Assembly: GCA_947460825.1 (NCBI GenBank)
Contig: CANHHA010000010.1
Coordinates: 1 to 64,000 of the forward strand
DNA length: 64,000 nucleotides
Reading direction: 5' to 3'
DNA from: Flavobacteriales bacterium
Lineage (GTDB): Bacteria; Bacteroidota; Bacteroidia; Flavobacteriales_D; Crocinitomicaceae
Shown: piece after piece, positions 1 through 64,000 of the stretch
How the letters are laid out: every line of letters begins with the position of its first letter
How positions within the stretch are numbered: position 1 is the stretch's first letter
Program-made: the position numbers and the translations under genes
The notes under the pieces: model-generated
What the model was told of the DNA's origin: nothing
What the model saw: the letters and a program-made list of their open reading frames with translations, nothing else
The model's database searches: none

Positions 1-1485
1 CCACCCGCCCGGAAAATCTCTACGGATGTCGGCGTCCCCTGCATCTTTTGAGCCCTTCATGCCAATTTCAGAACCATAATAGATTTGTGGAATGCCTCGC
101 GTAGTGGCAATTAAGGTAAGTGCTAGTTTATAATCGGCCAGGTTCGGACAATATTCATTGAAGCGCTTGGTATCGTGATTTTCCATAAACACCAACATAT
201 TGTTGGGATTTTCATAGACAAAATCATTCACGAAATTCTCATAAATACGAGCCATTCCTTGGTCCCACCCTTGATTCCGTTCATTGAACGCCTGCATGAT
301 TGCATCGTGTAAGGTGAAATCCATCACTGCGGGCAGGCCGCTGTTATAAGAATCCAAGGCCCCGATTTTACTGTCTTTTTGCCAATACGAAATCTGTGCT
401 TGATTATGCAACCAAACCTCACCGACTATATTTAAATAGGGATATTCCTCCATAATGGCCTTGGTCCATGTAGCGATCGCTTCCTTATCGTTATAGGAAT
501 AGGTATCAACCCGCAAGCCATCCAAACACGCATACTCCACCCACCAAATGGTATTTTGAATTAGGTAGGTTAAGAGCAATGGATTGGACTGATTCATATC
601 TGGCATGGAGGTATCAAACCAACCATCTGCGGACGCGGAATGATCAGATGGGGCAGCATACGGATCCATTTGGGTGCTGGTGCGGTAGGAAGATCTAGTA
701 AATTGATCAAACTGATGAATCCACGTTTTAGTAGGGAGGTCTTTAATCATCCAATGCTTACTCGACCAATGGTTGGGAACTTCATCTTTTATCACTTTGA
801 GGCCTCGTCGGTGGGATTCTAGTACCAATTCCTTAAACCAAGAATTCGTTCCATAGCGGGGATCTACCTTATACAAATCGGATTGGGCATAGCCGTGATA
901 GGAATAGGTAGGTTCATTATCTTCCAATAAAGGCGTTGTCCAAATCGTTGTAGCGCCGAGTTCTTTAATATAGTCCAAGTGCTCCATAATTCCCCCGATG
1001 TCACCCCCATGCCGACCTCCCGGTAACGAACGATTTCCTGGCTCTGTCATTCCTGGAAAGGTATCTTGACCTGGGATAAGGTTCGCAAAACGATCGGGCA
1101 TTAACAAATAGATCACATCCTTGGTTGAAAATCCTTGACGAACCGCTGATTGGTAAATTCGTTCTTCCAATTTAAAATCAAAGCGCGCAACTTCCTTATT
1201 CATGGTATTGGTTAAGGTAATTGGATAGGTTCCAGCATTTCTGTCTTGCGTTTCCACCGTAACAAAAAGATAGTTCGGATTCTCAGTTTTCACGATTCCT
1301 AGCACGTTCAAGCCTTGCACATTCACAGTATACTTCGCAATTTGAGGACCGTGAAGCAACACCTGCACCTGATGATGTTTCATTCCAACCCACCAATTGG
1401 ATGGTTCCACATGGTCCAACACGACAGCTTGTGCCGACAATAGAAAAACAACAAGTAAAGCGCTTAGCGATAAAAGGGTTTTCAT
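1..1485 (-). CDS. Secreted GH13 alpha-amylase / cyclomaltodextrinase-like enzyme (partial, C-terminus outside window)
   Basis: The N-terminal 495 residues of a glycoside hydrolase family 13 enzyme acting on alpha-1,4-glucans; the 3' end lies beyond base 1. A signal peptide (MKTLLSLSALLVVFLLSAQA) is followed by a beta-sandwich region like the N-terminal domain of cyclomaltodextrinases. The catalytic barrel follows, with GLRVDTYS (nucleophile D327), GEVW (acid/base E356) and ENHDTKRF (transition-state Asp near residue 434). The last visible residues (GDADIRRDFPGG) recall Flavobacterium-type cyclomaltodextrinases. The start codon overlaps the stop of the CotH gene by 4 bases (ATGA), so it is translationally coupled to it. 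The signal peptide places it in the periplasm or outside. Whether a T9SS tail exists cannot be seen. Confidence 0.9.
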   Translation of the reverse strand, partial: MKTLLSLSALLVVFLLSAQAVVLDHVEPSNWWVGMKHHQVQVLLHGPQIAKYTVNVQGLNVLGIVKTENPNYLFVTVETQDRNAGTYPITLTNTMNKEVARFDFKLEERIYQSAVRQGFSTKDVIYLLMPDRFANLIPGQDTFPGMTEPGNRSLPGGRHGGDIGGIMEHLDYIKELGATTIWTTPLLEDNEPTYSYHGYAQSDLYKVDPRYGTNSWFKELVLESHRRGLKVIKDEVPNHWSSKHWMIKDLPTKTWIHQFDQFTRSSYRTSTQMDPYAAPSDHSASADGWFDTSMPDMNQSNPLLLTYLIQNTIWWVEYACLDGLRVDTYSYNDKEAIATWTKAIMEEYPYLNIVGEVWLHNQAQISYWQKDSKIGALDSYNSGLPAVMDFTLHDAIMQAFNERNQGWDQGMARIYENFVNDFVYENPNNMLVFMENHDTKRFNEYCPNLADYKLALTLIATTRGIPQIYYGSEIGMKGSKDAGDADIRRDFPGGW

Positions 1486-2897
1486 GGGATAAGGATTCGT
1501 TTTCTTGTCTGTCCAGTACTTGAAATTTCAACAAACACCTGATTTGTGGGGATTTCATCTAACACTCTTCCCATTAAATCCACGCGCGTAATCCACTGCA
1601 ACGGCTCTGCCTGCTGTTCTGTTAAACTAACCGAACATGGATTGGTTAAGCCATTATAAATTAATTGATTCGTTGCAAACGCACTTCGTTGGGTTATATA
1701 GGTATCTAAAGAAATGGATACGTGGTTACCCCATGCATCTGTTATGGCATCCATAAAATCTTGGTCAGAGAATCCGTAATCCAATCCTTTGTATGTGTCG
1801 GCAAGTGCAGACGGACTAATTAGCGCCTGGGTAGCTTCCCAAATTGGCCCCATGTAGCCCGGGGTAAAATAGGTGTTAATGTGTTGCTGCATATAAAATG
1901 AAAACCGATCTTTGAAATATGGCACTTGCATCATTCGGGTATATAAGGGACGTGGCGTATTGCTTGGAGACCAGGTATACACGTTCCTAAACTGCCAGTC
2001 AATTCCCATCCAATCGATGCCAAAGGTATTGTCTAAATCATATTCTAAAAACACAAACTTACCGTCTGAAGGGCGCTGATATAAATAGTAATTGTTTTTA
2101 TTGTAAGTATAGCCATCCCATTGACCAACTAAAATTTGAAAGGCCAGCGAATTTAGCCAGAGGTCCACATCAAGGACTTCTTGAATTGCACATGGAAATT
2201 CAGCGTTGGATGAATTATTTAACACATCAATCAAATGAACCAATCCTGAAAAATCATTTAATGCTTCATTGGTTTTAAGTTCATATAGGGCTTGATATGG
2301 TGCTTGAGATGCGCCTTGAAAGGTCATATCAGCGCCCCACTTGGCTTTATATAAATTGCCGGTATCGTCGTTAGTGAAACGTGCTTCTAAGTACTGATCA
2401 TCAAGGTGTTCCACATTTATATACAGGCCTTTATATTCCCCGTTTAAATAAACTTCGACATACGACGTGCGTGCGGCAGGTAACCCCGACCATCGAAGCA
2501 TTTCCTGACAGGTTCGACTGCGCATGATTGATACGTCATTATGCTCCCCGTTCAGGTTTAACGATTTTAAGTCGTACCATTTAAAACCGGGTTGGTATAC
2601 ATTAAAATCGATTTTAAAAGACTTTTTTGCAGACTGTAAGGAGGTGTTTCCGCGAAGCCTTATACCAACGGTATCAACTGTATCGGTATTTACTGAACTT
2701 GAATAAATAAAATGGGCTGGAAACTCAAAATTAGCCCCTAAACTATCTCCAACCATAGTTGTGAAATCCTGAGGATTCATGGTAATATAAATCTTAGCTA
2801 CCTCATTTTGAAGGAAGGCATTAGAATTCGCAGGGTGTAGCAATTGAGCAAAAAAAGCAAGCGGAAAAAAACACGCGACACAAAATAATTTCCTCAT
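1482..2897 (-). CDS. Secreted CotH-like protein with degenerate T9SS-type tail
   Basis: A 471-residue CotH-family protein. CotH proteins have an atypical protein-kinase fold and in spore formers phosphorylate coat proteins. Family-like blocks are RLRGNTSLQSAKKSFKIDF (residues 80-100), an EVYLNGEYKGLYINVEHLDD block (about 150-170) and FLEYDLDNTFG (about 270-285), where the acidic residues could bind metal. A signal peptide precedes it. The last 35 residues (DLMGRV ... GQTRKRILIP) resemble a T9SS type A sorting domain without its usual first strand. It starts on the last base of the upstream amylase stop (TAATG) and ends in an ATGA overlap with the next GH13 gene, so the three are one coupled unit. 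Substrate unknown; kinase activity is family inference. Confidence 0.85.
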   Translation of the reverse strand: MRKLFCVACFFPLAFFAQLLHPANSNAFLQNEVAKIYITMNPQDFTTMVGDSLGANFEFPAHFIYSSSVNTDTVDTVGIRLRGNTSLQSAKKSFKIDFNVYQPGFKWYDLKSLNLNGEHNDVSIMRSRTCQEMLRWSGLPAARTSYVEVYLNGEYKGLYINVEHLDDQYLEARFTNDDTGNLYKAKWGADMTFQGASQAPYQALYELKTNEALNDFSGLVHLIDVLNNSSNAEFPCAIQEVLDVDLWLNSLAFQILVGQWDGYTYNKNNYYLYQRPSDGKFVFLEYDLDNTFGIDWMGIDWQFRNVYTWSPSNTPRPLYTRMMQVPYFKDRFSFYMQQHINTYFTPGYMGPIWEATQALISPSALADTYKGLDYGFSDQDFMDAITDAWGNHVSISLDTYITQRSAFATNQLIYNGLTNPCSVSLTEQQAEPLQWITRVDLMGRVLDEIPTNQVFVEISSTGQTRKRILIP

Positions 2898-5668
2898 TAT
2901 TTTACCACGGTTTGATATGCGATTGAATTACCTAATTTTACTAATACCAAATATGTTCCTGAAGCAAGATTCAACTCGTCAAGTACCAGGTGATTCTCCC
3001 CTGCTTTCGCCATAGCGCGTTGTTGTTTTATCAGTACACCTTGTGCATCAAAAAGCTGAATCTCTACGGGTTGAAAATCAAGGGATGTTAATTTGATGGT
3101 ACAAGAAGATGTTAAAGGAACCGGATACACCATAAAATCAAACGCAGGGTTTTCTAAGGCTTCAATGGACGCCACTGAAGTAATGTATGGTTGAGGCAGG
3201 TGAACATCCGTATAAACGCGATATTCTCCAGGCTGTAGCGGAATGGATGCATTAACATTCGTAACATTCAAGCTATCACCGGTGAAATACTCGTACCACC
3301 AACCGGTATGTTGAAAGGCTGGAATTGCCGAGGCGGCGTTCACATCAATATTCACTAAAGACACCCCATTCATGGTCGGATGATTCATAATCATTCGTTT
3401 AATGCCTGCGCCAAGGCTGGCTTGAAAATCTAAGGACCTAAAGGTCTCATAATTGTTGCGCAAGGTCAACATAGCCGTATACACATCAAGCAATTGTTGA
3501 CGTCTTCCTTGCTGAAGGTAATTCCATAAAATCGGTTTATTACACACTCTACATGGATAATCAATATCGATATCATAACCATACTCCCCAAATTGCCAAA
3601 TCATTCTGGGGCCTGGTTGCGAAAGAAAAGTAACCGCTAAACCTTGCATGCGACCGAGCGCGGTGTAGGGGTCTTTCGCATTGTGAGCCGGATTTGAAGC
3701 ATTCCCATATGTTATAGCCTCAAACATTAATCGTTGCTCATCATGACTTTCCATGTACGTCACTAAATGGGGTAAGGCCCAGGTGCGGTTGGTATAAATA
3801 CCATTTGTGATGCTCGAATTTGCAGGCACTCCTTTGGCTGAATTGTGATACCCGTAAGTAACGTTCCCCCAAAGCATGCAGCCGTAATCCGCCAATTGTT
3901 CTTCTTCGTTGTTATCACACCAATGCTCGAGGATAATGTATTGATCCGGGTCAATGGCCCAAATGCTGTCAGCCATGCGCTTGATGTTATTAATCCGTTC
4001 AACGCTAAAACTTGCCGTAGTATTGGCAAACCCTTTGGTGAAATCAAAACGGAACCCATCGATGTTGTATGTTTCTAACCAATAGCGATTTACTTGATCT
4101 ATATATTCTTTCGTAGGAGCCTTACTGTGATTGAAGTCATATCCCCAGCAATTTGGTGGATGTGGACATACGGCATTAAACCATGGGCTATTCGCGGCAG
4201 GACGACTATTCAAGGCATCCCAATACATATTTACCATGGGATTTTGACCAAAGGCATGGTTAAGCACCATATCAATAATAACGGCAATGCCTCGACCGTG
4301 GCACGTATCTACAAATTCTTTAAACTTTTGTGCCGTGCCATAATATTTATCAAGCGCCATATGAAAAGATGGATTATACCCCCAGCTTTCATTGCCTTCA
4401 AATTCAAAATTCGGCATCAATTCAATGGCATTAATTCCTAGGCGATCTAAATACGCAATCGTGTCAATGAGTGTCTGATAGTTACGAGCCGCCACAAAAT
4501 CTCGAACCAACAATTCATAAATCACGAGGTCTTTATTTTCAGGGCGTGTAAAGTTGGTATTTTGCCAGGTATAGGTAGATGGCGTTGTATAAAAAACAGA
4601 AACGATTCCCGTTGTTAATCCGGTTGGGTATGGAGGTAAATTCGGGAAGGTATTCGCATTAATAAAAGGGTCATTATTTGGGTCAAGCACCAGGGTGCTC
4701 ATTGGATCCGCATATTTCCCTTGATTTGTAATCAAATATTGATAGCCATATGCCTGTCCGGGCTGAAGTCCATGTACTATGAGCCACCACCGCGTGGAAT
4801 CTGCAGAGCAATTCATATGAAAGGCACCGGTTGGTAACCAGTTATTAAAATCTCCCACCAAGTAGACATGGTCTTTCTCGGGGGCATACAGTTGAAACAA
4901 GGCTGTTGAGTCGTTCAGCATCTGAACACCATTCTTAGTTCCAGCAGGAGGATTTTGGTAAGTGAGGGGAGGATTAACGGTATAATAAACGCTATCTTTT
5001 ATCACGGTAGTTCCATTATCTGCCTCAAAAAGCAGCACGTGGGTTCCGGGAACAGATGCGGTAATGTTCGTATTAATGGCCAATGCATTTGGCACAGATT
5101 GTAAAAGCACCCCATCTTCCTTTAAGCTTAAGGTGGCGGGTTGATTTGCTTGCGCGTTAAACGCAAAATTTTGATTTAAATCTAATAAGGGCATTTGGCT
5201 TGGATTGAAAATCGCCGCTTGCAGCCCGCCGTTTACGGGGTAAACGTCGTAATAAATATCGCTGCCATCTGCTTCACGTCCTACTACAGAGCCATTGGCA
5301 TTACGAAAAACAAAGGCTAACTGAAGGACGGTAGTATTCACAGGAAATCCATAAAATGCATCGATATCAATGGTGATTGAATGCTTATTGTTTCCAAGAT
5401 TGGTCATTTGCACATTGGCATCTACCTGTCCCCAATTCCCTTGAACAAATAGCCAGTTGGTGGGTGAAGTACTCGCTGTGGTAATTACGCCGGTATGGCA
5501 ATACACCTGATTAGTACCCACTAAGGCGCCATTCCCTTCGCTTGCATCATATACGATGGTAACCAGATCATTCACCGTAGGAAATGCGGGGGTAAGTTCT
5601 AAAATCTGAGCTTTCATCGGTAGGGAGAATAGCCCAAGAACTAAAAATAAAAGATGGGTGAATTTCAT
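2897..5668 (-). CDS. Large secreted multidomain GH13 alpha-amylase with T9SS sorting domain
   Basis: A 923-residue extracellular starch-degrading enzyme. Order: signal peptide (MKFTHLLFLVLGLFSLPMKA); N-terminal beta-sandwich (about 25-235); a CBM48/E-set-like domain with the motif VYLVGDFNNWLPTG (about 250-345); the GH13 barrel with GFRFDF (nucleophile D542), ILEHW (acid/base E581) and ESHDEQR (D643); and a C-terminal type A T9SS domain (about 845-923) running from YPVPL to GTYLVLVKLG and ending in VVK. T9SS cargo is moved across the outer membrane and usually anchored or released. It follows a small T9SS protein across a strong hairpin, so it may be expressed by readthrough. No SusC/SusD pair is in view. 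Confidence 0.93.
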   Translation of the reverse strand: MKFTHLLFLVLGLFSLPMKAQILELTPAFPTVNDLVTIVYDASEGNGALVGTNQVYCHTGVITTASTSPTNWLFVQGNWGQVDANVQMTNLGNNKHSITIDIDAFYGFPVNTTVLQLAFVFRNANGSVVGREADGSDIYYDVYPVNGGLQAAIFNPSQMPLLDLNQNFAFNAQANQPATLSLKEDGVLLQSVPNALAINTNITASVPGTHVLLFEADNGTTVIKDSVYYTVNPPLTYQNPPAGTKNGVQMLNDSTALFQLYAPEKDHVYLVGDFNNWLPTGAFHMNCSADSTRWWLIVHGLQPGQAYGYQYLITNQGKYADPMSTLVLDPNNDPFINANTFPNLPPYPTGLTTGIVSVFYTTPSTYTWQNTNFTRPENKDLVIYELLVRDFVAARNYQTLIDTIAYLDRLGINAIELMPNFEFEGNESWGYNPSFHMALDKYYGTAQKFKEFVDTCHGRGIAVIIDMVLNHAFGQNPMVNMYWDALNSRPAANSPWFNAVCPHPPNCWGYDFNHSKAPTKEYIDQVNRYWLETYNIDGFRFDFTKGFANTTASFSVERINNIKRMADSIWAIDPDQYIILEHWCDNNEEEQLADYGCMLWGNVTYGYHNSAKGVPANSSITNGIYTNRTWALPHLVTYMESHDEQRLMFEAITYGNASNPAHNAKDPYTALGRMQGLAVTFLSQPGPRMIWQFGEYGYDIDIDYPCRVCNKPILWNYLQQGRRQQLLDVYTAMLTLRNNYETFRSLDFQASLGAGIKRMIMNHPTMNGVSLVNIDVNAASAIPAFQHTGWWYEYFTGDSLNVTNVNASIPLQPGEYRVYTDVHLPQPYITSVASIEALENPAFDFMVYPVPLTSSCTIKLTSLDFQPVEIQLFDAQGVLIKQQRAMAKAGENHLVLDELNLASGTYLVLVKLGNSIAYQTVVK

Positions 5669-5684
5669 AAGGTTAAGATAAAGA

Positions 5685-5712
5685 AAAAGCCTACGTTTTC
5701 ACATAGGCTTTT
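5685..5712 (-). terminator. Hairpin after the T9SS carbohydrate-binding-like gene
   Basis: A perfect 9-bp stem (5685-5693 with 5704-5712) and a 10-base loop. On the minus strand it is followed by a T-rich run, as in an intrinsic terminator. It lies 19 bases after the stop of the upstream gene and only 16 bases before the start of the amylase. It may therefore act as a partial terminator that gives the small protein more transcript than the enzymes. Confidence 0.75.
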
Positions 5713-5731
5713 CCAAGAAAAAAATATAAAA

Positions 5732-6466
5732 TTATTTTTTCATCAATTTTCCAGTAACCACATTACCAGCAGCATTTACTTGGTATAAGTAAGAACCTGC
5801 CATTAAGTTTGCTGTAGAAATTTCAACTGAATTTTCAGCACCAGTAACTACTGATTTTGTAGCAACTACTTTACCAGACAAATCAAACAATACGATCTCT
5901 GCCGTATTTGCATTTGAATTGAATTTAAAAGTTACTATATCAGTTGCCGGGTTAGGAGAAACTTCCAAATTTGTTACCACATTCTCATTTAATCCGACAC
6001 CGCTTCCGGCACATGAATAACAAGAATCATAGCAATAAAACTTAGTCTGATTAGTAACTGGAATAGCCAACGCTCTGTTAAAACCTCCAAATCCATCACC
6101 AACACCACAGTTTTCCAACGCTGGATTACCTTCATTCATACCCATACCCCAGTTACCGTTTACAAATTTGTAAAGAAGGGTATCACCTACAACTGCAGCA
6201 GGAAAATCTACAACAATTTCCCAAATGCCATTCCCATTGTCAGTCATTGCTGAAGTTAACACGGTCGGTGACCAATCAGCCATTGCCGTACCACCTACAG
6301 TAGCCTGACGGCCTGAGAAGTTACCTGCAACTCTCATTCCAGATCCATCAAGTATTGCGCCACCAGCCACATAGTTGGTTACATCCACTTGGAACGTTAC
6401 GGTTACTTGTGCAGTAGCCATTGCTCCAATAAAAAGAGCAGATAAAAGTGTAAACATTTTTTTCAT
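5732..6466 (-). CDS. Small secreted T9SS protein, possibly carbohydrate-binding
   Basis: A 244-residue secreted protein. The chosen start is the ATG opening MKKMFTLLSALFIGAMATAQ, a clear signal peptide; a TTG two codons earlier is also in frame but unlikely. The middle (about 22-140) is a single beta-rich domain with VTVTFQVDVTNYVAGG and a later LLYKFVNGNWG stretch, similar in style to starch-binding and CBM20/48-like folds, with four cysteines near 120-150. The C-terminus is a canonical type A T9SS domain with SPNPATD and GSYLYQVNAAG, ending KLMKK. It lies first in the starch cluster behind a good promoter, which suggests an abundant surface glycan-binding protein. The binding role is inference. 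Confidence 0.85.
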   Translation of the reverse strand: MKKMFTLLSALFIGAMATAQVTVTFQVDVTNYVAGGAILDGSGMRVAGNFSGRQATVGGTAMADWSPTVLTSAMTDNGNGIWEIVVDFPAAVVGDTLLYKFVNGNWGMGMNEGNPALENCGVGDGFGGFNRALAIPVTNQTKFYCYDSCYSCAGSGVGLNENVVTNLEVSPNPATDIVTFKFNSNANTAEIVLFDLSGKVVATKSVVTGAENSVEISTANLMAGSYLYQVNAAGNVVTGKLMKK

Positions 6467-6517
6467 AAACAAAAAATTTAAACGGTTAATACTTACTTAG
6501 TGTCAATTAGACATCAT

Positions 6518-6546
6518 CAAAATTAAAAATAAATTCAAACTTTCAA
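6518..6546 (-). promoter_or_regulatory. Promoter for the starch cluster (TTG-N18-TAnnTTTG)
   Basis: On the minus strand TTG (6544-6546) lies 18 bases before TAATTTTG (6518-6525). This fits the Bacteroidota sigma-ABfr consensus (TTTG, 17-23 bases, TAnnTTTG). Transcription would start near 6510, giving a leader of about 44 bases before the ATG at 6466. Confidence 0.65.
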
Positions 6547-6583
6547 TGATTTTTTGAAAAAATTTTCTTTAAGCAACTGTTAA

Positions 6584-7390
6584 TTAATTAGATAATAAAC
6601 ACGTGCCAACATAGAGTAACCCTTTTGTTCCAAGATTAATTGGGGGATTCTCAAAAACCCCTAGATAAGAAGACCCACTGCCTGACATGGCTGCATAAAT
6701 AGCCCCTTCTTGAATCAGGTATTGAATACCCATAGAAATTTCGGGATGAGCCAAGGCAACAGGCTTTTCGAAATCATTCACGTAGTAGCCCTGCCATTCA
6801 GGTAAGGATTTGATTTTATGATCGATGCTGTTCGTTGGATTTGGAATAATGGATCCATATGCCATTGCCGTACTCACATGAATTCCAGGATTGTAAATTG
6901 CGATATACAACCCGGAAAGATTTACATTCATCGGATGCAGTTGTTCACCCCTACCCGTAGCCAATGCCGGTTGATTTGCAATAAAAAAGGGGCAATCACT
7001 TCCTAATTCTGCCGCTAAATGTGCTAACGTTTCGGGAGATAAGCCCAAATCAAACCATGCATTCAAGCCCTTTAAAGTAAACGCGGCATCAGCAGACCCG
7101 CCACCTAAACCTGCACCAATCGGAATCTGTTTTCGCAAATGAATAGCTACTGGTCCGATGCCATACTTGTTTTTCATGAGCTCATATGCGCTCTCCACCA
7201 AACCCAAGCTTCCATCCGAAGGTATCTCAATGCCTGTTTGTATATATGAGAACTCTTCCGATGCACTTAGTTCTAGGATGTCATAAATTGGCACGGGAAT
7301 CATTATGGATTCAATATCGTGAAAACCGTCTTCGCGCTTCCGAAGAATTCGCAACCCGAGGTTTATTTTTGCATTTGGATAGAGGATCAT
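6584..7390 (-). CDS. ispE: 4-diphosphocytidyl-2-C-methyl-D-erythritol kinase
   Basis: A 268-residue GHMP-family kinase. IspE phosphorylates CDP-methylerythritol with ATP in the non-mevalonate isoprenoid pathway, in the cytoplasm. Visible marks are the N-terminal [11 protein letters not shown] motif, the ATP-binding glycine loop [14 protein letters not shown] (about 90-103) and the C-terminal [14 protein letters not shown] motif. Length is normal. I chose the ATG at 7390, directly before the conserved [12 protein letters not shown]; an in-frame TTG three codons upstream would fall inside the apparent promoter. It diverges from accA with only 62 bases between the starts. Confidence 0.97.
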
Positions 7391-7396
7391 TTGGTA

Positions 7397-7404
7397 CAAA
7401 AATA
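7397..7404 (-). promoter_or_regulatory. -7 element for ispE
   Basis: TATTTTTG on the minus strand matches TAnnTTTG and ends six bases before the ispE ATG. The predicted transcript would have almost no leader. No good -33 element was seen. Confidence 0.4.
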
Positions 7405-7424
7405 CAAGAACGCGTTAAAATTTT

Positions 7425-7432
7425 TACTTTTG
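7425..7432 (+). promoter_or_regulatory. -7 element for accA
   Basis: TACTTTTG matches TAnnTTTG and lies 20 bases before the accA ATG, in the short divergent spacer shared with ispE. No -33 TTG lies at the usual spacing. Confidence 0.45.
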
Positions 7433-7452
7433 TCTATACAAGAAAATCAAAC

Positions 7453-8406
7453 ATGAGTACATATCTAGATTTTGAAGCTCCATTACAAGCGTTACAAGAA
7501 CAAATCTTGCAAACGGAGCAGATTGGAATTACCACCGAAGTGGACATGTCCGATAACATAACGGCATTAAAGAATAAGTATACAGAGACTGCTCAGACCT
7601 TGTTCTCTACCCTATCGCCTTGGCAACGTGTTCAACTATCGCGTCACCCTGATCGTCCGTATACCTTAGCCTATATCAACGCCATTACCGACAATGATTT
7701 TCTAGAATTGCATGGGGATCGTGGAGTAAAAGATGATAAGGCTATGGTTGGTGGCTTTGGATCAATTAATGGTAAAACCGTTATGTTTATTGGTCAACAA
7801 AAAGGCATCAATACAAAAATGCGCCAATACCGAAACTTCGGGATGCCGAATCCAGAAGGGTATCGCAAAGCCTTACGCTTGATGAAACTTGCTGAAAAAT
7901 TCAATAAACCCATCGTTACCTTTATTGACACACCGGGTGCCTTCCCTGGCCTTGAAGCGGAGGAGCGCGGACAAGGGGAAGCCATAGCAAGAAACATCTA
8001 TGAAATGATGCGCTTAACAGTACCGGTAATTTGCATTATTATCGGCGAAGGCGCGTCAGGTGGTGCCCTAGGAATTGGCGTTGGTGATAAAGTAGTTATG
8101 CTTGAAAACACCTGGTATTCTGTAATTTCTCCTGAAAGTTGTTCATCCATCTTATGGCGTTCATGGGAGCACAAAGAACAAGCAGCCAGTGCACTTAAAC
8201 TTACCCCAACCGATATGCAAGGATTCGGCTTGGTGGATGACGTCATTAAAGAACCTGTTGATGGTGCACATCGTAATCACGAGGCCATATTTAGCGAAGT
8301 TAAAACCAATATCCTTGCTTATCTCAAGGAACTTGAGCCCATGCACCCGTCCGACCGCATCGCTAAAAGAATAGAGAAATTCAACCAAATGGGAGTTTGG
8401 AAATAA
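7453..8406 (+). CDS. accA: Acetyl-CoA carboxylase carboxyltransferase subunit alpha
   Basis: A 317-residue protein, the usual AccA size. With AccD it moves carboxyl from carboxybiotin to acetyl-CoA to make malonyl-CoA for fatty acid synthesis. It opens with [18 protein letters not shown], the typical AccA N-terminal helix, which fixes the start at 7453; the longer in-frame extension runs antisense through ispE and is not coding. The crotonase-like core has LHGDRG, the [11 protein letters not shown]-like helix (here [11 protein letters not shown]) and [12 protein letters not shown] (about 199-210), an oxyanion-hole region. It is followed after 12 bases by recG. Confidence 0.98.
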
Positions 8407-8418
8407 GCGCTAGAATGA

Positions 8419-10515
8419 ATGTCTGAATCGCTTTTTACTCCAATTGCTTATTTGAAAGGAATCGGGCCCCAAAAGGCAGAATTGCTTAAGAAAGAACTTC
8501 AAATAGAAACCTATTGGGACTTATTGAATCATTTTCCGTTTCGTTATGTTGATCGCTCAAAAATTCAACAATGCGACCAATTGCATTTGGTTGATGGATA
8601 TATTCAATTGGAGGGTTTAATAGACCAAATACAAGAAATTGGTGGTGGACGGGCCAAGCGTTTACAATGTCGATTTACGGATGACGCAGGAAGCATTCAA
8701 CTCGTTTGGTTTCAAGGGTGGAAATGGATAAAACCGACCTTAGTATTGGGTAAAAAATACCGTGTTTTTGGTCGGCCTCGACTAAATGGAAATTTTTGGA
8801 GTATTGCCCACCCCGAATTGGCCCCAACCGAGGCGGCGAGTAGTGTTGGATTTCAACCCATCTATCCAAGCACTGAAAAATTAAGTGCCAAAGGCCTGCA
8901 TACGCGCGGATTAGAGCACGTAATGAAAGGACTTTTAGAACGAATCTCCCTTGAAAATATTCCAGATCGCTTACCGGAATCTCTACGAAAGGCAATGCAA
9001 CTCGTAGGTATTGATTCAGCGTATCGCAATATGCATCAACCCAACGAAGAACAAGCCTATATTTACGCAAAAAAGCGTTTAGTATTTGAAGAATTATTCT
9101 TGTTACAACTCGAAATGATTCTCAGAAAAGGGGTGCGCAAACGTTCCGAAAAAGGCTTTATCTTTTCAAAATCCGGGGATGTTTTGGCTAACTTTTATCA
9201 CAACAAATTGCCCTTCGATTTAACGGACGCACAGAAGCGAGTTGTTCGTGAAATCAGGAAAGACATGCAAACGGGCCAGCACATGAACCGCCTATTGCAA
9301 GGTGATGTGGGCTCAGGAAAGACCCTAGTAGCATTAATCACGATGCTTATCGCGCAAGGAAATGGATTTCAATCGGCCTTGCTTGCGCCTACGGAAATTC
9401 TATCTGCCCAGCATTATGAAACGATCGTAAGTTTTTTAGCGGATTTACCGATACGTTGCGCGCTACTCACGGGATCCGTAAAGCGTTCACAACGCAAAGC
9501 CTTACTTGAATCCTTAGCCAATGGTGAAATAGATATTTTAATTGGAACACACGCTTTGTTGGAGGATGAAGTAGTGTTTAAAAATTTAGGATTAGTAGTA
9601 ATTGATGAGCAACACCGATTTGGTGTGGCGCAACGAGCGAAAATGCGCAAGAAAAATACCATTGCACCGCATGTGTTAGTCATGACCGCTACGCCAATTC
9701 CTCGGACCTTGGCCATGACGTTTTACGGGGATTTAGATGTTTCTGTTATTGATGAATTACCGCCGGGGAGAAAGCCCATCCAAACCATCCATCGCTTCGA
9801 TACCCATCGCCTTCAACTCCATGGGTTCATGCGCGAACAAATTGGATTAGGAAGACAAATTTATGTGGTTTACCCGCTTATTGATGACAGTGAAACCTTA
9901 GATTTCAAAAGTTTATCAGACGGCTTCGAAGCCATTTCACGTACATTTCCATTACCCGAATACCAAGTAAGTATCGTACACGGAAAACTCAAGCCAGAAG
10001 TTAAGGAGTATGAAATGAAGCGCTTTGTTGATGGGATAACCAACATCATGGTGGCTACCACGGTCATCGAAGTTGGAGTAAATGTTCCAAATGCAACGGT
10101 TATGGTTGTTGAAAGTGCACAGCGTTTTGGATTATCGCAATTACATCAGTTGCGCGGACGCGTGGGCCGTGGAGGGGAAAAATCTTATTGTATTCTCATG
10201 ACCAACTACGAGTTATCCAAGGAGGCCAAAAAACGCATGGAAACGATGGTTGAAACCACGGACGGCTTTAAAATTGCGGAAGTGGATTTGAGTTTACGAG
10301 GGCCTGGTGACCTCCTGGGTACACAACAAAGTGGTGCCTTAAATTTAAAAGTTGCTGACCTTTCGAAAGATCAACACATCGTGAGCATTGCTCGAGAAGC
10401 CGCAACGCAACTGTACGAACAAGACCCAAGCTTAACGAATCCCCTACATGCGACCCTAAGGTCACATATGCTTACCTTGTTTCAAAACAAACCGCAATGG
10501 GATAAAATTGCATAA
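8419..10515 (+). CDS. recG: ATP-dependent DNA helicase RecG
   Basis: A 698-residue superfamily 2 helicase that reverses stalled replication forks and processes branched DNA. The N-terminal OB-fold wedge domain (about 1-240) opens with a YLKGIGPQKAELLKKEL helix-hairpin-like segment. The helicase core has Walker A GDVGSGKT (295-302), the DEQH box (396-399) with RFG after it, motif III TATPIPRT and the C-terminal QLRGRVGRGG block. Length is normal. It probably shares a transcript with accA and ends directly before the hairpin that closes the converging rpoBC operon. Confidence 0.97.
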   Translation: MSESLFTPIAYLKGIGPQKAELLKKELQIETYWDLLNHFPFRYVDRSKIQQCDQLHLVDGYIQLEGLIDQIQEIGGGRAKRLQCRFTDDAGSIQLVWFQGWKWIKPTLVLGKKYRVFGRPRLNGNFWSIAHPELAPTEAASSVGFQPIYPSTEKLSAKGLHTRGLEHVMKGLLERISLENIPDRLPESLRKAMQLVGIDSAYRNMHQPNEEQAYIYAKKRLVFEELFLLQLEMILRKGVRKRSEKGFIFSKSGDVLANFYHNKLPFDLTDAQKRVVREIRKDMQTGQHMNRLLQGDVGSGKTLVALITMLIAQGNGFQSALLAPTEILSAQHYETIVSFLADLPIRCALLTGSVKRSQRKALLESLANGEIDILIGTHALLEDEVVFKNLGLVVIDEQHRFGVAQRAKMRKKNTIAPHVLVMTATPIPRTLAMTFYGDLDVSVIDELPPGRKPIQTIHRFDTHRLQLHGFMREQIGLGRQIYVVYPLIDDSETLDFKSLSDGFEAISRTFPLPEYQVSIVHGKLKPEVKEYEMKRFVDGITNIMVATTVIEVGVNVPNATVMVVESAQRFGLSQLHQLRGRVGRGGEKSYCILMTNYELSKEAKKRMETMVETTDGFKIAEVDLSLRGPGDLLGTQQSGALNLKVADLSKDQHIVSIAREAATQLYEQDPSLTNPLHATLRSHMLTLFQNKPQWDKIA

Positions 10516-10538
10516 AAAAATCCCGCCGAAGCGGGATT
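10514..10538 (-). terminator. Terminator of the rpoBC operon, also between convergent recG
   Basis: An 8-bp perfect stem (10519-10526 with 10531-10538) with the tetraloop CGAA. On the minus strand it is followed by seven Ts. It lies 22 bases after the rpoC stop and touches the recG stop, so it may block transcription from both sides. Confidence 0.85.
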
Positions 10539-10560
10539 CAATGTCTGAAAGAACAGCGTA

Positions 10561-13500
10561 TTACGCTTCGTTCTCTTCGATTAGTTTTTCGTAAACCTCT
10601 TTCGAGCCAACAATCATATTTTGGAAATGGCGCACCCCTGTTCCTGCTGGAATCAAGTGTCCAACGATTACGTTTTCTTTCAATCCAAGGAGGTGATCTT
10701 CTTTACCTGATATCGCTGCTTCGTTAAGCACTTTCGTAGTTTCCTGGAAGGAAGCTGCTGAAATAAACGACTGGGTTTGAAGCGACGCTCTGGTGATCCC
10801 TTGAAGAAGTGGTGTAGAAGTAGCTGGTTCAGCCTCACGAGCCTCAATCAGATTTTTATCTTCACGCTTCAATCTTGAATTCTCATCACGTAACTTACGT
10901 ACAGAAATCAACTGACCTTTTTCTACTTCTGTAGAATCGCCCGCATCTCTGATAAACATCATGCCATACAAGTGATCGTTAGCCTCCATGATATCAGCTT
11001 TATGAATGGATTGTCCTTCAAGGAAACGCGTATCTCCTGGATCAACAATCTCCGCTTTAAGCATCATTTGACGAACAATAACTTCAAAGTGCTTATCGTT
11101 AATTTTTACCCCTTGAAGTCGGTAAACTTCTTGGATTTCATTTACGATATATTCCTGAACTTTGGTTGGTCCCTCAATATTTAGGATATCATTCGGTGTA
11201 ATCGCACCATCGGATAGCGGTTGTCCTGCGCGAACAAAATCGTTTTGCTGAACCAAGATGTGCTTCGAAAGTGGAACAAGATATTTACGAACCTCGCCTG
11301 ATTTTGAAGTAATAATAATCTCTCGGTTACCACGCTTGATTGTCCCGTAAGCCGCAGTTCCATCAATTTCAGAAACAACTGCAGGATTGGAAGGGTTACG
11401 TGCTTCAAAAAGCTCGGTTACACGAGGTAAACCTCCAGTAATATCCCCTGACTTACCTGAAGACCGTGGAATTTTAACTAAGATTACCCCTGCATCTACT
11501 AATTCTCCTTCTTCTACATTTAATAAGGCACTCACCGGTAGGGAGTACTCTCGGAGTACTTCTTTCGATTTAGCATCTACAATGTGAATGGCCGGACTTT
11601 TCTTTTTATCTCGCGATTCGATGATCACCTTACGGTTATATCCCGTTTGCTCATCCATTTCTTCACGGTACGTTATGCCCGCTTCCATGAAATCAAACTT
11701 AACTTTACCTTTTACTTCCGTAATAATTAAGGCATTGTATGGATCCCATTTACAGATTACATCTCCTTTCTTAACTTTTGTTTTATCAACGACCATTAAA
11801 TCTGAACCGTAAGGAATGTTAGCATTCATGATTACGATGCCTGTTTTCTCATCAACGATCCGCATTTCACCGGAACGACCAACCACAATTGTTTTAACGA
11901 TTCCGTCCGTTCCTTTGTGATCGATGGTACGCAATTCTTCAAATTCAATTCGACCCGCCACTTTGGCTTTGATGTCTGAACTGTCTGCAATGTTCGATGC
12001 AGTACCCCCTACGTGGAAAGTCCGAAGTGTAAGCTGCGTTCCTGGTTCACCGATGGATTGTGCGGCGATAACACCTACAGCATCTCCAATCTGTGCTGGC
12101 CTGTGCGAGGCAAGATTTCGTCCGTAACATTTCGAACACACTCCTTTACGCATTTCACAGGTTAATACCGAACGAATTTCTACCTCTTCAATGCCTGCCG
12201 CCTCAATTTCTCGGGCAACATTTTCAGTAATGAGCTCTCCGCTCTCTACAATTAATCGGTCAGATTCAGGGAAATAAACATCGTGTACGGAAGTTCTACC
12301 TAAGATTCGATCGTAAAGCGGCTCAACCACATCATCGTTCTTGCGCAGGGCTGAGGCAACGATACCTCGAAGCGTGCCACAATCCTCAGAATTAATTACC
12401 ACATCTTGAGCCACATCTACCAAACGTCGTGTTAGGTAACCTGCATCGGCCGTTTTAAGGGCGGTATCTGCAAGTCCTTTACGCGCACCGTGTGTTGAAA
12501 TAAAGTACTCAAGGATCGAAAGCCCTTCTTTAAAGTTCGAAAGGATTGGATTCTCAATAATCTCTTGCACGGATGCTCCGGATTTTTGAGGTTTTGCCAT
12601 TAATCCTCGCATTCCTGAAAGCTGACGAATTTGTTCTTTTGAACCACGAGCTCCTGAATCAAACATCATATAGATGGAATTGAACCCTTGACGGTCAGTT
12701 TTCAACTGGTCCATTAGGGTTGCTGTCAATCGAGAATTGGTGTGTGTCCAAATGTCAATAATCTGGTTATACCGCTCATTATTCGTGATTAATCCCATGT
12801 TATAGCTGGACATCACTTCGATAACTTCTTGTTCTGCCTTAGCAACCAATACTTCTTTCTCTTTTGGAATGATAATGTCATCCAAATTGAATGATAGTCC
12901 ACCTTTGAAAGCCATGTGGTATCCTAAGGTTTTGATATCATCCAAGAATTGGGCAGTACGGCTAGTTCCTGAAACTTTCAGAACTTCCCCAATAATATCA
13001 CGCAGGGCTTTTTTCGTAAGTACATCGTTTATATACCCAACCTCACGTGGAACATTCTCATTAAACAGCACGCGACCACAGGTGGTATCAATCATTTTCA
13101 ATACCGGCTCCCCTTGTTCGTTAAGGTCATAAGACTTAACCTTGATGGTTGCATGCAGGTCTAAGCGGCGTTCATTGTATGCAATGATTACCTCTTCTGG
13201 CGAATAGAATATTTTCCCTTCTCCTTTCACGATGTCTGACGCCGTGGAAACCTTACCTTTTGTGATGTAGTACAAACCAAGGACCATGTCTTGAGATGGT
13301 ACTGCAATCGGTGCGCCGTTCGCAGGATTCAAAATATTATGAGAGGCCAACATTAACAGCTGAGCTTCTAAAATTGCCGCATTTCCTAATGGTAAATGCA
13401 CCGCCATTTGGTCACCATCGAAATCCGCGTTAAAGGCCGTAGTTACCAATGGGTGTAAGCGAATTGCTTTTCCTTCAATCAATTTTGGTTGAAACGCTTG

Positions 13501-14859
13501 AATACCTAAACGGTGAAGCGTAGGAGCACGGTTAAGTAATACCGGGTGACCTTTCAAAATGTTCTCTAAGATATCCCAAACTACAGGCTCTTTACGATCT
13601 ACGATTTTCTTTGCAGATTTCACGGTTTTTACGATACCCCGCTCAATCATTTTACGAATGATAAACGGTTTGTATAGTTCCGCTGCCATGTCTTTAGGAA
13701 GGCCGCATTCATGTAATTTCAAATCTGGTCCGACCACAATCACGGAACGCGCAGAATAATCCACTCGTTTTCCTAACAAGTTTTGACGGAAACGACCTTG
13801 CTTACCTTTTAAGGAGTCAGAAAGTGATTTCAATGCACGGTTTGACTCAGTTTTAACGGCACTCGATTTACGCGAATTATCAAACAACGAATCTACAGAT
13901 TCTTGAAGCATCCGTTTTTCATTTCGTAAAATCACTTCAGGTGCTTTAATTTCGATCAAGCGCTTGAGTCGGTTATTACGTATAATAACCCGACGATACA
14001 GGTCATTTAAATCTGATGTAGCGAAGCGACCACCGTCTAAAGGAACTAAAGGTCGAAGTTCAGGTGGGATAACTGGCACCACCTTAACAATCATCCATTC
14101 CGGACGATTATCGATGCGTTTCTGAGAATCTTTCATGGCCTCAACCACTTGTAAACGCTTCAGTGCCTCGTTTTTACGTTGAACCGACGTTTCTTCGTCC
14201 GCTGCCGCACGCAACTCATTAGAGAGGGAAACTAAATTTAGATTTCTCAATAAATCGTAAAGTGCTTCGGCACCCATTTTAGCGATGAATTTGTTGGGAT
14301 CAGAATCGTCTAAGAAATGGTTGTCTTTCAGGGCCGGATTATCAATAATGTCGAGATAATCTTCTTCGGCTAAGAAATCGTACTTTTTAAGGCCTAAGCC
14401 TTCCATTTCTGCGGTAACTCCTGCTTGAATAACCACGTAACGTTCGTAATAAATAATTTGGTCGAGTTTCTTAGTTGGAAGTCCAAGCAAGTAGCCAATT
14501 TTATTCGGCAATGAACGGAAATACCAGATGTGCGCAACTGGAACTACTAGGGCAATATGGCCCATTCGTTCACGACGTACTTTTTTCTCTGTTACCTCAA
14601 CACCGCAGCGGTCACAGACAATTCCTTTATATCGGATACGTTTGTATTTACCACAGTGGCATTCATAATCTTTAACGGGTCCAAAAATACGCTCGCAAAA
14701 CAATCCATCTCGTTCTGGTTTATAGGTTCGGTAATTAATCGTTTCCGGTTTAAGTACTTCCCCACTAGATTGCTCCAAAATCAACTCTGGCGAGGCCAAG
14801 GAGATGGTTATTTTATTGAAGCTGTTTTGTTTTTTTGGTGTTTCTTTCTTAAAAGCCAT
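10561..14859 (-). CDS. rpoC: DNA-directed RNA polymerase subunit beta'
   Basis: The 1432-residue catalytic large subunit of RNA polymerase. The first zinc-binding cluster (CHCGKYK ... CDRCGVEV, about 67-86) and the absolutely conserved catalytic loop NADFDGDQM (about 476-484), which holds the active-site magnesium, are intact. The second cysteine cluster ([16 protein letters not shown]) and the [16 protein letters not shown] segment, which spans the bridge helix/trigger loop region, are also present. It lies 25 bases after rpoB in the same operon and is closed by the terminator at 10514-10538. Confidence 0.99.
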
Positions 14860-14884
14860 GTTGTACGCTTTAACAATTTTTTAA

Positions 14885-17800
14885 TTAATCCATAGTAACA
14901 TTAAGGCAAAGTCCTTTCAATTCATGTAGTAATACATTGAATGACTCAGGAATACCTGGTTCTGGGATGTTATCTCCTTTAACGATAGCTTCGTAGGCCT
15001 TAGCTCGGCCCGTCACGTCATCGGATTTAACCGTTAACAACTCTTGAAGAATATTTGCTGCTCCGAAGGCTTCGATAGCCCAAACCTCCATTTCTCCAAA
15101 ACGCTGACCACCGAACTGGGCTTTACCACCAAGCGGCTGTTGTGTAATCAAGGAGTATGGTCCGATTGAACGCGCGTGCATTTTATCATCCACCATGTGG
15201 GATAACTTCAACATGTAGATTACTCCTACCGTTGCAGGCTGATCGAAACGCTCTCCAGTACCGCCGTCATATAAATATGTTTTACCAGACTTTGGAACAC
15301 CTGCTTTTGCAGTCCACTCATCAATTTCAGAAGGATGTGCCCCGTCAAAAATTGGCGTAGCAAACTTGATTCCAAGTTTTTCTCCTGCCCAACCCAGAAC
15401 GGTTTCGTAGATCTGGCCTAAGTTCATCCGCGAAGGTACCCCAAGTGGGTTCAACACGATATCAACTGGCGTTCCATCCTCTAAGAATGGCATATCTTCT
15501 TGACGAACGATATTCGCAACAATTCCTTTGTTACCGTGACGACCGGCCATCTTATCTCCGACGCGCAGCTTACGTTTTTTAGCTACATAAACCTTGGCCA
15601 ATTTCACGATTCCTGCAGGCAATTCATCACCAACTGAAATATGGAATTTTTTTCGTTTGTAGTTCCCTAATAAGTCGTTCGCTTTGATACTAAAGTTGTG
15701 AATAACTCGGCTAATCATTTGATTAATCTTCTCATCAGCAGTCCAATTCAATGGATTGATAATGGTATAATCCAATGTCATTAGGCCTTTTCCAGAAAAC
15801 TTAGTGCCTTTCTTAATCAGCTCTTCTCTAAAATTATTGAATACCCCAGTAGATTTATTTTCTCCGAGGATCATCATTAACTTTTCAGTTAATTTTTCTT
15901 TCAGATCATTGTACTCTTTTTGGTACTCCATATCCAAGTTTTCCAAAATTGGCTTGTCTTGTGATTTAGACTTACGGTCTTTCACCGCACGAGAGAACAA
16001 TTTCTTTTGAATTACGACCCCGCGTAATGATGGTCCAGCTTTCAAGGAAGCATCTTTCACATCGCCCGCTTTGTCACCGAAGATTGCACGCAGCAATTTC
16101 TCTTCTGGTGATGGATCAGTTTCTCCTTTTGGAGTGATTTTTCCGATCAGAATATCTCCTTCTTTAATTTCGGCACCAATTCGGATTAATCCGTTTTCAT
16201 CTAAATCTTTGGTTGCTTCTTCACTTACGTTTGGAATATCCGAGGTTAACTCTTCCATTCCTCGTTTGGTATCACGAACCTCTAAGGAGTATTCATCAAT
16301 ATGAATTGAAGTAAAAATATCATCGCGAACAATTTTCTCTGAAATCACGATTGCATCTTCAAAGTTATATCCTTTCCATGGCATGAATGCCACTTTTAGG
16401 TTTTGTCCAAGCGCTAGCTCTCCACTTTCGGTAGCATATCCTTCGCACAGTACTTGACCTTTCGCTACGCGATCACCTTTTGCCACAATTGGCTTAAGAT
16501 TCATACACGTACTTTGGTTGGTTTTCGCATATTTCGTTAGAGAATAACGCTTAACCTCACTGTCAAAGGAAACTAATTTATCTTCATCGTTCCAATCATA
16601 ACGAATCACGATTTCGTTAGCGTCCACATATTCTACTGCCCCATCACCTTCTGCATTAACAAGCACGCGTGAATCACGAGCAACAAGCTCTTCGATTCCG
16701 GTTCCTACAATGGGAGAGTGTGGTTTTAATAAAGGAACTGCTTGACGTTGCATGTTCGATCCCATCAGGGCACGGTTGGCATCATCGTGTTCCAAAAATG
16801 GAATAGAAGAAGCGGCAATGGATGCAATTTGATTCGCTCCTACATCCATAAGGTGCAGGTCTTTCGGGTTAACCACAGGGAAATCACCTTCGTAACGGGC
16901 CTTAACGGTATCCGTAAGGAAATTTCCTTTATTATCTACTTTGGCATTCGCTTGAGCGATAATTTTCCCATCTTCCTCTTCCGCTGCTAAATAAATAGGT
17001 TCTTCCGTGAACACCATTTTACCGTTGTCAATTTTACGATAAGGAGTTTCAATGAATCCAAGTTTATTTACTTTGGCGAAAACACAAAGCGAAGAAATTA
17101 AACCAATGTTAGGTCCTTCCGGGGTTTCGATAGTACATAGTCTTCCGTAGTGCGTATAGTGAACGTCACGAACCTCAAATCCTGCGCGCTCTCTTGATAA
17201 ACCACCTGGTCCGAGGGCGGAAAGACGACGTTTGTGTGTTACTTCGGCTAATGGATTGGTTTGATCCATAAACTGAGAAAGCTGGTTGGTTCCGAAGAAC
17301 GAATTAATAACGGAACTCAACGTTTTAGCGTTAATCAAATCGATCGGTGTAAACACCTCATTGTCACGAACATTCATACGTTCTCTGATGGTACGAGCCA
17401 TACGTGCTAAACCAACACCAAACTGAGAGTACAATTGCTCACCAACCGTACGTACACGTCGGTTTGAAAGGTGATCGATATCATCTACATCTGCTTTGGA
17501 GTTGATTAACTCGATGAGATACTTAACGATTTCAATAATGTCTTGTTTTGTAAGCACACGTGATGCTTCCTCAGGACCGATTTTCAATTTTTTATTAATT
17601 CGGTAACGTCCTACTTCTCCTAAGTCGTAACGTGTATCGGAGAAAAACAATTTTTCAAACACTCCTTTTGCGGTCTCAAAATCCGGAGCATCCGCATTTC
17701 GAAGTTGTCTGTAGATGTATTCAATTGCTTCTTTTTCAGAATTAGTTGGATCTTTCTGAAGGGTATTATAAATAATGGTGAAGTCAATCGCATTCGCATT

Positions 17801-18694
17801 CTCCCTGTGTAGGATTAATGATTTCGCTCCTGAATCGAGGATATCTTCTAAATGCTCTTCTTTAATTTCCAACTCACGCTCAAGAATAACTTCATTCCGT
17901 TCGATAGAAACTACTTCTCCAGTATCCTCATCTACGAAATCTTCAATCCATGTTTTTAGGACACGAGCTGCAAGCCGTCGACCTACTAATTTTTTCATTC
18001 CAGCTTTGGTGATCTTCACCTCATCGGCTAGGCCAAAAATCTCAAGGATGTCTCGATCTGTTTCATACCCCATTGCACGGAACAAGGTAGTTAACGGTAA
18101 TTTTTTCTTCCGGTCTATATAGGCATACATGATACTATTGATATCTGTAGCGAATTCCATCCAAGAACCTTTGAATGGGATAATTCGTGCGGAATACAAT
18201 TTAGTGCCATTTGCGTGGCGGGACTGCCCGAAGAACACCCCTGGAGAGCGGTGCAACTGCGAAACGATTACACGTTCTGCGCCATTTACGACAAAAGAAC
18301 CTTTGGGAGTCATATACGGAATTGTACCTAGATACACATCTTGTACGATGGTTTCGAAATCCTCATGTTCAGGATCAGTACAATATAATTTCAATTTTGC
18401 TTTAAGAGGCACGCTGTAGGTTAACCCACGTTCGATACACTCTTCGATCGAATACCTTGGGGGATCGATGAAATAATCCAAAAACTCGAGTACGAATTGA
18501 TTTCGGGTATCGGTAATTGGAAAATTTTCTGAGAAAACTTTGAAAAGCCCTTCGCTTTCTCTGTTTTCAGGTGTTGTTTCAAGCTGAAAGAATTCTTGAA
18601 ACGATTTCAATTGAACCTCCAAAAAGTCGGGATACTCAAAGGTATTTTTACTGGAGGCAAAATTAATTCGGGTTGAATTATTTTTTGTTGCCAA
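14885..18694 (-). CDS. rpoB: DNA-directed RNA polymerase subunit beta
   Basis: The 1269-residue beta subunit. Recognisable blocks include the rifampicin-pocket region with [20 protein letters not shown], the [10 protein letters not shown] segment, the [25 protein letters not shown] block with catalytic lysines, and the C-terminal [18 protein letters not shown] clamp contact. In the rifampicin region the usual sensitive-type residues ([11 protein letters not shown]) read as [10 protein letters not shown], with no obvious resistance change. A strong hairpin with a T-run precedes it after rplL, which suggests separate control of polymerase and ribosomal protein dosage. Confidence 0.99.
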
Positions 18695-18730
18695 GGCTAT
18701 TAATTTATAAAATTTAGAAAATGCACTTTA

Positions 18731-18774
18731 CAAAAACAGGACAAGGCACCCGAAAAATCGGTTGCCTTTCCTGT
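18731..18774 (-). terminator. Strong hairpin with T-run between rplL and rpoB (likely attenuator)
   Basis: On the minus strand a long stem forms: ACAGGA pairs with TCCTGT, AAGGCA with TGCCTT and CCGA with TCGG, around a TTTT loop. It has one bulged base and one mismatch and is followed directly by TTTTTG. This is an intrinsic-terminator shape inside an operon. Some polymerase must read through to reach rpoB unless a promoter lies in the remaining 36 bases. Enteric bacteria have a comparable rplL-rpoB attenuator. Confidence 0.8.
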
Positions 18775-18789
18775 GAATTCCGTCTGAAA

Positions 18790-19170
18790 TTACTTAATCT
18801 CAACTTCGGCTCCAGCCTCTACAAGAGAATTTTTCAGGCCTTCCGCTTCGTCTTTAGAAACTGCTTCTTTCAGGGTAGCCGGAGCACTATCAACTAGATC
18901 TTTAGACTCTTTCAATCCGTTTCCTGTAAGTTCTTTTACAAGTTTAACTACAGCAAGTTTGTTTGGTCCGCTCGCTTTAAGGATTACATTGAATTCTGTT
19001 TGTTCCTCTACAGCAGCAGCTTCGGCACCGCCTCCACCACCTGCCATCATTACTGGGGCAGCAGCAGCTGGTTCGATTCCGTATTCTTCTTTAAGGATTG
19101 CCGCTAACTCGTTTACTTCTTTTACAGTAAGGTTAACTAGGGTTTCTGCGATTTGCTTTAATTCAGCCAT
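18790..19170 (-). CDS. rplL: 50S ribosomal protein L7/L12
   Basis: A 126-residue acidic stalk protein that recruits translation factors to the ribosome. An N-terminal dimerisation helix pair ([19 protein letters not shown]) leads into an Ala/Gly-rich hinge (about 34-53). The C-terminal factor-binding domain has the conserved [20 protein letters not shown] segment. It follows rplJ after 29 bases and is separated from rpoB by the hairpin at 18731-18774. Confidence 0.98.
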
Positions 19171-19199
19171 TTTATTTGTTTTTAAATAAGGTTAATAAA

Positions 19200-19718
19200 C
19201 TATCTTTCTTCGAGGGTCTTTAAAATACCCGCGATTTTACCGCCTGCTCCTATAAGGCCAGACAACACATTCTTAGCAGGGCTCTGAAGTAATCCAACAA
19301 TTTCTCCAATCAATTCTTCTTTAGACTTCAAGGTTTCAAGAGCAACCAATTGATTATCCCCAATAAAGATTGCCTCTTCAATGTAGGCACCTTTCAGGAT
19401 AGGCTTTTGATTTTTCTTGCGAAATTCTTGAATTAATCGCGCTGGAGCATTAGCTTCTTGGCTAATCATTATGGAAGTTGAACCTTTCAACAGGCTCGTA
19501 AGTTCGCCATAATTTTTACCCTCCACTCGATCCATTGCTTTCTTCAACAACGTGTTTTTAACAACCTTCAACGAGATATTTGATTGAAAACATCTTCTTC
19601 TTAGGCTGTTAATAGTCTCAACGGTTAAGTCAGCGGTGTCTGTTAAATAAAGGATATTTGCAGCGGACAATTCAGCGGCCAAATCGTCAATGTACTGTGC
19701 TTTTTCTTCTCTGTTCAT
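19200..19718 (-). CDS. rplJ: 50S ribosomal protein L10
   Basis: A 172-residue protein that anchors L7/L12 dimers to 23S rRNA. The N-terminal RNA-binding part has LRRRCFQSNISLKVVKNTLL, and the C-terminal helix that binds L7/L12 ends in KIAGILKTLEER. Only 10 bases separate it from rplA. The long L10-binding leader seen in enteric bacteria therefore has no room here, and any autoregulation must use another site. Confidence 0.97.
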   Translation of the reverse strand: MNREEKAQYIDDLAAELSAANILYLTDTADLTVETINSLRRRCFQSNISLKVVKNTLLKKAMDRVEGKNYGELTSLLKGSTSIMISQEANAPARLIQEFRKKNQKPILKGAYIEEAIFIGDNQLVALETLKSKEELIGEIVGLLQSPAKNVLSGLIGAGGKIAGILKTLEER

Positions 19719-19728
19719 GTTAAAAATA

Positions 19729-20424
19729 TTAAGCAGTTACTGATTTGGGTTCGATTTGAATTCCGGCACTCATGGTAGAGCTGATTGCAATGCTTTTAAT
19801 GTAAGTGCCTTTCGCAGCGGACGGTTTTAACTTGATAAGCGCTTGGATCAATTCGTTCGCGTTCTCTTTCAACATCGAACCATTAAAACTTACCTTACCA
19901 ACCGCAGAATGTATAATCCCGTATTTATCAACTTTAAAGTCGATTTTACCGGCTTTTACTTCTGCCACCGCCTTAGCAACGTCTAGCGTTACAGTCCCTG
20001 TTTTTGGATTCGGCATTAACCCTCGTGGACCTAAAATACGTCCTAGAGCTCCAACCTTTCCCATCACAGATGGCATTGTGATAATTACATCAACATCGGT
20101 CCAACCGCCCTTGATTTTGGCGATGTAGTCGTCTAAGCCTACATAATCCGCACCTGCAGCTAACGCTTCCGCCTCTTTCTCTGGTGTACACAACACGAGA
20201 ACGCGCATGTCTTTACCAGTTCCGTGGGGAAGTGCTACAGTTCCACGAACCATTTGGTTCGCCTTTCTTGGATCAACGCCTAAACGCACTGCGATGTCAA
20301 CGGATGCATCAAATTTTGTTGTAGAGATTGCTTTAACTAATTCGCAAGCTTCTCCTAGTGGATAGGCTTTGTCTAAATCAACTTTAGACAAAACTTCCTT
20401 TCTTTTTTTCGAAATTCTTTTCAT
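19729..20424 (-). CDS. rplA: 50S ribosomal protein L1
   Basis: A 231-residue protein that forms the L1 stalk and helps eject tRNA from the E site. It can also repress its own operon by binding leader mRNA. The conserved segments [16 protein letters not shown] and [15 protein letters not shown] are present. It lies 11 bases after rplK. Confidence 0.98.
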
Positions 20425-20435
20425 GTCTTCTTGAT

Positions 20436-20882
20436 TTATTTAGTTTTTGGAGCAGATCCTCCTTTTACAACAACACCCATACTTCGCGCTGTACCAGCCA
20501 CCATTGACATTCCAGCATCTACCGTAAAGCAATTTAAATCAGGAAGTTTATCCTCTGCTATGGTACGAATTTGATCCCATGAGATGGTTCCCACTTTGGA
20601 CTTATTCGGCTCAGCAGAGCCTTTCTTAATTTTCGTCTGCTCGACGATTTGAACTGCCGCAGGGGCTGTTTTTAACACAAAGTCGAATGACTTATCTGCA
20701 TATACAGTGATTACTACTGGAACCACTTTTCCGGCTTTATCTTGAGTTCGCGCATTAAACTGCTTACAAAACTCCATGATATTAACGCCTTTTGCACCGA
20801 GTGCTGGACCGATTGGGGGCGAGGGATTCGCCGCACCTCCTTTGACCTGTAATTTGATCAAAGCTGCTACTTCTTTAGCCAT
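20436..20882 (-). CDS. rplK: 50S ribosomal protein L11
   Basis: A 148-residue protein of the GTPase-associated centre. The N-terminal domain shows [21 protein letters not shown], the thiostrepton-site segment, and the C-terminal rRNA-binding domain shows the GTARSMGV motif. An 81-base spacer separates it from nusG, the longest within this part of the operon, and could hold an L1-binding operator; I could not confirm one. Confidence 0.98.
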
Positions 20883-20963
20883 TTATTCACAATTTATGTA
20901 GTCAAACATAAGTACTCACGGGAAGCTTTGTTCGTTTTCCTTACTCCTACGGTTAATACAATC

Positions 20964-21515
20964 TTAAACCTCTTTTTCAACTTGCATATAGCTCAGCTCT
21001 AGCAAGTTCTTTCTACCAAATATTTTAACCATTACTTTTAACTTCTTCTTCTCTTCATTGATTTCATCAACCACACCACTGAAATTATTGAATGGACCAT
21101 CTATTACCTTAACGTTTTCTCCAGTTACGAACGGAATTCTTACTTCCTCTTGGTTCTCGGCTAATTCATCTACTTTACCAAGGATTCGGTTCACTTCTGA
21201 TAGGCGCATTGGAACAGGTTCCCCGCCTTTAACAGCACCTAAGAAACCAATCACATTAGGAATTCCTTTAATGATGTGCGGAACTTCACCAACCAAGGAA
21301 GCCTCGATTAGCACGTATCCAGGTAAGTAAGCTTTTTCTTTGTTTACTTTTTTTCCGTTACGGATTTGAAATACCTTTTCCGTTGGGATCAATACTTGGG
21401 CTACGAAATCATTCAATTTATGACGTGAAATCTCCAACTCAAGAAGTTCCTTTACCTTCTTCTCTTTTCCGCTTACTGCGCGAACCACGTACCATCTTTT
21501 GGAAATGTCTGACAT
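20964..21515 (-). CDS. nusG: Transcription termination/antitermination factor NusG
   Basis: A 183-residue protein that binds RNA polymerase and couples it to Rho or the ribosome. The N-terminal NGN domain opens RWYVVRAVSGKEKKVKELLE and has YLPGYVLIEA. The C-terminal KOW domain has PFVTGENVKVIDGPFNNF. It follows secE after 16 bases, as in most bacteria. Confidence 0.98.
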   Translation of the reverse strand: MSDISKRWYVVRAVSGKEKKVKELLELEISRHKLNDFVAQVLIPTEKVFQIRNGKKVNKEKAYLPGYVLIEASLVGEVPHIIKGIPNVIGFLGAVKGGEPVPMRLSEVNRILGKVDELAENQEEVRIPFVTGENVKVIDGPFNNFSGVVDEINEEKKKLKVMVKIFGRKNLLELSYMQVEKEV

Positions 21516-21531
21516 TTATACCGTCGATTAA

Positions 21532-21747
21532 TTAATAGATAAAACCTAGTAAACCGCGCCATGCATCTCCGGGCTTCCCCGCGATACCGAAAGCGAAATC
21601 CATTCCGAAAATTACCACTGAAAAAAGAATCACCGAAATAAGTACAATGATTGTATTGTTTTGAAGTTCCTTCCACGTGGGCCAAGTTACGTTATGGACC
21701 ATCTCGGTATAGGTTTCATTAAAATAGGTTCTAACTTTTTGAAACAC
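21532..21747 (-). CDS. secE: Preprotein translocase subunit SecE
   Basis: A short membrane subunit of the SecYEG channel, 71 residues from the chosen start. It has the conserved amphipathic segment with NVTWPTWKEL and one membrane helix (IIVLISVILFSVVIFGMDFA). No ATG lies upstream of the conserved part. I chose GTG at 21747, which gives the usual distance to NVTWP; another in-frame GTG at 21768 falls inside the tRNA-Trp gene and is unlikely. Confidence 0.9.
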   Translation of the reverse strand: MFQKVRTYFNETYTEMVHNVTWPTWKELQNNTIIVLISVILFSVVIFGMDFAFGIAGKPGDAWRGLLGFIY

Positions 21748-21765
21748 AGTGTTTAAATTTATTTG

Positions 21766-21838
21766 CACGGGCGGTAGGATTCGAACCCACGACCAATGGT
21801 TTTGGAGACCACTACTCTACCAGCTGAGCTACACCCGT
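21766..21838 (-). tRNA. tRNA-Trp (CCA anticodon)
   Basis: A 73-base cloverleaf: acceptor ACGGGTG/CGCCCGT, D stem GCTC/GAGT, anticodon stem GTGGT/ACCAT with loop CTCCAAA, and T stem GTGGG/CCTAC. The 3' CCA is not encoded. Its 5' end is only a few bases after the tuf terminator hairpin. Confidence 0.97.
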
Positions 21839-21840
21839 TT

Positions 21841-21870
21841 AAAAAGGGGAGTAGAATCCACTCCCCTTTT
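21841..21870 (-). terminator. tuf terminator abutting tRNA-Trp
   Basis: An 11-bp perfect stem (21842-21852 with 21860-21870) with a 7-base loop, followed on the minus strand by five Ts. The T-run ends only a few bases before the first base of tRNA-Trp. Transcription of tRNA-Trp and secE must come from readthrough, a hidden promoter, or processing at this hairpin. Confidence 0.85.
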
Positions 21871-21893
21871 AAACATATTAATAACTCAAATTA

Positions 21894-23081
21894 TTATCCA
21901 ATGATCTCAGTTACCTGACCCGCACCTACGGTACGACCTCCTTCACGAATCGCAAATCGAAGACCTTTATCCATAGCTACTGGTACTATTAACTTCACAT
22001 TAATTGATACGTTGTCTCCTGGCATTACCATTTCACGACCGTCTGTAAGGCTAATTTCACCGGTTACATCCGTTGTACGGAAATAGAACTGAGGACGATA
22101 TTTGTTATGGAACGGCGTGTGACGACCACCTTCTTCTTTTTTCAATACATAGATTTCAGCTTTGAAATCTTGGTGCGGTTTAGTTGAACCTGGCTTACAG
22201 ATTACCATTCCACGCTTGATTTGAGATTTCTCAATACCGCGTAATAATAAACCTACGTTGTCCCCTGCTTCACCACGGTCAAGTATTTTACGGAACATCT
22301 CAACACCTGTTACGGTAGAAGTAAGTTTCGTATCACCCATTCCAAGAATATCTACAGACTCTCCAGAGTTAATTACACCTGTTTCTATACGACCTGTTGC
22401 TACGGTTCCACGACCTGTGATTGTAAACACGTCTTCAATTGGCATCAAAAATGCTTTATCTACCTCACGTGGAGGCAATTGAATGTAAGAATCAACAGCA
22501 TCCATTAATGCTTCTACAGTAGCAACCCACTTCGCTTCTCCGTTCAATGCACCTAGTGCAGAACCTTGAATTACTGGAGCGTTGTCACCATCATACTTGT
22601 AGAAAGAAAGTAGCTCACGGATTTCCATTTCAACCAATTCAAGAAGCTCTTCATCATCCACCATATCCACTTTGTTCATGAATACAACCATTGCAGGAAC
22701 ACCTACCTGACGACCAAGAAGGATGTGCTCACGTGTTTGAGGCATCGGACCATCTGTTGCAGCAACCACAAGGATTGCGCCGTCCATCTGAGCAGCACCT
22801 GTTACCATGTTCTTCACGTAATCGGCGTGACCTGGACAGTCAACGTGCGCGTAATGTCGGGCAATAGTTTCATACTCAATGTGAGAGGTATTAATGGTAA
22901 TCCCTCTTTCTTTCTCTTCTGGAGCGTTATCAATTGAAGAGAAGTCTCGCATTTTCGCAAGACCTTTTGACGCCAATACGCTGGAAATTGCAGCAGTAAG
23001 CGTAGTTTTACCGTGGTCAACGTGTCCAATAGTTCCAATGTTCACGTGCGGTTTCGAACGATCGAAATTTTCCTTAGCCAT
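21894..23081 (-). CDS. tuf: Translation elongation factor Tu
   Basis: A 395-residue GTPase that carries aminoacyl-tRNA to the ribosome. The P-loop GHVDHGKT (19-26), switch I with the RGITIN motif, DCPGH and the NKVD guanine motif are intact, and the beta-barrel domains 2 and 3 follow, ending GQVTEIIG. It sits between tRNA-Thr(GGT) and tRNA-Trp. This tRNA-tuf-tRNA-secE order is typical of Bacteroidota. Confidence 0.99.
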
Positions 23082-23121
23082 TTTACTTTATTTATTACTA
23101 GTTAATACTCTGTTTTTAACA

Positions 23122-23137
23122 TGATTCCTAGGAATCA
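23122..23137. repeat. 16-base perfect palindrome between tRNA-Thr(GGT) and tuf
   Basis: TGATTCCTAGGAATCA is its own reverse complement. It lies 40 bases before the tuf start and 15 bases after tRNA-Thr. No T-run follows, so it is not a usual terminator. It could be an operator or an RNA processing hairpin. Confidence 0.6.
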
Positions 23138-23151
23138 ATTCTTTTTCATTG

Positions 23152-23223
23152 AGCCAATGACGAGATTTGAACTCGTGACCTCTTCCTTACCAAGGAAGCG
23201 CTCTACCCCTGAGCTACACCGGC
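23152..23223 (-). tRNA. tRNA-Thr (GGT anticodon)
   Basis: A 72-base cloverleaf with acceptor GCCGGTG/CATTGGC (two G-T pairs), D stem GCTC/GAGC, anticodon stem CTTCC/GGAAG with loop TTGGTAA, and T stem ACGAG/CTCGT. CCA is not encoded. Last of four tRNAs before tuf. Confidence 0.97.
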
Positions 23224-23232
23224 ACGCAGTTG

Positions 23233-23305
23233 AGCGGGAGACGAGGGTCGAACTCGCGACATTCAGCTTGGAAGGCTGACGCTCTACCAACTGAGCTACT
23301 CCCGC
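23233..23305 (-). tRNA. tRNA-Gly (TCC anticodon)
   Basis: A 73-base cloverleaf with acceptor GCGGGAG/CTCCCGC, anticodon stem TCAGC/GCTGA, loop CTTCCAA and T stem GCGAG/CTCGT. CCA is not encoded. Confidence 0.97.
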
Positions 23306-23325
23306 TTATTATTTGCAGTATCTTG

Positions 23326-23408
23326 TGGGGAGAGCAGGATTCGAACCTGCGAAGGTATGAACCAACAGATTTACAGTCTGTCCTCGTTGGCCGCTTGAGT
23401 ATCTCCCC
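23326..23408 (-). tRNA. tRNA-Tyr (GTA anticodon)
   Basis: An 83-base class II tRNA with a long variable arm, acceptor GGGGAGA/TCTCCCC and anticodon loop CTGTAAA. CCA is not encoded. Confidence 0.97.
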
Positions 23409-23418
23409 AACAATTTCG

Positions 23419-23492
23419 AGCCGATGGAGGGATTCGAACCCCCGACCAGCTGATTACAAATCAGCTGCTCTGGCCAACTGAGCTACATCGGC
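23419..23492 (-). tRNA. tRNA-Thr (TGT anticodon)
   Basis: A 74-base cloverleaf with acceptor GCCGATG/CATCGGC, anticodon region GCTGATTTGTAATCAGC and T stem GGGGG/TCCCT-type pairs. First gene of the tRNA-tuf-rpoBC transcription unit. CCA is not encoded. Confidence 0.97.
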
Positions 23493-23542
23493 AATTATTG
23501 GTATTCATGAAAAAAAGAACATTCCCGACAAATTTCGGATTG

Positions 23543-23550
23543 CAAATGTA
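23543..23550 (-). promoter_or_regulatory. -7 element for the tRNA-tuf superoperon
   Basis: TACATTTG on the minus strand matches TAnnTTTG. It lies 50 bases before tRNA-Thr(TGT), so transcripts would begin near 23536 with a leader of about 44 bases. No clear -33 TTG is at the usual distance. Confidence 0.5.
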
Positions 23551-23650
23551 CAAAGCTTTTTTTTATTGAAAAAATTTTTGTTCGTTTTTTTGAGTTTAAT
23601 TCTCATTCAACGGAGTTCGGGTTACGTTTCATACCTTTACCCTGAGAACT

Positions 23651-24769
23651 ATGAAAACAATTGTTGTATGTGTTACTTCTGATTTAGCCACCGACAATCG
23701 GGTTTTACGGCATTGCGAACTCATGCACGAGATGGGTTTAAAGGTACTTGTTTTGGGCAGGAAACTACCTTCAAGCCCGGTGATGCCTATATTGCCCTAT
23801 GACAGCTACAGGGTCAAGCTCCCTTTTTCACAAGGACCTTTATTTTACCTCAGCTTTCAAGTTTGGCTTTTTTTCTTCTTACTTTTTAAAAAAGCAGACA
23901 TCATTTGGGCCAACGATCTAGATACGGTGCTTCCGTGTATTATGGTTTGTAAAATACGGCGCCTATTCTTCACCGTTGATGCCCACGAGCTCTTTACCGA
24001 AGTCCCGGAACTGCGGAACGCTCCGATCAAGAGGTCTATTTGGGGAATTATTGAAAAACATCTTGCCGTAAAAGCAGATCTATTCATTACGGTAAACCAC
24101 TCTTTGGCTGGCTACTTCAACCATAAATACGGAATCAATCCAAGCGTCATTCGAAATGTACCCAAACGAATCAACCTTACTTCAGCGCATACAAAGATGT
24201 CTTTAGGCATCCCGGAGGGAGACCTCGTAGTTGTGATTCAAGGATCCGGCATAAATAAAGGAAGAGGGCTAGAGGAAACGATCAAAGCCATTAGTCTACT
24301 GAGCGGTGTAAGCTTATTGATTATTGGCGGAGGCAATGCCATCGAAGACGCGAAACAACAATCAGTAGCGCTTGGAATCGAAGCAAAGGTTCATTTCATT
24401 AAACGTATTCCTTATCATGAAATGATGCGATATACTCAACTCGCATCGATTGGCCTTGCCTATGATGCAGACCCATGTTTGAATTTTCACTTGGCACTGC
24501 CCAATAAAATATTTGATTATTTCCACGCTGGAATTGCGGTAATTAGCGGGCCTCAGCCAGAAATATCAGGCTTGGTATCCACCTATGAATGTGGGTATAT
24601 AATGAAGCAAATTACGCCAGAATCAATTCAGTGGGCGATCGCTTTCTATCAAAAACATCCAGCATTACTTGCCACGCATCAACGGAATTCAAAAAAAGCA
24701 TCTGAAATAGAACATTGGGATCATGAGAAAGCGGCATTAGCATCTATACTCAGTCCGTTAATCGATTAA
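23651..24769 (+). CDS. Glycosyltransferase, GT4-like
   Basis: A 372-residue GT-B fold glycosyltransferase. The N-terminal acceptor half opens KTIVVCVTSDLATDNRVLRH, a common start in surface-polysaccharide GT4 enzymes, and includes a hydrophobic stretch (about 65-80). The donor half has VVIQGSGINKGRGLEETIKA and a nucleotide-sugar region NKIFDYFHAGIAVIS. It stands alone on the plus strand. Its last 20 bases overlap tail-to-tail with the GT2 gene on the other strand. The sugar and acceptor cannot be told from sequence. Confidence 0.88.
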   Translation: MKTIVVCVTSDLATDNRVLRHCELMHEMGLKVLVLGRKLPSSPVMPILPYDSYRVKLPFSQGPLFYLSFQVWLFFFLLFKKADIIWANDLDTVLPCIMVCKIRRLFFTVDAHELFTEVPELRNAPIKRSIWGIIEKHLAVKADLFITVNHSLAGYFNHKYGINPSVIRNVPKRINLTSAHTKMSLGIPEGDLVVVIQGSGINKGRGLEETIKAISLLSGVSLLIIGGGNAIEDAKQQSVALGIEAKVHFIKRIPYHEMMRYTQLASIGLAYDADPCLNFHLALPNKIFDYFHAGIAVISGPQPEISGLVSTYECGYIMKQITPESIQWAIAFYQKHPALLATHQRNSKKASEIEHWDHEKAALASILSPLID

Positions 24770-25652
24770 TGCGATCGAGCATACACAGTTTATATACATC
24801 AAATAAGGGGATTATTCCAATGGCTTTGCCTGCTTTTAAACGGTTTACTAACGTTGGCATGGCTAAATAAGATACCATTCTCAACAGCCACAATTGTTTG
24901 AATCGTTTTAAGGCACGGTGAACCCGAAGTACCCTAACCTGTGCGATAAATGCATCGGGATTTGAGGCGTACTGAATACAGCGCTTGAGATTTCGAATGG
25001 CCTCCTCTGTCTTCCTCAAGAACACTTCATTCGAATCCAACACTGCGTTTTTTACAGGGTTATTTATGTGATGAGTTTGAAACCCCAAAAGACCCAACTC
25101 GACACCAAATAAGGTGTCTTCATGTCCGTATCCCCTGAGCCCTTCATTAAACGATAACTTTTGGAATATTGATTTCCGAAGGAGCACATTGTTTGTTTTG
25201 AATCCCGAGCCACCTTTGGACCGTTCCTCTACGCTTTTACTTTCCCTAGTGTTACTGACTTTCCACCGTAAAAACTGATTAGCTGGAGGTGGGTCCTCTT
25301 GATACACACTGCCCCCATAACCAACGCTTATTGAATCGTTTTCAGCCAGTTCCAGCCACTTGGCAACAAAATCGGGCGCTACGAGTTCTGAATCACCATC
25401 CAAGAATAGGATAAGGTCTCCTTTCGCTTCGTGAACCAATCGATTTCGAGTTGCTGCACGACCTAGGTTGTGGTCATTTCTAAGTAACCTGAATCCTGAG
25501 AACAAGGGCATGGTGGTCATGACTGGTGATGGTGAACAATCATCACAGACCAAAACCTCGACGGAATTCGGAAGTAATTCAAGCTGACCTTGCAAGGCAA
25601 GCACTAAGGCATCTACATTACAGTGATAGGCTGGAATGCAAATGCTCAGCAT
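24750..25652 (-). CDS. Glycosyltransferase family 2
   Basis: A 300-residue GT-A fold enzyme. It shows the nucleotide-binding LSICIPAYHCN start, CDDCSP, GRAATRNRLV, and the metal-binding LILFLDGDSELV (DxD equivalent). A galactosyltransferase-like GYGHEDTLFGVEL block near residue 170 has the expected ED motif. A basic, helical C-terminus follows. It is the last gene of the six-gene H-NOX operon and starts on the stop of the DUF3467 gene (TAATG). Its link to nitric oxide signalling is only positional. Confidence 0.9.
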   Translation of the reverse strand: MLSICIPAYHCNVDALVLALQGQLELLPNSVEVLVCDDCSPSPVMTTMPLFSGFRLLRNDHNLGRAATRNRLVHEAKGDLILFLDGDSELVAPDFVAKWLELAENDSISVGYGGSVYQEDPPPANQFLRWKVSNTRESKSVEERSKGGSGFKTNNVLLRKSIFQKLSFNEGLRGYGHEDTLFGVELGLLGFQTHHINNPVKNAVLDSNEVFLRKTEEAIRNLKRCIQYASNPDAFIAQVRVLRVHRALKRFKQLWLLRMVSYLAMPTLVNRLKAGKAIGIIPLFDVYKLCMLDRINRLTD

Positions 25653-25957
25653 TATGCCATAGTATTCGGCGTACCAAAGTGCATCGGGGGCATTCCTGCA
25701 TGAGGCTCCTCAATTACACCAAAATTCTGCTCGTATTTTTCAATATTATCTGCCAATGCATGCAAAAATCGTTTTGCATTTTGGGGAGTCATTAGCACCC
25801 TGGATCGCACTTTTCCTTTGGGCATTCCCGGCATCATTTGAATAAAATCACAAACGACTTCTGCATTAGAATGCGTGATGACAGCAAGGTTGGAATAGAT
25901 ACCCAAAGCAATCTCTTCGGATAATTCAATATTCATTTGATTTTCTTGTTGATCCAT
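25652..25957 (-). CDS. DUF3467 family protein
   Basis: A 101-residue cytoplasmic protein of the DUF3467 family. It has the family pattern of an N-terminal YSNLAVITHSNAEVVCDF strand pair, a basic KGKVRSRVLMTPQNAKRF middle and a helical ALADNIEKYEQNFG end. No enzyme function is known. It lies three bases after the saccharopine dehydrogenase-like gene and overlaps the GT2 start by one base. Confidence 0.85.
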   Translation of the reverse strand: MDQQENQMNIELSEEIALGIYSNLAVITHSNAEVVCDFIQMMPGMPKGKVRSRVLMTPQNAKRFLHALADNIEKYEQNFGVIEEPHAGMPPMHFGTPNTMA

Positions 25958-25960
25958 GGC

Positions 25961-27298
25961 TTAGTTTATTTCTGTTATTGTATCGGTAAATTTAATTCCA
26001 AATTCTTCCAATTCCTTCAGTACAGGCAAATATATTTCCTTTTGGACAGGAATATGAACCCCTGGATTTGAATAGCCATTTAAGATGAGTTTAGCGATAA
26101 TACCAATGGGAATGCCCACTGTATTAGACATTGCCGTAAACACATTGTCCTCTCCCAGTGCTACCATAGATGAAGTAATTTTAGTGCGCCCCTTTGCATC
26201 TTCAAATTCAAACTCATGCAACATGACCAACATATCTTTATCCGTTGGCTTTAGCACCCACGCTTTTTCAAGGAGGGCATGCAGCAGCACCGCGGGACTC
26301 GCATCTTCTTGAAACAGCAATACATCCCCTTTAAAGCAGCCGATTTCTTGAAACAGCTCAAAAAGATGCGCACGCTCTGGACGTAAGAATTTTTTAAATT
26401 TAACTTCTACACTATCCACGAGGTGATAAGGTAAAAAAGCATTCATTAATTGCCTTGGGCTTAGCAAGCTGCTGTTTTCTAGCACATAACTATCATCGGT
26501 AAGGCCAAGTTCAATTAACACATCCCACCCCTGACAAAAATCCGGTTTCCTCAGGGTCCCGCGATAAATGGTTTCCACCTCATCGATGTTGTAAATGTCA
26601 ATATACTTTAGGGAATCTCTGTTTGCATAACCATCAAATGATCCGTATCCATCAATAATAAATCGTTCCGTTCTTTTGAATAACTGAGAATATGGAATGT
26701 ACTTGAGTTCTTTGTTTTGACGAAATGCGGCAATCCCACCTTGTCCAGCAACAATAACATTTCTTGGATTCCAAGTAAACTTGTAATGCCATGAATTATC
26801 GTCAGATTCTGGGGCAATGAGACCCCCACAAAAGGATTTAAACACTTTTAAGGTTGCGCCCTCTTCGCGTTTTTCATCCATAATCTTCATGGCACTCATG
26901 TGGTCTATTCCCGGGTCTACTCCAGTTTCATTCAGAATGGTAACACCTTTGAGCACGGCCTCTTCGTGCAATTGTTTCATGGCTGGAGAAACATAACTTG
27001 GTGTTATTAAATCCGTTCTCAAATCTATGCAATCCCTAGCCACCTCTAGATGGAATTTAGCCGGAAGCATGGATATCACTAAGTCAACGTGAGCAATAAC
27101 TGCGCGACGCTCCTCGGCAACACTGGCATCCAGTTGAATTAAATGAACACGCTGATTATCACTATATTTAGAACGCAACGGCTCAATGTTCGAATTTCCG
27201 ATTTTAAGCAACCAATCTTCAGAGATTAGACGTTCAGAAAGATAGCGAAGTAAGGAAGAAGCCGACAAGCCTGCCCCTAATACCAATATCGTTTTCAT
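25961..27298 (-). CDS. Saccharopine dehydrogenase-like oxidoreductase
   Basis: A 445-residue NAD(P)-dependent enzyme of the saccharopine reductase family, which interconverts saccharopine with aminoadipate semialdehyde and glutamate in lysine metabolism. The Rossmann start is ILVLGAGLSASSLL. Family blocks include ISMLPAKFH, NETGVDPGIDHMSA, SFCGGLIAPE and YRGTLRKPDFCQGW. It lies five bases after the response regulator and three before DUF3467, so it is cotranscribed with the H-NOX two-component system. A role in lysine catabolism is probable from family membership. The second lysine-degradation partner is not in view. Confidence 0.88.
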   Translation of the reverse strand: MKTILVLGAGLSASSLLRYLSERLISEDWLLKIGNSNIEPLRSKYSDNQRVHLIQLDASVAEERRAVIAHVDLVISMLPAKFHLEVARDCIDLRTDLITPSYVSPAMKQLHEEAVLKGVTILNETGVDPGIDHMSAMKIMDEKREEGATLKVFKSFCGGLIAPESDDNSWHYKFTWNPRNVIVAGQGGIAAFRQNKELKYIPYSQLFKRTERFIIDGYGSFDGYANRDSLKYIDIYNIDEVETIYRGTLRKPDFCQGWDVLIELGLTDDSYVLENSSLLSPRQLMNAFLPYHLVDSVEVKFKKFLRPERAHLFELFQEIGCFKGDVLLFQEDASPAVLLHALLEKAWVLKPTDKDMLVMLHEFEFEDAKGRTKITSSMVALGEDNVFTAMSNTVGIPIGIIAKLILNGYSNPGVHIPVQKEIYLPVLKELEEFGIKFTDTITEIN

Positions 27299-27303
27299 CG
27301 AAT

Positions 27304-27711
27304 TTATGGAATGTTTTCTATGATTGGGCGAACCGCATTGAAGAGCACTTCTTCATCCCATGGTTTTGAAATAAAAGAGTCGAGTAAGTTATCTTTAACC
27401 AATCCATCTAAAGAAACTGGATTAGCTTGGCCAGAAAGCATGACGCATTTGAGTTCTGGATGTTTTTCTTTTATGGATCGAATAAGCTGTGCACCAGTCA
27501 TTTGTGGCATTTGATAATCCACAATTATAAAGATGATATCTATTTTATCAGCCACCAGCTGATCAATATTAAGTAAGGCTTCAAAAGGGTCTGTAAAATA
27601 CTCGAGCAGGGTACATTTCTGGTCTAAAATCTTACCAAGCTGAAAGCCCAACATCTGCAAAATGAATGGATCATCATCCACACAAACAACCGCATATTTT
27701 ATTTCATCCAT
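27304..27711 (-). CDS. Receiver-domain response regulator without output domain
   Basis: A 135-residue protein that is a receiver domain and nothing more. The acidic pocket is D12-D14, the phosphorylation site is D65 in FIIVDYQMP, the switch serine is in VMLSGQA and the conserved lysine is in SKPW. It lies 12 bases after the large kinase and is the natural phosphate acceptor. Having no DNA-binding or enzymatic output, it probably acts by protein contact or passes phosphate on. Confidence 0.93.
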   Translation of the reverse strand: MDEIKYAVVCVDDDPFILQMLGFQLGKILDQKCTLLEYFTDPFEALLNIDQLVADKIDIIFIIVDYQMPQMTGAQLIRSIKEKHPELKCVMLSGQANPVSLDGLVKDNLLDSFISKPWDEEVLFNAVRPIIENIP

Positions 27712-27723
27712 AGAACAAAGGTA

Positions 27724-30700
27724 TTACATTAATTCAATCTCAACCTCATTTTTTTGTTCGGACTCGTAATTCAAGCGCTTGAACGTAAATGAAAAAGTGG
27801 TCCATTCTTCTGTTGAATCAAGGTTGATTTGTGCCACATGCTCATCCAACACGCTCTTGACAATACTCAAGCCGAGACCCGAGCCGTTTCGCCTAGCTTT
27901 TGTGGTATAAAACTTCTCAAACATATGTTGTTTTACTTCTTCAGAAATTTTAGGTCCATTGTTTGCTATATGCACGGTAACTTCGTCCGATGTAGATTCG
28001 GTGAAAATCTTAATAATCCCTCGCTCTTTATACTGATCCAAGGATTCAATGGCATTTTTAATAATATTGGACCATAATTGAAATAATTTGATGTCGAAGC
28101 CCTCTATGAACAGATTTCGATCTACATCAAAGATTAACTCAACACTTCGTTTAATGTCATAGTTAAAGACGTTGAGCACCGTATTAATATTATCAAATAA
28201 ATTCACAGGACCTTTATCGCTGTTTCGTTGATCCTTAATAAACGAACGAAGGTCTTGCACTACATTGGTAGCCCGGTCTGATGATGTTAAAATGGTTTCT
28301 ATGAAATTCCGAACGATTTGTAAGCTATAAATTAACTCAAGGAATTCGAACGGATTGGTGGAGTGCAACACCTGCTCAATAAACTCTTCTTGGTCAGGCA
28401 ACACCCTAGTCTTAACAAGCATTGCAACATACTTAGCCCTCGCATCCAATGCTATATCGGGGTATTTATCTGCGAGCAACAGATCTAGTGCTTTCATTTC
28501 TTTACGCTGTTGCAAGCCCCCAACAAACAATTCACCTTGACGTTCAATGGATCGATTCAGTGCTACATTAATCTGAGCTTCTGTACATTTCGAAACCACA
28601 TTGCCGAACAAATTATCTAGTGTAAAGCGGATACTTTCTGCGCCGATTTTTATCGCGCCAAGTGGTGTATTTAAATCATGAGCAATCCCTGAGGCTATCT
28701 CTCCAATGGTAACTAACTTCTCTTGATCAGACATAGATTTGGTGAGCTCCAAATTGCGATTCGTTTCCTCTGCAACCCGTCGCTCAAGACCCGCGTTTAT
28801 TTCAAGAATTTCAAGTTGTAATTTTTCTTTGGTTTTTTGCTCCTCTATGGCTGAAATTTTTTGCGACAAGAGGTTTGAAATGGTCATTAACACACGCAGG
28901 TGGAGGTCTGTAAAAAACCCTTTCCGTTCATTTTCTGAATCGATAACTCCCCAGATTTTGCGTCCCAATTTAATGGGAACAGCCACTTCAGAAAGACGTT
29001 TTTCATCGTCTACGATGTACCGCTCATCTATAGAAGTATCTTCAACAAGTAGTGCTTTGCCTGTTTTAGCTACAGCACCCACAATACCTTGCCCAAGGGG
29101 TATTTTCATGGTGTCTTTTAGTACCCTGCGGCGTTTCGTTTTATTGCCCATCGCGGCCACTTGAACCAAGGATTTCTCTTCCAATTTATAAATCACACAG
29201 TCCTCAAAATCCAGTTGAGAAATAACATTCTCAACGATATCCCAGCAAATCTCTTCATACTCGGTTCCGGTTAAAAAGGAATCCGCCAGTACATTAACCG
29301 TTTTCTCTGCTTGAATGATCTTTTGTAGTTCGGCATTTATTTGATTGATGGTCAAATTTGACTCATGAATCGCCTTGATGTTACGTATTCGCTCCTTAAC
29401 ATTCACGAGCATTCGAGACAAAAGCACGAGGAGTACTTTTTCATCGTCATAAAACTTACGATAATCCTTAACTGCATCGAGTCCAACAAAACCAATGCTC
29501 ACCCCATCATGCATAAGCGGAAGCGCGATCAAGGACTTTATATCTTGTTCCAATAAGAGCTCTTTAAACATTCCATCCGGAAGTTTTGTGGTGTTTTCAA
29601 CCTCAACATTCTCACCCTTTGAATGCGTTTCTACCCAAACTGGAACATATTCAAAAGGTATATCTTGTAAGTTATTTATCTCTGGATTTATGTCCTCAGC
29701 CACCCATTCATGGGTGTTTGATGTCGTTTGTTTTTCATGATTATATTCGAACAGATAAACCCGATCTACTTTCATGAACTTCCCAAGTCTTTCAAGGGTA
29801 CTGTTTATTAATTCATCTAGTGCATCTGGATTTATATCAATAAATTCGGTTGCAACCTCCATGATCACGGCTTGGAATTCATTTTTATAGGCAAGAATTC
29901 TTTCCGCCTGCTTGCGCTCAGAGATGTCCCGCGAGGCAGCAATAATATATCCATTACCGTCAATAACTTGATGTCGCACATACACTTCAACATCGATGGT
30001 TTTTCCGGTGACTTGGTTTACATTCACAGACTCCGATGAAAACGAACCTTTTTCTTTAAGAAATTCCAAGTGAGCCTGCCAATCCTTAGGATCCTTAAAT
30101 TGATGGTCAATATCAGACACTTTATACTTCGTAATTTCCTCCATTGGTATACCCAAGCGTTCCGAGGCAGCCTTGTTTATATAGACGAAATTCCCATGGT
30201 CATCTGCCACCTGCACTGCATCGGAGGCGGCATTCAAAAATTGTTCAAGTAGGGTAAGGCGTAAATGAGATTGAGTCACCTCTTCTTCGGCTAATTTTCG
30301 TTGGGTAATATCTATACCGTAACCAACCACATTGCGTTTTTTTGAATTCGGGTTGTAGATCGGGCGCATTCGGCGCATGATGACCTTGCGGTTTCCATTC
30401 GCATCATGCATATCATCCTCCCACTCTACCTCTTTATCTTGTTTTAATACTTCAAGAAACTTAGCCCTTCTAAAATCCGCTCCTGCAGTAGATGTTCCTT
30501 TTAACGCACAATAGTCGTAGTCATCTTTTCCAATCATAAATTCACGAGTCTCAGAACTTTTAATCCCTTGTGGATTCACGAAAAGATAGCGGTGCTCATC
30601 ATCAAATACGGCAATATCCGAAGGAATATTATTTAGGATATATTCGTAGAATTCTTGTTGGTCGTTTAATCTCAGTGCAAGTTCAGTAAGTTCACTTTCC

Positions 30701-31500
30701 TTCTGAGCTACTTGGTCTACAAAATGGGTAATATTCGCTGCGTACAAATTAAAAAAGTTGTTCGAAGCTTTTTTACGAATATTAAGTTGGTAGGTATTAT
30801 TATTTCGTGTAAGGTAAACGGAGTGATTTTCTAGGTGATTGATATGCACATAATTCAAGTGCTCCTTAAGCTCTTTATCGTTAAGATCGTTTGTGGTAAA
30901 ATTAAAGTCCCTTAAAAATTGTGTCGAAGAAGGGTTTGCATAGAGCAACTTACATCCTACCCCAATCCGCAATACCGGATTCGGATTTTCCTCAGGAAAC
31001 AATGAGGTATTCAATAATTCTTGCTTACTCTCTTCTAAGGCTTTGTTTTTGAGTCGGTATTCATGGTTGAGGCGCTGTAAATCCTCCAAGGCTTTGGTGG
31101 ACGCCTGCAGCAGAAACAAATATTCCGCGATGTAATCTTGTTGTGGAAAATCCTTTAAAGTAAGCTGATAGGCTGAAATATGGAAATTTGCATTGACTAC
31201 GGGCGATCCATGGATAATATACCCCCATTCCACAGGCCTACCTGAAATTTTATACCGTTTACTCCCATCGCGCGTCTGTATAAAAAAAAGTTGGGACGTG
31301 TTATTTCGCAATTTATCAAAAGACCCACCCGTGACCCACTCGAAGGTCGTGTCAAAAGAAGCCGAAGTAGATAACTTAATTGCTTTATGAAAGGCCTTAC
31401 CCACCTTAAGGAGGGAAAAATCGTTCCCAACAAATAAGGTATGTGGGTTTGCGAATTCTAACGCACTGAATAAGGCATTAAGTTCTGATTCAGTGTTCAT
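27724..31500 (-). CDS. Cytoplasmic H-NOX-partner histidine kinase (HNOBA-like, PAS and GAF domains)
   Basis: A sensor kinase of 1258 residues without membrane helices. Residues about 10-150 resemble the H-NOX-associated (HNOBA) domain of soluble guanylate cyclase, with HGSPVVNANFHISAYQLTLK followed by a helical linker. Three PAS domains (about 165-255, 290-400, 420-530), two GAF domains (about 560-715 and 740-890), a coiled coil, the phosphoacceptor helix ASGIAHDLNTPLG (H941) and the ATPase domain (NIIKNAIE, GSGLGLSIV) follow. The HD rather than HE after the histidine is a subtype feature. The ATG at 31500 overlaps the H-NOX stop by four bases; an ATG at 31506 is an alternative. Domain borders are approximate; the HNOBA call is my pattern match. 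Confidence 0.9.
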   Translation of the reverse strand: MNTESELNALFSALEFANPHTLFVGNDFSLLKVGKAFHKAIKLSTSASFDTTFEWVTGGSFDKLRNNTSQLFFIQTRDGSKRYKISGRPVEWGYIIHGSPVVNANFHISAYQLTLKDFPQQDYIAEYLFLLQASTKALEDLQRLNHEYRLKNKALEESKQELLNTSLFPEENPNPVLRIGVGCKLLYANPSSTQFLRDFNFTTNDLNDKELKEHLNYVHINHLENHSVYLTRNNNTYQLNIRKKASNNFFNLYAANITHFVDQVAQKESELTELALRLNDQQEFYEYILNNIPSDIAVFDDEHRYLFVNPQGIKSSETREFMIGKDDYDYCALKGTSTAGADFRRAKFLEVLKQDKEVEWEDDMHDANGNRKVIMRRMRPIYNPNSKKRNVVGYGIDITQRKLAEEEVTQSHLRLTLLEQFLNAASDAVQVADDHGNFVYINKAASERLGIPMEEITKYKVSDIDHQFKDPKDWQAHLEFLKEKGSFSSESVNVNQVTGKTIDVEVYVRHQVIDGNGYIIAASRDISERKQAERILAYKNEFQAVIMEVATEFIDINPDALDELINSTLERLGKFMKVDRVYLFEYNHEKQTTSNTHEWVAEDINPEINNLQDIPFEYVPVWVETHSKGENVEVENTTKLPDGMFKELLLEQDIKSLIALPLMHDGVSIGFVGLDAVKDYRKFYDDEKVLLVLLSRMLVNVKERIRNIKAIHESNLTINQINAELQKIIQAEKTVNVLADSFLTGTEYEEICWDIVENVISQLDFEDCVIYKLEEKSLVQVAAMGNKTKRRRVLKDTMKIPLGQGIVGAVAKTGKALLVEDTSIDERYIVDDEKRLSEVAVPIKLGRKIWGVIDSENERKGFFTDLHLRVLMTISNLLSQKISAIEEQKTKEKLQLEILEINAGLERRVAEETNRNLELTKSMSDQEKLVTIGEIASGIAHDLNTPLGAIKIGAESIRFTLDNLFGNVVSKCTEAQINVALNRSIERQGELFVGGLQQRKEMKALDLLLADKYPDIALDARAKYVAMLVKTRVLPDQEEFIEQVLHSTNPFEFLELIYSLQIVRNFIETILTSSDRATNVVQDLRSFIKDQRNSDKGPVNLFDNINTVLNVFNYDIKRSVELIFDVDRNLFIEGFDIKLFQLWSNIIKNAIESLDQYKERGIIKIFTESTSDEVTVHIANNGPKISEEVKQHMFEKFYTTKARRNGSGLGLSIVKSVLDEHVAQINLDSTEEWTTFSFTFKRLNYESEQKNEVEIELM

Positions 31501-32042
31501 TCCCATTCAATCAAAAAGACATGGCAATCGGAATCATCGCCTTTCTCAAGAATTTGCTTAATCCGACAGTTAAGATTAAAGCGTTTTCCCAAGCCCTTAA
31601 TTAATCCGAATAACATTGGTGTTAGCCCTGCTCGGTGTGAACGATATTCTAACTCTAAAGAATTGGCCTTTTCATTTCGTATGGTGAATAGCGGCGGCGC
31701 TAAGTGGGGCATGATGTTACTCATCCGCGCATGCAACATATCAAGATTCGCTAAAAATTCAGGGAAAGAGGCTCCCGAAAGTTCCATTAATTCTCCATAC
31801 CCCTCCTCCGCGGTGTAGGTAATCCAATATTCGCCGAAGGCCTCAAGAATTACAGGGGCATCTGATTTGAGCACTACCGAAGCATGATGCACCAAGTCGT
31901 AAGTCAATTTATCCGGATAGGATTGTAAGCCAACAAATTCACTTTCCTCAAATCCTGCTCTCGATGCGATTTCAATCCAAGCCTCTTCGCCATAATTGGT
32001 GACCACTAAATCCTTGATTGCTTTGTTTACAAGACCGTACAT
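31497..32042 (-). CDS. H-NOX heme nitric-oxide/oxygen-binding sensor protein
   Basis: A 181-residue stand-alone H-NOX domain, the fold that binds heme and senses NO in bacteria and animals. It opens MYGLVNKAI like other members. The proximal heme ligand is H104 (DMLHARM) and the heme propionate motif is Y133-x-S135-x-R137 (YRSHR). The position of the distal tyrosine that stabilises oxygen in some members is Pro here (GLTPMLFGL), which predicts NO rather than O2 selectivity. It is first in the operon and overlaps its partner kinase by four bases. Confidence 0.95.
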   Translation of the reverse strand: MYGLVNKAIKDLVVTNYGEEAWIEIASRAGFEESEFVGLQSYPDKLTYDLVHHASVVLKSDAPVILEAFGEYWITYTAEEGYGELMELSGASFPEFLANLDMLHARMSNIMPHLAPPLFTIRNEKANSLELEYRSHRAGLTPMLFGLIKGLGKRFNLNCRIKQILEKGDDSDCHVFLIEWE

Positions 32043-32059
32043 ACCTTAAAATTATTTAA

Positions 32060-32067
32060 CAAATATA
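32060..32067 (-). promoter_or_regulatory. -7 element for the H-NOX operon
   Basis: TATATTTG on the minus strand matches TAnnTTTG and lies 17 bases before the H-NOX ATG. The -33 region has no clean TTG. Confidence 0.45.
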
Positions 32068-32124
32068 AAGAAAGGTATTGAAGAACACCTTGAAAAACCG
32101 GGGCATATTTAAGACATATTTGCG

Positions 32125-32132
32125 TACTTTTG
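32125..32132 (+). promoter_or_regulatory. -7 element for the aldo/keto reductase
   Basis: TACTTTTG matches TAnnTTTG, 13 bases before the ATG at 32146, within the spacer shared with the divergent H-NOX operon. Confidence 0.45.
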
Positions 32133-32145
32133 CAAAAAAAACACC

Positions 32146-33129
32146 ATGGAATATAACAAGCTCGGGAAATCCGGGATTCAGATTAGTCGATTCTCCCTTG
32201 GGTCTTGGTTGACTTTTGGAAAGCAAATTGATGAACGCGTGGTGGAGCGGTTAATGGCGATTGCCTACGAACACGGAATCAATTTCTATGATAACGCAGA
32301 GATTTACGCGCGAGGAATGAGTGAAACGGTGATGGGTAAAACCCTTAAAAAACTGGGATGGAGTCGCGACAGTTATTTAGTCTCTAGTAAGGTCTTCTTT
32401 GGAACGGGTGGAACTTGGCCCACGCAACGCGGATTAAGCAGAAAACATATTATAGAAGGATGTCATCAAGCACTCGAGCGCCTACAAGTAGAGTACATCG
32501 ATTTATTTTTTTGTCACCGTCCAGATAAATCAACACCCATTGAGGAAACGGTGTGGGCTATGCACCATTTAATTCAACAAGGGAAAATCCTCTACTGGGG
32601 TACTTCAGAATGGAGCGCGCAAGAAATCATGGAGGCCCATGTATTCGCCAAACAAAACCATTTGATTGGACCAACCATGGAACAACCCGAATACAATTTA
32701 TTTTGTCGCCACAAGGTGGAAGTGGAATTTGAACAAATCTATAAAACGATGGGGTTAGGAACCACGATATGGTCTCCCTTAGCCTCTGGCGTATTAACAG
32801 GAAAATACAACCATGGGAATCCAACAGGTACCCGCCTAGGAATAGAGGGCTTGGAATGGCTTCGAGATAAAAACGTAACGGCGGAACGTATTGATAAAGC
32901 AAGAAAGATTGAAACATTAGCCATTGAACTTGGAACCACCAGCACGAAACTAAGCCTGGCTTGGTGCCTTAAAAATCCAAATGTAAGTACAGTAATTTTA
33001 GGTGCAAGTAACGAAACCCAATTAATGGAGAACCTAGAAGCCATGGAAATTCAATCCCTACTTACTTCAGAGGTGATGGAGCGCATAGAGCGAGACATGG
33101 ATAATAAGCCGCTTAGACCTGACTATTAA
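32146..33129 (+). CDS. Aldo/keto reductase (AKR6 / potassium-channel beta-subunit-like)
   Basis: A 327-residue NADPH-dependent carbonyl reductase with the TIM-barrel AKR fold. The catalytic tetrad is D49, Y54, K82 and H124 (FYDNAE, IYARG, SSKVFF, FCHRPD). The opening MEYNKLGKSGIQISRFSLGS and the WGTSEWSAQEIMEAH block match the Kv-beta/AKR6 group. The C-terminal cofactor-binding part has VILGASNETQLMENL. It diverges from the H-NOX operon. Its physiological substrate is unknown. Confidence 0.93.
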   Translation: MEYNKLGKSGIQISRFSLGSWLTFGKQIDERVVERLMAIAYEHGINFYDNAEIYARGMSETVMGKTLKKLGWSRDSYLVSSKVFFGTGGTWPTQRGLSRKHIIEGCHQALERLQVEYIDLFFCHRPDKSTPIEETVWAMHHLIQQGKILYWGTSEWSAQEIMEAHVFAKQNHLIGPTMEQPEYNLFCRHKVEVEFEQIYKTMGLGTTIWSPLASGVLTGKYNHGNPTGTRLGIEGLEWLRDKNVTAERIDKARKIETLAIELGTTSTKLSLAWCLKNPNVSTVILGASNETQLMENLEAMEIQSLLTSEVMERIERDMDNKPLRPDY

Positions 33130-33181
33130 AACAAAAGCAAAAAAAACTTGTTACCTTTCTTTATTGTAATAATTCAACCCC

Positions 33182-34192
33182 ATGATTCAAACTGATATTA
33201 TTATTATTGGTACGGGCCCCGTTGGACTCTTCACCGTCTTTGAGGCAGGGCTCCTCAAATTACGTTGTCATTTAATTGATTCATTACCACAACCAGGTGG
33301 ACAATGCTCAGAAATTTATCCCAAGAAACCGATTTATGATATACCTGGATTTCCAGAAATATTAGCAGGGGATCTCATTGACAACCTCATGGCTCAAGCC
33401 GCGCCATTTAAGCCCGGTTTCACCTTGGGTGAAGCGGCAATATCGATTGATACCATGGAAGATGGCACCTTTAACGTAACTACCGTAAAAGGCACGATAC
33501 ACAACGCACCTATCGTTATTATTGCGGGCGGACTGGGTGTTTTTGAACCAAGAAAACCACCGATTGAGAACATTACCCAGTTTGAAGACAAAGGGGTTGA
33601 GTATATCATTCGTGATCCTAAGTTTTATCAGGATAAAGCCTGTGTTATTGCTGGAGGAGGAGACTCCGCATTGGATTGGTCAATATATTTAGTAGAAAAT
33701 AATATTGCCTCCTCTATTTCTTTAGTGCATCGCAGTGCATCGTTTCGTGGTCATTTAGATTCCGTTCAAAAAGTGATTGACTTAGCAGATCAAGGAAAAA
33801 TCGATTTAATTACAGAGGCAGAGGTTACAGGATTAGCAGGGAATGGCACCTTAGAAGAGGTAATCATAACCCACCAACATCAGGGTGAGATCCGAAGAAC
33901 GGTAGACCATTTCATTCCGCTTTTTGGATTAAAACCAAGCTTAGGCCCTATTGCTGATTGGGGCTTGGAAATAGAAAAAAACGCCATCAAGGTAAATACC
34001 TTAGACTATTCTACGAATATTCCAGGAATCTATGCCATTGGGGACGTAAACACCTATGAGAATAAATTGAAGTTGATCCTTTGTGGGTTTCATGAGGGAA
34101 CGCTCGCTGTGCAATCCGCTTTTGCGCGCATCCACCCAGAAAAGAAAAACGTATTAAAGTATACCACCGTAAATGGCGTTCAAGGCTTTTAG
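33182..34192 (+). CDS. Ferredoxin-NADP reductase, thioredoxin-reductase-like
   Basis: A 336-residue FAD flavoprotein that moves electrons between NADPH and ferredoxin or flavodoxin. The FAD-binding IIGTGPVGLF (9-18), NADP-binding VIAGGGDSALDW (about 154-165) and GIYAIGDVNTY (about 280) are present. The active-site CxxC of true thioredoxin reductases is missing, which places it in the TrxR-like FNR group common in Bacteroidota and Firmicutes. The sensor kinase follows after six bases, so the two are probably cotranscribed. Confidence 0.92.
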   Translation: MIQTDIIIIGTGPVGLFTVFEAGLLKLRCHLIDSLPQPGGQCSEIYPKKPIYDIPGFPEILAGDLIDNLMAQAAPFKPGFTLGEAAISIDTMEDGTFNVTTVKGTIHNAPIVIIAGGLGVFEPRKPPIENITQFEDKGVEYIIRDPKFYQDKACVIAGGGDSALDWSIYLVENNIASSISLVHRSASFRGHLDSVQKVIDLADQGKIDLITEAEVTGLAGNGTLEEVIITHQHQGEIRRTVDHFIPLFGLKPSLGPIADWGLEIEKNAIKVNTLDYSTNIPGIYAIGDVNTYENKLKLILCGFHEGTLAVQSAFARIHPEKKNVLKYTTVNGVQGF

Positions 34193-34198
34193 GTTGCC

Positions 34199-35530
34199 AT
34201 GAAAAACAAATCCATTAGCACAGTTATCATTTTAGGAGCACTCTCGATGCTTTCTATTTTGATTATCCAGTTGCTATGGGTTGGGCGGACGATAGAGACT
34301 CAAAATGTCAGTTTAGCCATTCAGCAGAAAGAGGACAGCCTTAATCTAAAAGAATTTCAAGATCACGTGCATCGTTCGTTAATGAATGTATTATCCACCA
34401 TTCAAAAAAGGGATGGGGATCAAACGGATATGTACGGTGCGGTGAGGCAACTCTCCAATAACCATTACACCGTAGATTTCAATGAAGAATTGCAACCCTT
34501 TTATCTAGAAACCTTACTTAAAAAGGAATTCTACATTCAGAACATTCACAGGGATTTTTACTATGGAATCTATGACTGTTTTACTGATTCAATTGTATTA
34601 AGCAATCGGGTGCGCTACAAGAAAGACTCCATCTATGTCACGGATGCTGTTTCTACCGATGAGATTACACCAGAGAAACTGAACTTAACCAAAGACGGTC
34701 ATTATTTTACCGTGTATTTCCCGAATATGGAACTTGGAGAAATCGAACCCCAGAACGATTACTCACCATGGATTTATCTAACCCTCATGTTAGTGGTCAT
34801 TGCCACATTTTTCGCCTTTAGCGTTACCGTTATTATGCGTCAATATCGCTTAGCGGAAGTTAAAACAGATTTCATCAACAACATGACCCATGAGCTCAAA
34901 ACGCCAATTTCCACCATTAGTTTATCGGCAGAGATGATGATGAGGCTACCAGAAATCACGGCGGAACAAATTCAAAAATATGCGAGTATCATCTATAAGG
35001 AAAACAAGCGCCTTGAGCACCAAGTAGAGCGCGTACTTAACGTCGCTAAATTAGACAAGGATCAGGTGGTCCTCAATAAAGACCAGTTTGACGTCAATGA
35101 ATTATTGGATGAAGTAAAAGAGAACTTTGAGCTGCATCACTTCGAAAAGGGAGGGATCATTCACATTGATTTAAACGCTGATAATCATATTATACAAGCA
35201 GACGCGGTTCATTTAACCAACGTGATTTATAACCTATTGGAAAATGCAATAAAATATTGTGAATCGGTACCAAACATTACCATACAAACAAGAAATGACA
35301 AGCAGGGAATTTGGATTGAGATTGAGGACAATGGAATTGGAATAAAAAAGGAAAACCTTTCTTTAATTTTTGATAAATTCTATCGGGTACCTACGGGAAA
35401 TCTACACAACGTAAAAGGCTATGGGCTTGGACTTTACTATGTGAAGCTGATTGTTGATGCACACGGAGGTAAGGTCAACGTAAAAAGCGCCCCTGGTAAA
35501 GGGACCACCTTCTCACTATTTTTTCCGTGA
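34199..35530 (+). CDS. Membrane sensor histidine kinase
   Basis: A 443-residue kinase. Membrane helix 1 (about 8-28) and helix 2 (about 190-212) bracket a periplasmic sensor region of about 160 residues with no recognised domain. The phosphoacceptor is H231 in NNMTHELKTPISTIS. ATPase motifs are YNLLENAIKYCE, DNGIGIKKENL and GYGLGLYYVKLIVDAHGG. No response regulator is adjacent, so it is an orphan in this window. It follows the flavoprotein gene by six bases and overlaps the convergent hypothetical gene by 15 bases at its 3' end. The signal is unknown. Confidence 0.93.
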   Translation: MKNKSISTVIILGALSMLSILIIQLLWVGRTIETQNVSLAIQQKEDSLNLKEFQDHVHRSLMNVLSTIQKRDGDQTDMYGAVRQLSNNHYTVDFNEELQPFYLETLLKKEFYIQNIHRDFYYGIYDCFTDSIVLSNRVRYKKDSIYVTDAVSTDEITPEKLNLTKDGHYFTVYFPNMELGEIEPQNDYSPWIYLTLMLVVIATFFAFSVTVIMRQYRLAEVKTDFINNMTHELKTPISTISLSAEMMMRLPEITAEQIQKYASIIYKENKRLEHQVERVLNVAKLDKDQVVLNKDQFDVNELLDEVKENFELHHFEKGGIIHIDLNADNHIIQADAVHLTNVIYNLLENAIKYCESVPNITIQTRNDKQGIWIEIEDNGIGIKKENLSLIFDKFYRVPTGNLHNVKGYGLGLYYVKLIVDAHGGKVNVKSAPGKGTTFSLFFP

Positions 35531-35935
35531 TTTTTTTAGCCGCGTATTAGGCTGAGGGAATATCCCTGTTCGAATAAGCTCCTTTGTTTTTGGATTGAAA
35601 ATGAGTTCTTCGAGTATCAACGAATTTACCGACCTTACTTGAACGTTCCAGGTTTGATTCCTGCCCTTACCTATTTTTTTTACTGCCGTAACACTTCCAT
35701 TCAATACCGGACAAAACATCGGGGTTTTATAACATATGGAAACCGTATTTCGGGCCACTTCAATGCTCAGCGCAGCTGAGTCTACAGGAATGGATTGATT
35801 GTGTTGTGAAACCAAGTATGCGGGTTGATTGCCTAGGTAGGTGCCAACCATTTTTTTGGGTAGCTTTTTTGTAGCTTGCGCCACGAGAGATTGACTGAAA
35901 ATTACACAGAACACCAAAAAAACACACTGCTTCAT
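35516..35935 (-). CDS. Secreted protein of unknown function
   Basis: A 139-residue protein that I do not recognise. The start is the ATG that opens MKQCVFLVFCVIFSQSLVAQ, a clear signal peptide; an earlier in-frame start is too far upstream and would leave the signal peptide internal. The mature part has a KKMVGTYLGNQPAYLVSQ stretch and a basic C-terminal tail (RLKKSRKK). It may be a small beta-barrel periplasmic or surface protein. A TACTTTCG element lies four bases before the start. Confidence 0.75.
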   Translation of the reverse strand: MKQCVFLVFCVIFSQSLVAQATKKLPKKMVGTYLGNQPAYLVSQHNQSIPVDSAALSIEVARNTVSICYKTPMFCPVLNGSVTAVKKIGKGRNQTWNVQVRSVNSLILEELIFNPKTKELIRTGIFPQPNTRLKKSRKK

Positions 35936-35939
35936 GCCA

Positions 35940-35947
35940 CGAAAGTA
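35940..35947 (-). promoter_or_regulatory. -7-like element for the secreted hypothetical
   Basis: TACTTTCG on the minus strand differs from TAnnTTTG by one base and lies four bases before the ATG at 35935. The same octamer precedes thyA and pepT. Confidence 0.35.
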
Positions 35948-36021
35948 CGCAAATTCAACATTGTTTATTATCCCGTTAATAAAATCATCGAAACAACCCA
36001 AGTTGGTTTTTTATAAAAGTT

Positions 36022-36029
36022 TACTTTCG
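36022..36029 (+). promoter_or_regulatory. -7-like element for thyA
   Basis: TACTTTCG, one base off TAnnTTTG, lies seven bases before the thyA ATG. Confidence 0.35.
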
Positions 36030-36036
36030 TACTACG

Positions 36037-36831
36037 ATGGAACAATATCACAAACTCTTAACGCACATTCTTGACCACGGCGTAAAAAAGGAGGACCGCA
36101 CGGGCACAGGTACCTATTCCGTTTTTGGGTATCAAATGCGTTTTAATCTCGCAGACGGTTTTCCATTGGTAACGACCAAAAAATTGCACCTTCGTTCGAT
36201 TATTCATGAACTGCTTTGGTTTTTACAAGGCGACACCAACATTAAGTATTTAAAAGACAACAATGTTTCTATTTGGGATGAATGGGCAGATGAAGAAGGC
36301 AATCTTGGACCTGTATACGGCTACCAGTGGCGTTCTTGGCCCACACAAGATGGAGGTCATATTGACCAAATATCACAAGTGGTTGAACAGATTAAAAAAA
36401 ATCCAGATTCACGTCGTTTATTAGTTTCTGCATGGAACGTTTCGTGTGTGAATGATATGGCCTTGCCCCCTTGCCATACTATGTTTCAATTTTATGTGGC
36501 AGAAGGAAAGCTGAGTTGCCAACTTTACCAGCGAAGCGCGGATACTTTTTTAGGCGTTCCTTTTAACATTGCCTCATATGCCTTACTCACCTTAATGATG
36601 TCTCAAGTATGTGGCCTGCAACCGGGTGAGTTTATCCACACCTTTGGCGATGCGCATCTTTACACCAATCACATAGAGCAAGCCAAGCTTCAACGTTCAA
36701 GGGAATGCAGACCATTGCCAACCATGAAAATCAATCCCGATGTGAAGGATCTGTTTGCATTTAAATTTGAAGATTTCGAATTAGAGAATTATGCTCCACA
36801 TCCACACATTAAAGCTGCGGTAGCCGTATGA
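36037..36831 (+). CDS. thyA: Thymidylate synthase
   Basis: A 264-residue enzyme that methylates dUMP to dTMP with methylene-tetrahydrofolate. The nucleophile is C146 in [11 protein letters not shown], the phosphate-binding arginines are R21 and R126-R127, and the folate- and nucleotide-binding [19 protein letters not shown] block is present. Length equals the E. coli enzyme. It overlaps folA by four bases (ATGA), which couples it to the reductase that recycles its dihydrofolate product. Confidence 0.98.
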
Positions 36832-37331
36832 AAAAGCTTTCATTAATCGTTGCCATGGATGAAGAGCGAGGCATTGGGAAAAACAATGACCTGATGTGGA
36901 ATCTTCCCAATGACATGAAGTTTTTCAAAGAAATGACCAATGGTCAAATCGTAGTGATGGGTAGAAAAAATTACGACTCCATCCCAGAACGGTTTCGGCC
37001 CTTACCTAATCGAGAGAATTGTGTCATCACCAGAAATCTAACCTTTCAAGCACCCGGCTGCAAGGTCTTTCATACCTTACAGGATTGCATTGATGCATAC
37101 AAAGAAGACGAACGCACCCTGTTTATTATCGGTGGGGGTGAAATTTATCGCCTAGCCATGGAGACACTCCCATTAGATGAATTATACATTACAGCAATCG
37201 ACCATACCTTTGGCGCAGATACATTTTTGTGTAATTTCGACGAAACGTCTTGGAAAAAAACGAGCATCCAAACGCAAATCCCTGATGAGCGCCATGCCTT
37301 TGGGTTTGCGGTTTATAAGTATTTCAAGTAA
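36828..37331 (+). CDS. folA: Dihydrofolate reductase
   Basis: A 167-residue enzyme that reduces dihydrofolate with NADPH. It opens [23 protein letters not shown]-style, with the catalytic acid D29 in [11 protein letters not shown], the cofactor motif [12 protein letters not shown] and [12 protein letters not shown]. Translation is coupled to thyA by a four-base overlap. Confidence 0.98.
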
Positions 37332-37358
37332 TGTATTAATTTTATAGAAACGTACCTC

Positions 37359-37883
37359 ATGTTAGCACCCTTTAACCTTAAGCAGTGGATCAATGACAAC
37401 CGAGATCTATTAAAACCTCCGGTATCCAATAAGAATTTGTATCATGAGGCAGGAGATTTCATAGTGATGGTTGTGGCTGGACCAAACGCCCGCAAAGATT
37501 ACCACTACAATGAAAGTGAGGAATTATTCTTTCAGATTGAAGGAGATATCACGGTTCGAATTCAGCATGAAGGAAAACCAAAAGATATTTTAGTGAAGGA
37601 AGGGGATATGTTCTTGTTACCTGCAAATACCCCTCATTCACCGATGCGCGGAGAAAACACCATCGGCTTGGTGATCGAGCGCGTCAGAAAAGGAACGGCA
37701 TTGACGGATGGATTGTTTTGGTTTTGTGAAAACTGTAACGAGGAATTAAAATCTTACCGCTTTCACTTAGAAAACATCGAAAAAGATTTCATCCCTAGAT
37801 TCAAGGAATATTACAGCTCAGAAGCAATGCGCACATGCAAATCTTGTGGGCATGTAATGGCTACAGACCCACGTTTTACCTAA
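37359..37883 (+). CDS. nbaC: 3-hydroxyanthranilate 3,4-dioxygenase
   Basis: A 174-residue cupin that opens the ring of 3-hydroxyanthranilate, the step before quinolinate in tryptophan-to-NAD synthesis. The iron ligands are H49, E55 and H93; the substrate residues are R45, R97 and E107. A second rubredoxin-like metal site is formed by C123, C126, C160 and C163, as in other bacterial members. It follows folA after 27 bases. The other kynurenine-pathway genes are not in the window. Confidence 0.95.
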   Translation: MLAPFNLKQWINDNRDLLKPPVSNKNLYHEAGDFIVMVVAGPNARKDYHYNESEELFFQIEGDITVRIQHEGKPKDILVKEGDMFLLPANTPHSPMRGENTIGLVIERVRKGTALTDGLFWFCENCNEELKSYRFHLENIEKDFIPRFKEYYSSEAMRTCKSCGHVMATDPRFT

Positions 37884-37886
37884 GGA

Positions 37887-38324
37887 TTACTTATCCGTTT
37901 CGTAGGTACTGATGTAGGTGATGTTTGTGGTTTTGTCGTAATACTGCAATACCATCTTTTTACCTCTTAATTCATTAATGGAATAAGAAACCGGTATATC
38001 TTCACCGTCTGTTAATAACATGAGTGAAGTTTTATCATCATTAAACATCCATGTTCCATGCTCAAAGGTTGATTGTATTTGCCCTAAAACCGTTTGGCTT
38101 GCAGTCCACGAATAGGTTCCGTCTTTCTCAATGACTATTGTAATTTCGGGTTGATTGTCAATAAACTCATTCCCATTCACGAGGTAACTCGTCAATTTCC
38201 AATCATTCACCACACGATTTGATTTGGTCAATAGGGTAAATTTGGATCCGTTTGGATATTTACTGCAAGATGGGGTTAAGCATATTAAACTTAAGGCAAG
38301 CAAAGGGAGGATTAAAAACTTCAT
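37887..38324 (-). CDS. Lipoprotein of a local three-copy family (divergent member)
   Basis: A 145-residue lipoprotein with its lipobox at C20 (LTPSC). After the cysteine it reads SKYPNGSKFTLLTKSNRVVNDWKLTS and has a KDGTYSWTAS strand and GTWMFNDDKTSL. These match the protein at 40434-40880 position for position, so the two are paralogues. The fold resembles small lipocalin-like beta barrels of Bacteroidota. Function unknown. The decayed third copy lies directly upstream. Confidence 0.8.
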   Translation of the reverse strand: MKFLILPLLALSLICLTPSCSKYPNGSKFTLLTKSNRVVNDWKLTSYLVNGNEFIDNQPEITIVIEKDGTYSWTASQTVLGQIQSTFEHGTWMFNDDKTSLMLLTDGEDIPVSYSINELRGKKMVLQYYDKTTNITYISTYETDK

Positions 38325-38349
38325 AATGAATTAAATGTTGACCAAAAAT

Positions 38350-38676
38350 ACAATTTTTTTGAAAATAAAAAAGCCCCTTTCGGGGCTCATGCTATAATTC
38401 TCAATTACTTGGGCTCATACGTATAGGTAAACGTATCTCCAGAATCGTAATCGAACTCCATATCTTTCTTTAGCATCAATATCTCCATGGTATCCTTCGA
38501 ATTCGCTGCTGGATTGGTTTCAGTCAGAATTAATGTTGTTTTCTCATCGTAAAACTCCCAAGTACCTGCACTGGTATAGGTTGTTGGAACTCCAAAAATC
38601 GTGATTACGGTGCTTGCATTAAAGGTTCCGTCCTTCGAAATTGAATTGGTAAGGGTGAGGTTGCTTAAATTCCATT
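38350..38676. repeat. Direct repeat copy A flanking the GH1 gene
   Basis: About 327 bases closely match 40379-40717 in the same orientation. The match begins with the stretch of seven Ts, continues through the terminator hairpin and ends abruptly inside the lipoprotein reading frame. Copy B has 12 extra bases, in frame. By eye the identity is high, but I did not compute it. Confidence 0.9.
38365..38387 (-). terminator. Terminator in repeat copy A
   Basis: A six-base stem AGCCCC/GGGGCT (38372-38377 with 38382-38387) and TTTC loop. A run of six Ts follows on the minus strand. It is identical to the hairpin in copy B and now closes only the pseudogene. Confidence 0.75.
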
Positions 38677-38677
38677 T
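38405..38677 (-). pseudogene. 5'-truncated copy of the lipoprotein gene at 40434-40880
   Basis: An intact frame of about 90 codons reads from KWNLSNLTLTNSISKDGTF to DTFTYTYEPK and stop, matching the C-terminal 60 percent of the 40434-40880 protein. Its four-residue shortening near the end (DMEFDYD for DMVKLKQFDYD) keeps frame. The signal peptide and lipobox are gone. Upstream of the match the frame has no ATG, GTG or TTG before a stop codon. The reading frame is well kept, so the truncation is either recent or selected against decay. Confidence 0.85.
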
Positions 38678-38725
38678 CTCGTAACATTCTTTATTTATCT
38701 TTGAAGCTCAGATAGTAAAACACGA

Positions 38726-40162
38726 ATGGAGCGACGTAACCTTTTGCGCTTATTTTTAGCTTCTTCGGCAGGTGCTGTAATATCGCCTAATGTTGTTTTT
38801 GGAAAAATCTCTTTACAACAAAACATAGATTTCTCGCGATTTGATTTTGGTCCGGATTTTAAATGGGGAGTTGCCACTTCTGCCTTTCAAATCGAAGGTG
38901 CGCATGACCTTGACGGGAAATCGAATTCAATCTGGGATACCTTTTCCCACGAGAAAGGTAATATTAAAACAGGAGAAAATGGCGACGTAGCGTGCGATTT
39001 TTACCATTCTTATGAGCAAGATTTAGATCTGCTTAAATCCCTAAACATGACCGTTTTTCGTTTCAGTATTTCATGGTGTCGCGTGTTGCCAAATGGAACG
39101 GGTGAGCCCAATCAAAAAGGCATTGACTTTTACCATCGGGTAATAGATGCCTGTTTAGAAAGGGGTATAGAACCATGGCTCACTTTATATCATTGGGATC
39201 TCCCTCAGGTGCTTCAAGATCAAGGTGGGTGGAAGAATCGAGATTCACTGGCTTGGTTCAGTGAATATACAGAATTGGTAACTGAAAATTTTGGTGAGAA
39301 AGTAAAAAACTGGATGGTTTTTAATGAACCCACTGCTTTTACTGCGCTTGGTTACCTAGTTGGCTATCATGCTCCGGGCTTAAAAGGATTTAAGAATTTC
39401 TTACCGACAGTGCATCACGTATGCCTGGCGCAAGCAGAAGGCGGAAGAATTATCCGCAAAAATGTTCCTGATGCTCAAATTGGCACCACTTACTCGTGTG
39501 CGCATGTTGACTATTATACCAGTGAAAAACACGATAAGAAATCGGCAGAACGCTGGGATGTATTGCTGAACCGCTTATTCATTGAACCCGCTTTAGGAAT
39601 GGGTTACCCAACAGCTAGTTTTCCGATTTTAAAAAAGTTAGATGCTTATATAATGTCGGGTGATTTGGAAAAATTAAGCTTTGATTTTGATTTTATCGGT
39701 ATTCAAAATTATACACGCGAAGTAGTAAAAAAGATGGGCTTGATTCCGATCATGAAAGGATTGGAAATTAAACCCGAAAAACGAAATGTACAAGAAATTA
39801 CAGCCATGGGTTGGGAAGTTTATCCGGAAGGGATTTATCAAATCATCAAACAATTTGCCGCTTACCCCGGGGTTAAGAAAATCATAGTTACGGAAAATGG
39901 CTGTGCTTTTCCCGATGAATTCATTTTAGGGAAAGTGAAGGACCAAAAACGTATCGACTATTATCAGCGTTACTTAAAGCAAGTTTTAAGGGCGAAGCAA
40001 GAAGGAGTCAATATTGGTGGCTATTTCTGTTGGACTTTATTGGATAACTTTGAATGGAATGAGGGTTATGCTCCCCGTTTTGGTTTAGTCCATGTAGATT
40101 TTAAAACACAAGAGCGTCTAGTTAAAGAGAGTGGCTATTGGTTCCGAGATTTCTTGGGATAA
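38726..40162 (+). CDS. Tat-exported GH1 beta-glucosidase
   Basis: A 478-residue family 1 glycoside hydrolase that cleaves terminal beta-glucosides such as cellobiose. The N-terminus MERRNLLRLFLASSAGAVIS has a twin-arginine followed by a short hydrophobic stretch, so export by the Tat route is likely. The acid/base is E201 in VFNEPTAF and the nucleophile is E390 in IIVTENG. The TLYHWDLPQ and NFEWNEGYAPRFGLV motifs are also typical. The gene is bracketed by two direct repeats of a lipoprotein gene, which suggests that it was inserted or duplicated with them. A substrate-uptake partner is not adjacent. Confidence 0.95.
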   Translation: MERRNLLRLFLASSAGAVISPNVVFGKISLQQNIDFSRFDFGPDFKWGVATSAFQIEGAHDLDGKSNSIWDTFSHEKGNIKTGENGDVACDFYHSYEQDLDLLKSLNMTVFRFSISWCRVLPNGTGEPNQKGIDFYHRVIDACLERGIEPWLTLYHWDLPQVLQDQGGWKNRDSLAWFSEYTELVTENFGEKVKNWMVFNEPTAFTALGYLVGYHAPGLKGFKNFLPTVHHVCLAQAEGGRIIRKNVPDAQIGTTYSCAHVDYYTSEKHDKKSAERWDVLLNRLFIEPALGMGYPTASFPILKKLDAYIMSGDLEKLSFDFDFIGIQNYTREVVKKMGLIPIMKGLEIKPEKRNVQEITAMGWEVYPEGIYQIIKQFAAYPGVKKIIVTENGCAFPDEFILGKVKDQKRIDYYQRYLKQVLRAKQEGVNIGGYFCWTLLDNFEWNEGYAPRFGLVHVDFKTQERLVKESGYWFRDFLG

Positions 40163-40378
40163 TTGCCAAACACTATAAATACAAGTTATTTAGCTTTTAC
40201 TTTTTATGTTATTAGGTTAAATGAAACAATAATGATGGTTAATGCAACAATGACTTGCGCAATATAAACTAGATAATTCATACTAGAATTTTTATTTGTA
40301 AAACAAAATCATTTATCAATCAAAGAACTTAACGTAAGTAAATTATTTTTTTTGGAGGAATTAAATGTCAAGCACAAA
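40163..40378. other. AT-rich gap after the GH1 gene
   Basis: No convincing gene is present. The stretch holds a 25-codon minus-strand frame (40204-40281, MNYLVYIAQVIVALTIIIVS ...) that would make one membrane helix. It also holds a GGAGG followed by an 8-codon plus-strand frame starting near 40364 that is cut by the start of repeat copy B. Confidence 0.4.
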
Positions 40379-40717
40379 ACAATTTTTTTGAAAATAAAAA
40401 AGCCCCTTTCGGGGCTCATGCTATAATTCTCAATTACTTGGGCTCATACGTGTAAGTAAACGTATCTCCAGAATCGTAATCAAATTGTTTTAGTTTTACC
40501 ATATCCTTCTTAAGCATAAGAATATCAAAGGTATCTTTAGCATTCGTTGCTGGGGTAGTTTCTGTGAAAATAAGCTTAGTTTTCTTATCGTAAAACTCCC
40601 AAGTACCTGCACTTGAATAGGTAGTTGGAACTCCGAAAATCGTGATTACAGTGCTTGCACTAAAGGTTCCGTCCTTCGAAATTGAATTGGTAAGGGTGAG
40701 GTTGCTTAAATTCCATT
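40379..40717. repeat. Direct repeat copy B flanking the GH1 gene
   Basis: The 339-base counterpart of copy A at 38350-38676. It covers the 3' part and terminator of the intact lipoprotein gene, so this is the likely source copy. Confidence 0.9.
40395..40416 (-). terminator. Terminator of the intact lipoprotein gene
   Basis: Stem AGCCCC/GGGGCT (40401-40406 with 40411-40416), loop TTTC and a six-T run on the minus strand, 18 bases after the stop. Confidence 0.8.
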
Positions 40718-40880
40718 CCGTACCGGATTGATTCACCGAAGTTGCCTTCCAATCTCCCTCTAATCTCGCGGCTTTTGAACTCAGTGCAAAATTTGGTCCT
40801 TCAGGATACTTCCCGCAAGAACCTACCAGCAAAGCGACCCCTAAGAGACCCGCTACGCTAAATAACATTGTTTTTTTCAT
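40434..40880 (-). CDS. Lipoprotein of a local three-copy family (intact)
   Basis: A 148-residue lipoprotein with a signal peptide and lipobox cysteine C22 (LLVGSC). The mature part reads GKYPEGPNFALSSKAARLEG and then strands ending in DTFTYTYEPK. The protein at 37887-38324 is a full-length paralogue, and 38405-38677 is a truncated copy. It is probably an outer-membrane lipoprotein with a small beta-barrel or lipocalin-like fold. Function unknown. Confidence 0.82.
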   Translation of the reverse strand: MKKTMLFSVAGLLGVALLVGSCGKYPEGPNFALSSKAARLEGDWKATSVNQSGTEWNLSNLTLTNSISKDGTFSASTVITIFGVPTTYSSAGTWEFYDKKTKLIFTETTPATNAKDTFDILMLKKDMVKLKQFDYDSGDTFTYTYEPK

Positions 40881-40930
40881 GTTGTTGTTTTAAAAATTTC
40901 TAAAATCTAATTCGCAACTGCTTAACGGCG

Positions 40931-40938
40931 TATCTTTG
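40931..40938 (+). promoter_or_regulatory. -7 element for the HMA-like lipoprotein
   Basis: TATCTTTG matches TAnnTTTG, 12 bases before the ATG at 40951. Confidence 0.45.
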
Positions 40939-40950
40939 TAAAAAGTTACG

Positions 40951-41328
40951 ATGAAAGTAAAAATTATCTTAGTTTCCGTGGTTGCGCTTGTGTTAAGTTC
41001 TTGTGATCAAACTAAATCGTCAACCCAAGTGCTTGCGGTAAAACAGGAACAAAAAGCAGTCGTTAAATCGAATGCTAAAATAACCTTTGACGTAGAAGGC
41101 ATGGTTTGTAAAATGGGTTGCGGCGGAGCCATTCGAAAAAACCTACTTCAGGCAGGCGGTGTTGAACGTGTTGAGGTTGATTTTGTTGAAGAAGCCAAGA
41201 GCCAAGGAATCACGGTGCATTTCGACAGTACCCTTACCAATGTTTCCCAATTGAAAAAACGCATAGAACAGACCAATGACGGTCAATTCACGGTAATTTC
41301 AGATGCGGAAACTACTACCTCAAAATAG
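40951..41328 (+). CDS. Lipoprotein with a heavy-metal-associated-like domain
   Basis: A 125-residue lipoprotein: lipobox at C18 (LVLSSC), a short linker, then a ferredoxin-like HMA domain (about 44-118). The metal loop reads GMVCKMGCGGAI, so the cysteines are spaced C-x-x-x-C, not the usual C-x-x-C of copper chaperones. It may bind a metal in the periplasm or may have lost the classic copper site. The alpha/beta hydrolase follows after five bases, on the same transcript. Confidence 0.82.
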   Translation: MKVKIILVSVVALVLSSCDQTKSSTQVLAVKQEQKAVVKSNAKITFDVEGMVCKMGCGGAIRKNLLQAGGVERVEVDFVEEAKSQGITVHFDSTLTNVSQLKKRIEQTNDGQFTVISDAETTTSK

Positions 41329-41333
41329 GTATT

Positions 41334-42098
41334 ATGCTCACACTTCACTTTCGTGAATATGGCGAAGGAAAACCCTTGGTGATTTTACACGGATTATTTG
41401 GATCATCCGATAATTGGCAAAGCTTAGCCCAGCGATTCGCGGCGTTTTATCGGGTGTTTTGTGTTGACCTCAGAAATCATGGTCGTTCTCCATGGAATGA
41501 GGAACACCGCTATGAAGCCATGATGGATGATGTGTATGCCTTTCTTGAAGCACAACAACTTACCGATGTGATTTTATTGGGACATTCCATGGGTGGCAAA
41601 GTGGCCATGCATTTCGCTCAAAATTATCCCCACCTGTTGAGTAAACTTGTAGTTGCAGATATGGGGGTAAAAGCCTATCCCATGCATCACCAGCATGTCT
41701 TAGCGGGTATTCATGCCTTACACTTGGATTCTATCAGTACACGCAGTGAAGCAGAATCCATACTCAAAATCTACGTGGAAAATGACGGAATACGACAGTT
41801 TCTGTTGAAAAATTTATATTGGATTGAAAAAGGGAAATTAGCGTGGCGTATGAATGTCGCAGTGCTAGAACGCGAAATGCCTTACATCCTTGCTGCACTC
41901 CCTGAACAGGAAAACTGGACCCCTACCCTCTTTTTACGGGGAGAACTTTCCAACTATATCTTACCGGAAGACCTTGATGGAATAGAAGCGCTCTTTCCGG
42001 ATGCTACGATAGAAACCATTCCGAACGCGGGACACTGGCTGCACGCGGAACAAGCGGATTTGTTTTTTGACGCCGTGATGGGCTTTTGTTTGAGGTAA
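41334..42098 (+). CDS. Alpha/beta-fold hydrolase (YbfF-like esterase)
   Basis: A 254-residue cytoplasmic hydrolase. The oxyanion region is LHGLFGSSDNWQ, the nucleophile serine is in GHSMGGKVAMHFA (near residue 84) and the catalytic histidine is in NAGHWLHAEQ near the end. The opening block DLRNHGRS is typical of acyl-CoA thioesterase/esterase YbfF relatives. The substrate is unknown. A hairpin follows its stop. Confidence 0.88.
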   Translation: MLTLHFREYGEGKPLVILHGLFGSSDNWQSLAQRFAAFYRVFCVDLRNHGRSPWNEEHRYEAMMDDVYAFLEAQQLTDVILLGHSMGGKVAMHFAQNYPHLLSKLVVADMGVKAYPMHHQHVLAGIHALHLDSISTRSEAESILKIYVENDGIRQFLLKNLYWIEKGKLAWRMNVAVLEREMPYILAALPEQENWTPTLFLRGELSNYILPEDLDGIEALFPDATIETIPNAGHWLHAEQADLFFDAVMGFCLR

Positions 42099-42099
42099 C

Positions 42100-42126
42100 A
42101 AAAAACCCCGACGCGGTGGCCGGGGT
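42100..42126 (-). terminator. Hairpin between convergent genes, stem ACCCCG/CGGGGT
   Basis: Stem 42105-42110 with 42121-42126. On the minus strand it is followed by six Ts, so it ends the lipoprotein gene from the right; on the plus strand it may also stop the hydrolase transcript. Almost the same hairpin sequence occurs at 44021-44048. Confidence 0.75.
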
Positions 42127-42156
42127 AATTTAATTTTTAGATAAACGAATCGTAAA

Positions 42157-42561
42157 TCAATCCTTAGATTTATGTCGATATGGCATGTTTTCTAAACACT
42201 TAACCAAGGTGTTACCGGTGAAAAGTAATTTGCTGTCCGAAATGAATTTCTCCTGTGATTCAGTCTTAATTCCTTCTAATTTGAAACAGTAATCTTGTTC
42301 CCCTTCACGACCCCAATTAACTATTTTAGGCGTAATATTGAGGTTATTCAACGCATTGAAATCATTAATAAATTCAGTAAATTTTTGTTTAGCCGGTCGA
42401 TCGGGTCCTGAACCAATACTGATAAAGGAAACCTGAAATCGACAAATACTATCACTATTAACAGTTGAACTTGTCACTTTTGAATCTTCTTTATTTGCTT
42501 TCTCTGAGTTTTTACAAGCCATCAAACACAAGAAGACGATTGGTATTAAGAAATATCGCAT
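42157..42561 (-). CDS. Lipoprotein of unknown function
   Basis: A 134-residue lipoprotein with lipobox C16 (LCLMAC) and a charged linker rich in Lys, Glu and Ser. The mature part has two cysteines and a FTEFINDFNALNNLNI helix. I recognise no family. It shares the bracket of GC-rich hairpins with its neighbours. Confidence 0.75.
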   Translation of the reverse strand: MRYFLIPIVFLCLMACKNSEKANKEDSKVTSSTVNSDSICRFQVSFISIGSGPDRPAKQKFTEFINDFNALNNLNITPKIVNWGREGEQDYCFKLEGIKTESQEKFISDSKLLFTGNTLVKCLENMPYRHKSKD

Positions 42562-42610
42562 ACGTTTATTAAGTTAATTCTGAGCCGACAAAAGCCGGCT
42601 CAAATACATA

Positions 42611-43897
42611 CTATTTTGAAATAATTATCTTCTTCGTTGTAGATTTTCCTGATCTATTATTTTTAATATAATAAATTCCATTCGGTAAATCACTTAAGTC
42701 TAAGGTGTAAGGAAATTGATTGATTCCATTAAAACGTTTAACTTCTGCACCTATCAAATTGTACACCACAGGGGTAATAGTTGAGTTTTGTGCTGAATTA
42801 ATCGTAAAAACACCATTGCTCGGATTCGGAGAAATCTCAAAATTACCTTCATTCATGGTCGAATTGACAATTGATGCAAGGTCACATCCAGCAGAAGTAA
42901 GTAATCCAACGCGCTCTGTGTTCAAGGCAGCAAACATTCGCAATGCTTGATCGTAGGTAAACATATTCATGCAATAATCATCCACATAGTCCATATAGTT
43001 CATGTACATTTCACCGTCTGGTCCAGAACCACAGAGATTACCTGGTCTATGCGGGAACGATGGACAATTATAATTCTCACCTTCTGCAATTTCGGTGTCA
43101 TTCACAAAATCATCACCGCACTCCTCGTCACCCCAAATGTGGCGTAAATTAAGCCAATGCCCAACTTCATGCGTAGCTGTTCTACCCAAATCGTTCGCAG
43201 TAAAGCCACCAGTTCCTGCGGTTCCTATATCTCCGAATGCTTCGTAGCGAATCACCACTCCATCGAATTCCGGGTTCGCAGATAAATCAGAAGGAAAGGC
43301 TGCGTAACCAAGGGTTCCGCCGGAGGCGTCTAAGTTACACACCCAAATGTTCAAATACTGGGTTGGATCCCAATTGTCATGACCGCCTGAGGCTGTAAAC
43401 TTTTCTTCATCATTAGCAGTAAATGAAACTACATCCGTGTAGGTTCGTGTGATGCCATCGGTTGGATTTCCGTTCGGATCAACACTCGCTAAACAAAACT
43501 CAATTTTAGAATCTACTGTATAAATCCAAAATGGGTGCGACGGGTCCAAGGAATCGGCATTCAGTAAGCGAAAATCCTCATTCAAAATGTCAATTTGAGA
43601 CTGAATTTGTGCATCCGAAACGTTCTCGATGGGATCATTCCATAGCACATGGACTACCACAGGAATGTATACAGAAGCTGCGCTTTTGTTATTCCCTTTC
43701 TTTTTTAACGCATTTGGATGGTTTTCTAACCATTGTTTTGTCAATGCCTCGGTTTGATCCATTCGGGTTTGAACCTCAGGGTTGTTTAATACTCGCTGAT
43801 TAAATTGTGTCATTGTGGCACATTTTTCTCCAGGTGCTTGGGCGAAAGTGCAAATCGTCAGCATGATACATGCCAAAGAGGTAGTTATTTTTTTCAT
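42611..43897 (-). CDS. Secreted M43 (pappalysin-like) metalloprotease with T9SS domain
   Basis: A 428-residue zinc metalloprotease of the M43 cytophagalysin/pappalysin group. The start is the ATG of MKKITTSLACIMLTICTFAQ, a signal peptide; an ATG five codons earlier is less likely. Propeptide about 20-75. The metzincin zinc motif is HEVGHWLNLRH (H243, E244, H247, H253), with Asn at the usual Gly, and the downstream Met-turn is in YMNYMDY. The C-terminal domain (about 355-428) with ISPNPSNG and GIYYIKNN ending KIIISK is a type A T9SS signal, so the protease is secreted. Confidence 0.93.
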   Translation of the reverse strand: MKKITTSLACIMLTICTFAQAPGEKCATMTQFNQRVLNNPEVQTRMDQTEALTKQWLENHPNALKKKGNNKSAASVYIPVVVHVLWNDPIENVSDAQIQSQIDILNEDFRLLNADSLDPSHPFWIYTVDSKIEFCLASVDPNGNPTDGITRTYTDVVSFTANDEEKFTASGGHDNWDPTQYLNIWVCNLDASGGTLGYAAFPSDLSANPEFDGVVIRYEAFGDIGTAGTGGFTANDLGRTATHEVGHWLNLRHIWGDEECGDDFVNDTEIAEGENYNCPSFPHRPGNLCGSGPDGEMYMNYMDYVDDYCMNMFTYDQALRMFAALNTERVGLLTSAGCDLASIVNSTMNEGNFEISPNPSNGVFTINSAQNSTITPVVYNLIGAEVKRFNGINQFPYTLDLSDLPNGIYYIKNNRSGKSTTKKIIISK

Positions 43898-44020
43898 AGG
43901 GTAAATGTACATAATTAATAAGTAGGTTAAGCGCTTTTTATACTTTTTATTCCAACGCGCTGTATATTGAATTTTTTAGGATTTGATTCATCAATCCAGG
44001 ATTTGGGAACTAAAGAAATT

Positions 44021-44048
44021 AAAAACCCCGACGCTGCGGCCGGGGTTT
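44021..44048 (-). terminator. Hairpin, stem AAACCCCG/CGGGGTTT
   Basis: An 8-bp stem (44023-44030 with 44041-44048) with a 10-base loop. Five Ts follow on the minus strand. It lies 15 bases after the stop of the 44063-44368 lipoprotein gene and repeats, with a few changes, the hairpin at 42100-42126. Confidence 0.8.
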
Positions 44049-44062
44049 AATGAAAGATAATC

Positions 44063-44368
44063 TTAGTTTTTCTTTTTAGCATTAACTTTAATTGTATAGG
44101 AGGTAACCAAACCTCCAGTTAATCCGCTAATCAATACATCACCAAAATTATGTCTTGTAACAATCTCGCAAATTCCATCCTTCGGTGTATTAACATTAGT
44201 TCTACCCAATGGCATTGCACCCCAAAATAACCAAAACTGTTTACCTTTCGCATAGGTATACTCACTGCCTTCTGTTTCACGATACATTCCAACACTTGTT
44301 TTAGTGGTCATGCAAGAATTCAATATTAGTAATGTACAAATTGCACCTAAGTAGAGTTTAATTTTCAT
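44063..44368 (-). CDS. Small lipoprotein, weakly Bor-like
   Basis: A 101-residue lipoprotein with lipobox C19 (LILNSC). The mature part has KQFWLFWGAMPLGRTN, then a CEIVTRHNFGDVLISGLTGG block. The spacing of its later cysteine and glycine-rich strand is faintly like the Bor/Iss lipoproteins, which help serum survival in E. coli phages. That resemblance is weak and not a firm call. Confidence 0.72.
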   Translation of the reverse strand: MKIKLYLGAICTLLILNSCMTTKTSVGMYRETEGSEYTYAKGKQFWLFWGAMPLGRTNVNTPKDGICEIVTRHNFGDVLISGLTGGLVTSYTIKVNAKKKN

Positions 44369-44403
44369 AATTTTTAATTTTTAGTTAGTTAATTTTAAGT
44401 GCT

Positions 44404-44718
44404 TTAATAAAGTTGCATTGTTTTGCATCCTTCAGATACAGTAATTGAACCATTCCAATTAGACGTGCCATCTGAAGCGGAATACGTATAGGTTCCTTCT
44501 TCAACACCATTGAACACAGCACAACCGGATTTCCCACACGCCGGCACACTAGAGTATTCTGAGGTAATGTTAGAGGTAACACCGTTTAATTGTACTACCG
44601 TCACACCATATCCACTTCCGGTTTGTTGCCAAAACGTGACATCGCCAGTTTTAACTTTGTTGCATGAGCTAAGGAAAAGGGCTGTACCTAATCCAACAAG
44701 TAAAATCATTTTTTTCAT
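44404..44718 (-). CDS. Small lipoprotein of unknown function
   Basis: A 104-residue lipoprotein. The chosen start opens MKKMILLVGLGTALFLSSC, a clear lipoprotein signal with C19; an upstream in-frame start would place the signal peptide internally. The mature part shows TFWQQTGSGYGVTVVQLNG and two cysteine pairs, GCAVFNGVEEGTYTY, like small beta-sandwich modules. Not recognised. Confidence 0.75.
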   Translation of the reverse strand: MKKMILLVGLGTALFLSSCNKVKTGDVTFWQQTGSGYGVTVVQLNGVTSNITSEYSSVPACGKSGCAVFNGVEEGTYTYSASDGTSNWNGSITVSEGCKTMQLY

Positions 44719-44808
44719 AAATAGTAAATTAAAAGTTTTGACAAATATACACAAGAAGTTCCGATGAGGTATGTATGTCGTATATTATTTTTTATTTAAG
44801 CCTCAATT

Positions 44809-45060
44809 TTGAAGGTGCAATCCTCTTTTGAAAACGACCTCAAACAATTTGGAATCGAAATAAAAACGGTCAGAAAATCCAAAAAGATTACACAACTTCA
44901 GTTGTCATCGCTCTGTGATGTGGATATACGCACCCTTCAACGCATAGAAAAAGGAGAATTTAATCCAAGTCTTCGCGTGCTTGTACGCATAGCGAACGCA
45001 TTCGAAATGTCCCTGTCGAGCTTAATAAAACAAGCAGAAGATGCGGGAAATTTGAATTAA
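44809..45060 (+). CDS. Small XRE-family HTH transcriptional regulator
   Basis: An 83-residue DNA-binding protein that is a single helix-turn-helix domain (about 14-72) with VRKSKKITQLQLSSLCDVD and RTLQRIEKGEFNPSL as the recognition region. No ATG is available; the start is TTG at 44809, or GTG two codons later. It overlaps the 3' end of dnaE by four bases on the other strand. A partner toxin or metabolic enzyme is not adjacent, so its target is unknown. Confidence 0.82.
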   Translation: MKVQSSFENDLKQFGIEIKTVRKSKKITQLQLSSLCDVDIRTLQRIEKGEFNPSLRVLVRIANAFEMSLSSLIKQAEDAGNLN

Positions 45061-48000
45061 TTCAACCGAAACTGAATATTCATTTTAGAAAGTGCCTTGT
45101 ATAATTCCGGATCTGGTTTAATACGAACCGACTTCGACGCCATATTCAATTCCAGGCCTTCGACCGCATCAAAAATGGTGAATTGCACATTGCATGATCC
45201 CTGATTCGCTAAAAACAGGCCATTAAGTTCGTCAATCAACAGGTGATTAAGGTCCTTGTTGGGTATGCTTAAATGCAAGCCTTTCACCCGTTTTTCACGC
45301 AAATGCTGTAAGAGCTCTACTTCATTTAAACTAAATTCTAAGTGCGTTCTGTACCTTGGTATTTCTATCCTACCGCGCAAGGTTAAAAACACCCCGGGCT
45401 GCAGTAAATGCTTATACTTTAAATAATTTTCACGGAAAATATTCAGCTTATATTGATCGGTGTAATCTTCAAAAATTACCGTTCCAAAGGGGTCACCATT
45501 CTTAGCAATCCGGTGCTCTATGGAGGTAACGACTACCGCCATTATCAAATCTCGTCCTTTGAACGATTCCATATCATGCATCATGGCTAAGGCTCCGGTG
45601 CAAAAGGCATCAATCTCCATTTTATAATCATCCAAGGGATGTCCAGAAATGAAAATTCCAATCACTTCGCGTTCTTTGGCTAACTTATAACTCGAAGACC
45701 ATTCCTCACAGCTTGGAACTTTCGGTTCCACTACATCAAATCCGGAACCCTCACCAAAAAGGTCGTGTTGGTTTGAATCTTTATTATCCTGAAAAGAAGT
45801 GCCGTACCGAATGATGTGATCTAAAAATAAGCGATTTGCGCCTTCTTCCATAAAATACTGTGCCCGATGCAGTTCACTGAAGGAATCAAATCCACCCGCA
45901 TACACTAAATTCTGCATGGCTGTTCGGTTGATGGCTTTGAAATTCACCCGCCGACTGAAATCAAAAATACTGGTGTATCTTCCCTCTGCACGTCCTTGAA
46001 TAATCGCTTCTACTGGTCCTTCACCAATTCCACGAATGGCTCCCAAACCAAAACGTATATCCCCGTTTGCATTTACTGTAAAATTCAAGCGTGATTCATT
46101 TACATCTGGACCAAAAACATTCACCCCCATCCGACGACATTCTTCCATAAAGAAGGTTACTTGCTTGATGTCGCTCATGTTATTACTGAGTACTGCTGCC
46201 ATATATTCGGCCGGGTAATTTGCTTTGAGATAGGCTGTTTGATAAGCCACCCAAGCATAGCAGGTAGAATGCGATTTATTGAATGCATAAGAAGCAAAGG
46301 CTTCCCAGTCTTTCCAGATTTTCTCTAATTTATCGTTGGCATGCCCTTTTGCATTTCCACGCTCTATAAAAACCGGGCGCATTTTATCCAGTACCTTACG
46401 GTCCTTTTTACCCATGGCTTTTCTTAGGGTATCGGCCTCACCTTTGGTGAAATCCGCCAACTTCTGGGAAAGCAACATCACTTGCTCCTGATATACTGTA
46501 ATCCCGTAGGTTTCTTTTAAATGACCTTCACAATCATCTAAATCGTACACAATGGGCTCTTCGCCATGCTTTCGTTTGATATATGAGGGAATATACTCCA
46601 AAGGACCTGGGCGATAAAGGGCATTCATCGCAATAAGGTCTGCAAAGGCCGTAGGTTTTAATTCCCGCATGTACTTTTGCATTCCGGGGGATTCATATTG
46701 AAATATCCCCACCGTTTCACCGCGTTGAAAGAGCTTATAGGTCAGTTCATCATCGGTAGGAAATTGATCAGGATCAAGTTCAATTCCGCGATTCTCTTTA
46801 ATGATTCGCACCGCATCCTTAATTAGGGTAAGGGTTTTTAAACCCAGGAAATCCATTTTAAGCAGGCCTGCTGATTCTGCTACGGAGTTGTCAAATTGCG
46901 TACACACCATGACAGAATCTTTCGCGGTGGCCACTGGAACGAAATTCGTAATATCATCGGGCGTAATAATCACGCCACAGGCGTGGGTTCCTGTGTTTCT
47001 AACTGATCCTTCGATCGCTTTTGCCTGACGCAACACATCGGATGCAGGACCTTGTCCTTGAAATATTTTACGCAACTCCTTGGCATTATTCAACGCTTCC
47101 TGATTATTTTTCAAGGCATCAGCCAAGGCGGGATCTTCTAATTCGAACAACTTCTTGAGTGAAATATCCGGTACCAATTTCGCCAAACGATCCGCTTCTG
47201 GCAGGGGTAAATCCAACACCCGTGCGGTATCTCTAATGGCTGATTTCGCCCCCATGGTACCATAGGTAATGATTTGCGCCACTTGATTTGCACCGTATTT
47301 ATTGATTACATAATCAATAACTCTTCCCCTCCCTTCATCATCAAAATCAATATCAATATCGGGCATTGAAATCCGATCTGGATTTAAGAAACGCTCAAAG
47401 AGGAGGTCGTACTTAATGGGGTCGACATTGGTTATCCGTGTACAGTAAGCTACGGCAGATCCCGCGGCAGATCCACGTCCAGGACCCACAGAAACCCCCA
47501 TGTCGCGTGCCGCATTACAGAAATCTTGTACAATCAGAAAGTACCCGGGATACCCCGTATTTTCAATGGTTTTTAACTCAAAATCTAAGCGATCTTTAAG
47601 CTCCTCGCTGATTTCGCCGTAACGCTTTAATGCGCCTTGATACGTTAAGTGTTTTAAATACCCATTTTCGCCATTTTTTGTTCCGTTTATATCGTCATTT
47701 GGGTCTATAAATTCGGTTGGGATTTCAAATTTCGGGAGTAATACATCGCGCGACAAGGTATAGGCTTCACATTTCTCAATAATCTCGGAAACCGATACAA
47801 TAGCTTCCGGTAAATCCGCGAACAAGCGCTTCATTTGTTCAGGGGTCTTGAAATAAAACTCATCATTTTCAAACCCGTGACGATACCCTCTTCCGCGACC
47901 AATCGGTGTAGACATCAACTCGCCGTCCCTTACGCACAATAAGACATCGTGTGCATTAGCATCGCCTTGGTTCACGTAATAACTGTTGTTTGTAGCCACC

Positions 48001-49403
48001 AATTTAACGTCGTGCGCCTTCGAAAAACGAATTAATACCTCATTCGCATGGTCTTCTGCCTCCAATTGATGTCGGTTGATTTCCAGATAGAAGTCTTCCT
48101 TAAACATAGATTTCCACCACAATAAAGCGGTTTCGGCCTGTGCCTCACCCACATTCAAGATGAGGGAAGTGATCTCACCATCCAGTCCACCGGATAATAC
48201 AATGATGTCCTTATTATATTTTTCCACCAAGGCTTTATCAATCCGCGGGAGGTAATAAAATCCGTCGGTATAGGCGAGGGACGATAATTTTATCAGGTTT
48301 TGATATCCGTTTTTATTTTTTGCGAGGAAGACCATTTTATACCCCAGATCTTTGGTGTCTCGATTTTTATGATCAACGCATACATTAAATTCGCAGCCAA
48401 TAATGGGAAGGATTGGGCGCTTGGTAAAGGGTGAACCATGCTCTTCCGCCTCCGCTTTCTCCTGCATTATTTTTGCATTATGGTCACTCAATACCTTTTC
48501 AAATTGAAAAGCTGCCATCATGTTTCCATTATCCGTTAAGGCAAGCGCAGGTAGATCTAATTCAATGGCTTTGTTAATCAGTGATTTAATTTCAGCCGTA
48601 GATTGTAACAAGGTGAACTGAGAATGGACATGCAAATGGGTAAAGGGCGCATCTTCTAATTCAACGGGCAACTCCGTAGCGTCCGTTCGCTGCGTTTTAT
48701 CGGATTGCTTTAATGCTTTACTGGCCTCCTTTAAGTTCTGATGCTCAAGTCCAACCAAAGCGATGGTATTCGGATTCGCCTCCTTAAACCGCAAGCCATA
48801 TCCTTCATCCGTTTGAAGGCGTTCCGGTGAATAATGACCGCGTCGAATTAACTCGAGAAAACAACGCGTAGTTGCTTCCACATCCGCTGTGGCATTATGG
48901 GCTTCATTGAATGACTCTTTAAATAAAAATCCATAAAGTTCAGTGAGCGTAGGTAATTTAAAACGCCCGCCTTTACCTCCGGTCAATTGGACGAGAGCTG
49001 CACTTTCCTCTGTACATGTATCTAACACCGGTATAGTTAGGGGGGATTCCATGTCCATGCGGACAAACTCACACCCCATCACATTGACATCAAATTTTAA
49101 GTTATGTCCAACGATGAACTTGGCTTGCTTTAGGTCATACAAGAATTCAGCAATCACCTCATCGAGTTCTCGTCCCACATAGTTCGCTAATGCCGTAGAA
49201 ATTCCATGAACTTTTTCAGAATCAAACGGAATGGTAAAGCCATTCGGTTTAATGATAGCGGCATTGTGCTTAATTAATTTACCGGATTCATCATGCAATT
49301 GCCAAGCTAATTGAACCACACGAGGCCAGTTATCCGTATCAGTTATTGGAGCCTTGAAATTACGCGGTAAACCGGTGGTTTCCGTATCAAAAATTAAGTA
49401 CAT
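45057..49403 (-). CDS. dnaE: DNA polymerase III alpha subunit with N-terminal exonuclease
   Basis: The 1448-residue replicative polymerase. Unlike the E. coli form, it begins with a DEDDh proofreading exonuclease: FDTETTGLP (D6, E8), VGHNLKFDVN and HNATADVEAT (about 1-200). The PHP domain follows with THLHVHSQFTLL (about 255-270) and LALTDNGNM. The polymerase palm carries PDIDIDF (about 679-685) with the catalytic aspartates, and the C-terminal OB-fold region follows. Proofreading and synthesis are joined in one chain, a known Bacteroidota trait. The 3' end overlaps the HTH gene by four bases. Confidence 0.97.
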   Translation of the reverse strand: MYLIFDTETTGLPRNFKAPITDTDNWPRVVQLAWQLHDESGKLIKHNAAIIKPNGFTIPFDSEKVHGISTALANYVGRELDEVIAEFLYDLKQAKFIVGHNLKFDVNVMGCEFVRMDMESPLTIPVLDTCTEESAALVQLTGGKGGRFKLPTLTELYGFLFKESFNEAHNATADVEATTRCFLELIRRGHYSPERLQTDEGYGLRFKEANPNTIALVGLEHQNLKEASKALKQSDKTQRTDATELPVELEDAPFTHLHVHSQFTLLQSTAEIKSLINKAIELDLPALALTDNGNMMAAFQFEKVLSDHNAKIMQEKAEAEEHGSPFTKRPILPIIGCEFNVCVDHKNRDTKDLGYKMVFLAKNKNGYQNLIKLSSLAYTDGFYYLPRIDKALVEKYNKDIIVLSGGLDGEITSLILNVGEAQAETALLWWKSMFKEDFYLEINRHQLEAEDHANEVLIRFSKAHDVKLVATNNSYYVNQGDANAHDVLLCVRDGELMSTPIGRGRGYRHGFENDEFYFKTPEQMKRLFADLPEAIVSVSEIIEKCEAYTLSRDVLLPKFEIPTEFIDPNDDINGTKNGENGYLKHLTYQGALKRYGEISEELKDRLDFELKTIENTGYPGYFLIVQDFCNAARDMGVSVGPGRGSAAGSAVAYCTRITNVDPIKYDLLFERFLNPDRISMPDIDIDFDDEGRGRVIDYVINKYGANQVAQIITYGTMGAKSAIRDTARVLDLPLPEADRLAKLVPDISLKKLFELEDPALADALKNNQEALNNAKELRKIFQGQGPASDVLRQAKAIEGSVRNTGTHACGVIITPDDITNFVPVATAKDSVMVCTQFDNSVAESAGLLKMDFLGLKTLTLIKDAVRIIKENRGIELDPDQFPTDDELTYKLFQRGETVGIFQYESPGMQKYMRELKPTAFADLIAMNALYRPGPLEYIPSYIKRKHGEEPIVYDLDDCEGHLKETYGITVYQEQVMLLSQKLADFTKGEADTLRKAMGKKDRKVLDKMRPVFIERGNAKGHANDKLEKIWKDWEAFASYAFNKSHSTCYAWVAYQTAYLKANYPAEYMAAVLSNNMSDIKQVTFFMEECRRMGVNVFGPDVNESRLNFTVNANGDIRFGLGAIRGIGEGPVEAIIQGRAEGRYTSIFDFSRRVNFKAINRTAMQNLVYAGGFDSFSELHRAQYFMEEGANRLFLDHIIRYGTSFQDNKDSNQHDLFGEGSGFDVVEPKVPSCEEWSSSYKLAKEREVIGIFISGHPLDDYKMEIDAFCTGALAMMHDMESFKGRDLIMAVVVTSIEHRIAKNGDPFGTVIFEDYTDQYKLNIFRENYLKYKHLLQPGVFLTLRGRIEIPRYRTHLEFSLNEVELLQHLREKRVKGLHLSIPNKDLNHLLIDELNGLFLANQGSCNVQFTIFDAVEGLELNMASKSVRIKPDPELYKALSKMNIQFRLN

Positions 49404-49479
49404 ACAGGTGAAATTTGCGAACCTTAAAGGTACTAAGTTTTTTAGGTGGATTCGCCGTTGTTGAAAACTAAACTTGGGA

Positions 49480-50982
49480 TTAATCTAAGCTAACTTCCAC
49501 ATCCCAATTGGCGCGCACTTTAGGAATTTTAGTGTAGCGTTGAACGGGTTCCGCTGCCTCTTTTGTTTCTGGGCGAATAGGATCCCATACGCCATTTCCA
49601 TTTAAGTCATCAATCAATACCACCTGATATTCCCCGGGCACCAAGTGATCAAAGGAATCTTGGTTTTTTGCACCCGGTAAATAATAGGAGGACGCCACTG
49701 TTTTTCCATCCTTTTCCAACAAAAGAAGTTTACCCGACGGATTATTTTTAAAGGTTACCATCAAGGAACCCAATTCAGCCTCACCAAAACAAACCAAGTC
49801 AAGGGTAGATGAGAGTACCTTAGTGCCGTTAAGCCCTTGAATGGCATTTGGTCCTATGACTAATTTTAATTTACCTGCTGTCCAAGTTTGTGGAACGAGT
49901 TGGATTCGGTTACAATCCACCAGTGCCGATTTAATGGGCACTTTGCTTGAATCCGCTCGCATCAGATACAAAGAATTCAGTTCAATCAGTGAATCAAAAA
50001 AAGTATTTCCGGTGAGAATAATCGAAGGCCCCACACAGGGCTGGGATACTTGCAGCTTCAGGGGTGTGGCTTTTTCCTTTTCCGTATACAACACAGAAAC
50101 CGAATCTAATGGGGTAGAGACCACTAAGGCTCCGGGTTCGAATGAACCGAGGCTTATCGCTATGGAATCTCTACCTACCCGAACCATAGGGGCCTGCTGG
50201 CCATTAACACGGACATCGCGCAATGCAATCTCTTCTGGGAGGTGCCCCGTTAACATTTCGGGAGGCAACACTTTAAACGAGTGCATGCGATTTAATTCAC
50301 GGGGTTTTGAAAGTAACAGTGGAATAGAATCATTTGATGGAATACTGGCATTAAATAGAATATCCTGAGGTTCATTCACATCGATTAAACCGTTTCGATT
50401 TAAATCCAAAAAGGCTTTCACATAAAAAGAATCTACTGGTAAATACTCCAAACTCGCCCATCCCTCTTGGTTGCTCTTCGCGAGGTAACGGGGTTTGGCA
50501 CTGGTATCTGAGGCATATAAACCAACCGTTACTCCGGACATGGATTTCTTGGAATAAGCATCTCCAATTCGGTATACTTGTTTTGCAGAATCTAAGGTTG
50601 AACCCGTTGCAAAAACAAACTGATACACGGAGTCATTGCCCTCTGAAATATCCTTTACCCCACCGTCAATGTATACACTGTAGGTAGTGTTGGGATTTAG
50701 CTCTCCTTTGAGGGTGACCAACACTGTTTTTTTGGTTAAAACGACAGTGATTTTCGCATCTGCAGGTTCAAGGCGAAATGTTTCGATGGGATTTTTTAAT
50801 TCGATATACTCATCGAACTGCAAGCGAATAAGTGTGGGATTGGTATTCAATGCCCCCATGCTTGGCGTACTCGAAATTATTTCCGGCGCTTTTACATCTC
50901 GTCCGCCGCCACTGAGTGTACCGACTTGAGCACAACCAAATAACAAAAGCAGAGAAATTCCTAATAATATGCGCTGAACCAT
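49480..50982 (-). CDS. Ig-like domain lipoprotein
   Basis: A 500-residue surface or periplasmic lipoprotein with lipobox C17 (LLFGC). The opening CAQVGTLSGGGRDVKAPEI is typical of a Bacteroidota family. An Ig-like (SbsA/Big_5 type) domain occupies about 30-130 with the pattern PTLIRLQFDEYIELKNP. Then come beta-rich repeats, including a VKAFLDLNRNGLIDVNEPQD stretch and DLNGNGVWDPIRP, both calcium-binding-like loops. Its 5' end overlaps the upstream fRMsr gene by 22 bases. Function unknown. Confidence 0.85.
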   Translation of the reverse strand: MVQRILLGISLLLLFGCAQVGTLSGGGRDVKAPEIISSTPSMGALNTNPTLIRLQFDEYIELKNPIETFRLEPADAKITVVLTKKTVLVTLKGELNPNTTYSVYIDGGVKDISEGNDSVYQFVFATGSTLDSAKQVYRIGDAYSKKSMSGVTVGLYASDTSAKPRYLAKSNQEGWASLEYLPVDSFYVKAFLDLNRNGLIDVNEPQDILFNASIPSNDSIPLLLSKPRELNRMHSFKVLPPEMLTGHLPEEIALRDVRVNGQQAPMVRVGRDSIAISLGSFEPGALVVSTPLDSVSVLYTEKEKATPLKLQVSQPCVGPSIILTGNTFFDSLIELNSLYLMRADSSKVPIKSALVDCNRIQLVPQTWTAGKLKLVIGPNAIQGLNGTKVLSSTLDLVCFGEAELGSLMVTFKNNPSGKLLLLEKDGKTVASSYYLPGAKNQDSFDHLVPGEYQVVLIDDLNGNGVWDPIRPETKEAAEPVQRYTKIPKVRANWDVEVSLD

Positions 50983-51440
50983 TCGAGGATTTTTTCTAGC
51001 TGAATTTTATCGACCTCGTCAAAGGTAGCAAATTCATCACTATCCACATCAAGCACCGCCACAAGCGCTCCCTCTTTGAACAAGGGAACCACAATCTCGC
51101 TTTTTGAATGATCACTGCAGGCTATGTGCCCCGGGAATTCATGTACATTTGGTACAACCATGGTCCGTTCTTCTAACCACGAGACACCACAAACCCCCTG
51201 TCCTTTTTTAATTCGTGTACAAGCGATGGGTCCCTGAAATGGCCCTAATACTAATTCATCTGCCTGTACCCGATAAAATCCAACCCAAAAAAACCCAAAG
51301 GTTTGTTTCAAGGCCGCAACCAAATTGGCCATGTTTGCTACGTTATCCACCCGTTCATCCATTAAGGCAGGCAATTGCTGCAATAAGGTTTGGTATTTAT
51401 CGTTTTTTTCGCCGCCGCTGATAATTAATTGTTCAGACAT
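50961..51440 (-). CDS. msrC: Free methionine-(R)-sulfoxide reductase (GAF domain)
   Basis: A 159-residue single GAF-domain enzyme that reduces free methionine-R-sulfoxide, protecting from oxidative damage. The start is the ATG before SEQLIISGGEK. The three catalytic cysteines are C74, C84 and C108, with the spacing 10 and 24 found in the E. coli enzyme. Fold marks are FFWVGFYRV and GPFQGPIACTRI. It overlaps the Ig-like lipoprotein gene by 22 bases. Confidence 0.93.
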   Translation of the reverse strand: MSEQLIISGGEKNDKYQTLLQQLPALMDERVDNVANMANLVAALKQTFGFFWVGFYRVQADELVLGPFQGPIACTRIKKGQGVCGVSWLEERTMVVPNVHEFPGHIACSDHSKSEIVVPLFKEGALVAVLDVDSDEFATFDEVDKIQLEKILEWFSAYY

Positions 51441-51482
51441 GGCACAAAATTCCAATAATTAATCGTAATTCGCAATTAAATT

Positions 51483-51490
51483 TACTTTTG
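51483..51490 (+). promoter_or_regulatory. -7 element two bases before an ATG
   Basis: TACTTTTG matches TAnnTTTG and lies only two bases before the ATG at 51493. Transcription would begin within or past that ATG, so either the mRNA is leaderless or a later start is used. Confidence 0.4.
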
Positions 51491-51492
51491 TA

Positions 51493-52221
51493 ATGGACGC
51501 AATACACATTGAAAAAATCCTCTTTTTGGATATTGAAACGGTACCACAAACCTACAACTACCAAGACCTTGATGAAGCTGCTCGAACCTTATTCGAGGGG
51601 AAAAATCGGATGAAAATCACCGAAGAAAAACCCGCGGAAATGGTTTATAAAGACCTAGGTGGCATTCAATCTGAATTCGGAAAAATAATTTGTATTTCCG
51701 TGGGTATGGTAAAAGACAGCAGCACGGGAAGAACAATTCGAGTTAAATCTTTTGCGCATGACGACGAGCACACCCTATTAAGTCAATTCAAACGCTTGTT
51801 AGACGATCATTACAAAAACGCCATTTTGTGCGGGCATAATGCGAAAGAATTTGACTTTCCATACCTCTGTAGAAGGATGTTGATTAATGGAATATCCCTG
51901 CCCTTAGTTCTTGATATTGCAGGTAAAAAACCTTGGGAAATCCGTCATTTAGACACCATGGAGCTTTGGAAATTTGGAGATTACAAAGCATTCACTGGTT
52001 TAGCGCTGTTGTGTCATGTGTTTGGAATTCCTACGCCAAAGGATGATATTACTGGGGCCGATGTAGCTCGGGTATATTACGAAGACAACGATTTAGAACG
52101 CATTGCTGTGTACTGTGAAAAGGACGTTATTGCCTTGATTCAGGTTTATCTGAAAATGCATTTAGAACCCTTAGTTTCCGAAGGAAACATCACCCACGTG
52201 CCGCTAAGCCCTCAAGGATAA
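51493..52221 (+). CDS. 3'-5' exonuclease related to the PolB proofreading domain
   Basis: A 242-residue DEDDy exonuclease. Exo I is LFLDIETVPQ, Exo II is LCGHNAKEFDFPYL and Exo III is YCEKDVIAL, with the tyrosine of the DEDDy type. These supply the two-metal site. It occurs in many Bacteroidota as a stand-alone gene, and its substrate is not known. Its 3' end overlaps the rsmE gene by 32 bases on the opposite strand. Confidence 0.9.
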   Translation: MDAIHIEKILFLDIETVPQTYNYQDLDEAARTLFEGKNRMKITEEKPAEMVYKDLGGIQSEFGKIICISVGMVKDSSTGRTIRVKSFAHDDEHTLLSQFKRLLDDHYKNAILCGHNAKEFDFPYLCRRMLINGISLPLVLDIAGKKPWEIRHLDTMELWKFGDYKAFTGLALLCHVFGIPTPKDDITGADVARVYYEDNDLERIAVYCEKDVIALIQVYLKMHLEPLVSEGNITHVPLSPQG

Positions 52222-52885
52222 TTATCGATTTCAACGCCGCTGTTTCGGTCCGTAACCTCGCGTCTCCCAAGGTAACGGGTCGATAGCTTGCCTTCAAGGT
52301 CGCTTTAACCTCATCCGGTGTAAAATCTCCTTCTGGCCCAATAAGCATTCGAAAGGGTCCACTCGCATCAACCTGATCACGAGGCAATGCATCATCACAA
52401 TGTGCTACCCAGCCCCCCGGATGTTTCGTTAAAAATTCGTTCAAGGGTATCGGTGCATCCAGGATGGGTAAATACACCCGCTTGGATTGTTTCATGGCCG
52501 ATACTGCAATTTTATGAATGCGCTCCATATTCACCTTGGTGCGCTCTGAACGTTTGGTTAACATAAATGTAAACTGGGTGCATCCCAATTCCGTTCCTTT
52601 TTCTACCAGCCATTCTATACGGTCCATATTTTTTGTTGGTGCAACCGCGATGTGAACCGAAACGGAAGGTTCCTCAAAGCAATAATTAAGCACCTTGGCT
52701 GTGCATTTTTTAGGATGCGCGTCGAGTATGGCTGCCGTATATAACCCTCCTTTCCCATCCAAAACCTGAATTTCATCGCCCGGTTGTTTTCTCAACACGC
52801 GAATGCAATGCGAAGATTCTTCCTCGGTGAGAACAAGGGTTTCTGCTGAAGGTAAAAGATAGGGTACGTAAAACATCTTAGGCAA
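52190..52885 (-). CDS. rsmE: 16S rRNA (uracil1498-N3)-methyltransferase
   Basis: A 231-residue SPOUT-family methyltransferase that modifies U1498 of 16S rRNA with S-adenosylmethionine. An N-terminal PUA-like part is followed by the trefoil-knot domain with MLIGPEGDFTPDEV and LGDARLRTETAA. It overlaps the holA stop by eight bases and the convergent exonuclease gene by 32 bases. Confidence 0.96.
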   Translation of the reverse strand: MPKMFYVPYLLPSAETLVLTEEESSHCIRVLRKQPGDEIQVLDGKGGLYTAAILDAHPKKCTAKVLNYCFEEPSVSVHIAVAPTKNMDRIEWLVEKGTELGCTQFTFMLTKRSERTKVNMERIHKIAVSAMKQSKRVYLPILDAPIPLNEFLTKHPGGWVAHCDDALPRDQVDASGPFRMLIGPEGDFTPDEVKATLKASYRPVTLGDARLRTETAALKSIIILEGLAARG

Positions 52886-53876
52886 TTAATTGAATAACCA
52901 ACTCTCGCAGCAAGGTATCACTTACGTCGCTCGTACTGCCTACTCCTTTAGATTTTAAATCATAGTGATAAAGGAGCTCAATATTTTCAGCAACTTTTTT
53001 AGCATTATAGTGATTCCTGCTATTCATGAGCTCACCGGCAACGAAGGCATGCACATTGATTGCCTTTGCGATCCCCTCTCTACTCTTATCTTGAATAAAA
53101 TGAATGCGCATCAACTGGGAGAAAAATTTAAATAGAATCCCAATTACCGGCACCAATTCACCCGCCTTCGGATTAGCCTCAAAATACTTCACAATTTTAA
53201 GGGCTTTAAACAGATCTCTTGCGCCTACCGCATTATTTAATTCAAAAATATTATACTCTTTAGAAATCCCAATGTGCTTTTCAACGAGAACCTCATCAAT
53301 CTTTTGACCTTCGGGCAGTACAATCGCTAATTTATCGATCTCATTGGAGATTCTTGATAAATCATTCCCTATGGACTCGGCAAGAATATGCGGGACTTTC
53401 GATGTATGCGTAAAGCCTTTTGAACTCAAGAGGGAAGTAATCCATTCAGGCAACTGATAATCCCTGATTTTTTCGGCCTTAAAAACCACGCCATGTTGCT
53501 GCGCAAGTTTCGCGAATTTAGTCCGCGAGTCTACCGATTTATATTTATGTGCAATGACAAAAACTGTGCTTGGGACCGATTCGTTGAGGTAACTTTCTAA
53601 TTCTAACAATTGCTTGAATTCTTGGGCTTCTTTTAAAATAACAAGCCGCCGTTCAGCCATCATTGGGTATTGCTTGAGTACACCAAGTAAACTCAATAAA
53701 TCGGCCTCTTTTCCATAAATTACTTGTTGGTTAAAATCTCGCTCATGGGGTTCAAGTACCGTATCTTCAAACAAATCCACCAATTTATCAATGTAATAGG
53801 ATTCATCTCCATGCAAAAGATAGATTGGCTCAAATTCCTTGGCTTTAATTTTCTTCTGTAATGCTTTAAAATCCAT
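52878..53876 (-). CDS. holA: DNA polymerase III delta subunit
   Basis: A 332-residue clamp-loader subunit that opens the beta sliding clamp. The AAA-like N-terminal part has FEPIYLLHGDESYYIDKLVD, but no working Walker motif, as in all delta subunits. The C-terminal collar domain has LFKALKIVKYFEANPKAGEL and FFSQLMRIHFIQ. It shares the middle of the rsmE-holA-pepT cluster, starting on the last base of the pepT stop (TAATG). Confidence 0.92.
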   Translation of the reverse strand: MDFKALQKKIKAKEFEPIYLLHGDESYYIDKLVDLFEDTVLEPHERDFNQQVIYGKEADLLSLLGVLKQYPMMAERRLVILKEAQEFKQLLELESYLNESVPSTVFVIAHKYKSVDSRTKFAKLAQQHGVVFKAEKIRDYQLPEWITSLLSSKGFTHTSKVPHILAESIGNDLSRISNEIDKLAIVLPEGQKIDEVLVEKHIGISKEYNIFELNNAVGARDLFKALKIVKYFEANPKAGELVPVIGILFKFFSQLMRIHFIQDKSREGIAKAINVHAFVAGELMNSRNHYNAKKVAENIELLYHYDLKSKGVGSTSDVSDTLLRELVIQLIA

Positions 53877-55120
53877 TAGCTATGTTTTTCCCAACGTTGA
53901 ACCAATTCAATTAAGGTATTCACTGCGGCTTGCATATCCTGAACTACCACATATTCTTGTCGAGAATGAATGGCCATTTCTCCGGTAAATATATTCGGAC
54001 AAGGTAAGCCCATAAAGGATAAGCGCGAGCCATCTGTACCTCCGCGGATGATAGAACGTTTTGAGGTGATTCCCGCCTTTTCCATGGCTTCAACGACATA
54101 ATCAGTTACAAATGGACAATCCGTTAATATTTCTTTCATATTTCGATATTGTTCCACACGCTCATGCGCCATACGCGCTCCGGGATAGCTGGAAAGCACT
54201 TCATTTGCTAGGGTCACTAATTGGTCTGCATATTCCGTGAGCTTAGCCGTGATGTGATCCCTTAAAATAATAGATACCGTAGCGGACTCGAGGCTTCCTG
54301 AAATAGCTGTGGGATGAACAAATCCTTCGCGGTGGCTTGTGGTTTCAGGAGACCAGCGATCGCTTGGCAAGGCCGCAACGAAATCACTTGCCATTTTAAT
54401 GGCGTGTTGCATTTTACCTTTTGCATATCCAGGGTGTGCGCTAACGCCAGTAAAGGTAAAGGTCATGGCATCGGCAGAAAATGTTTCATCTTCCACTTCA
54501 CCCAAGGGACCACCATCCAGCGTATAGCCATAATCTGCGCCGAGTTTATCCATGTCGAGTTGTTCTACGCCACGGCCAATTTCTTCATCCGGTGTAAATA
54601 GAATGCGAATCTTACCGTGTGGGATTTCGGGATGTGTTAAGAGATATTTTGCTAGTTCCATAATGATGGTAACGCCTGCTTTATCATCAGCGCCTAACAA
54701 GGTTAAGCCAGAGGCAGTAATTACATCTTGGCCAATTTTCCCGTTTAAATAGGGTTGATTTTCTACCGTAATTACTTGGGTTGTATCATCTGGCAAGGTG
54801 ATTGGCGACCCATTCCAAGTGCGGTGAAGGATTGGTTTCACATCTTTCCCGCTACAATCTGGTGCGGTATCCATGTGTGAACAGAAACAAATGGTCGGTA
54901 GGTTTTGATTGGTTGAATTTGACGGAATGGTGGCAAACACGTAGCCCCACGGGTCCATTTCAACGTCAGATGCCCCCATTTCTAATAGTTCTTGGGTCAG
55001 TAAGCGGCCTAAGTCTTTTTGTTTTTCAGAGGAAGGAAAACTGCTCGAGTTTGGATCTGCCTCAGTATCGATGCGCACATATCGCATGAAGCGATCCGCT
55101 AATTCTTGTGAAAAATGCAT
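53876..55120 (-). CDS. pepT: Peptidase T (tripeptidase)
   Basis: A 414-residue M20B metallopeptidase that removes N-terminal residues from tripeptides. The zinc ligands start in FCSHMDTAPDCSG (H82, D84), the bridging aspartate in LLGADDKAG and the catalytic pair in TPDEEIGRG. The C-terminal FTGEMAIHSRQEYVV block holds another ligand histidine. A TACTTTCG element lies 16 bases before its ATG. It leads the holA-rsmE group. Confidence 0.96.
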   Translation of the reverse strand: MHFSQELADRFMRYVRIDTEADPNSSSFPSSEKQKDLGRLLTQELLEMGASDVEMDPWGYVFATIPSNSTNQNLPTICFCSHMDTAPDCSGKDVKPILHRTWNGSPITLPDDTTQVITVENQPYLNGKIGQDVITASGLTLLGADDKAGVTIIMELAKYLLTHPEIPHGKIRILFTPDEEIGRGVEQLDMDKLGADYGYTLDGGPLGEVEDETFSADAMTFTFTGVSAHPGYAKGKMQHAIKMASDFVAALPSDRWSPETTSHREGFVHPTAISGSLESATVSIILRDHITAKLTEYADQLVTLANEVLSSYPGARMAHERVEQYRNMKEILTDCPFVTDYVVEAMEKAGITSKRSIIRGGTDGSRLSFMGLPCPNIFTGEMAIHSRQEYVVVQDMQAAVNTLIELVQRWEKHS

Positions 55121-55136
55121 GGTGAATGTCTTTCTA

Positions 55137-55144
55137 CGAAAGTA
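55137..55144 (-). promoter_or_regulatory. -7-like element for pepT
   Basis: TACTTTCG on the minus strand, one base off TAnnTTTG, 16 bases before the pepT ATG. Confidence 0.35.
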
Positions 55145-55187
55145 CAGAATTCACTTCGGATGAAAAACCAGAAAGGGAATAAAAGCC

Positions 55188-55772
55188 TTAAATTTTATTC
55201 ACAGCCTGCAGGTGTTCTAAAAACTGCTTAAAGGCCAATGAACGGTGAGATACCTTGTTTTTTTCAGCGGTAGAAACTTCCGCAAAACTTTTATTCCATC
55301 CGATGGGTTGAAAGATGGGGTCATACCCAAAGCCTTGATCACCTCGGAAATCAGTCAAGATAGTGCCTTTAACCACACCCTCGAAATACAGCGGTTCGGT
55401 TCCATCCACATAGGCGATTACGGTGCGAAACTGGGCATCTCTGTTGGGAGCATGTTCAAGCAGGGAACGTAGTTTTTCACTGTTGGCTCGGTCATTTTTA
55501 TCAGGTCCTGCAAAGCGCGCTGAATGGACGCCAGGTTTACCATTTAAAAACGCTACCTCTAGGCCTGAATCATCCGCAAAGCATGGAATCCCCGTATGTT
55601 CAAAGATTGCAATTGCTTTGAGCAGGGCATTTCCATCCAGGGTCTCTGCCGTTTCCGGAATGTCTTGGGTAAACTGAATATCATTGAGACTCAGCAATTC
55701 AAATCCCTTGGGCAATAAGGCTCGAATTTCGGCAGCTTTGTGTTCGTTTTGTGTTGCGAAAAGTAATTTCAT
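55188..55772 (-). CDS. rdgB: dITP/XTP pyrophosphatase
   Basis: A 194-residue house-cleaning enzyme that hydrolyses dITP and XTP to keep them out of DNA. I chose the ATG before KLLFATQNEHKAAEI, since the SFATQN-like motif normally lies at residues 3-10; the longer frame adds nine residues. Other motifs are CFADDSGLEV, KPGVHSARFAG and GYDPIFQP. The gene stands between pepT and the M1 peptidase, reading in the same direction. Confidence 0.95.
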   Translation of the reverse strand: MKLLFATQNEHKAAEIRALLPKGFELLSLNDIQFTQDIPETAETLDGNALLKAIAIFEHTGIPCFADDSGLEVAFLNGKPGVHSARFAGPDKNDRANSEKLRSLLEHAPNRDAQFRTVIAYVDGTEPLYFEGVVKGTILTDFRGDQGFGYDPIFQPIGWNKSFAEVSTAEKNKVSHRSLAFKQFLEHLQAVNKI

Positions 55773-55833
55773 AGGGTAAAAATAAGGGAATTCATCCAAT
55801 AGGACTGGACAGCAACATGCGATTCAAGAGAAC

Positions 55834-57402
55834 TCAATCAATCACTTCAAACAACAATCTAACCTTAGGATCAAGGATGTATTCCCATTGCTTACCGCGC
55901 ATGCCTTCGGGCACCATTACGCTTACCTCGCGGTCTTTTACAGAAACCTCTACCCGCTCGATGTTGCCTGATGGGTCTTTGAAATTAATTTCCAAGGGAA
56001 ATGAAAACAATTCCTGTTGGGTCTGTGTGAGCACAAGAACGGCATTGCCTTTAGAAACCTCTTTCAAGATTGGATGTCCTCCGCGGTATACCCATTGGGT
56101 TCGAAAGAGTTCCAAGTTTTTTAGCGTATGGGGCTGCATACTTCTAAAAAAGTCTAGCGAATTGGCATTGAGGAACTTATACGTAGCGTAATAATCTCTT
56201 AGACCAAGAAAAAAAGCTGAATCCCCCATTTCGTGACGAAGCATGTGTAAAATCCAGGCTCCTTTCTGATAAGCATTTGGATTAAGTAGTAAATTGAGAT
56301 TGGTGGTAAGGGAATCCACTAGGGGATTTTTAAACGATTCATGAAAACGGATAACCTTTTTACGATCTTCAGCCATTTGCGCTAAGAACGCAATTTCTCC
56401 TTCGGCATATTGAATGTAAACATTGGTAAGGTACGTAGCAAAGCCCTCGCTGAGCCACAAATGTGCCCAATCACTTTCTGTAACGGTATTCCCAAACCAT
56501 TGATGTGCGATTTCATGAGCCACCAGGTGTGTACTTCGTATATCCGCATTAAGTGCTTTTTCATCATAGAAAATACATCCCGCATTTTCCATACCGCCAT
56601 AACGCGTTGTCGATTGCACATTGTTCAAATTAGGAAAGGGATATTCACCAATTTTGTTAGAAAAAAACGATAAGATCGCTGGAGCTATGCTAAAGGTGGA
56701 AAAGCCTTTGATACTGTCTAAGGGGTACACGGTTGCGGTTATGGGAATCCCGTTTACCACACCAATTTCTTTGGTAACCATGGTGGCCGCACCAATTACA
56801 GCGACCTTCGTAGAAATTGGCACATCCAAACGAAAGGTCCATTCCAACGCATTTCGTTCTGTTTTTGGTGTTTTAGACAACAATTTACCGTTAGCAACGA
56901 CCAGCATGTCTTCGGGGGCTTCCACGATAAAATCGTAGGTAGCTTTATCCGATGGATGGTCATTGCATGCATACCAACAGCGGGCTCGATTTGGCCAATT
57001 ATCTGCAAAAAATGTAGGGTCTCCATATTTATTTACACCAATAACTAATCCATCACTAGGCTCGCCACTTAGCTGAATAAATAATTGGATATCACCGCGT
57101 TGTAGTTGATCGGGTAAGTCAATATGCAAGTGTTCTGTCGTTTGTCGCCAAGATAAATTTTGATAAGGCGCTGAAACGCTTATTACTTTCATGCCAACCT
57201 TATCTTTCTGTATGCCCATTAAATCCAGTGACAACGAAGAAGTTTGTTGCGCTAAATGAATGTCTATGGATTCATTCAAACTAATTGTTTTGGAATCTTT
57301 TGATAACACCACATTTAATGAATAGTGCTGTACATCGATGTTGGATTGCCCAATACAAACGACTGCCTCAAAGCACAAGAAAAGAAACCCTAGTAATTTC
57401 AT
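55834..57402 (-). CDS. Secreted M1-family aminopeptidase
   Basis: A 522-residue zinc aminopeptidase. The start is the ATG of MKLLGFLFLCFEAVVCIGQ, a signal peptide, which also gives a four-base ATGA overlap with the upstream glycosyltransferase. The exopeptidase motif is GGMENAG (a GAMEN variant), and the zinc site is HEIAHQWFGNTVT with H296, E297, H300 and E319 (LWLSEGFA). It lacks the long C-terminal domain of PepN, so it is a short form. It is probably periplasmic or surface-exposed. Confidence 0.92.
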   Translation of the reverse strand: MKLLGFLFLCFEAVVCIGQSNIDVQHYSLNVVLSKDSKTISLNESIDIHLAQQTSSLSLDLMGIQKDKVGMKVISVSAPYQNLSWRQTTEHLHIDLPDQLQRGDIQLFIQLSGEPSDGLVIGVNKYGDPTFFADNWPNRARCWYACNDHPSDKATYDFIVEAPEDMLVVANGKLLSKTPKTERNALEWTFRLDVPISTKVAVIGAATMVTKEIGVVNGIPITATVYPLDSIKGFSTFSIAPAILSFFSNKIGEYPFPNLNNVQSTTRYGGMENAGCIFYDEKALNADIRSTHLVAHEIAHQWFGNTVTESDWAHLWLSEGFATYLTNVYIQYAEGEIAFLAQMAEDRKKVIRFHESFKNPLVDSLTTNLNLLLNPNAYQKGAWILHMLRHEMGDSAFFLGLRDYYATYKFLNANSLDFFRSMQPHTLKNLELFRTQWVYRGGHPILKEVSKGNAVLVLTQTQQELFSFPLEINFKDPSGNIERVEVSVKDREVSVMVPEGMRGKQWEYILDPKVRLLFEVID

Positions 57403-58469
57403 GGTGTAAAAAGTGAGCGGTATTTTTCTTGATTGGCTTGCACAGAAAACCGATTCTGAATGCATGTTTGGGCATTGGCACCAAGCATTCTTCCACGCGA
57501 TGGATCAGAAAGCAAGGCATTCATGAATTCAAACCAATCCTCCGTGGTAGTGGCAATGAATCCATCTTGACCATGTGTTATTATCGACGAATTCACCCCC
57601 ACATTAGCGGCAATGGTTGGAATCCCTAGCGCCATATATTGCAAGGCCTTAAAGCCACATTTCCCCTTGGCCCATTCGGTATCCTCAAGGGGCATAACCC
57701 CCATTTCAAATTGACTTAAGTCTTCAATTTCTGTGGATTTATTCCAGCGAACAAACCGCAGATTGGGAATGGGAAAGGATGGCGGTTCATTGGAAATCAC
57801 TACAAATTCAAAGGCATGAACAGCCGCTAATTTTTCTAAGGCAGGAACGATTGGTTTTAAATAATCTACGGTAGTATGCGTTCCAGTCCAACCAATAATT
57901 GGAACCGTAGGACGGGTGTGATCCGCGTGTAAGGCATGATAATCCATGTCAATGGTCGTGGGAATAACATCCACATGTGCATTATACCTTGATGCATACG
58001 AAGCTAAAAATTCATTTCCTACAGAAACTCGGTATGCCCAACGAATAATGAATTTTACTTTCCAATACCCTTTCAAGCGGTGAATGAACCGATGTTGTTT
58101 GCTATAATTTGGCAACCAAATGGCATCATCAAAATCATATACAATTCGTTTTCTTAACACCTTAGCAATCAGCCACTCAAAAATCGGAGGTCCGACCGGT
58201 GCCGCTTCGCGATGAATGAATACAAAATCCACAGAAATCAACCTTGCCAAGAGCATAACCCGTCGAATGAATCCCAGTAGGATTTGAAATGATTTGGCTA
58301 AAGGCTTATTCGACTGATAAAATATTTCCCAAGCGCTTGAACTTAAAAAGGGATAAGAGGTGGTATGAATGTGCTGAGTATCCAGCCACGAGAGATACTG
58401 CTCTACCCGAAAACGTTGCGAAGGGGCTTCACCCAAGGGATACGGACAAAGAATAGCCACCTTAATCAT
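57399..58469 (-). CDS. Glycosyltransferase, GT4-like
   Basis: A 356-residue GT-B enzyme. The start MIKVAILCPYPLGEAPSQRFR is favoured by the short eight-base overlap with the upstream gene; the longer frame adds 17 residues. The acceptor half has VDFVFIHREAAPVGPP and RIVYDFDDAIW, common in Bacteroidota surface glycan enzymes. The donor half has PIIGWTGTHTTVDYL and KCGFKALQYMALGIP. It sits between another glycosyltransferase and the M1 peptidase in a coupled set. Confidence 0.9.
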   Translation of the reverse strand: MIKVAILCPYPLGEAPSQRFRVEQYLSWLDTQHIHTTSYPFLSSSAWEIFYQSNKPLAKSFQILLGFIRRVMLLARLISVDFVFIHREAAPVGPPIFEWLIAKVLRKRIVYDFDDAIWLPNYSKQHRFIHRLKGYWKVKFIIRWAYRVSVGNEFLASYASRYNAHVDVIPTTIDMDYHALHADHTRPTVPIIGWTGTHTTVDYLKPIVPALEKLAAVHAFEFVVISNEPPSFPIPNLRFVRWNKSTEIEDLSQFEMGVMPLEDTEWAKGKCGFKALQYMALGIPTIAANVGVNSSIITHGQDGFIATTTEDWFEFMNALLSDPSRGRMLGANAQTCIQNRFSVQANQEKYRSLFTP

Positions 58470-59673
58470 TGGGTAAGATTTTTGTATAAACCTGTTGATA
58501 CGCAGCAATGCCCTGTTCAAGTCCTAAGGTGCGTATGGCATATGTTCGAATGGCAATTGAATCAAAGCGCATGCGTTGAAAATCCATTACCGAGGAAGGA
58601 ATATCATCCCAGGAGTTAATGCAAATCCCGGCGAGACCTTCTTGGATTAGGGCCTGCGAATCCCCAATGCCTACATTGCTTATTACAGGTACTCCCATCG
58701 CCAAGGACTCGCCTAATTTAACCGGTGACGAGGCACGTTTAGAAAACGCCGGCTCTATGAACTGAATGCTCGCTTGGGCCATATTAAGAAATGAAGGCAC
58801 CTCATGATGGGGTGCGCTGTGAATAATCACCCGGGAAGAAAGCGATTGATTTGAATTAACTATTGCTGAAGCTGCGGTTGTATCTTTGGTGAGAATCAAA
58901 AAATACCACGTGGGATCTAGCGCAGATAAGGCATTAAAAAAAATAAGTTCTTGGTCGAGGCGATACCACGTTCCCACAGAGCCCACATGAATTAACACCT
59001 TACCCTCCTCCGGTATACCCAAGAATCGTTTTAGGTTCAATGATGGGTTCTCGGGTTGAAATAACTCCGAATCAACACAACACGGAATTACGGTTGATTT
59101 ATGTTCCAAGATACTTGAACCGTAACGTTCAGAAAGGGCCTTAATCCCATCGTGCGTGAGGGAAACCAGTGCATCACTATAGTGAACAAACTCCTTTTCC
59201 TTTCGGAGGAAGTAGCAGTATATCCATCGATACAGGAGTTTATGTTGCGGCCATAAGTTCCCATCAACCCGCTCATCTGCCCACAGGCCACGCATATCGA
59301 AAATTACCTTTCTACCTTGGTTAAGAGACATGGCTACCAGCATGGGAAGGTAACTTCGGCAATGAATAATTGTGTGAGCGCTTGTGAGTGTCTTCTTCGC
59401 TGCACGTTTCATCCTCCAAAGATCATATACCGTTGAGAACACGGCCGGTTTCTTAGTATAGGAAAGCGGAATCCACTGGATATTTCTGCCTTCAATTTGT
59501 TGAAGAACGTGATGTTTATATTCAGATAAGGCCTCTTTTTTTTCAAAGGAAATGATAACGAAGCCCATCCCTTGTTGTTCCAGTCCGAGCAGATAGGGCA
59601 AGATTTGAGCTTGTCCCAAGGGGTCGGTTAATCCGTCGTAGGTTAAATAAAGGGCTTTCCCGTGGAGGTCCAT
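58462..59673 (-). CDS. Glycosyltransferase family 4
   Basis: A 403-residue GT-B glycosyltransferase. The acceptor half opens YLTYDGLTDPLGQAQILPYL, a signature of polysaccharide GT4 enzymes, and has KVIFDMRGLWADERVDG. The donor half has VLIHVGSVGTWYRLDQELIF and SPVKLGESLAMGVPVISN. It lies three bases after the Omp85-like gene and overlaps the next glycosyltransferase, so the three may build or export one glycan or lipid-linked product. Confidence 0.92.
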   Translation of the reverse strand: MDLHGKALYLTYDGLTDPLGQAQILPYLLGLEQQGMGFVIISFEKKEALSEYKHHVLQQIEGRNIQWIPLSYTKKPAVFSTVYDLWRMKRAAKKTLTSAHTIIHCRSYLPMLVAMSLNQGRKVIFDMRGLWADERVDGNLWPQHKLLYRWIYCYFLRKEKEFVHYSDALVSLTHDGIKALSERYGSSILEHKSTVIPCCVDSELFQPENPSLNLKRFLGIPEEGKVLIHVGSVGTWYRLDQELIFFNALSALDPTWYFLILTKDTTAASAIVNSNQSLSSRVIIHSAPHHEVPSFLNMAQASIQFIEPAFSKRASSPVKLGESLAMGVPVISNVGIGDSQALIQEGLAGICINSWDDIPSSVMDFQRMRFDSIAIRTYAIRTLGLEQGIAAYQQVYTKILPND

Positions 59674-59676
59674 GCC

Positions 59677-61380
59677 TCAAAAATAGGCAATATAACCGAA
59701 GTGGATTTTTCCGGAACGGGCATCAAAGGGATTATTTTTTTCAAGACCCAGGGCGTAGGCTAAGGAAAAAATACCGACGGTTGAACCAATATTTGCTCCA
59801 ACCCCAAAGCCCATCGGCGTATCTTTTTGGTAGCTGTTGTTGCTTCTGTTTTCATAGATGGATTGATCGAAGAACGCAAAAACAGCCGAATTCTGGTCGA
59901 GTAAATAGCGCAGTTCCACTTGATTTACACTTTTAGTAGTGGCAAGAAATTGTTCTTCGTTAAAGCCTCGCTGGGTACTCAATCCACCAAATCGATAACA
60001 CTCATTTGAAAAAATGGTAGGTGCCAAATAGGTATCAAAAGACACCTGATAACGGATGACCCACCGCTTGTGTATGGGAATGAAATGCTCCAGATTCGCG
60101 GAAACTTTAGCATTGACAACCTTTCCCGATGAATCGTTCAACACACTCCGCTGCCCCATGAATCCATCCAGTTGAAAGGAAAGTCCTGACCGTGGATTGG
60201 GTAAATAATCCAATTTCTTATAGCTAACACCAAGTCCGTACATGGAATTTTTCAGGGAGGTCACATTCAAGAACTCCGCACTGCTGTTAGCCGCATACAA
60301 TCGATTACTTCCGAAATAGGAAAACATCCCTTTAAGCTGCCAATGCCTACCCACCTGATATTGAATTCCAAGCGTTGATTTCAGTTCTAGAAAGGTAGAA
60401 TCACGTTTATATAAATTTAATTTCACTTCGGTTCCGAGTAAAGAATTAAAGAGGTAGGGATAGAGTAAGCGGAGATTAAGGAGTTGGGTCGCTGGTTTAA
60501 TGCTTCGCCAGTTGAAATCCAGTTGCTCCGCTCGACGCAAGGCGTTGTTGAGTTTCAGCTGTAATTCACCGGTTAATCCAATTTTCTGGCTCACAGGATT
60601 CGGTTGTAAACCTAACACACCATTAACATTGGAAGATTTGGAGGCCTTCAAATACAGAAAAAGAGTCATGCCATCCTTCGAAAATACAAAATCTGAAGGT
60701 TTTATCGCATCAATAAAAGTCAACTGCTCAATGCGTGCATCGACGTCTTTGAGCTTATCTATGGAAAACAAATCGCCTGAACGAATTCCGATAATTTGTT
60801 GAATAGGTTTCAATGCAATGGAGGAATCTCCTTTAATTACAATTTCTTTCCATTGCATTCTGCGTCCTTTAATCAAGGAGACCTGTAATGAAATCAATCC
60901 CTTGGAAAACCCCAAGGAATCAAAGTCGTATTCGGCAAAGGGGTATCCATTATTTTGAAAGGTACGAATGACTTGTTCTAATGCTGAGGCATAAGCACTG
61001 GGGGATTTAAACAAAAAGGCATCAGCGACACGCACTGCTGAACGCGCGTATTCCTCAAACCAAGGAACAAGCTCCGGGGAAAGTGAAAGTTGAACCCCCT
61101 TAAATTTTTCACCGGTAATTACCTCGACCCTAATATTCGGTGCTGCTTTGAGCGAATCAACATGGAGTGTGGCCGTATAATACCCGAGTTCTGTTAAATA
61201 CAAGGACGCTTGATTTAATTCCATGGCTAGGAATTGACGTGATGAAAGGGTATGAGGTTTTTTAAAAAACGCAGAAGAAGAAGCGTCAGAAGGGACTGAA
61301 AATAAATAGCTTACACTCATGTTTTGGGCAAAAAACCCTAAAACAACGAGCAGGCTACTCAGTAAAACTACATACTTCAT
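59677..61380 (-). CDS. Omp85/BamA-like outer membrane protein
   Basis: A 567-residue protein with a signal peptide (MKYVVLLSSLLVVLGFFA), a POTRA-like periplasmic region (about 50-235; GIRSGDLFSIDKLKDVDARI) and a C-terminal beta barrel (about 245-567). The barrel has the Omp85-type GGLSTQRGFNEEQFLAT element and ends in an aromatic strand, HFGYIAYF. It is shorter than BamA (usually five POTRA domains), so it resembles TamA-type or accessory Omp85 proteins. Because it leads a glycosyltransferase set, it might move or assemble a surface product. That is inference. Confidence 0.87.
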   Translation of the reverse strand: MKYVVLLSSLLVVLGFFAQNMSVSYLFSVPSDASSSAFFKKPHTLSSRQFLAMELNQASLYLTELGYYTATLHVDSLKAAPNIRVEVITGEKFKGVQLSLSPELVPWFEEYARSAVRVADAFLFKSPSAYASALEQVIRTFQNNGYPFAEYDFDSLGFSKGLISLQVSLIKGRRMQWKEIVIKGDSSIALKPIQQIIGIRSGDLFSIDKLKDVDARIEQLTFIDAIKPSDFVFSKDGMTLFLYLKASKSSNVNGVLGLQPNPVSQKIGLTGELQLKLNNALRRAEQLDFNWRSIKPATQLLNLRLLYPYLFNSLLGTEVKLNLYKRDSTFLELKSTLGIQYQVGRHWQLKGMFSYFGSNRLYAANSSAEFLNVTSLKNSMYGLGVSYKKLDYLPNPRSGLSFQLDGFMGQRSVLNDSSGKVVNAKVSANLEHFIPIHKRWVIRYQVSFDTYLAPTIFSNECYRFGGLSTQRGFNEEQFLATTKSVNQVELRYLLDQNSAVFAFFDQSIYENRSNNSYQKDTPMGFGVGANIGSTVGIFSLAYALGLEKNNPFDARSGKIHFGYIAYF

Positions 61381-61503
61381 TCTACGTGTAACACTTTATT
61401 TGAATATTAAATTATCAACATTCGAGCAACCTTTTCACAAATTTTGTAACTTTATATCGTCAAGACTCGTTAGAGGAAACACAAACAACAAAAACACACA
61501 ATT

Positions 61504-61650
61504 ATGAAAACGAAGGTAAATGTTTTAATTCTATTGGCTGTTGTTGCATCCGTGATTTTATCATCGTGTGGTGCTTCAAGAAAAGCTGGTTGCGATGCTT
61601 ACGGGTCTACGAAGACAGAAATTCAATCAAACGATTTAGCTTCAAAGTAA
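61504..61650 (+). CDS. Small 48-residue lipoprotein
   Basis: A short gene of 49 codons with stop. It encodes a signal peptide with lipobox C22 (SVILSSC) and a 26-residue mature peptide GASRKAGCDAYGSTKTEIQS..., polar with one more cysteine. A plausible promoter-like AT-rich region lies upstream. Function unknown; such tiny lipoproteins are common in Bacteroidota. The pattern of a good signal and lipobox supports it as a real gene. Confidence 0.75.
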   Translation: MKTKVNVLILLAVVASVILSSCGASRKAGCDAYGSTKTEIQSNDLASK

Positions 61651-61664
61651 GATATACGCATTTT

Positions 61665-62483
61665 TCATCGCATTAAGCGCTGAAGGTACAAGGCCATTTC
61701 GGATTGTATGTTCAGCGCTTCTTTTTTTGCAGCCACTTCAAAATCCGTTCCTGTTCCTGCATAAATAATGGAGCGTGAGGCATTCACCAACAAGCCACAT
61801 TCTGAATTTGCGCCTGCATTAAATACGTCTTCTAAGGAGCCGCCTTGTGCCCCAACCCCAGGAACCAATAGGAAATGTTCCGGCGCAATCCGTCTGATAT
61901 CCGCTAATTGCTCGGTACGTGTGGCACCTACCACAAACATTAAGTTTTCAGAAGTCCCCCACTCCATTACGGTAGAGATCACTTTGGCGTACAAGGGTTG
62001 TTCGTCTTGGTTTGCAAGGTACTGAAAATCGTTTGCCCCTTCATTGGAGGTTAAACCAAGTACAATGGCCCACTTGCCATCAAACTGCAAAAACGGTTGA
62101 ACGCTGTCTTTTCCCATATAGGGAGCTACGGTAACGGCATCGCAGGGAAGTGTTTCAAAAAACGTTTTCGCATAGGCCGTTGAGGTATTACCAATATCTC
62201 CACGTTTTGCATCGGCAATAATGAAACATTCTTTCGGAATGTAATTAATTGTTTTCTCTAGGCTTTTCCATCCGTTCACTCCCAACGCTTCATAAAATGC
62301 CGTATTGGGCTTGTATGCTACGGCGTATTCCAAGGTTGCATCAATGATCCGTTTATTAAATTCAAAGATGGGGTCTTCGAATTCCAATACATGGGCTGGT
62401 ATTTTTTCCATGACTGGATCTAAGCCCACACATAGAAAGGATTGTTTTGCGAAAATTTGATGTATGAGTTCGCTCCGTGTCAT
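61665..62483 (-). CDS. pyrF: Orotidine 5'-phosphate decarboxylase (type 2)
   Basis: A 272-residue enzyme that makes UMP in the last step of pyrimidine synthesis. The catalytic Asp-Lys network is in IIADAKRGDIGNTS (D91, K93), and the phosphate-binding end has GLLVNASRSIIYAG. The type 2 form carries the LCVGLDPVMEKIP opening. It starts on the last base of the prfA stop (TAATG), so the two are translationally coupled. Confidence 0.97.
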   Translation of the reverse strand: MTRSELIHQIFAKQSFLCVGLDPVMEKIPAHVLEFEDPIFEFNKRIIDATLEYAVAYKPNTAFYEALGVNGWKSLEKTINYIPKECFIIADAKRGDIGNTSTAYAKTFFETLPCDAVTVAPYMGKDSVQPFLQFDGKWAIVLGLTSNEGANDFQYLANQDEQPLYAKVISTVMEWGTSENLMFVVGATRTEQLADIRRIAPEHFLLVPGVGAQGGSLEDVFNAGANSECGLLVNASRSIIYAGTGTDFEVAAKKEALNIQSEMALYLQRLMR

Positions 62484-63559
62484 TATTCTTGACCTTTTAG
62501 TTTTTCAGCATTCTCCGCCATGCGCAGTGAATCAATAATTTCTTGAATGTCTCCATTCATAAACGAAGCCAGGTTATACATGGTTTTATTAATTCGGTGG
62601 TCTGTAATTCTCCCTTGCGGATAATTGTAGGTTCTAATTTTTGCGGAACGGTCCCCGGTGGAAACCAAGGTTTTTCGTTGCGCTGCACGTTCATTATGAA
62701 TTCGATCCAATTCTGCTTGGTATAAGCGGGAACGTAATACTGAAATTGCTTGCTCTAAGTTTTTATGTTGAGAGCGCCCATCCTGACACTCCACTACCAC
62801 TCCGGTAGGAATATGCGTTAAACGAATGGCCGATTCGGTTTTATTAATGTGCTGACCTCCTGCACCTGAAGCTCGAAAGGTATCTTTACGGACATCATTC
62901 ATATCCAATTTAAAATCCACTTCTTCCGCTTCCGGAAGCACGGCAACGGTAATTGCTGATGTGTGAACTCGACCTTGTGATTCGGTTTCTGGAACGCGCT
63001 GTACACGATGTACACCAGACTCAAACTTCATGGCACCATAAATTCCGGCCCCAGTGATTTGAATTGTAATTTCTTTAAACCCTTTTGTTGTTCCTTCTGA
63101 AGAGTTAATTACTTCCGCTTGCCAACCCATTTCTTTAAAATACATGGTGTACATGCGGAAAATATCTTCTACAAAGATACAGGCCTCATCCCCTCCAGTT
63201 CCGGCACGCAGTTCCAAGATGGCATTTTTGTCATCTTCCGGATCTTTTGGAATCAGCATCATTTTTATTTCTTCTTCCAATACTGGACGTTCTTGCTCCA
63301 AGGCATCGATCTCTTCTTTAGCCATTTCGCGCATTTCAGGATCGGTTTCTTGTTCGAGCAATGCTTTACCAGAGGTTAAATTGGATAAGACATTTGAATA
63401 GCGTTTGTAATAGCTTTCTAGTTCTTCTAATTCGCGATATTCCTTGCTCAATTTAATAAAACGATCCATGTCAGAAATGATGTCCTGATCGGTAATCATT
63501 TTTCCGACTTCTATAAATCGAAAGTGGATGGCTTCAAGTTTGGAAAGTAAATCGCTCAT
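62483..63559 (-). CDS. prfA: Peptide chain release factor 1
   Basis: A 358-residue class I release factor for UAA and UAG. The stop-codon recognition site is P-E-T (190-192), and the catalytic GGQ is at 234-236 in RASGAGGQHINKTESA. N-terminal helices and the C-terminal RIRTYNYPQGRITDHRI block are normal. The P-x-T motif marks RF1 rather than RF2 (SPF). It leads pyrF. Confidence 0.98.
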   Translation of the reverse strand: MSDLLSKLEAIHFRFIEVGKMITDQDIISDMDRFIKLSKEYRELEELESYYKRYSNVLSNLTSGKALLEQETDPEMREMAKEEIDALEQERPVLEEEIKMMLIPKDPEDDKNAILELRAGTGGDEACIFVEDIFRMYTMYFKEMGWQAEVINSSEGTTKGFKEITIQITGAGIYGAMKFESGVHRVQRVPETESQGRVHTSAITVAVLPEAEEVDFKLDMNDVRKDTFRASGAGGQHINKTESAIRLTHIPTGVVVECQDGRSQHKNLEQAISVLRSRLYQAELDRIHNERAAQRKTLVSTGDRSAKIRTYNYPQGRITDHRINKTMYNLASFMNGDIQEIIDSLRMAENAEKLKGQE

Positions 63560-63607
63560 GCATTAAATTGTGAGCAAAGGTAAGGAATTGAGGCTAAACT
63601 CAGCCTA

Positions 63608-63964
63608 TTATCCCGCATAGTGCAATCTAAAGTATACTTTCAAGGCTTCTCTTCGAAGGATTTGCCACGCTAAATTTTCAAAAAAATCTGTGGTGCTTGG
63701 GTCTAATATCTCGGATGTTTCCGGTAAATCAACACGGTATAAAAACTCAGGTAGTGAACCCGGTGCAAGTTCACGTAAGAAGGTAACGAGGTGCTGATGC
63801 ATTACGGGAAGTTCTACACCTTGCACAGGCGAAATGACCAATCCAAGTGCATGGATGTCTTTTTCTAGTTGGGTCCAAACCGCCTGAAGCAATTCATGCA
63901 TTGATAATTCGGTGCTTAAGGTAGCAAACTGCGGAACCAGTTGGTGTAAACTTGAGGGAGCCAT
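63608..63964 (-). CDS. Small cytoplasmic protein of unknown function
   Basis: A 118-residue protein with no signal peptide or membrane helix and an amphipathic, mostly helical sequence. Motif-like stretches are FFENLAWQILRREALKVY and VTFLRELAPGSLPEF. I do not recognise the family. It precedes prfA by 48 bases on the same strand and could belong to its operon. Confidence 0.65.
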   Translation of the reverse strand: MAPSSLHQLVPQFATLSTELSMHELLQAVWTQLEKDIHALGLVISPVQGVELPVMHQHLVTFLRELAPGSLPEFLYRVDLPETSEILDPSTTDFFENLAWQILRREALKVYFRLHYAG

Positions 63965-64000
63965 GTGCTATTAAACGTTAAAAAAATGAAGGCCTTAAAA

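Follow-up and report, generated by a model that had tools for sequence, protein, structure and literature searches.

The six minus-strand genes at positions 24750-32042 of the 64,000-nt stretch of DNA analysed here (the window) are best read as two abutting transcription units, one for a NO receptor kinase resembling soluble guanylate cyclase (sGC) and a receiver-led one for a saccharopine dehydrogenase (SDH), a DUF3467 protein and a family 2 glycosyltransferase (GT2); we put the probability of this reading at about 0.63. The first unit, H-NOX and a histidine kinase, would be transcribed from a promoter box at -25 and would encode a receptor that is laid out like sGC with a histidine kinase replacing the cyclase. 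NO would bind to the heme of the H-NOX protein, which is expected to rest on the HNOBA domain and coiled coil of the kinase, autophosphorylation of the kinase at H943 would be altered, and phosphate would pass to D65 of a lone receiver. The second unit would open with the gene of this receiver, which probably works through protein contact, and continue through SDH, DUF3467 and GT2 on an mRNA that is probably leaderless, with the receiver AUG at its first base. The SDH, with a predicted role in lysine breakdown, the DUF3467 protein, apparently displaced from rpoC, and GT2 would mostly be neighbours by gene order.

Gene organization

The initial annotation had described six tightly packed minus-strand genes, and all six open reading frames were recovered where it had placed them, with gaps of 3-12 bases or small overlaps; Pfam also assigns every one of the six proteins as it had been named. 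In the direction of transcription these are the heme NO sensor H-NOX (HNOB; 31497-32042, 181 amino acids, Pfam HNOB E=7.2e-47), the histidine kinase (27724-31506, 1260 amino acids), the stand-alone receiver (27304-27711, 135 amino acids, Response_reg), an SDH of the LYS9/AASS type (25961-27298, 445 amino acids), the DUF3467 protein (25652-25957, 101 amino acids) and GT2 (24750-25652, 300 amino acids). The reading frames of H-NOX and the kinase overlap by 10 bases and those of DUF3467 and GT2 by one base; the gaps are 12 bases between kinase and receiver, 5 between receiver and SDH and 3 between SDH and DUF3467. GT2 and a convergent GT1 gene share 20 bases at their ends. Among the NCBIfam matches listed for the kinase, the receiver and GT2, names stay below cut-off except for a general PAS domain, and this includes an HfsG-like match of GT2.

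H-NOX and its partner kinase

The H-NOX protein scores 159.8 bits against Pfam HNOB (PF07700, cut-off 25.5) over residues 2-162, and its closest solved structure is Alr2278 from Nostoc (E=4.9e-53). The heme motifs that had been called intact proved invariant: the proximal heme ligand H104 and Y133, S135 and R137 of the YxSxR motif (residues 133-137) are present in all 12 aligned H-NOX rows, that of the window among them. NO is the presumed ligand.

The kinase has the domain order HNOBA-PAS-PAS-GAF-GAF-HisKA (H943)-insert-HATPase, and its H box, N box and G1, F and G2 motifs were all found. The H-box histidine is conserved in 48/48 cores. One comparison of loci drew on 41 chosen ones out of 135 annotated, and the kinase tree retained 48 of 53 rows. 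The G1 motif reads NNGP instead of DxGxG, but since 43 of 48 relatives have the same motif it is a family trait and no sign of decay of the window copy; a degenerate kinase was therefore rejected.

The N-terminus of the kinase is, by profile and fold homology, an HNOBA (H-NOXA/PAS-like) domain as found in sGC, which together with the start of the coiled coil covers residues 3-164 (31015-31500, minus strand). The window sequence stays below the cut-off of Pfam PF07701 (17.5-18 versus 23.4 bits), and Pfam HNOBA matches 23/27 aligned members at E<=0.01. With a held-out profile lacking Bacteroidota rows the domain was recovered at E=2.7e-13, and hhalign gave 99.2% against a cyanobacterial set to which it is ca. 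18% identical. A phmmer search of the PDB with the kinase N-terminus alone gave nothing useful and a Bacteroidota-only HNOBA profile retrieved no PDB chain at E<=0.01; the domain is recovered by mixed or cyanobacterial profiles and by fold. One mixed profile held cyanobacterial rows, so that its match to 2p04 arises partly by construction. In a fold search with the modelled N-terminus, a model of moderate confidence (pLDDT 76, pTM 0.55) whose input alignment included cyanobacterial rows, sGC chains ranked at the top, followed by the Manduca sGC PAS domain and Nostoc 2p04/2p08.

The HNOBA domain co-occurs with the Alr2278-like class of H-NOX proteins. It is present in 75 of 75 distinct kinases encoded behind a BLAST-recognised H-NOX gene and in 5 of 57 other kinases, while a held-out profile found it in 61/61 partner kinases versus 4/55 others, and a profile without Bacteroidota rows in 67/67 kinases behind this H-NOX class versus 3/55. 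These counts cover distinct kinases of at least 250 amino acids at loci L019-L072 and L074-L153, leaving out following reading frames that matched no kinase in BLAST and lacked HNOBA as well. The HNOBA-bearing exceptions are loci where H-NOX has been lost (L036, L039, L043 and L056) or severed by a contig end (L046). After the loss, only a partial HNOBA domain is left in L043 and L039, whereas L056 has kept a full one. That every H-NOX partner kinase carries HNOBA was rejected: kinases neighbouring a divergent class of H-NOX (L020, L032 and L033) have no HNOBA match, which limits the pairing to the Alr2278-like class. BLAST with the window H-NOX misses two of these three divergent genes, and the third is uncounted because the frames after H-NOX are shorter than 250 amino acids there. 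Where H-NOX has been lost naturally, HNOBA is partly decayed at two loci, which offers a testable map of H-NOX docking that is also relevant to sGC.

Downstream genes and their synteny

The SDH matches yeast saccharopine dehydrogenase (2axq, E=9.5e-64) and human AASS, with similarity to the solved enzymes over most of its length, and an LKR-like partner is encoded elsewhere in the genome; this places it in the LYS9/AASS group, with the corresponding activity predicted. Across the order Flavobacteriales, SDH and DUF3467 occur in nearly every genome (the genome tallies for H-NOX, SDH and DUF3467 include the window's own genome). Linkage was tested in 80 of the 103 H-NOX-positive genomes besides that of the window, 5 of the 80 being without an SDH match. 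A search for conserved synteny in relatives, as the initial annotation had proposed, showed that, besides the window, 17 of the 27 tested genomes of the genus with an H-NOX gene have it on the same contig as SDH, no more than 15 kb away; one genus genome has the two genes unlinked and nine are uninformative on linkage. Outside the genus they are linked in 0/51 genomes. Other genera have H-NOX-kinase-receiver cassettes that are bounded at their end by genes of the opposite strand, the SDH-DUF3467-GT2 block is kept in genus members without H-NOX, kinase or receiver, and DUF3467 stands directly behind rpoC in 6 of 8 genomes from other families. SDH, DUF3467 and GT2 look mostly like neighbours by gene order. 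Since the linkage is limited, among the genomes sampled, to one genus and SDH and DUF3467 are near-universal, a single operon for NO and metabolism was rejected as the main reading.

Predicted promoter boxes

Leaderless sigma-A promoters of flavobacteria have TAnnTTTG at -12 to -5, and leaderless transcripts make up 5.5% of the mRNAs surveyed in Flavobacterium psychrophilum, according to the available part of that study (PMC9723704). The same pattern is found in the window as a predicted sigma-A -7 box (TACCTTTG, 27716-27723, minus strand) at -12 to -5 from the receiver ATG, a position from which a second, leaderless transcript is predicted; unlike the published cases, this start is a prediction from sequence, in the genus of the window. 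Another predicted -7 box, that of the H-NOX-kinase transcript (TATATTTG, 32060-32067, minus strand), lies at -25. TAnnTTTG precedes H-NOX in 12/12 chosen genus loci (the window plus 11 others) and in 19/81 over all loci.

Before the receiver, the box stands exactly 12 bases from the start codon in 20 of 26 SDH-linked loci (12 loci removed as repeats) and before 0 of 38 other receivers (11 loci removed as repeats, as in the count over all loci). Its site is non-coding in 17 of the 26 loci, with gaps of 12, 47-49, 51 or 60 bases; a strict match at -12 is present in 14 of these 17, of which set 11 share the gap-12 arrangement. One locus (L079) has no box at -12, and a -33 motif is not consistently present among the SDH-linked loci. 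Taken by itself, the -7 box shows no enrichment across the window (55 versus 68 expected), so the promoter claim stands on position and conservation. The strict two-box Bacteroidota pattern has one match in the window, located away from these boxes, and a sigma-70-type scan gave promoter matches at chance level (24 versus 23.8). Terminator-like sites number 15 in the window against 8.6 expected, none of them within gene gaps, including that between kinase and receiver. SDH, DUF3467 and GT2 probably have their own promoter, at the receiver start; given the 12-base gap and the lack of a terminator-like match there, read-through from the H-NOX promoter is also quite possible.

The receiver

In the receiver, the acceptor D65, the D/D pair, S and K are conserved and no output domain is present; the acceptor aspartate occurs in 44/44 receivers. 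The genome has 13 receiver matches, and this is the only one in an open frame of less than 200 amino acids. The genome (98.2% complete) has no match to GGDEF, EAL or HD_5 and thus apparently lacks the usual c-di-GMP output. Protein contact is the probable mode of action of the receiver, given its stand-alone form and the lack of c-di-GMP enzyme matches in the genome.

Alternative explanations

Tight spacing can suggest an operon, and the initial annotation had considered a NO-controlled operon for metabolism or a surface glycan. Transcription of all six genes as one operon from the H-NOX promoter, with NO adjusting both lysine breakdown and a surface glycan, would agree with the spacing, with the gene order conserved within the genus and with a saccharopine route that SDH and its LKR-like partner could form. 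It is nevertheless distinctly unlikely, as the conserved promoter boxes and the wider synteny argue otherwise: none of the 51 H-NOX-positive genomes outside the genus shows the linkage, the downstream block persists without the signalling genes, DUF3467 follows rpoC elsewhere, and a promoter-like box marks the receiver start. This box could itself be a by-product of AT-rich kinase tails with no promoter role, there being one transcript and a gene order that reflects slow rearrangement. At 9 of the 26 SDH-linked loci it does lie within kinase codons, so that its conservation may partly reflect coding sequence, close relatives hold it by common descent, and it is unenriched over the whole window. 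We consider this explanation improbable in view of the 17 loci with a non-coding site at varied gaps, mostly with strict matches, its absence before other receivers and the recurrence of the -12 placement before unrelated genes.

The two-unit reading also has to be weighed against a receiver that is a dedicated partner of SDH and that, once phosphorylated, would bind or gate this enzyme or its pathway, with the upstream kinases as exchangeable inputs. SDH-linked receivers group in one clade (support 99/98), receiver and SDH lie on a predicted shared transcript, no other stand-alone receiver was found in the genome, and the two genes have stayed together in L036, L039, L043, L045 and L056, all from genomes in which H-NOX gave no match; an adjacency outlasting H-NOX in several lineages could mean a real tie. 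Still, SDH lacks a receiver in front in 16 of the 45 rows that represent the genus in the SDH tree and in 14/14 loci examined outside the genus, and contact between the proteins is a prediction, which makes this unlikely as well. Bolder, and also unlikely, is the idea that in this genus the lone receiver was captured to become the opening gene of a leaderless core metabolic transcript. The sGC-like NO receptor kinase would then act through direct protein contact, without c-di-GMP or DNA-binding output, to control either saccharopine/lysine flux or a function of DUF3467 that is linked to RNA polymerase. As to the signal, the available text of two reports describes H-NOX proteins that bind O2 or react to oxidation (PMC8738867; PMC7108781), and because none of the COX1-family proteins seen in the genome was a NO reductase, NO would have to come from elsewhere. 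A response to O2 or redox state instead of NO is very unlikely here, however, with Alr2278 as the nearest structure. Moreover, all 12 aligned H-NOX rows have Met at position 143, which we take to be the site of the distal tyrosine of O2 binders.

Comparison with known systems

The order of H-NOX, HNOBA/PAS and coiled coil is shared with sGC (alpha1/beta1), the source of the top fold matches, but in the window H-NOX is a separate protein and the output is a histidine kinase and no cyclase. This receptor architecture is joined to a kinase in many Flavobacteriales MAGs and occurs here in a genome in which no standard c-di-GMP output was found. In cyanobacterial H-NOX/kinase pairs, including that of the Nostoc punctiforme H-NOXA kinase (2p04, 2p08), which the window kinase matches in profile and fold, H-NOX likewise stands directly before the HNOBA kinase, whereas the window kinase has a pair of PAS and a pair of GAF domains in addition and a lone receiver encoded behind it. 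The H-NOX network of Shewanella oneidensis has HnoC and HnoD among its further members. In the HnoX/HnoK/HnoB part of it, a kinase under H-NOX control likewise passes its signal to a receiver protein, and the output includes a c-di-GMP phosphodiesterase according to the available text (PMC8846402), unlike in the window's genome with its lack of GGDEF, EAL and HD_5 matches.

No literature joining H-NOX with saccharopine was found. Among papers on H-NOX and Flavobacteri, no title or abstract opening names a Flavobacteriales H-NOX, and H-NOX, histidine kinase, Bacteroidetes and operon together matched, at the level of the records retrieved, only a review on squid symbiosis. The signalling unit of H-NOX, kinase and receiver proposed in the initial annotation is genuine and of a known kind. 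A matching three-gene layout with receiver-only output is formed by hnox2, the lpg2458 kinase and the CheY-like receiver lpg2457 of Legionella pneumophila; the likeness is one of layout, kinase domains aside, and the SDH/DUF3467/GT2 extension does not appear in the available description of that locus (PMC8738867). In some relatives, two kinases are present at the corresponding locus.

H-NOX locus and architecture of the kinase

The H-NOX locus is ordinary in kind, and what is worth following is the pairing of H-NOX with the H-NOX-associated domain (HNOBA) within this H-NOX class, with its natural loss, an H-NOX pathway in a genome where no c-di-GMP enzymes were detected, and the prediction of a leaderless transcript in which the receiver stands ahead of a lysine-breakdown gene. 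Re-reading of the window bore out the strands, spacing and overlaps given in the initial annotation for the six minus-strand open reading frames (24750-32042), and Pfam gives the same name for each of the six proteins. The heme motifs, described there as intact, are invariant in all 12 aligned H-NOX rows (H104 and Y133/S135/R137), and the closest solved structure to the window H-NOX is Nostoc Alr2278. The kinase of 1260 amino acids has the domain order HNOBA, PAS, PAS, GAF, GAF, HisKA (H943), a long insert, judged by the distance between HisKA and the later kinase matches, and HATPase (27778-28092). In 43 of 48 kinases of the window type the G1 motif is NNGP, not DxGxG. The long insert lies within the dimerisation domain of kinase cores.

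Used alone, the Pfam HNOBA family scores the kinase N-terminus under its cut-off. This N-terminus aligns clearly with kinases encoded behind cyanobacterial H-NOX genes (hhalign probability 99.2%), and a fold search with the predicted structure of its first 200 residues (pLDDT 76, pTM 0.55) ranks human and Manduca soluble guanylate cyclase (sGC) first, followed among others by two PAS domains, one of Manduca sGC and one of the Nostoc kinase (2p08/2p04). The relation of the H-NOXA domain of a Nostoc protein to sGC is described in a passage of PMC2828450. The full HNOBA profile matches 75/75 distinct kinases behind H-NOX versus 5/57 other kinases. Without rows from the window's genus it still finds all 61 distinct kinases behind BLAST-recognised H-NOX and 4/55 others; with cyanobacterial rows and one Verrucomicrobia row only, the counts are 67/67 and 3/55. 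The kinases beside a divergent H-NOX class that starts with MKG(I/V)VF, in three loci of other families (L020, L032 and L033) that are not part of these pairing counts, give no HNOBA match, filters off included; another divergent H-NOX (L034), 27% identical to that of the window, is followed by a kinase that carries HNOBA. Judged from these sequences, HNOBA accompanies the Alr2278-like H-NOX class and not every H-NOX, because the kinases of L020, L032 and L033 are without it; there are therefore at least two kinds of bacterial H-NOX partner here.

The five HNOBA-positive exceptions to the full profile are L036, L039, L043, L056 and L046; the last sits at a contig end, and the genomes of the other four (G036, G021, G006 and G026, respectively) have no H-NOX match. 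In L036, H-NOX is an 81-aa remnant upstream of the kinase, with an internal loss and without the heme histidine, beside an intact kinase, receiver and saccharopine dehydrogenase (SDH). The HNOBA match of L043 and L039 reaches over the beginning of the domain only (residues 1-94 in L043, 6-106 in L039), and the LKDFP segment of H-NOX-linked kinases is missing at the starts of these two kinases. Loss of H-NOX does not always erode HNOBA, because L056 retains it at full length. The kinase of L045 has no HNOBA match, in a genome with no H-NOX match. On balance, these sequences support the HNOBA domain and coiled coil as the putative H-NOX-dependent part of the kinase.

Receiver, output and promoter boxes

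Similar to the Legionella hnox2 locus, which an excerpt of PMC8738867 presents as a three-gene layout with a CheY-like receiver, the kinase is followed by a stand-alone receiver. All 44 receivers have the acceptor aspartate, which in the window is D65, and among 13 receiver matches in the genome the window's receiver is the sole one in an open frame of <200 aa. The SDH-adjacent receivers form one clade (support 99/98, 100% of 200 bootstrap trees), separate from the first-position receivers of two-kinase loci and from those of stand-alone cassettes. GGDEF, EAL and HD_5 families have zero matches in the window's genome, and of 14 control genomes 8, 6 and 4, respectively, match them; these families therefore do not offer the c-di-GMP output that is usual for H-NOX pathways. 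Phosphate would pass from the kinase to the receiver, which would act on its target by contact; ligand identity, regulatory sign and receiver target are all three what we infer. The genome encodes two COX1-family proteins, one a cbb3 above the family cut-off and the other best matching aa3-type subunit I under its cut-off; NO reductase is not among them.

In the window and in each of 11 chosen loci of the genus (12/12), the box TAnnTTTG, a predicted sigma-A -7 element, lies 17-26 bases upstream of H-NOX; over all loci, 19/81 have it within the last 40 bases before H-NOX. The SDH-linked receiver has a further box of its own, exactly 12 bases ahead of its start codon (-12), in 20/26 loci. This site is non-coding in 17/26, because the kinase stop comes first; 14 of these 17 have an exact match at -12, with gaps of 12, 47-49, 51 or 60 bases, while the box carries one mismatch in L036 and L084 and is absent from this place in L079. 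The gap of 12 is common to 11 of the 17. In the other nine loci the box lies inside kinase codons (six exact). Among 38 receivers with no SDH behind, a box within the last 40 bases occurs just once, at position -32. According to a passage in PMC9723704, the sigma-A box of Flavobacterium psychrophilum runs from -12 to -5, and of the mRNAs examined in that species 5.5% lack a leader. By this rule the receiver transcript is predicted to begin at the A of AUG. Absence of a -33 motif here says little, since in F. johnsoniae none is identifiable, as stated in an excerpt of PMC7366714. Across the window and the genus loci, 22 of 406 ORF starts have the box at -12: 12 receivers, 3 SDH genes and, for the remainder, aroC-like (named by eye) and other genes. 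Such genes with a box at or near -12 lie at 58462-59673 and 51493-52221 in the window and in L051, L052, L059, L061 and L062. This distribution suggests that leaderless mRNAs form a class in the genus. In L029, L031 and L046 the receiver box is altered by one base and SDH has an exact box at -12, as if the leaderless start had shifted one gene downstream.

Gene order and downstream genes

H-NOX is present in 12/36 genus relatives and 4/23 other genomes of the order, and, in a wider sample of the order that counts the window's own genome, in 104/399 genomes. The linkage of H-NOX to the downstream genes, for which the initial annotation proposed a synteny search, recurs in the genus, where H-NOX and SDH lie on the same contig ≤15 kb apart in 17/27 tested genomes, and fails outside it (0/51 genomes carrying both genes). 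In the genus, G003 has the two unlinked, and 9/27 genomes were unjudgeable because of contig ends or no SDH found; three outside genomes have both on one contig but 90 kb to 1.6 Mb apart. The H-NOX-kinase-receiver cassette of other genera often abuts opposite-strand genes at its end. An extra kinase, mostly with an extra receiver, precedes SDH in L023, L024, L026, L028, L029, L031 and L117; this second kinase probably has a different input, since it lacks HNOBA. Genome G007 carries two versions of the block (L063 and L064), with SDH 100% and 89% identical to that of the window, and is probably a mixed bin.

SDH was matched in 57/60 genomes and DUF3467 in 56/60, own genome counted. Outside the genus (8 other-family loci and 6 loci of further genera within the family), SDH was beside a BLAST-recognised receiver, DUF3467 or the glycosyltransferase GT2 in 0/14. 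Within it, the order SDH-DUF3467-GT2 against the convergent GT1 is kept in most loci, signalling genes present or absent, with partial exceptions in L031, L045 and L028. In 6/8 genomes of other families, DUF3467 stands immediately behind rpoC (L165, L166, L167, L169, L170 and L171; rpoC of the window was named by Pfam). As read from gene order, DUF3467 (25652-25957) has in the genus moved to SDH from rpoC, and it may have a link with RNA polymerase. SDH belongs to the LYS9/AASS type and an LKR-like protein (AASS E=2.5e-35) is also encoded in the genome, so that lysine breakdown via saccharopine is plausible in this organism; no paper joining H-NOX and saccharopine was found in the library searched. 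The LKR-like gene (L155, 1483-2694) lies beside KdsA-like and KDO-phosphatase-like genes, named by eye. In L024 and L115 (G017), DUF3467 and GT2 share a single 405-aa open frame, an apparent fusion.
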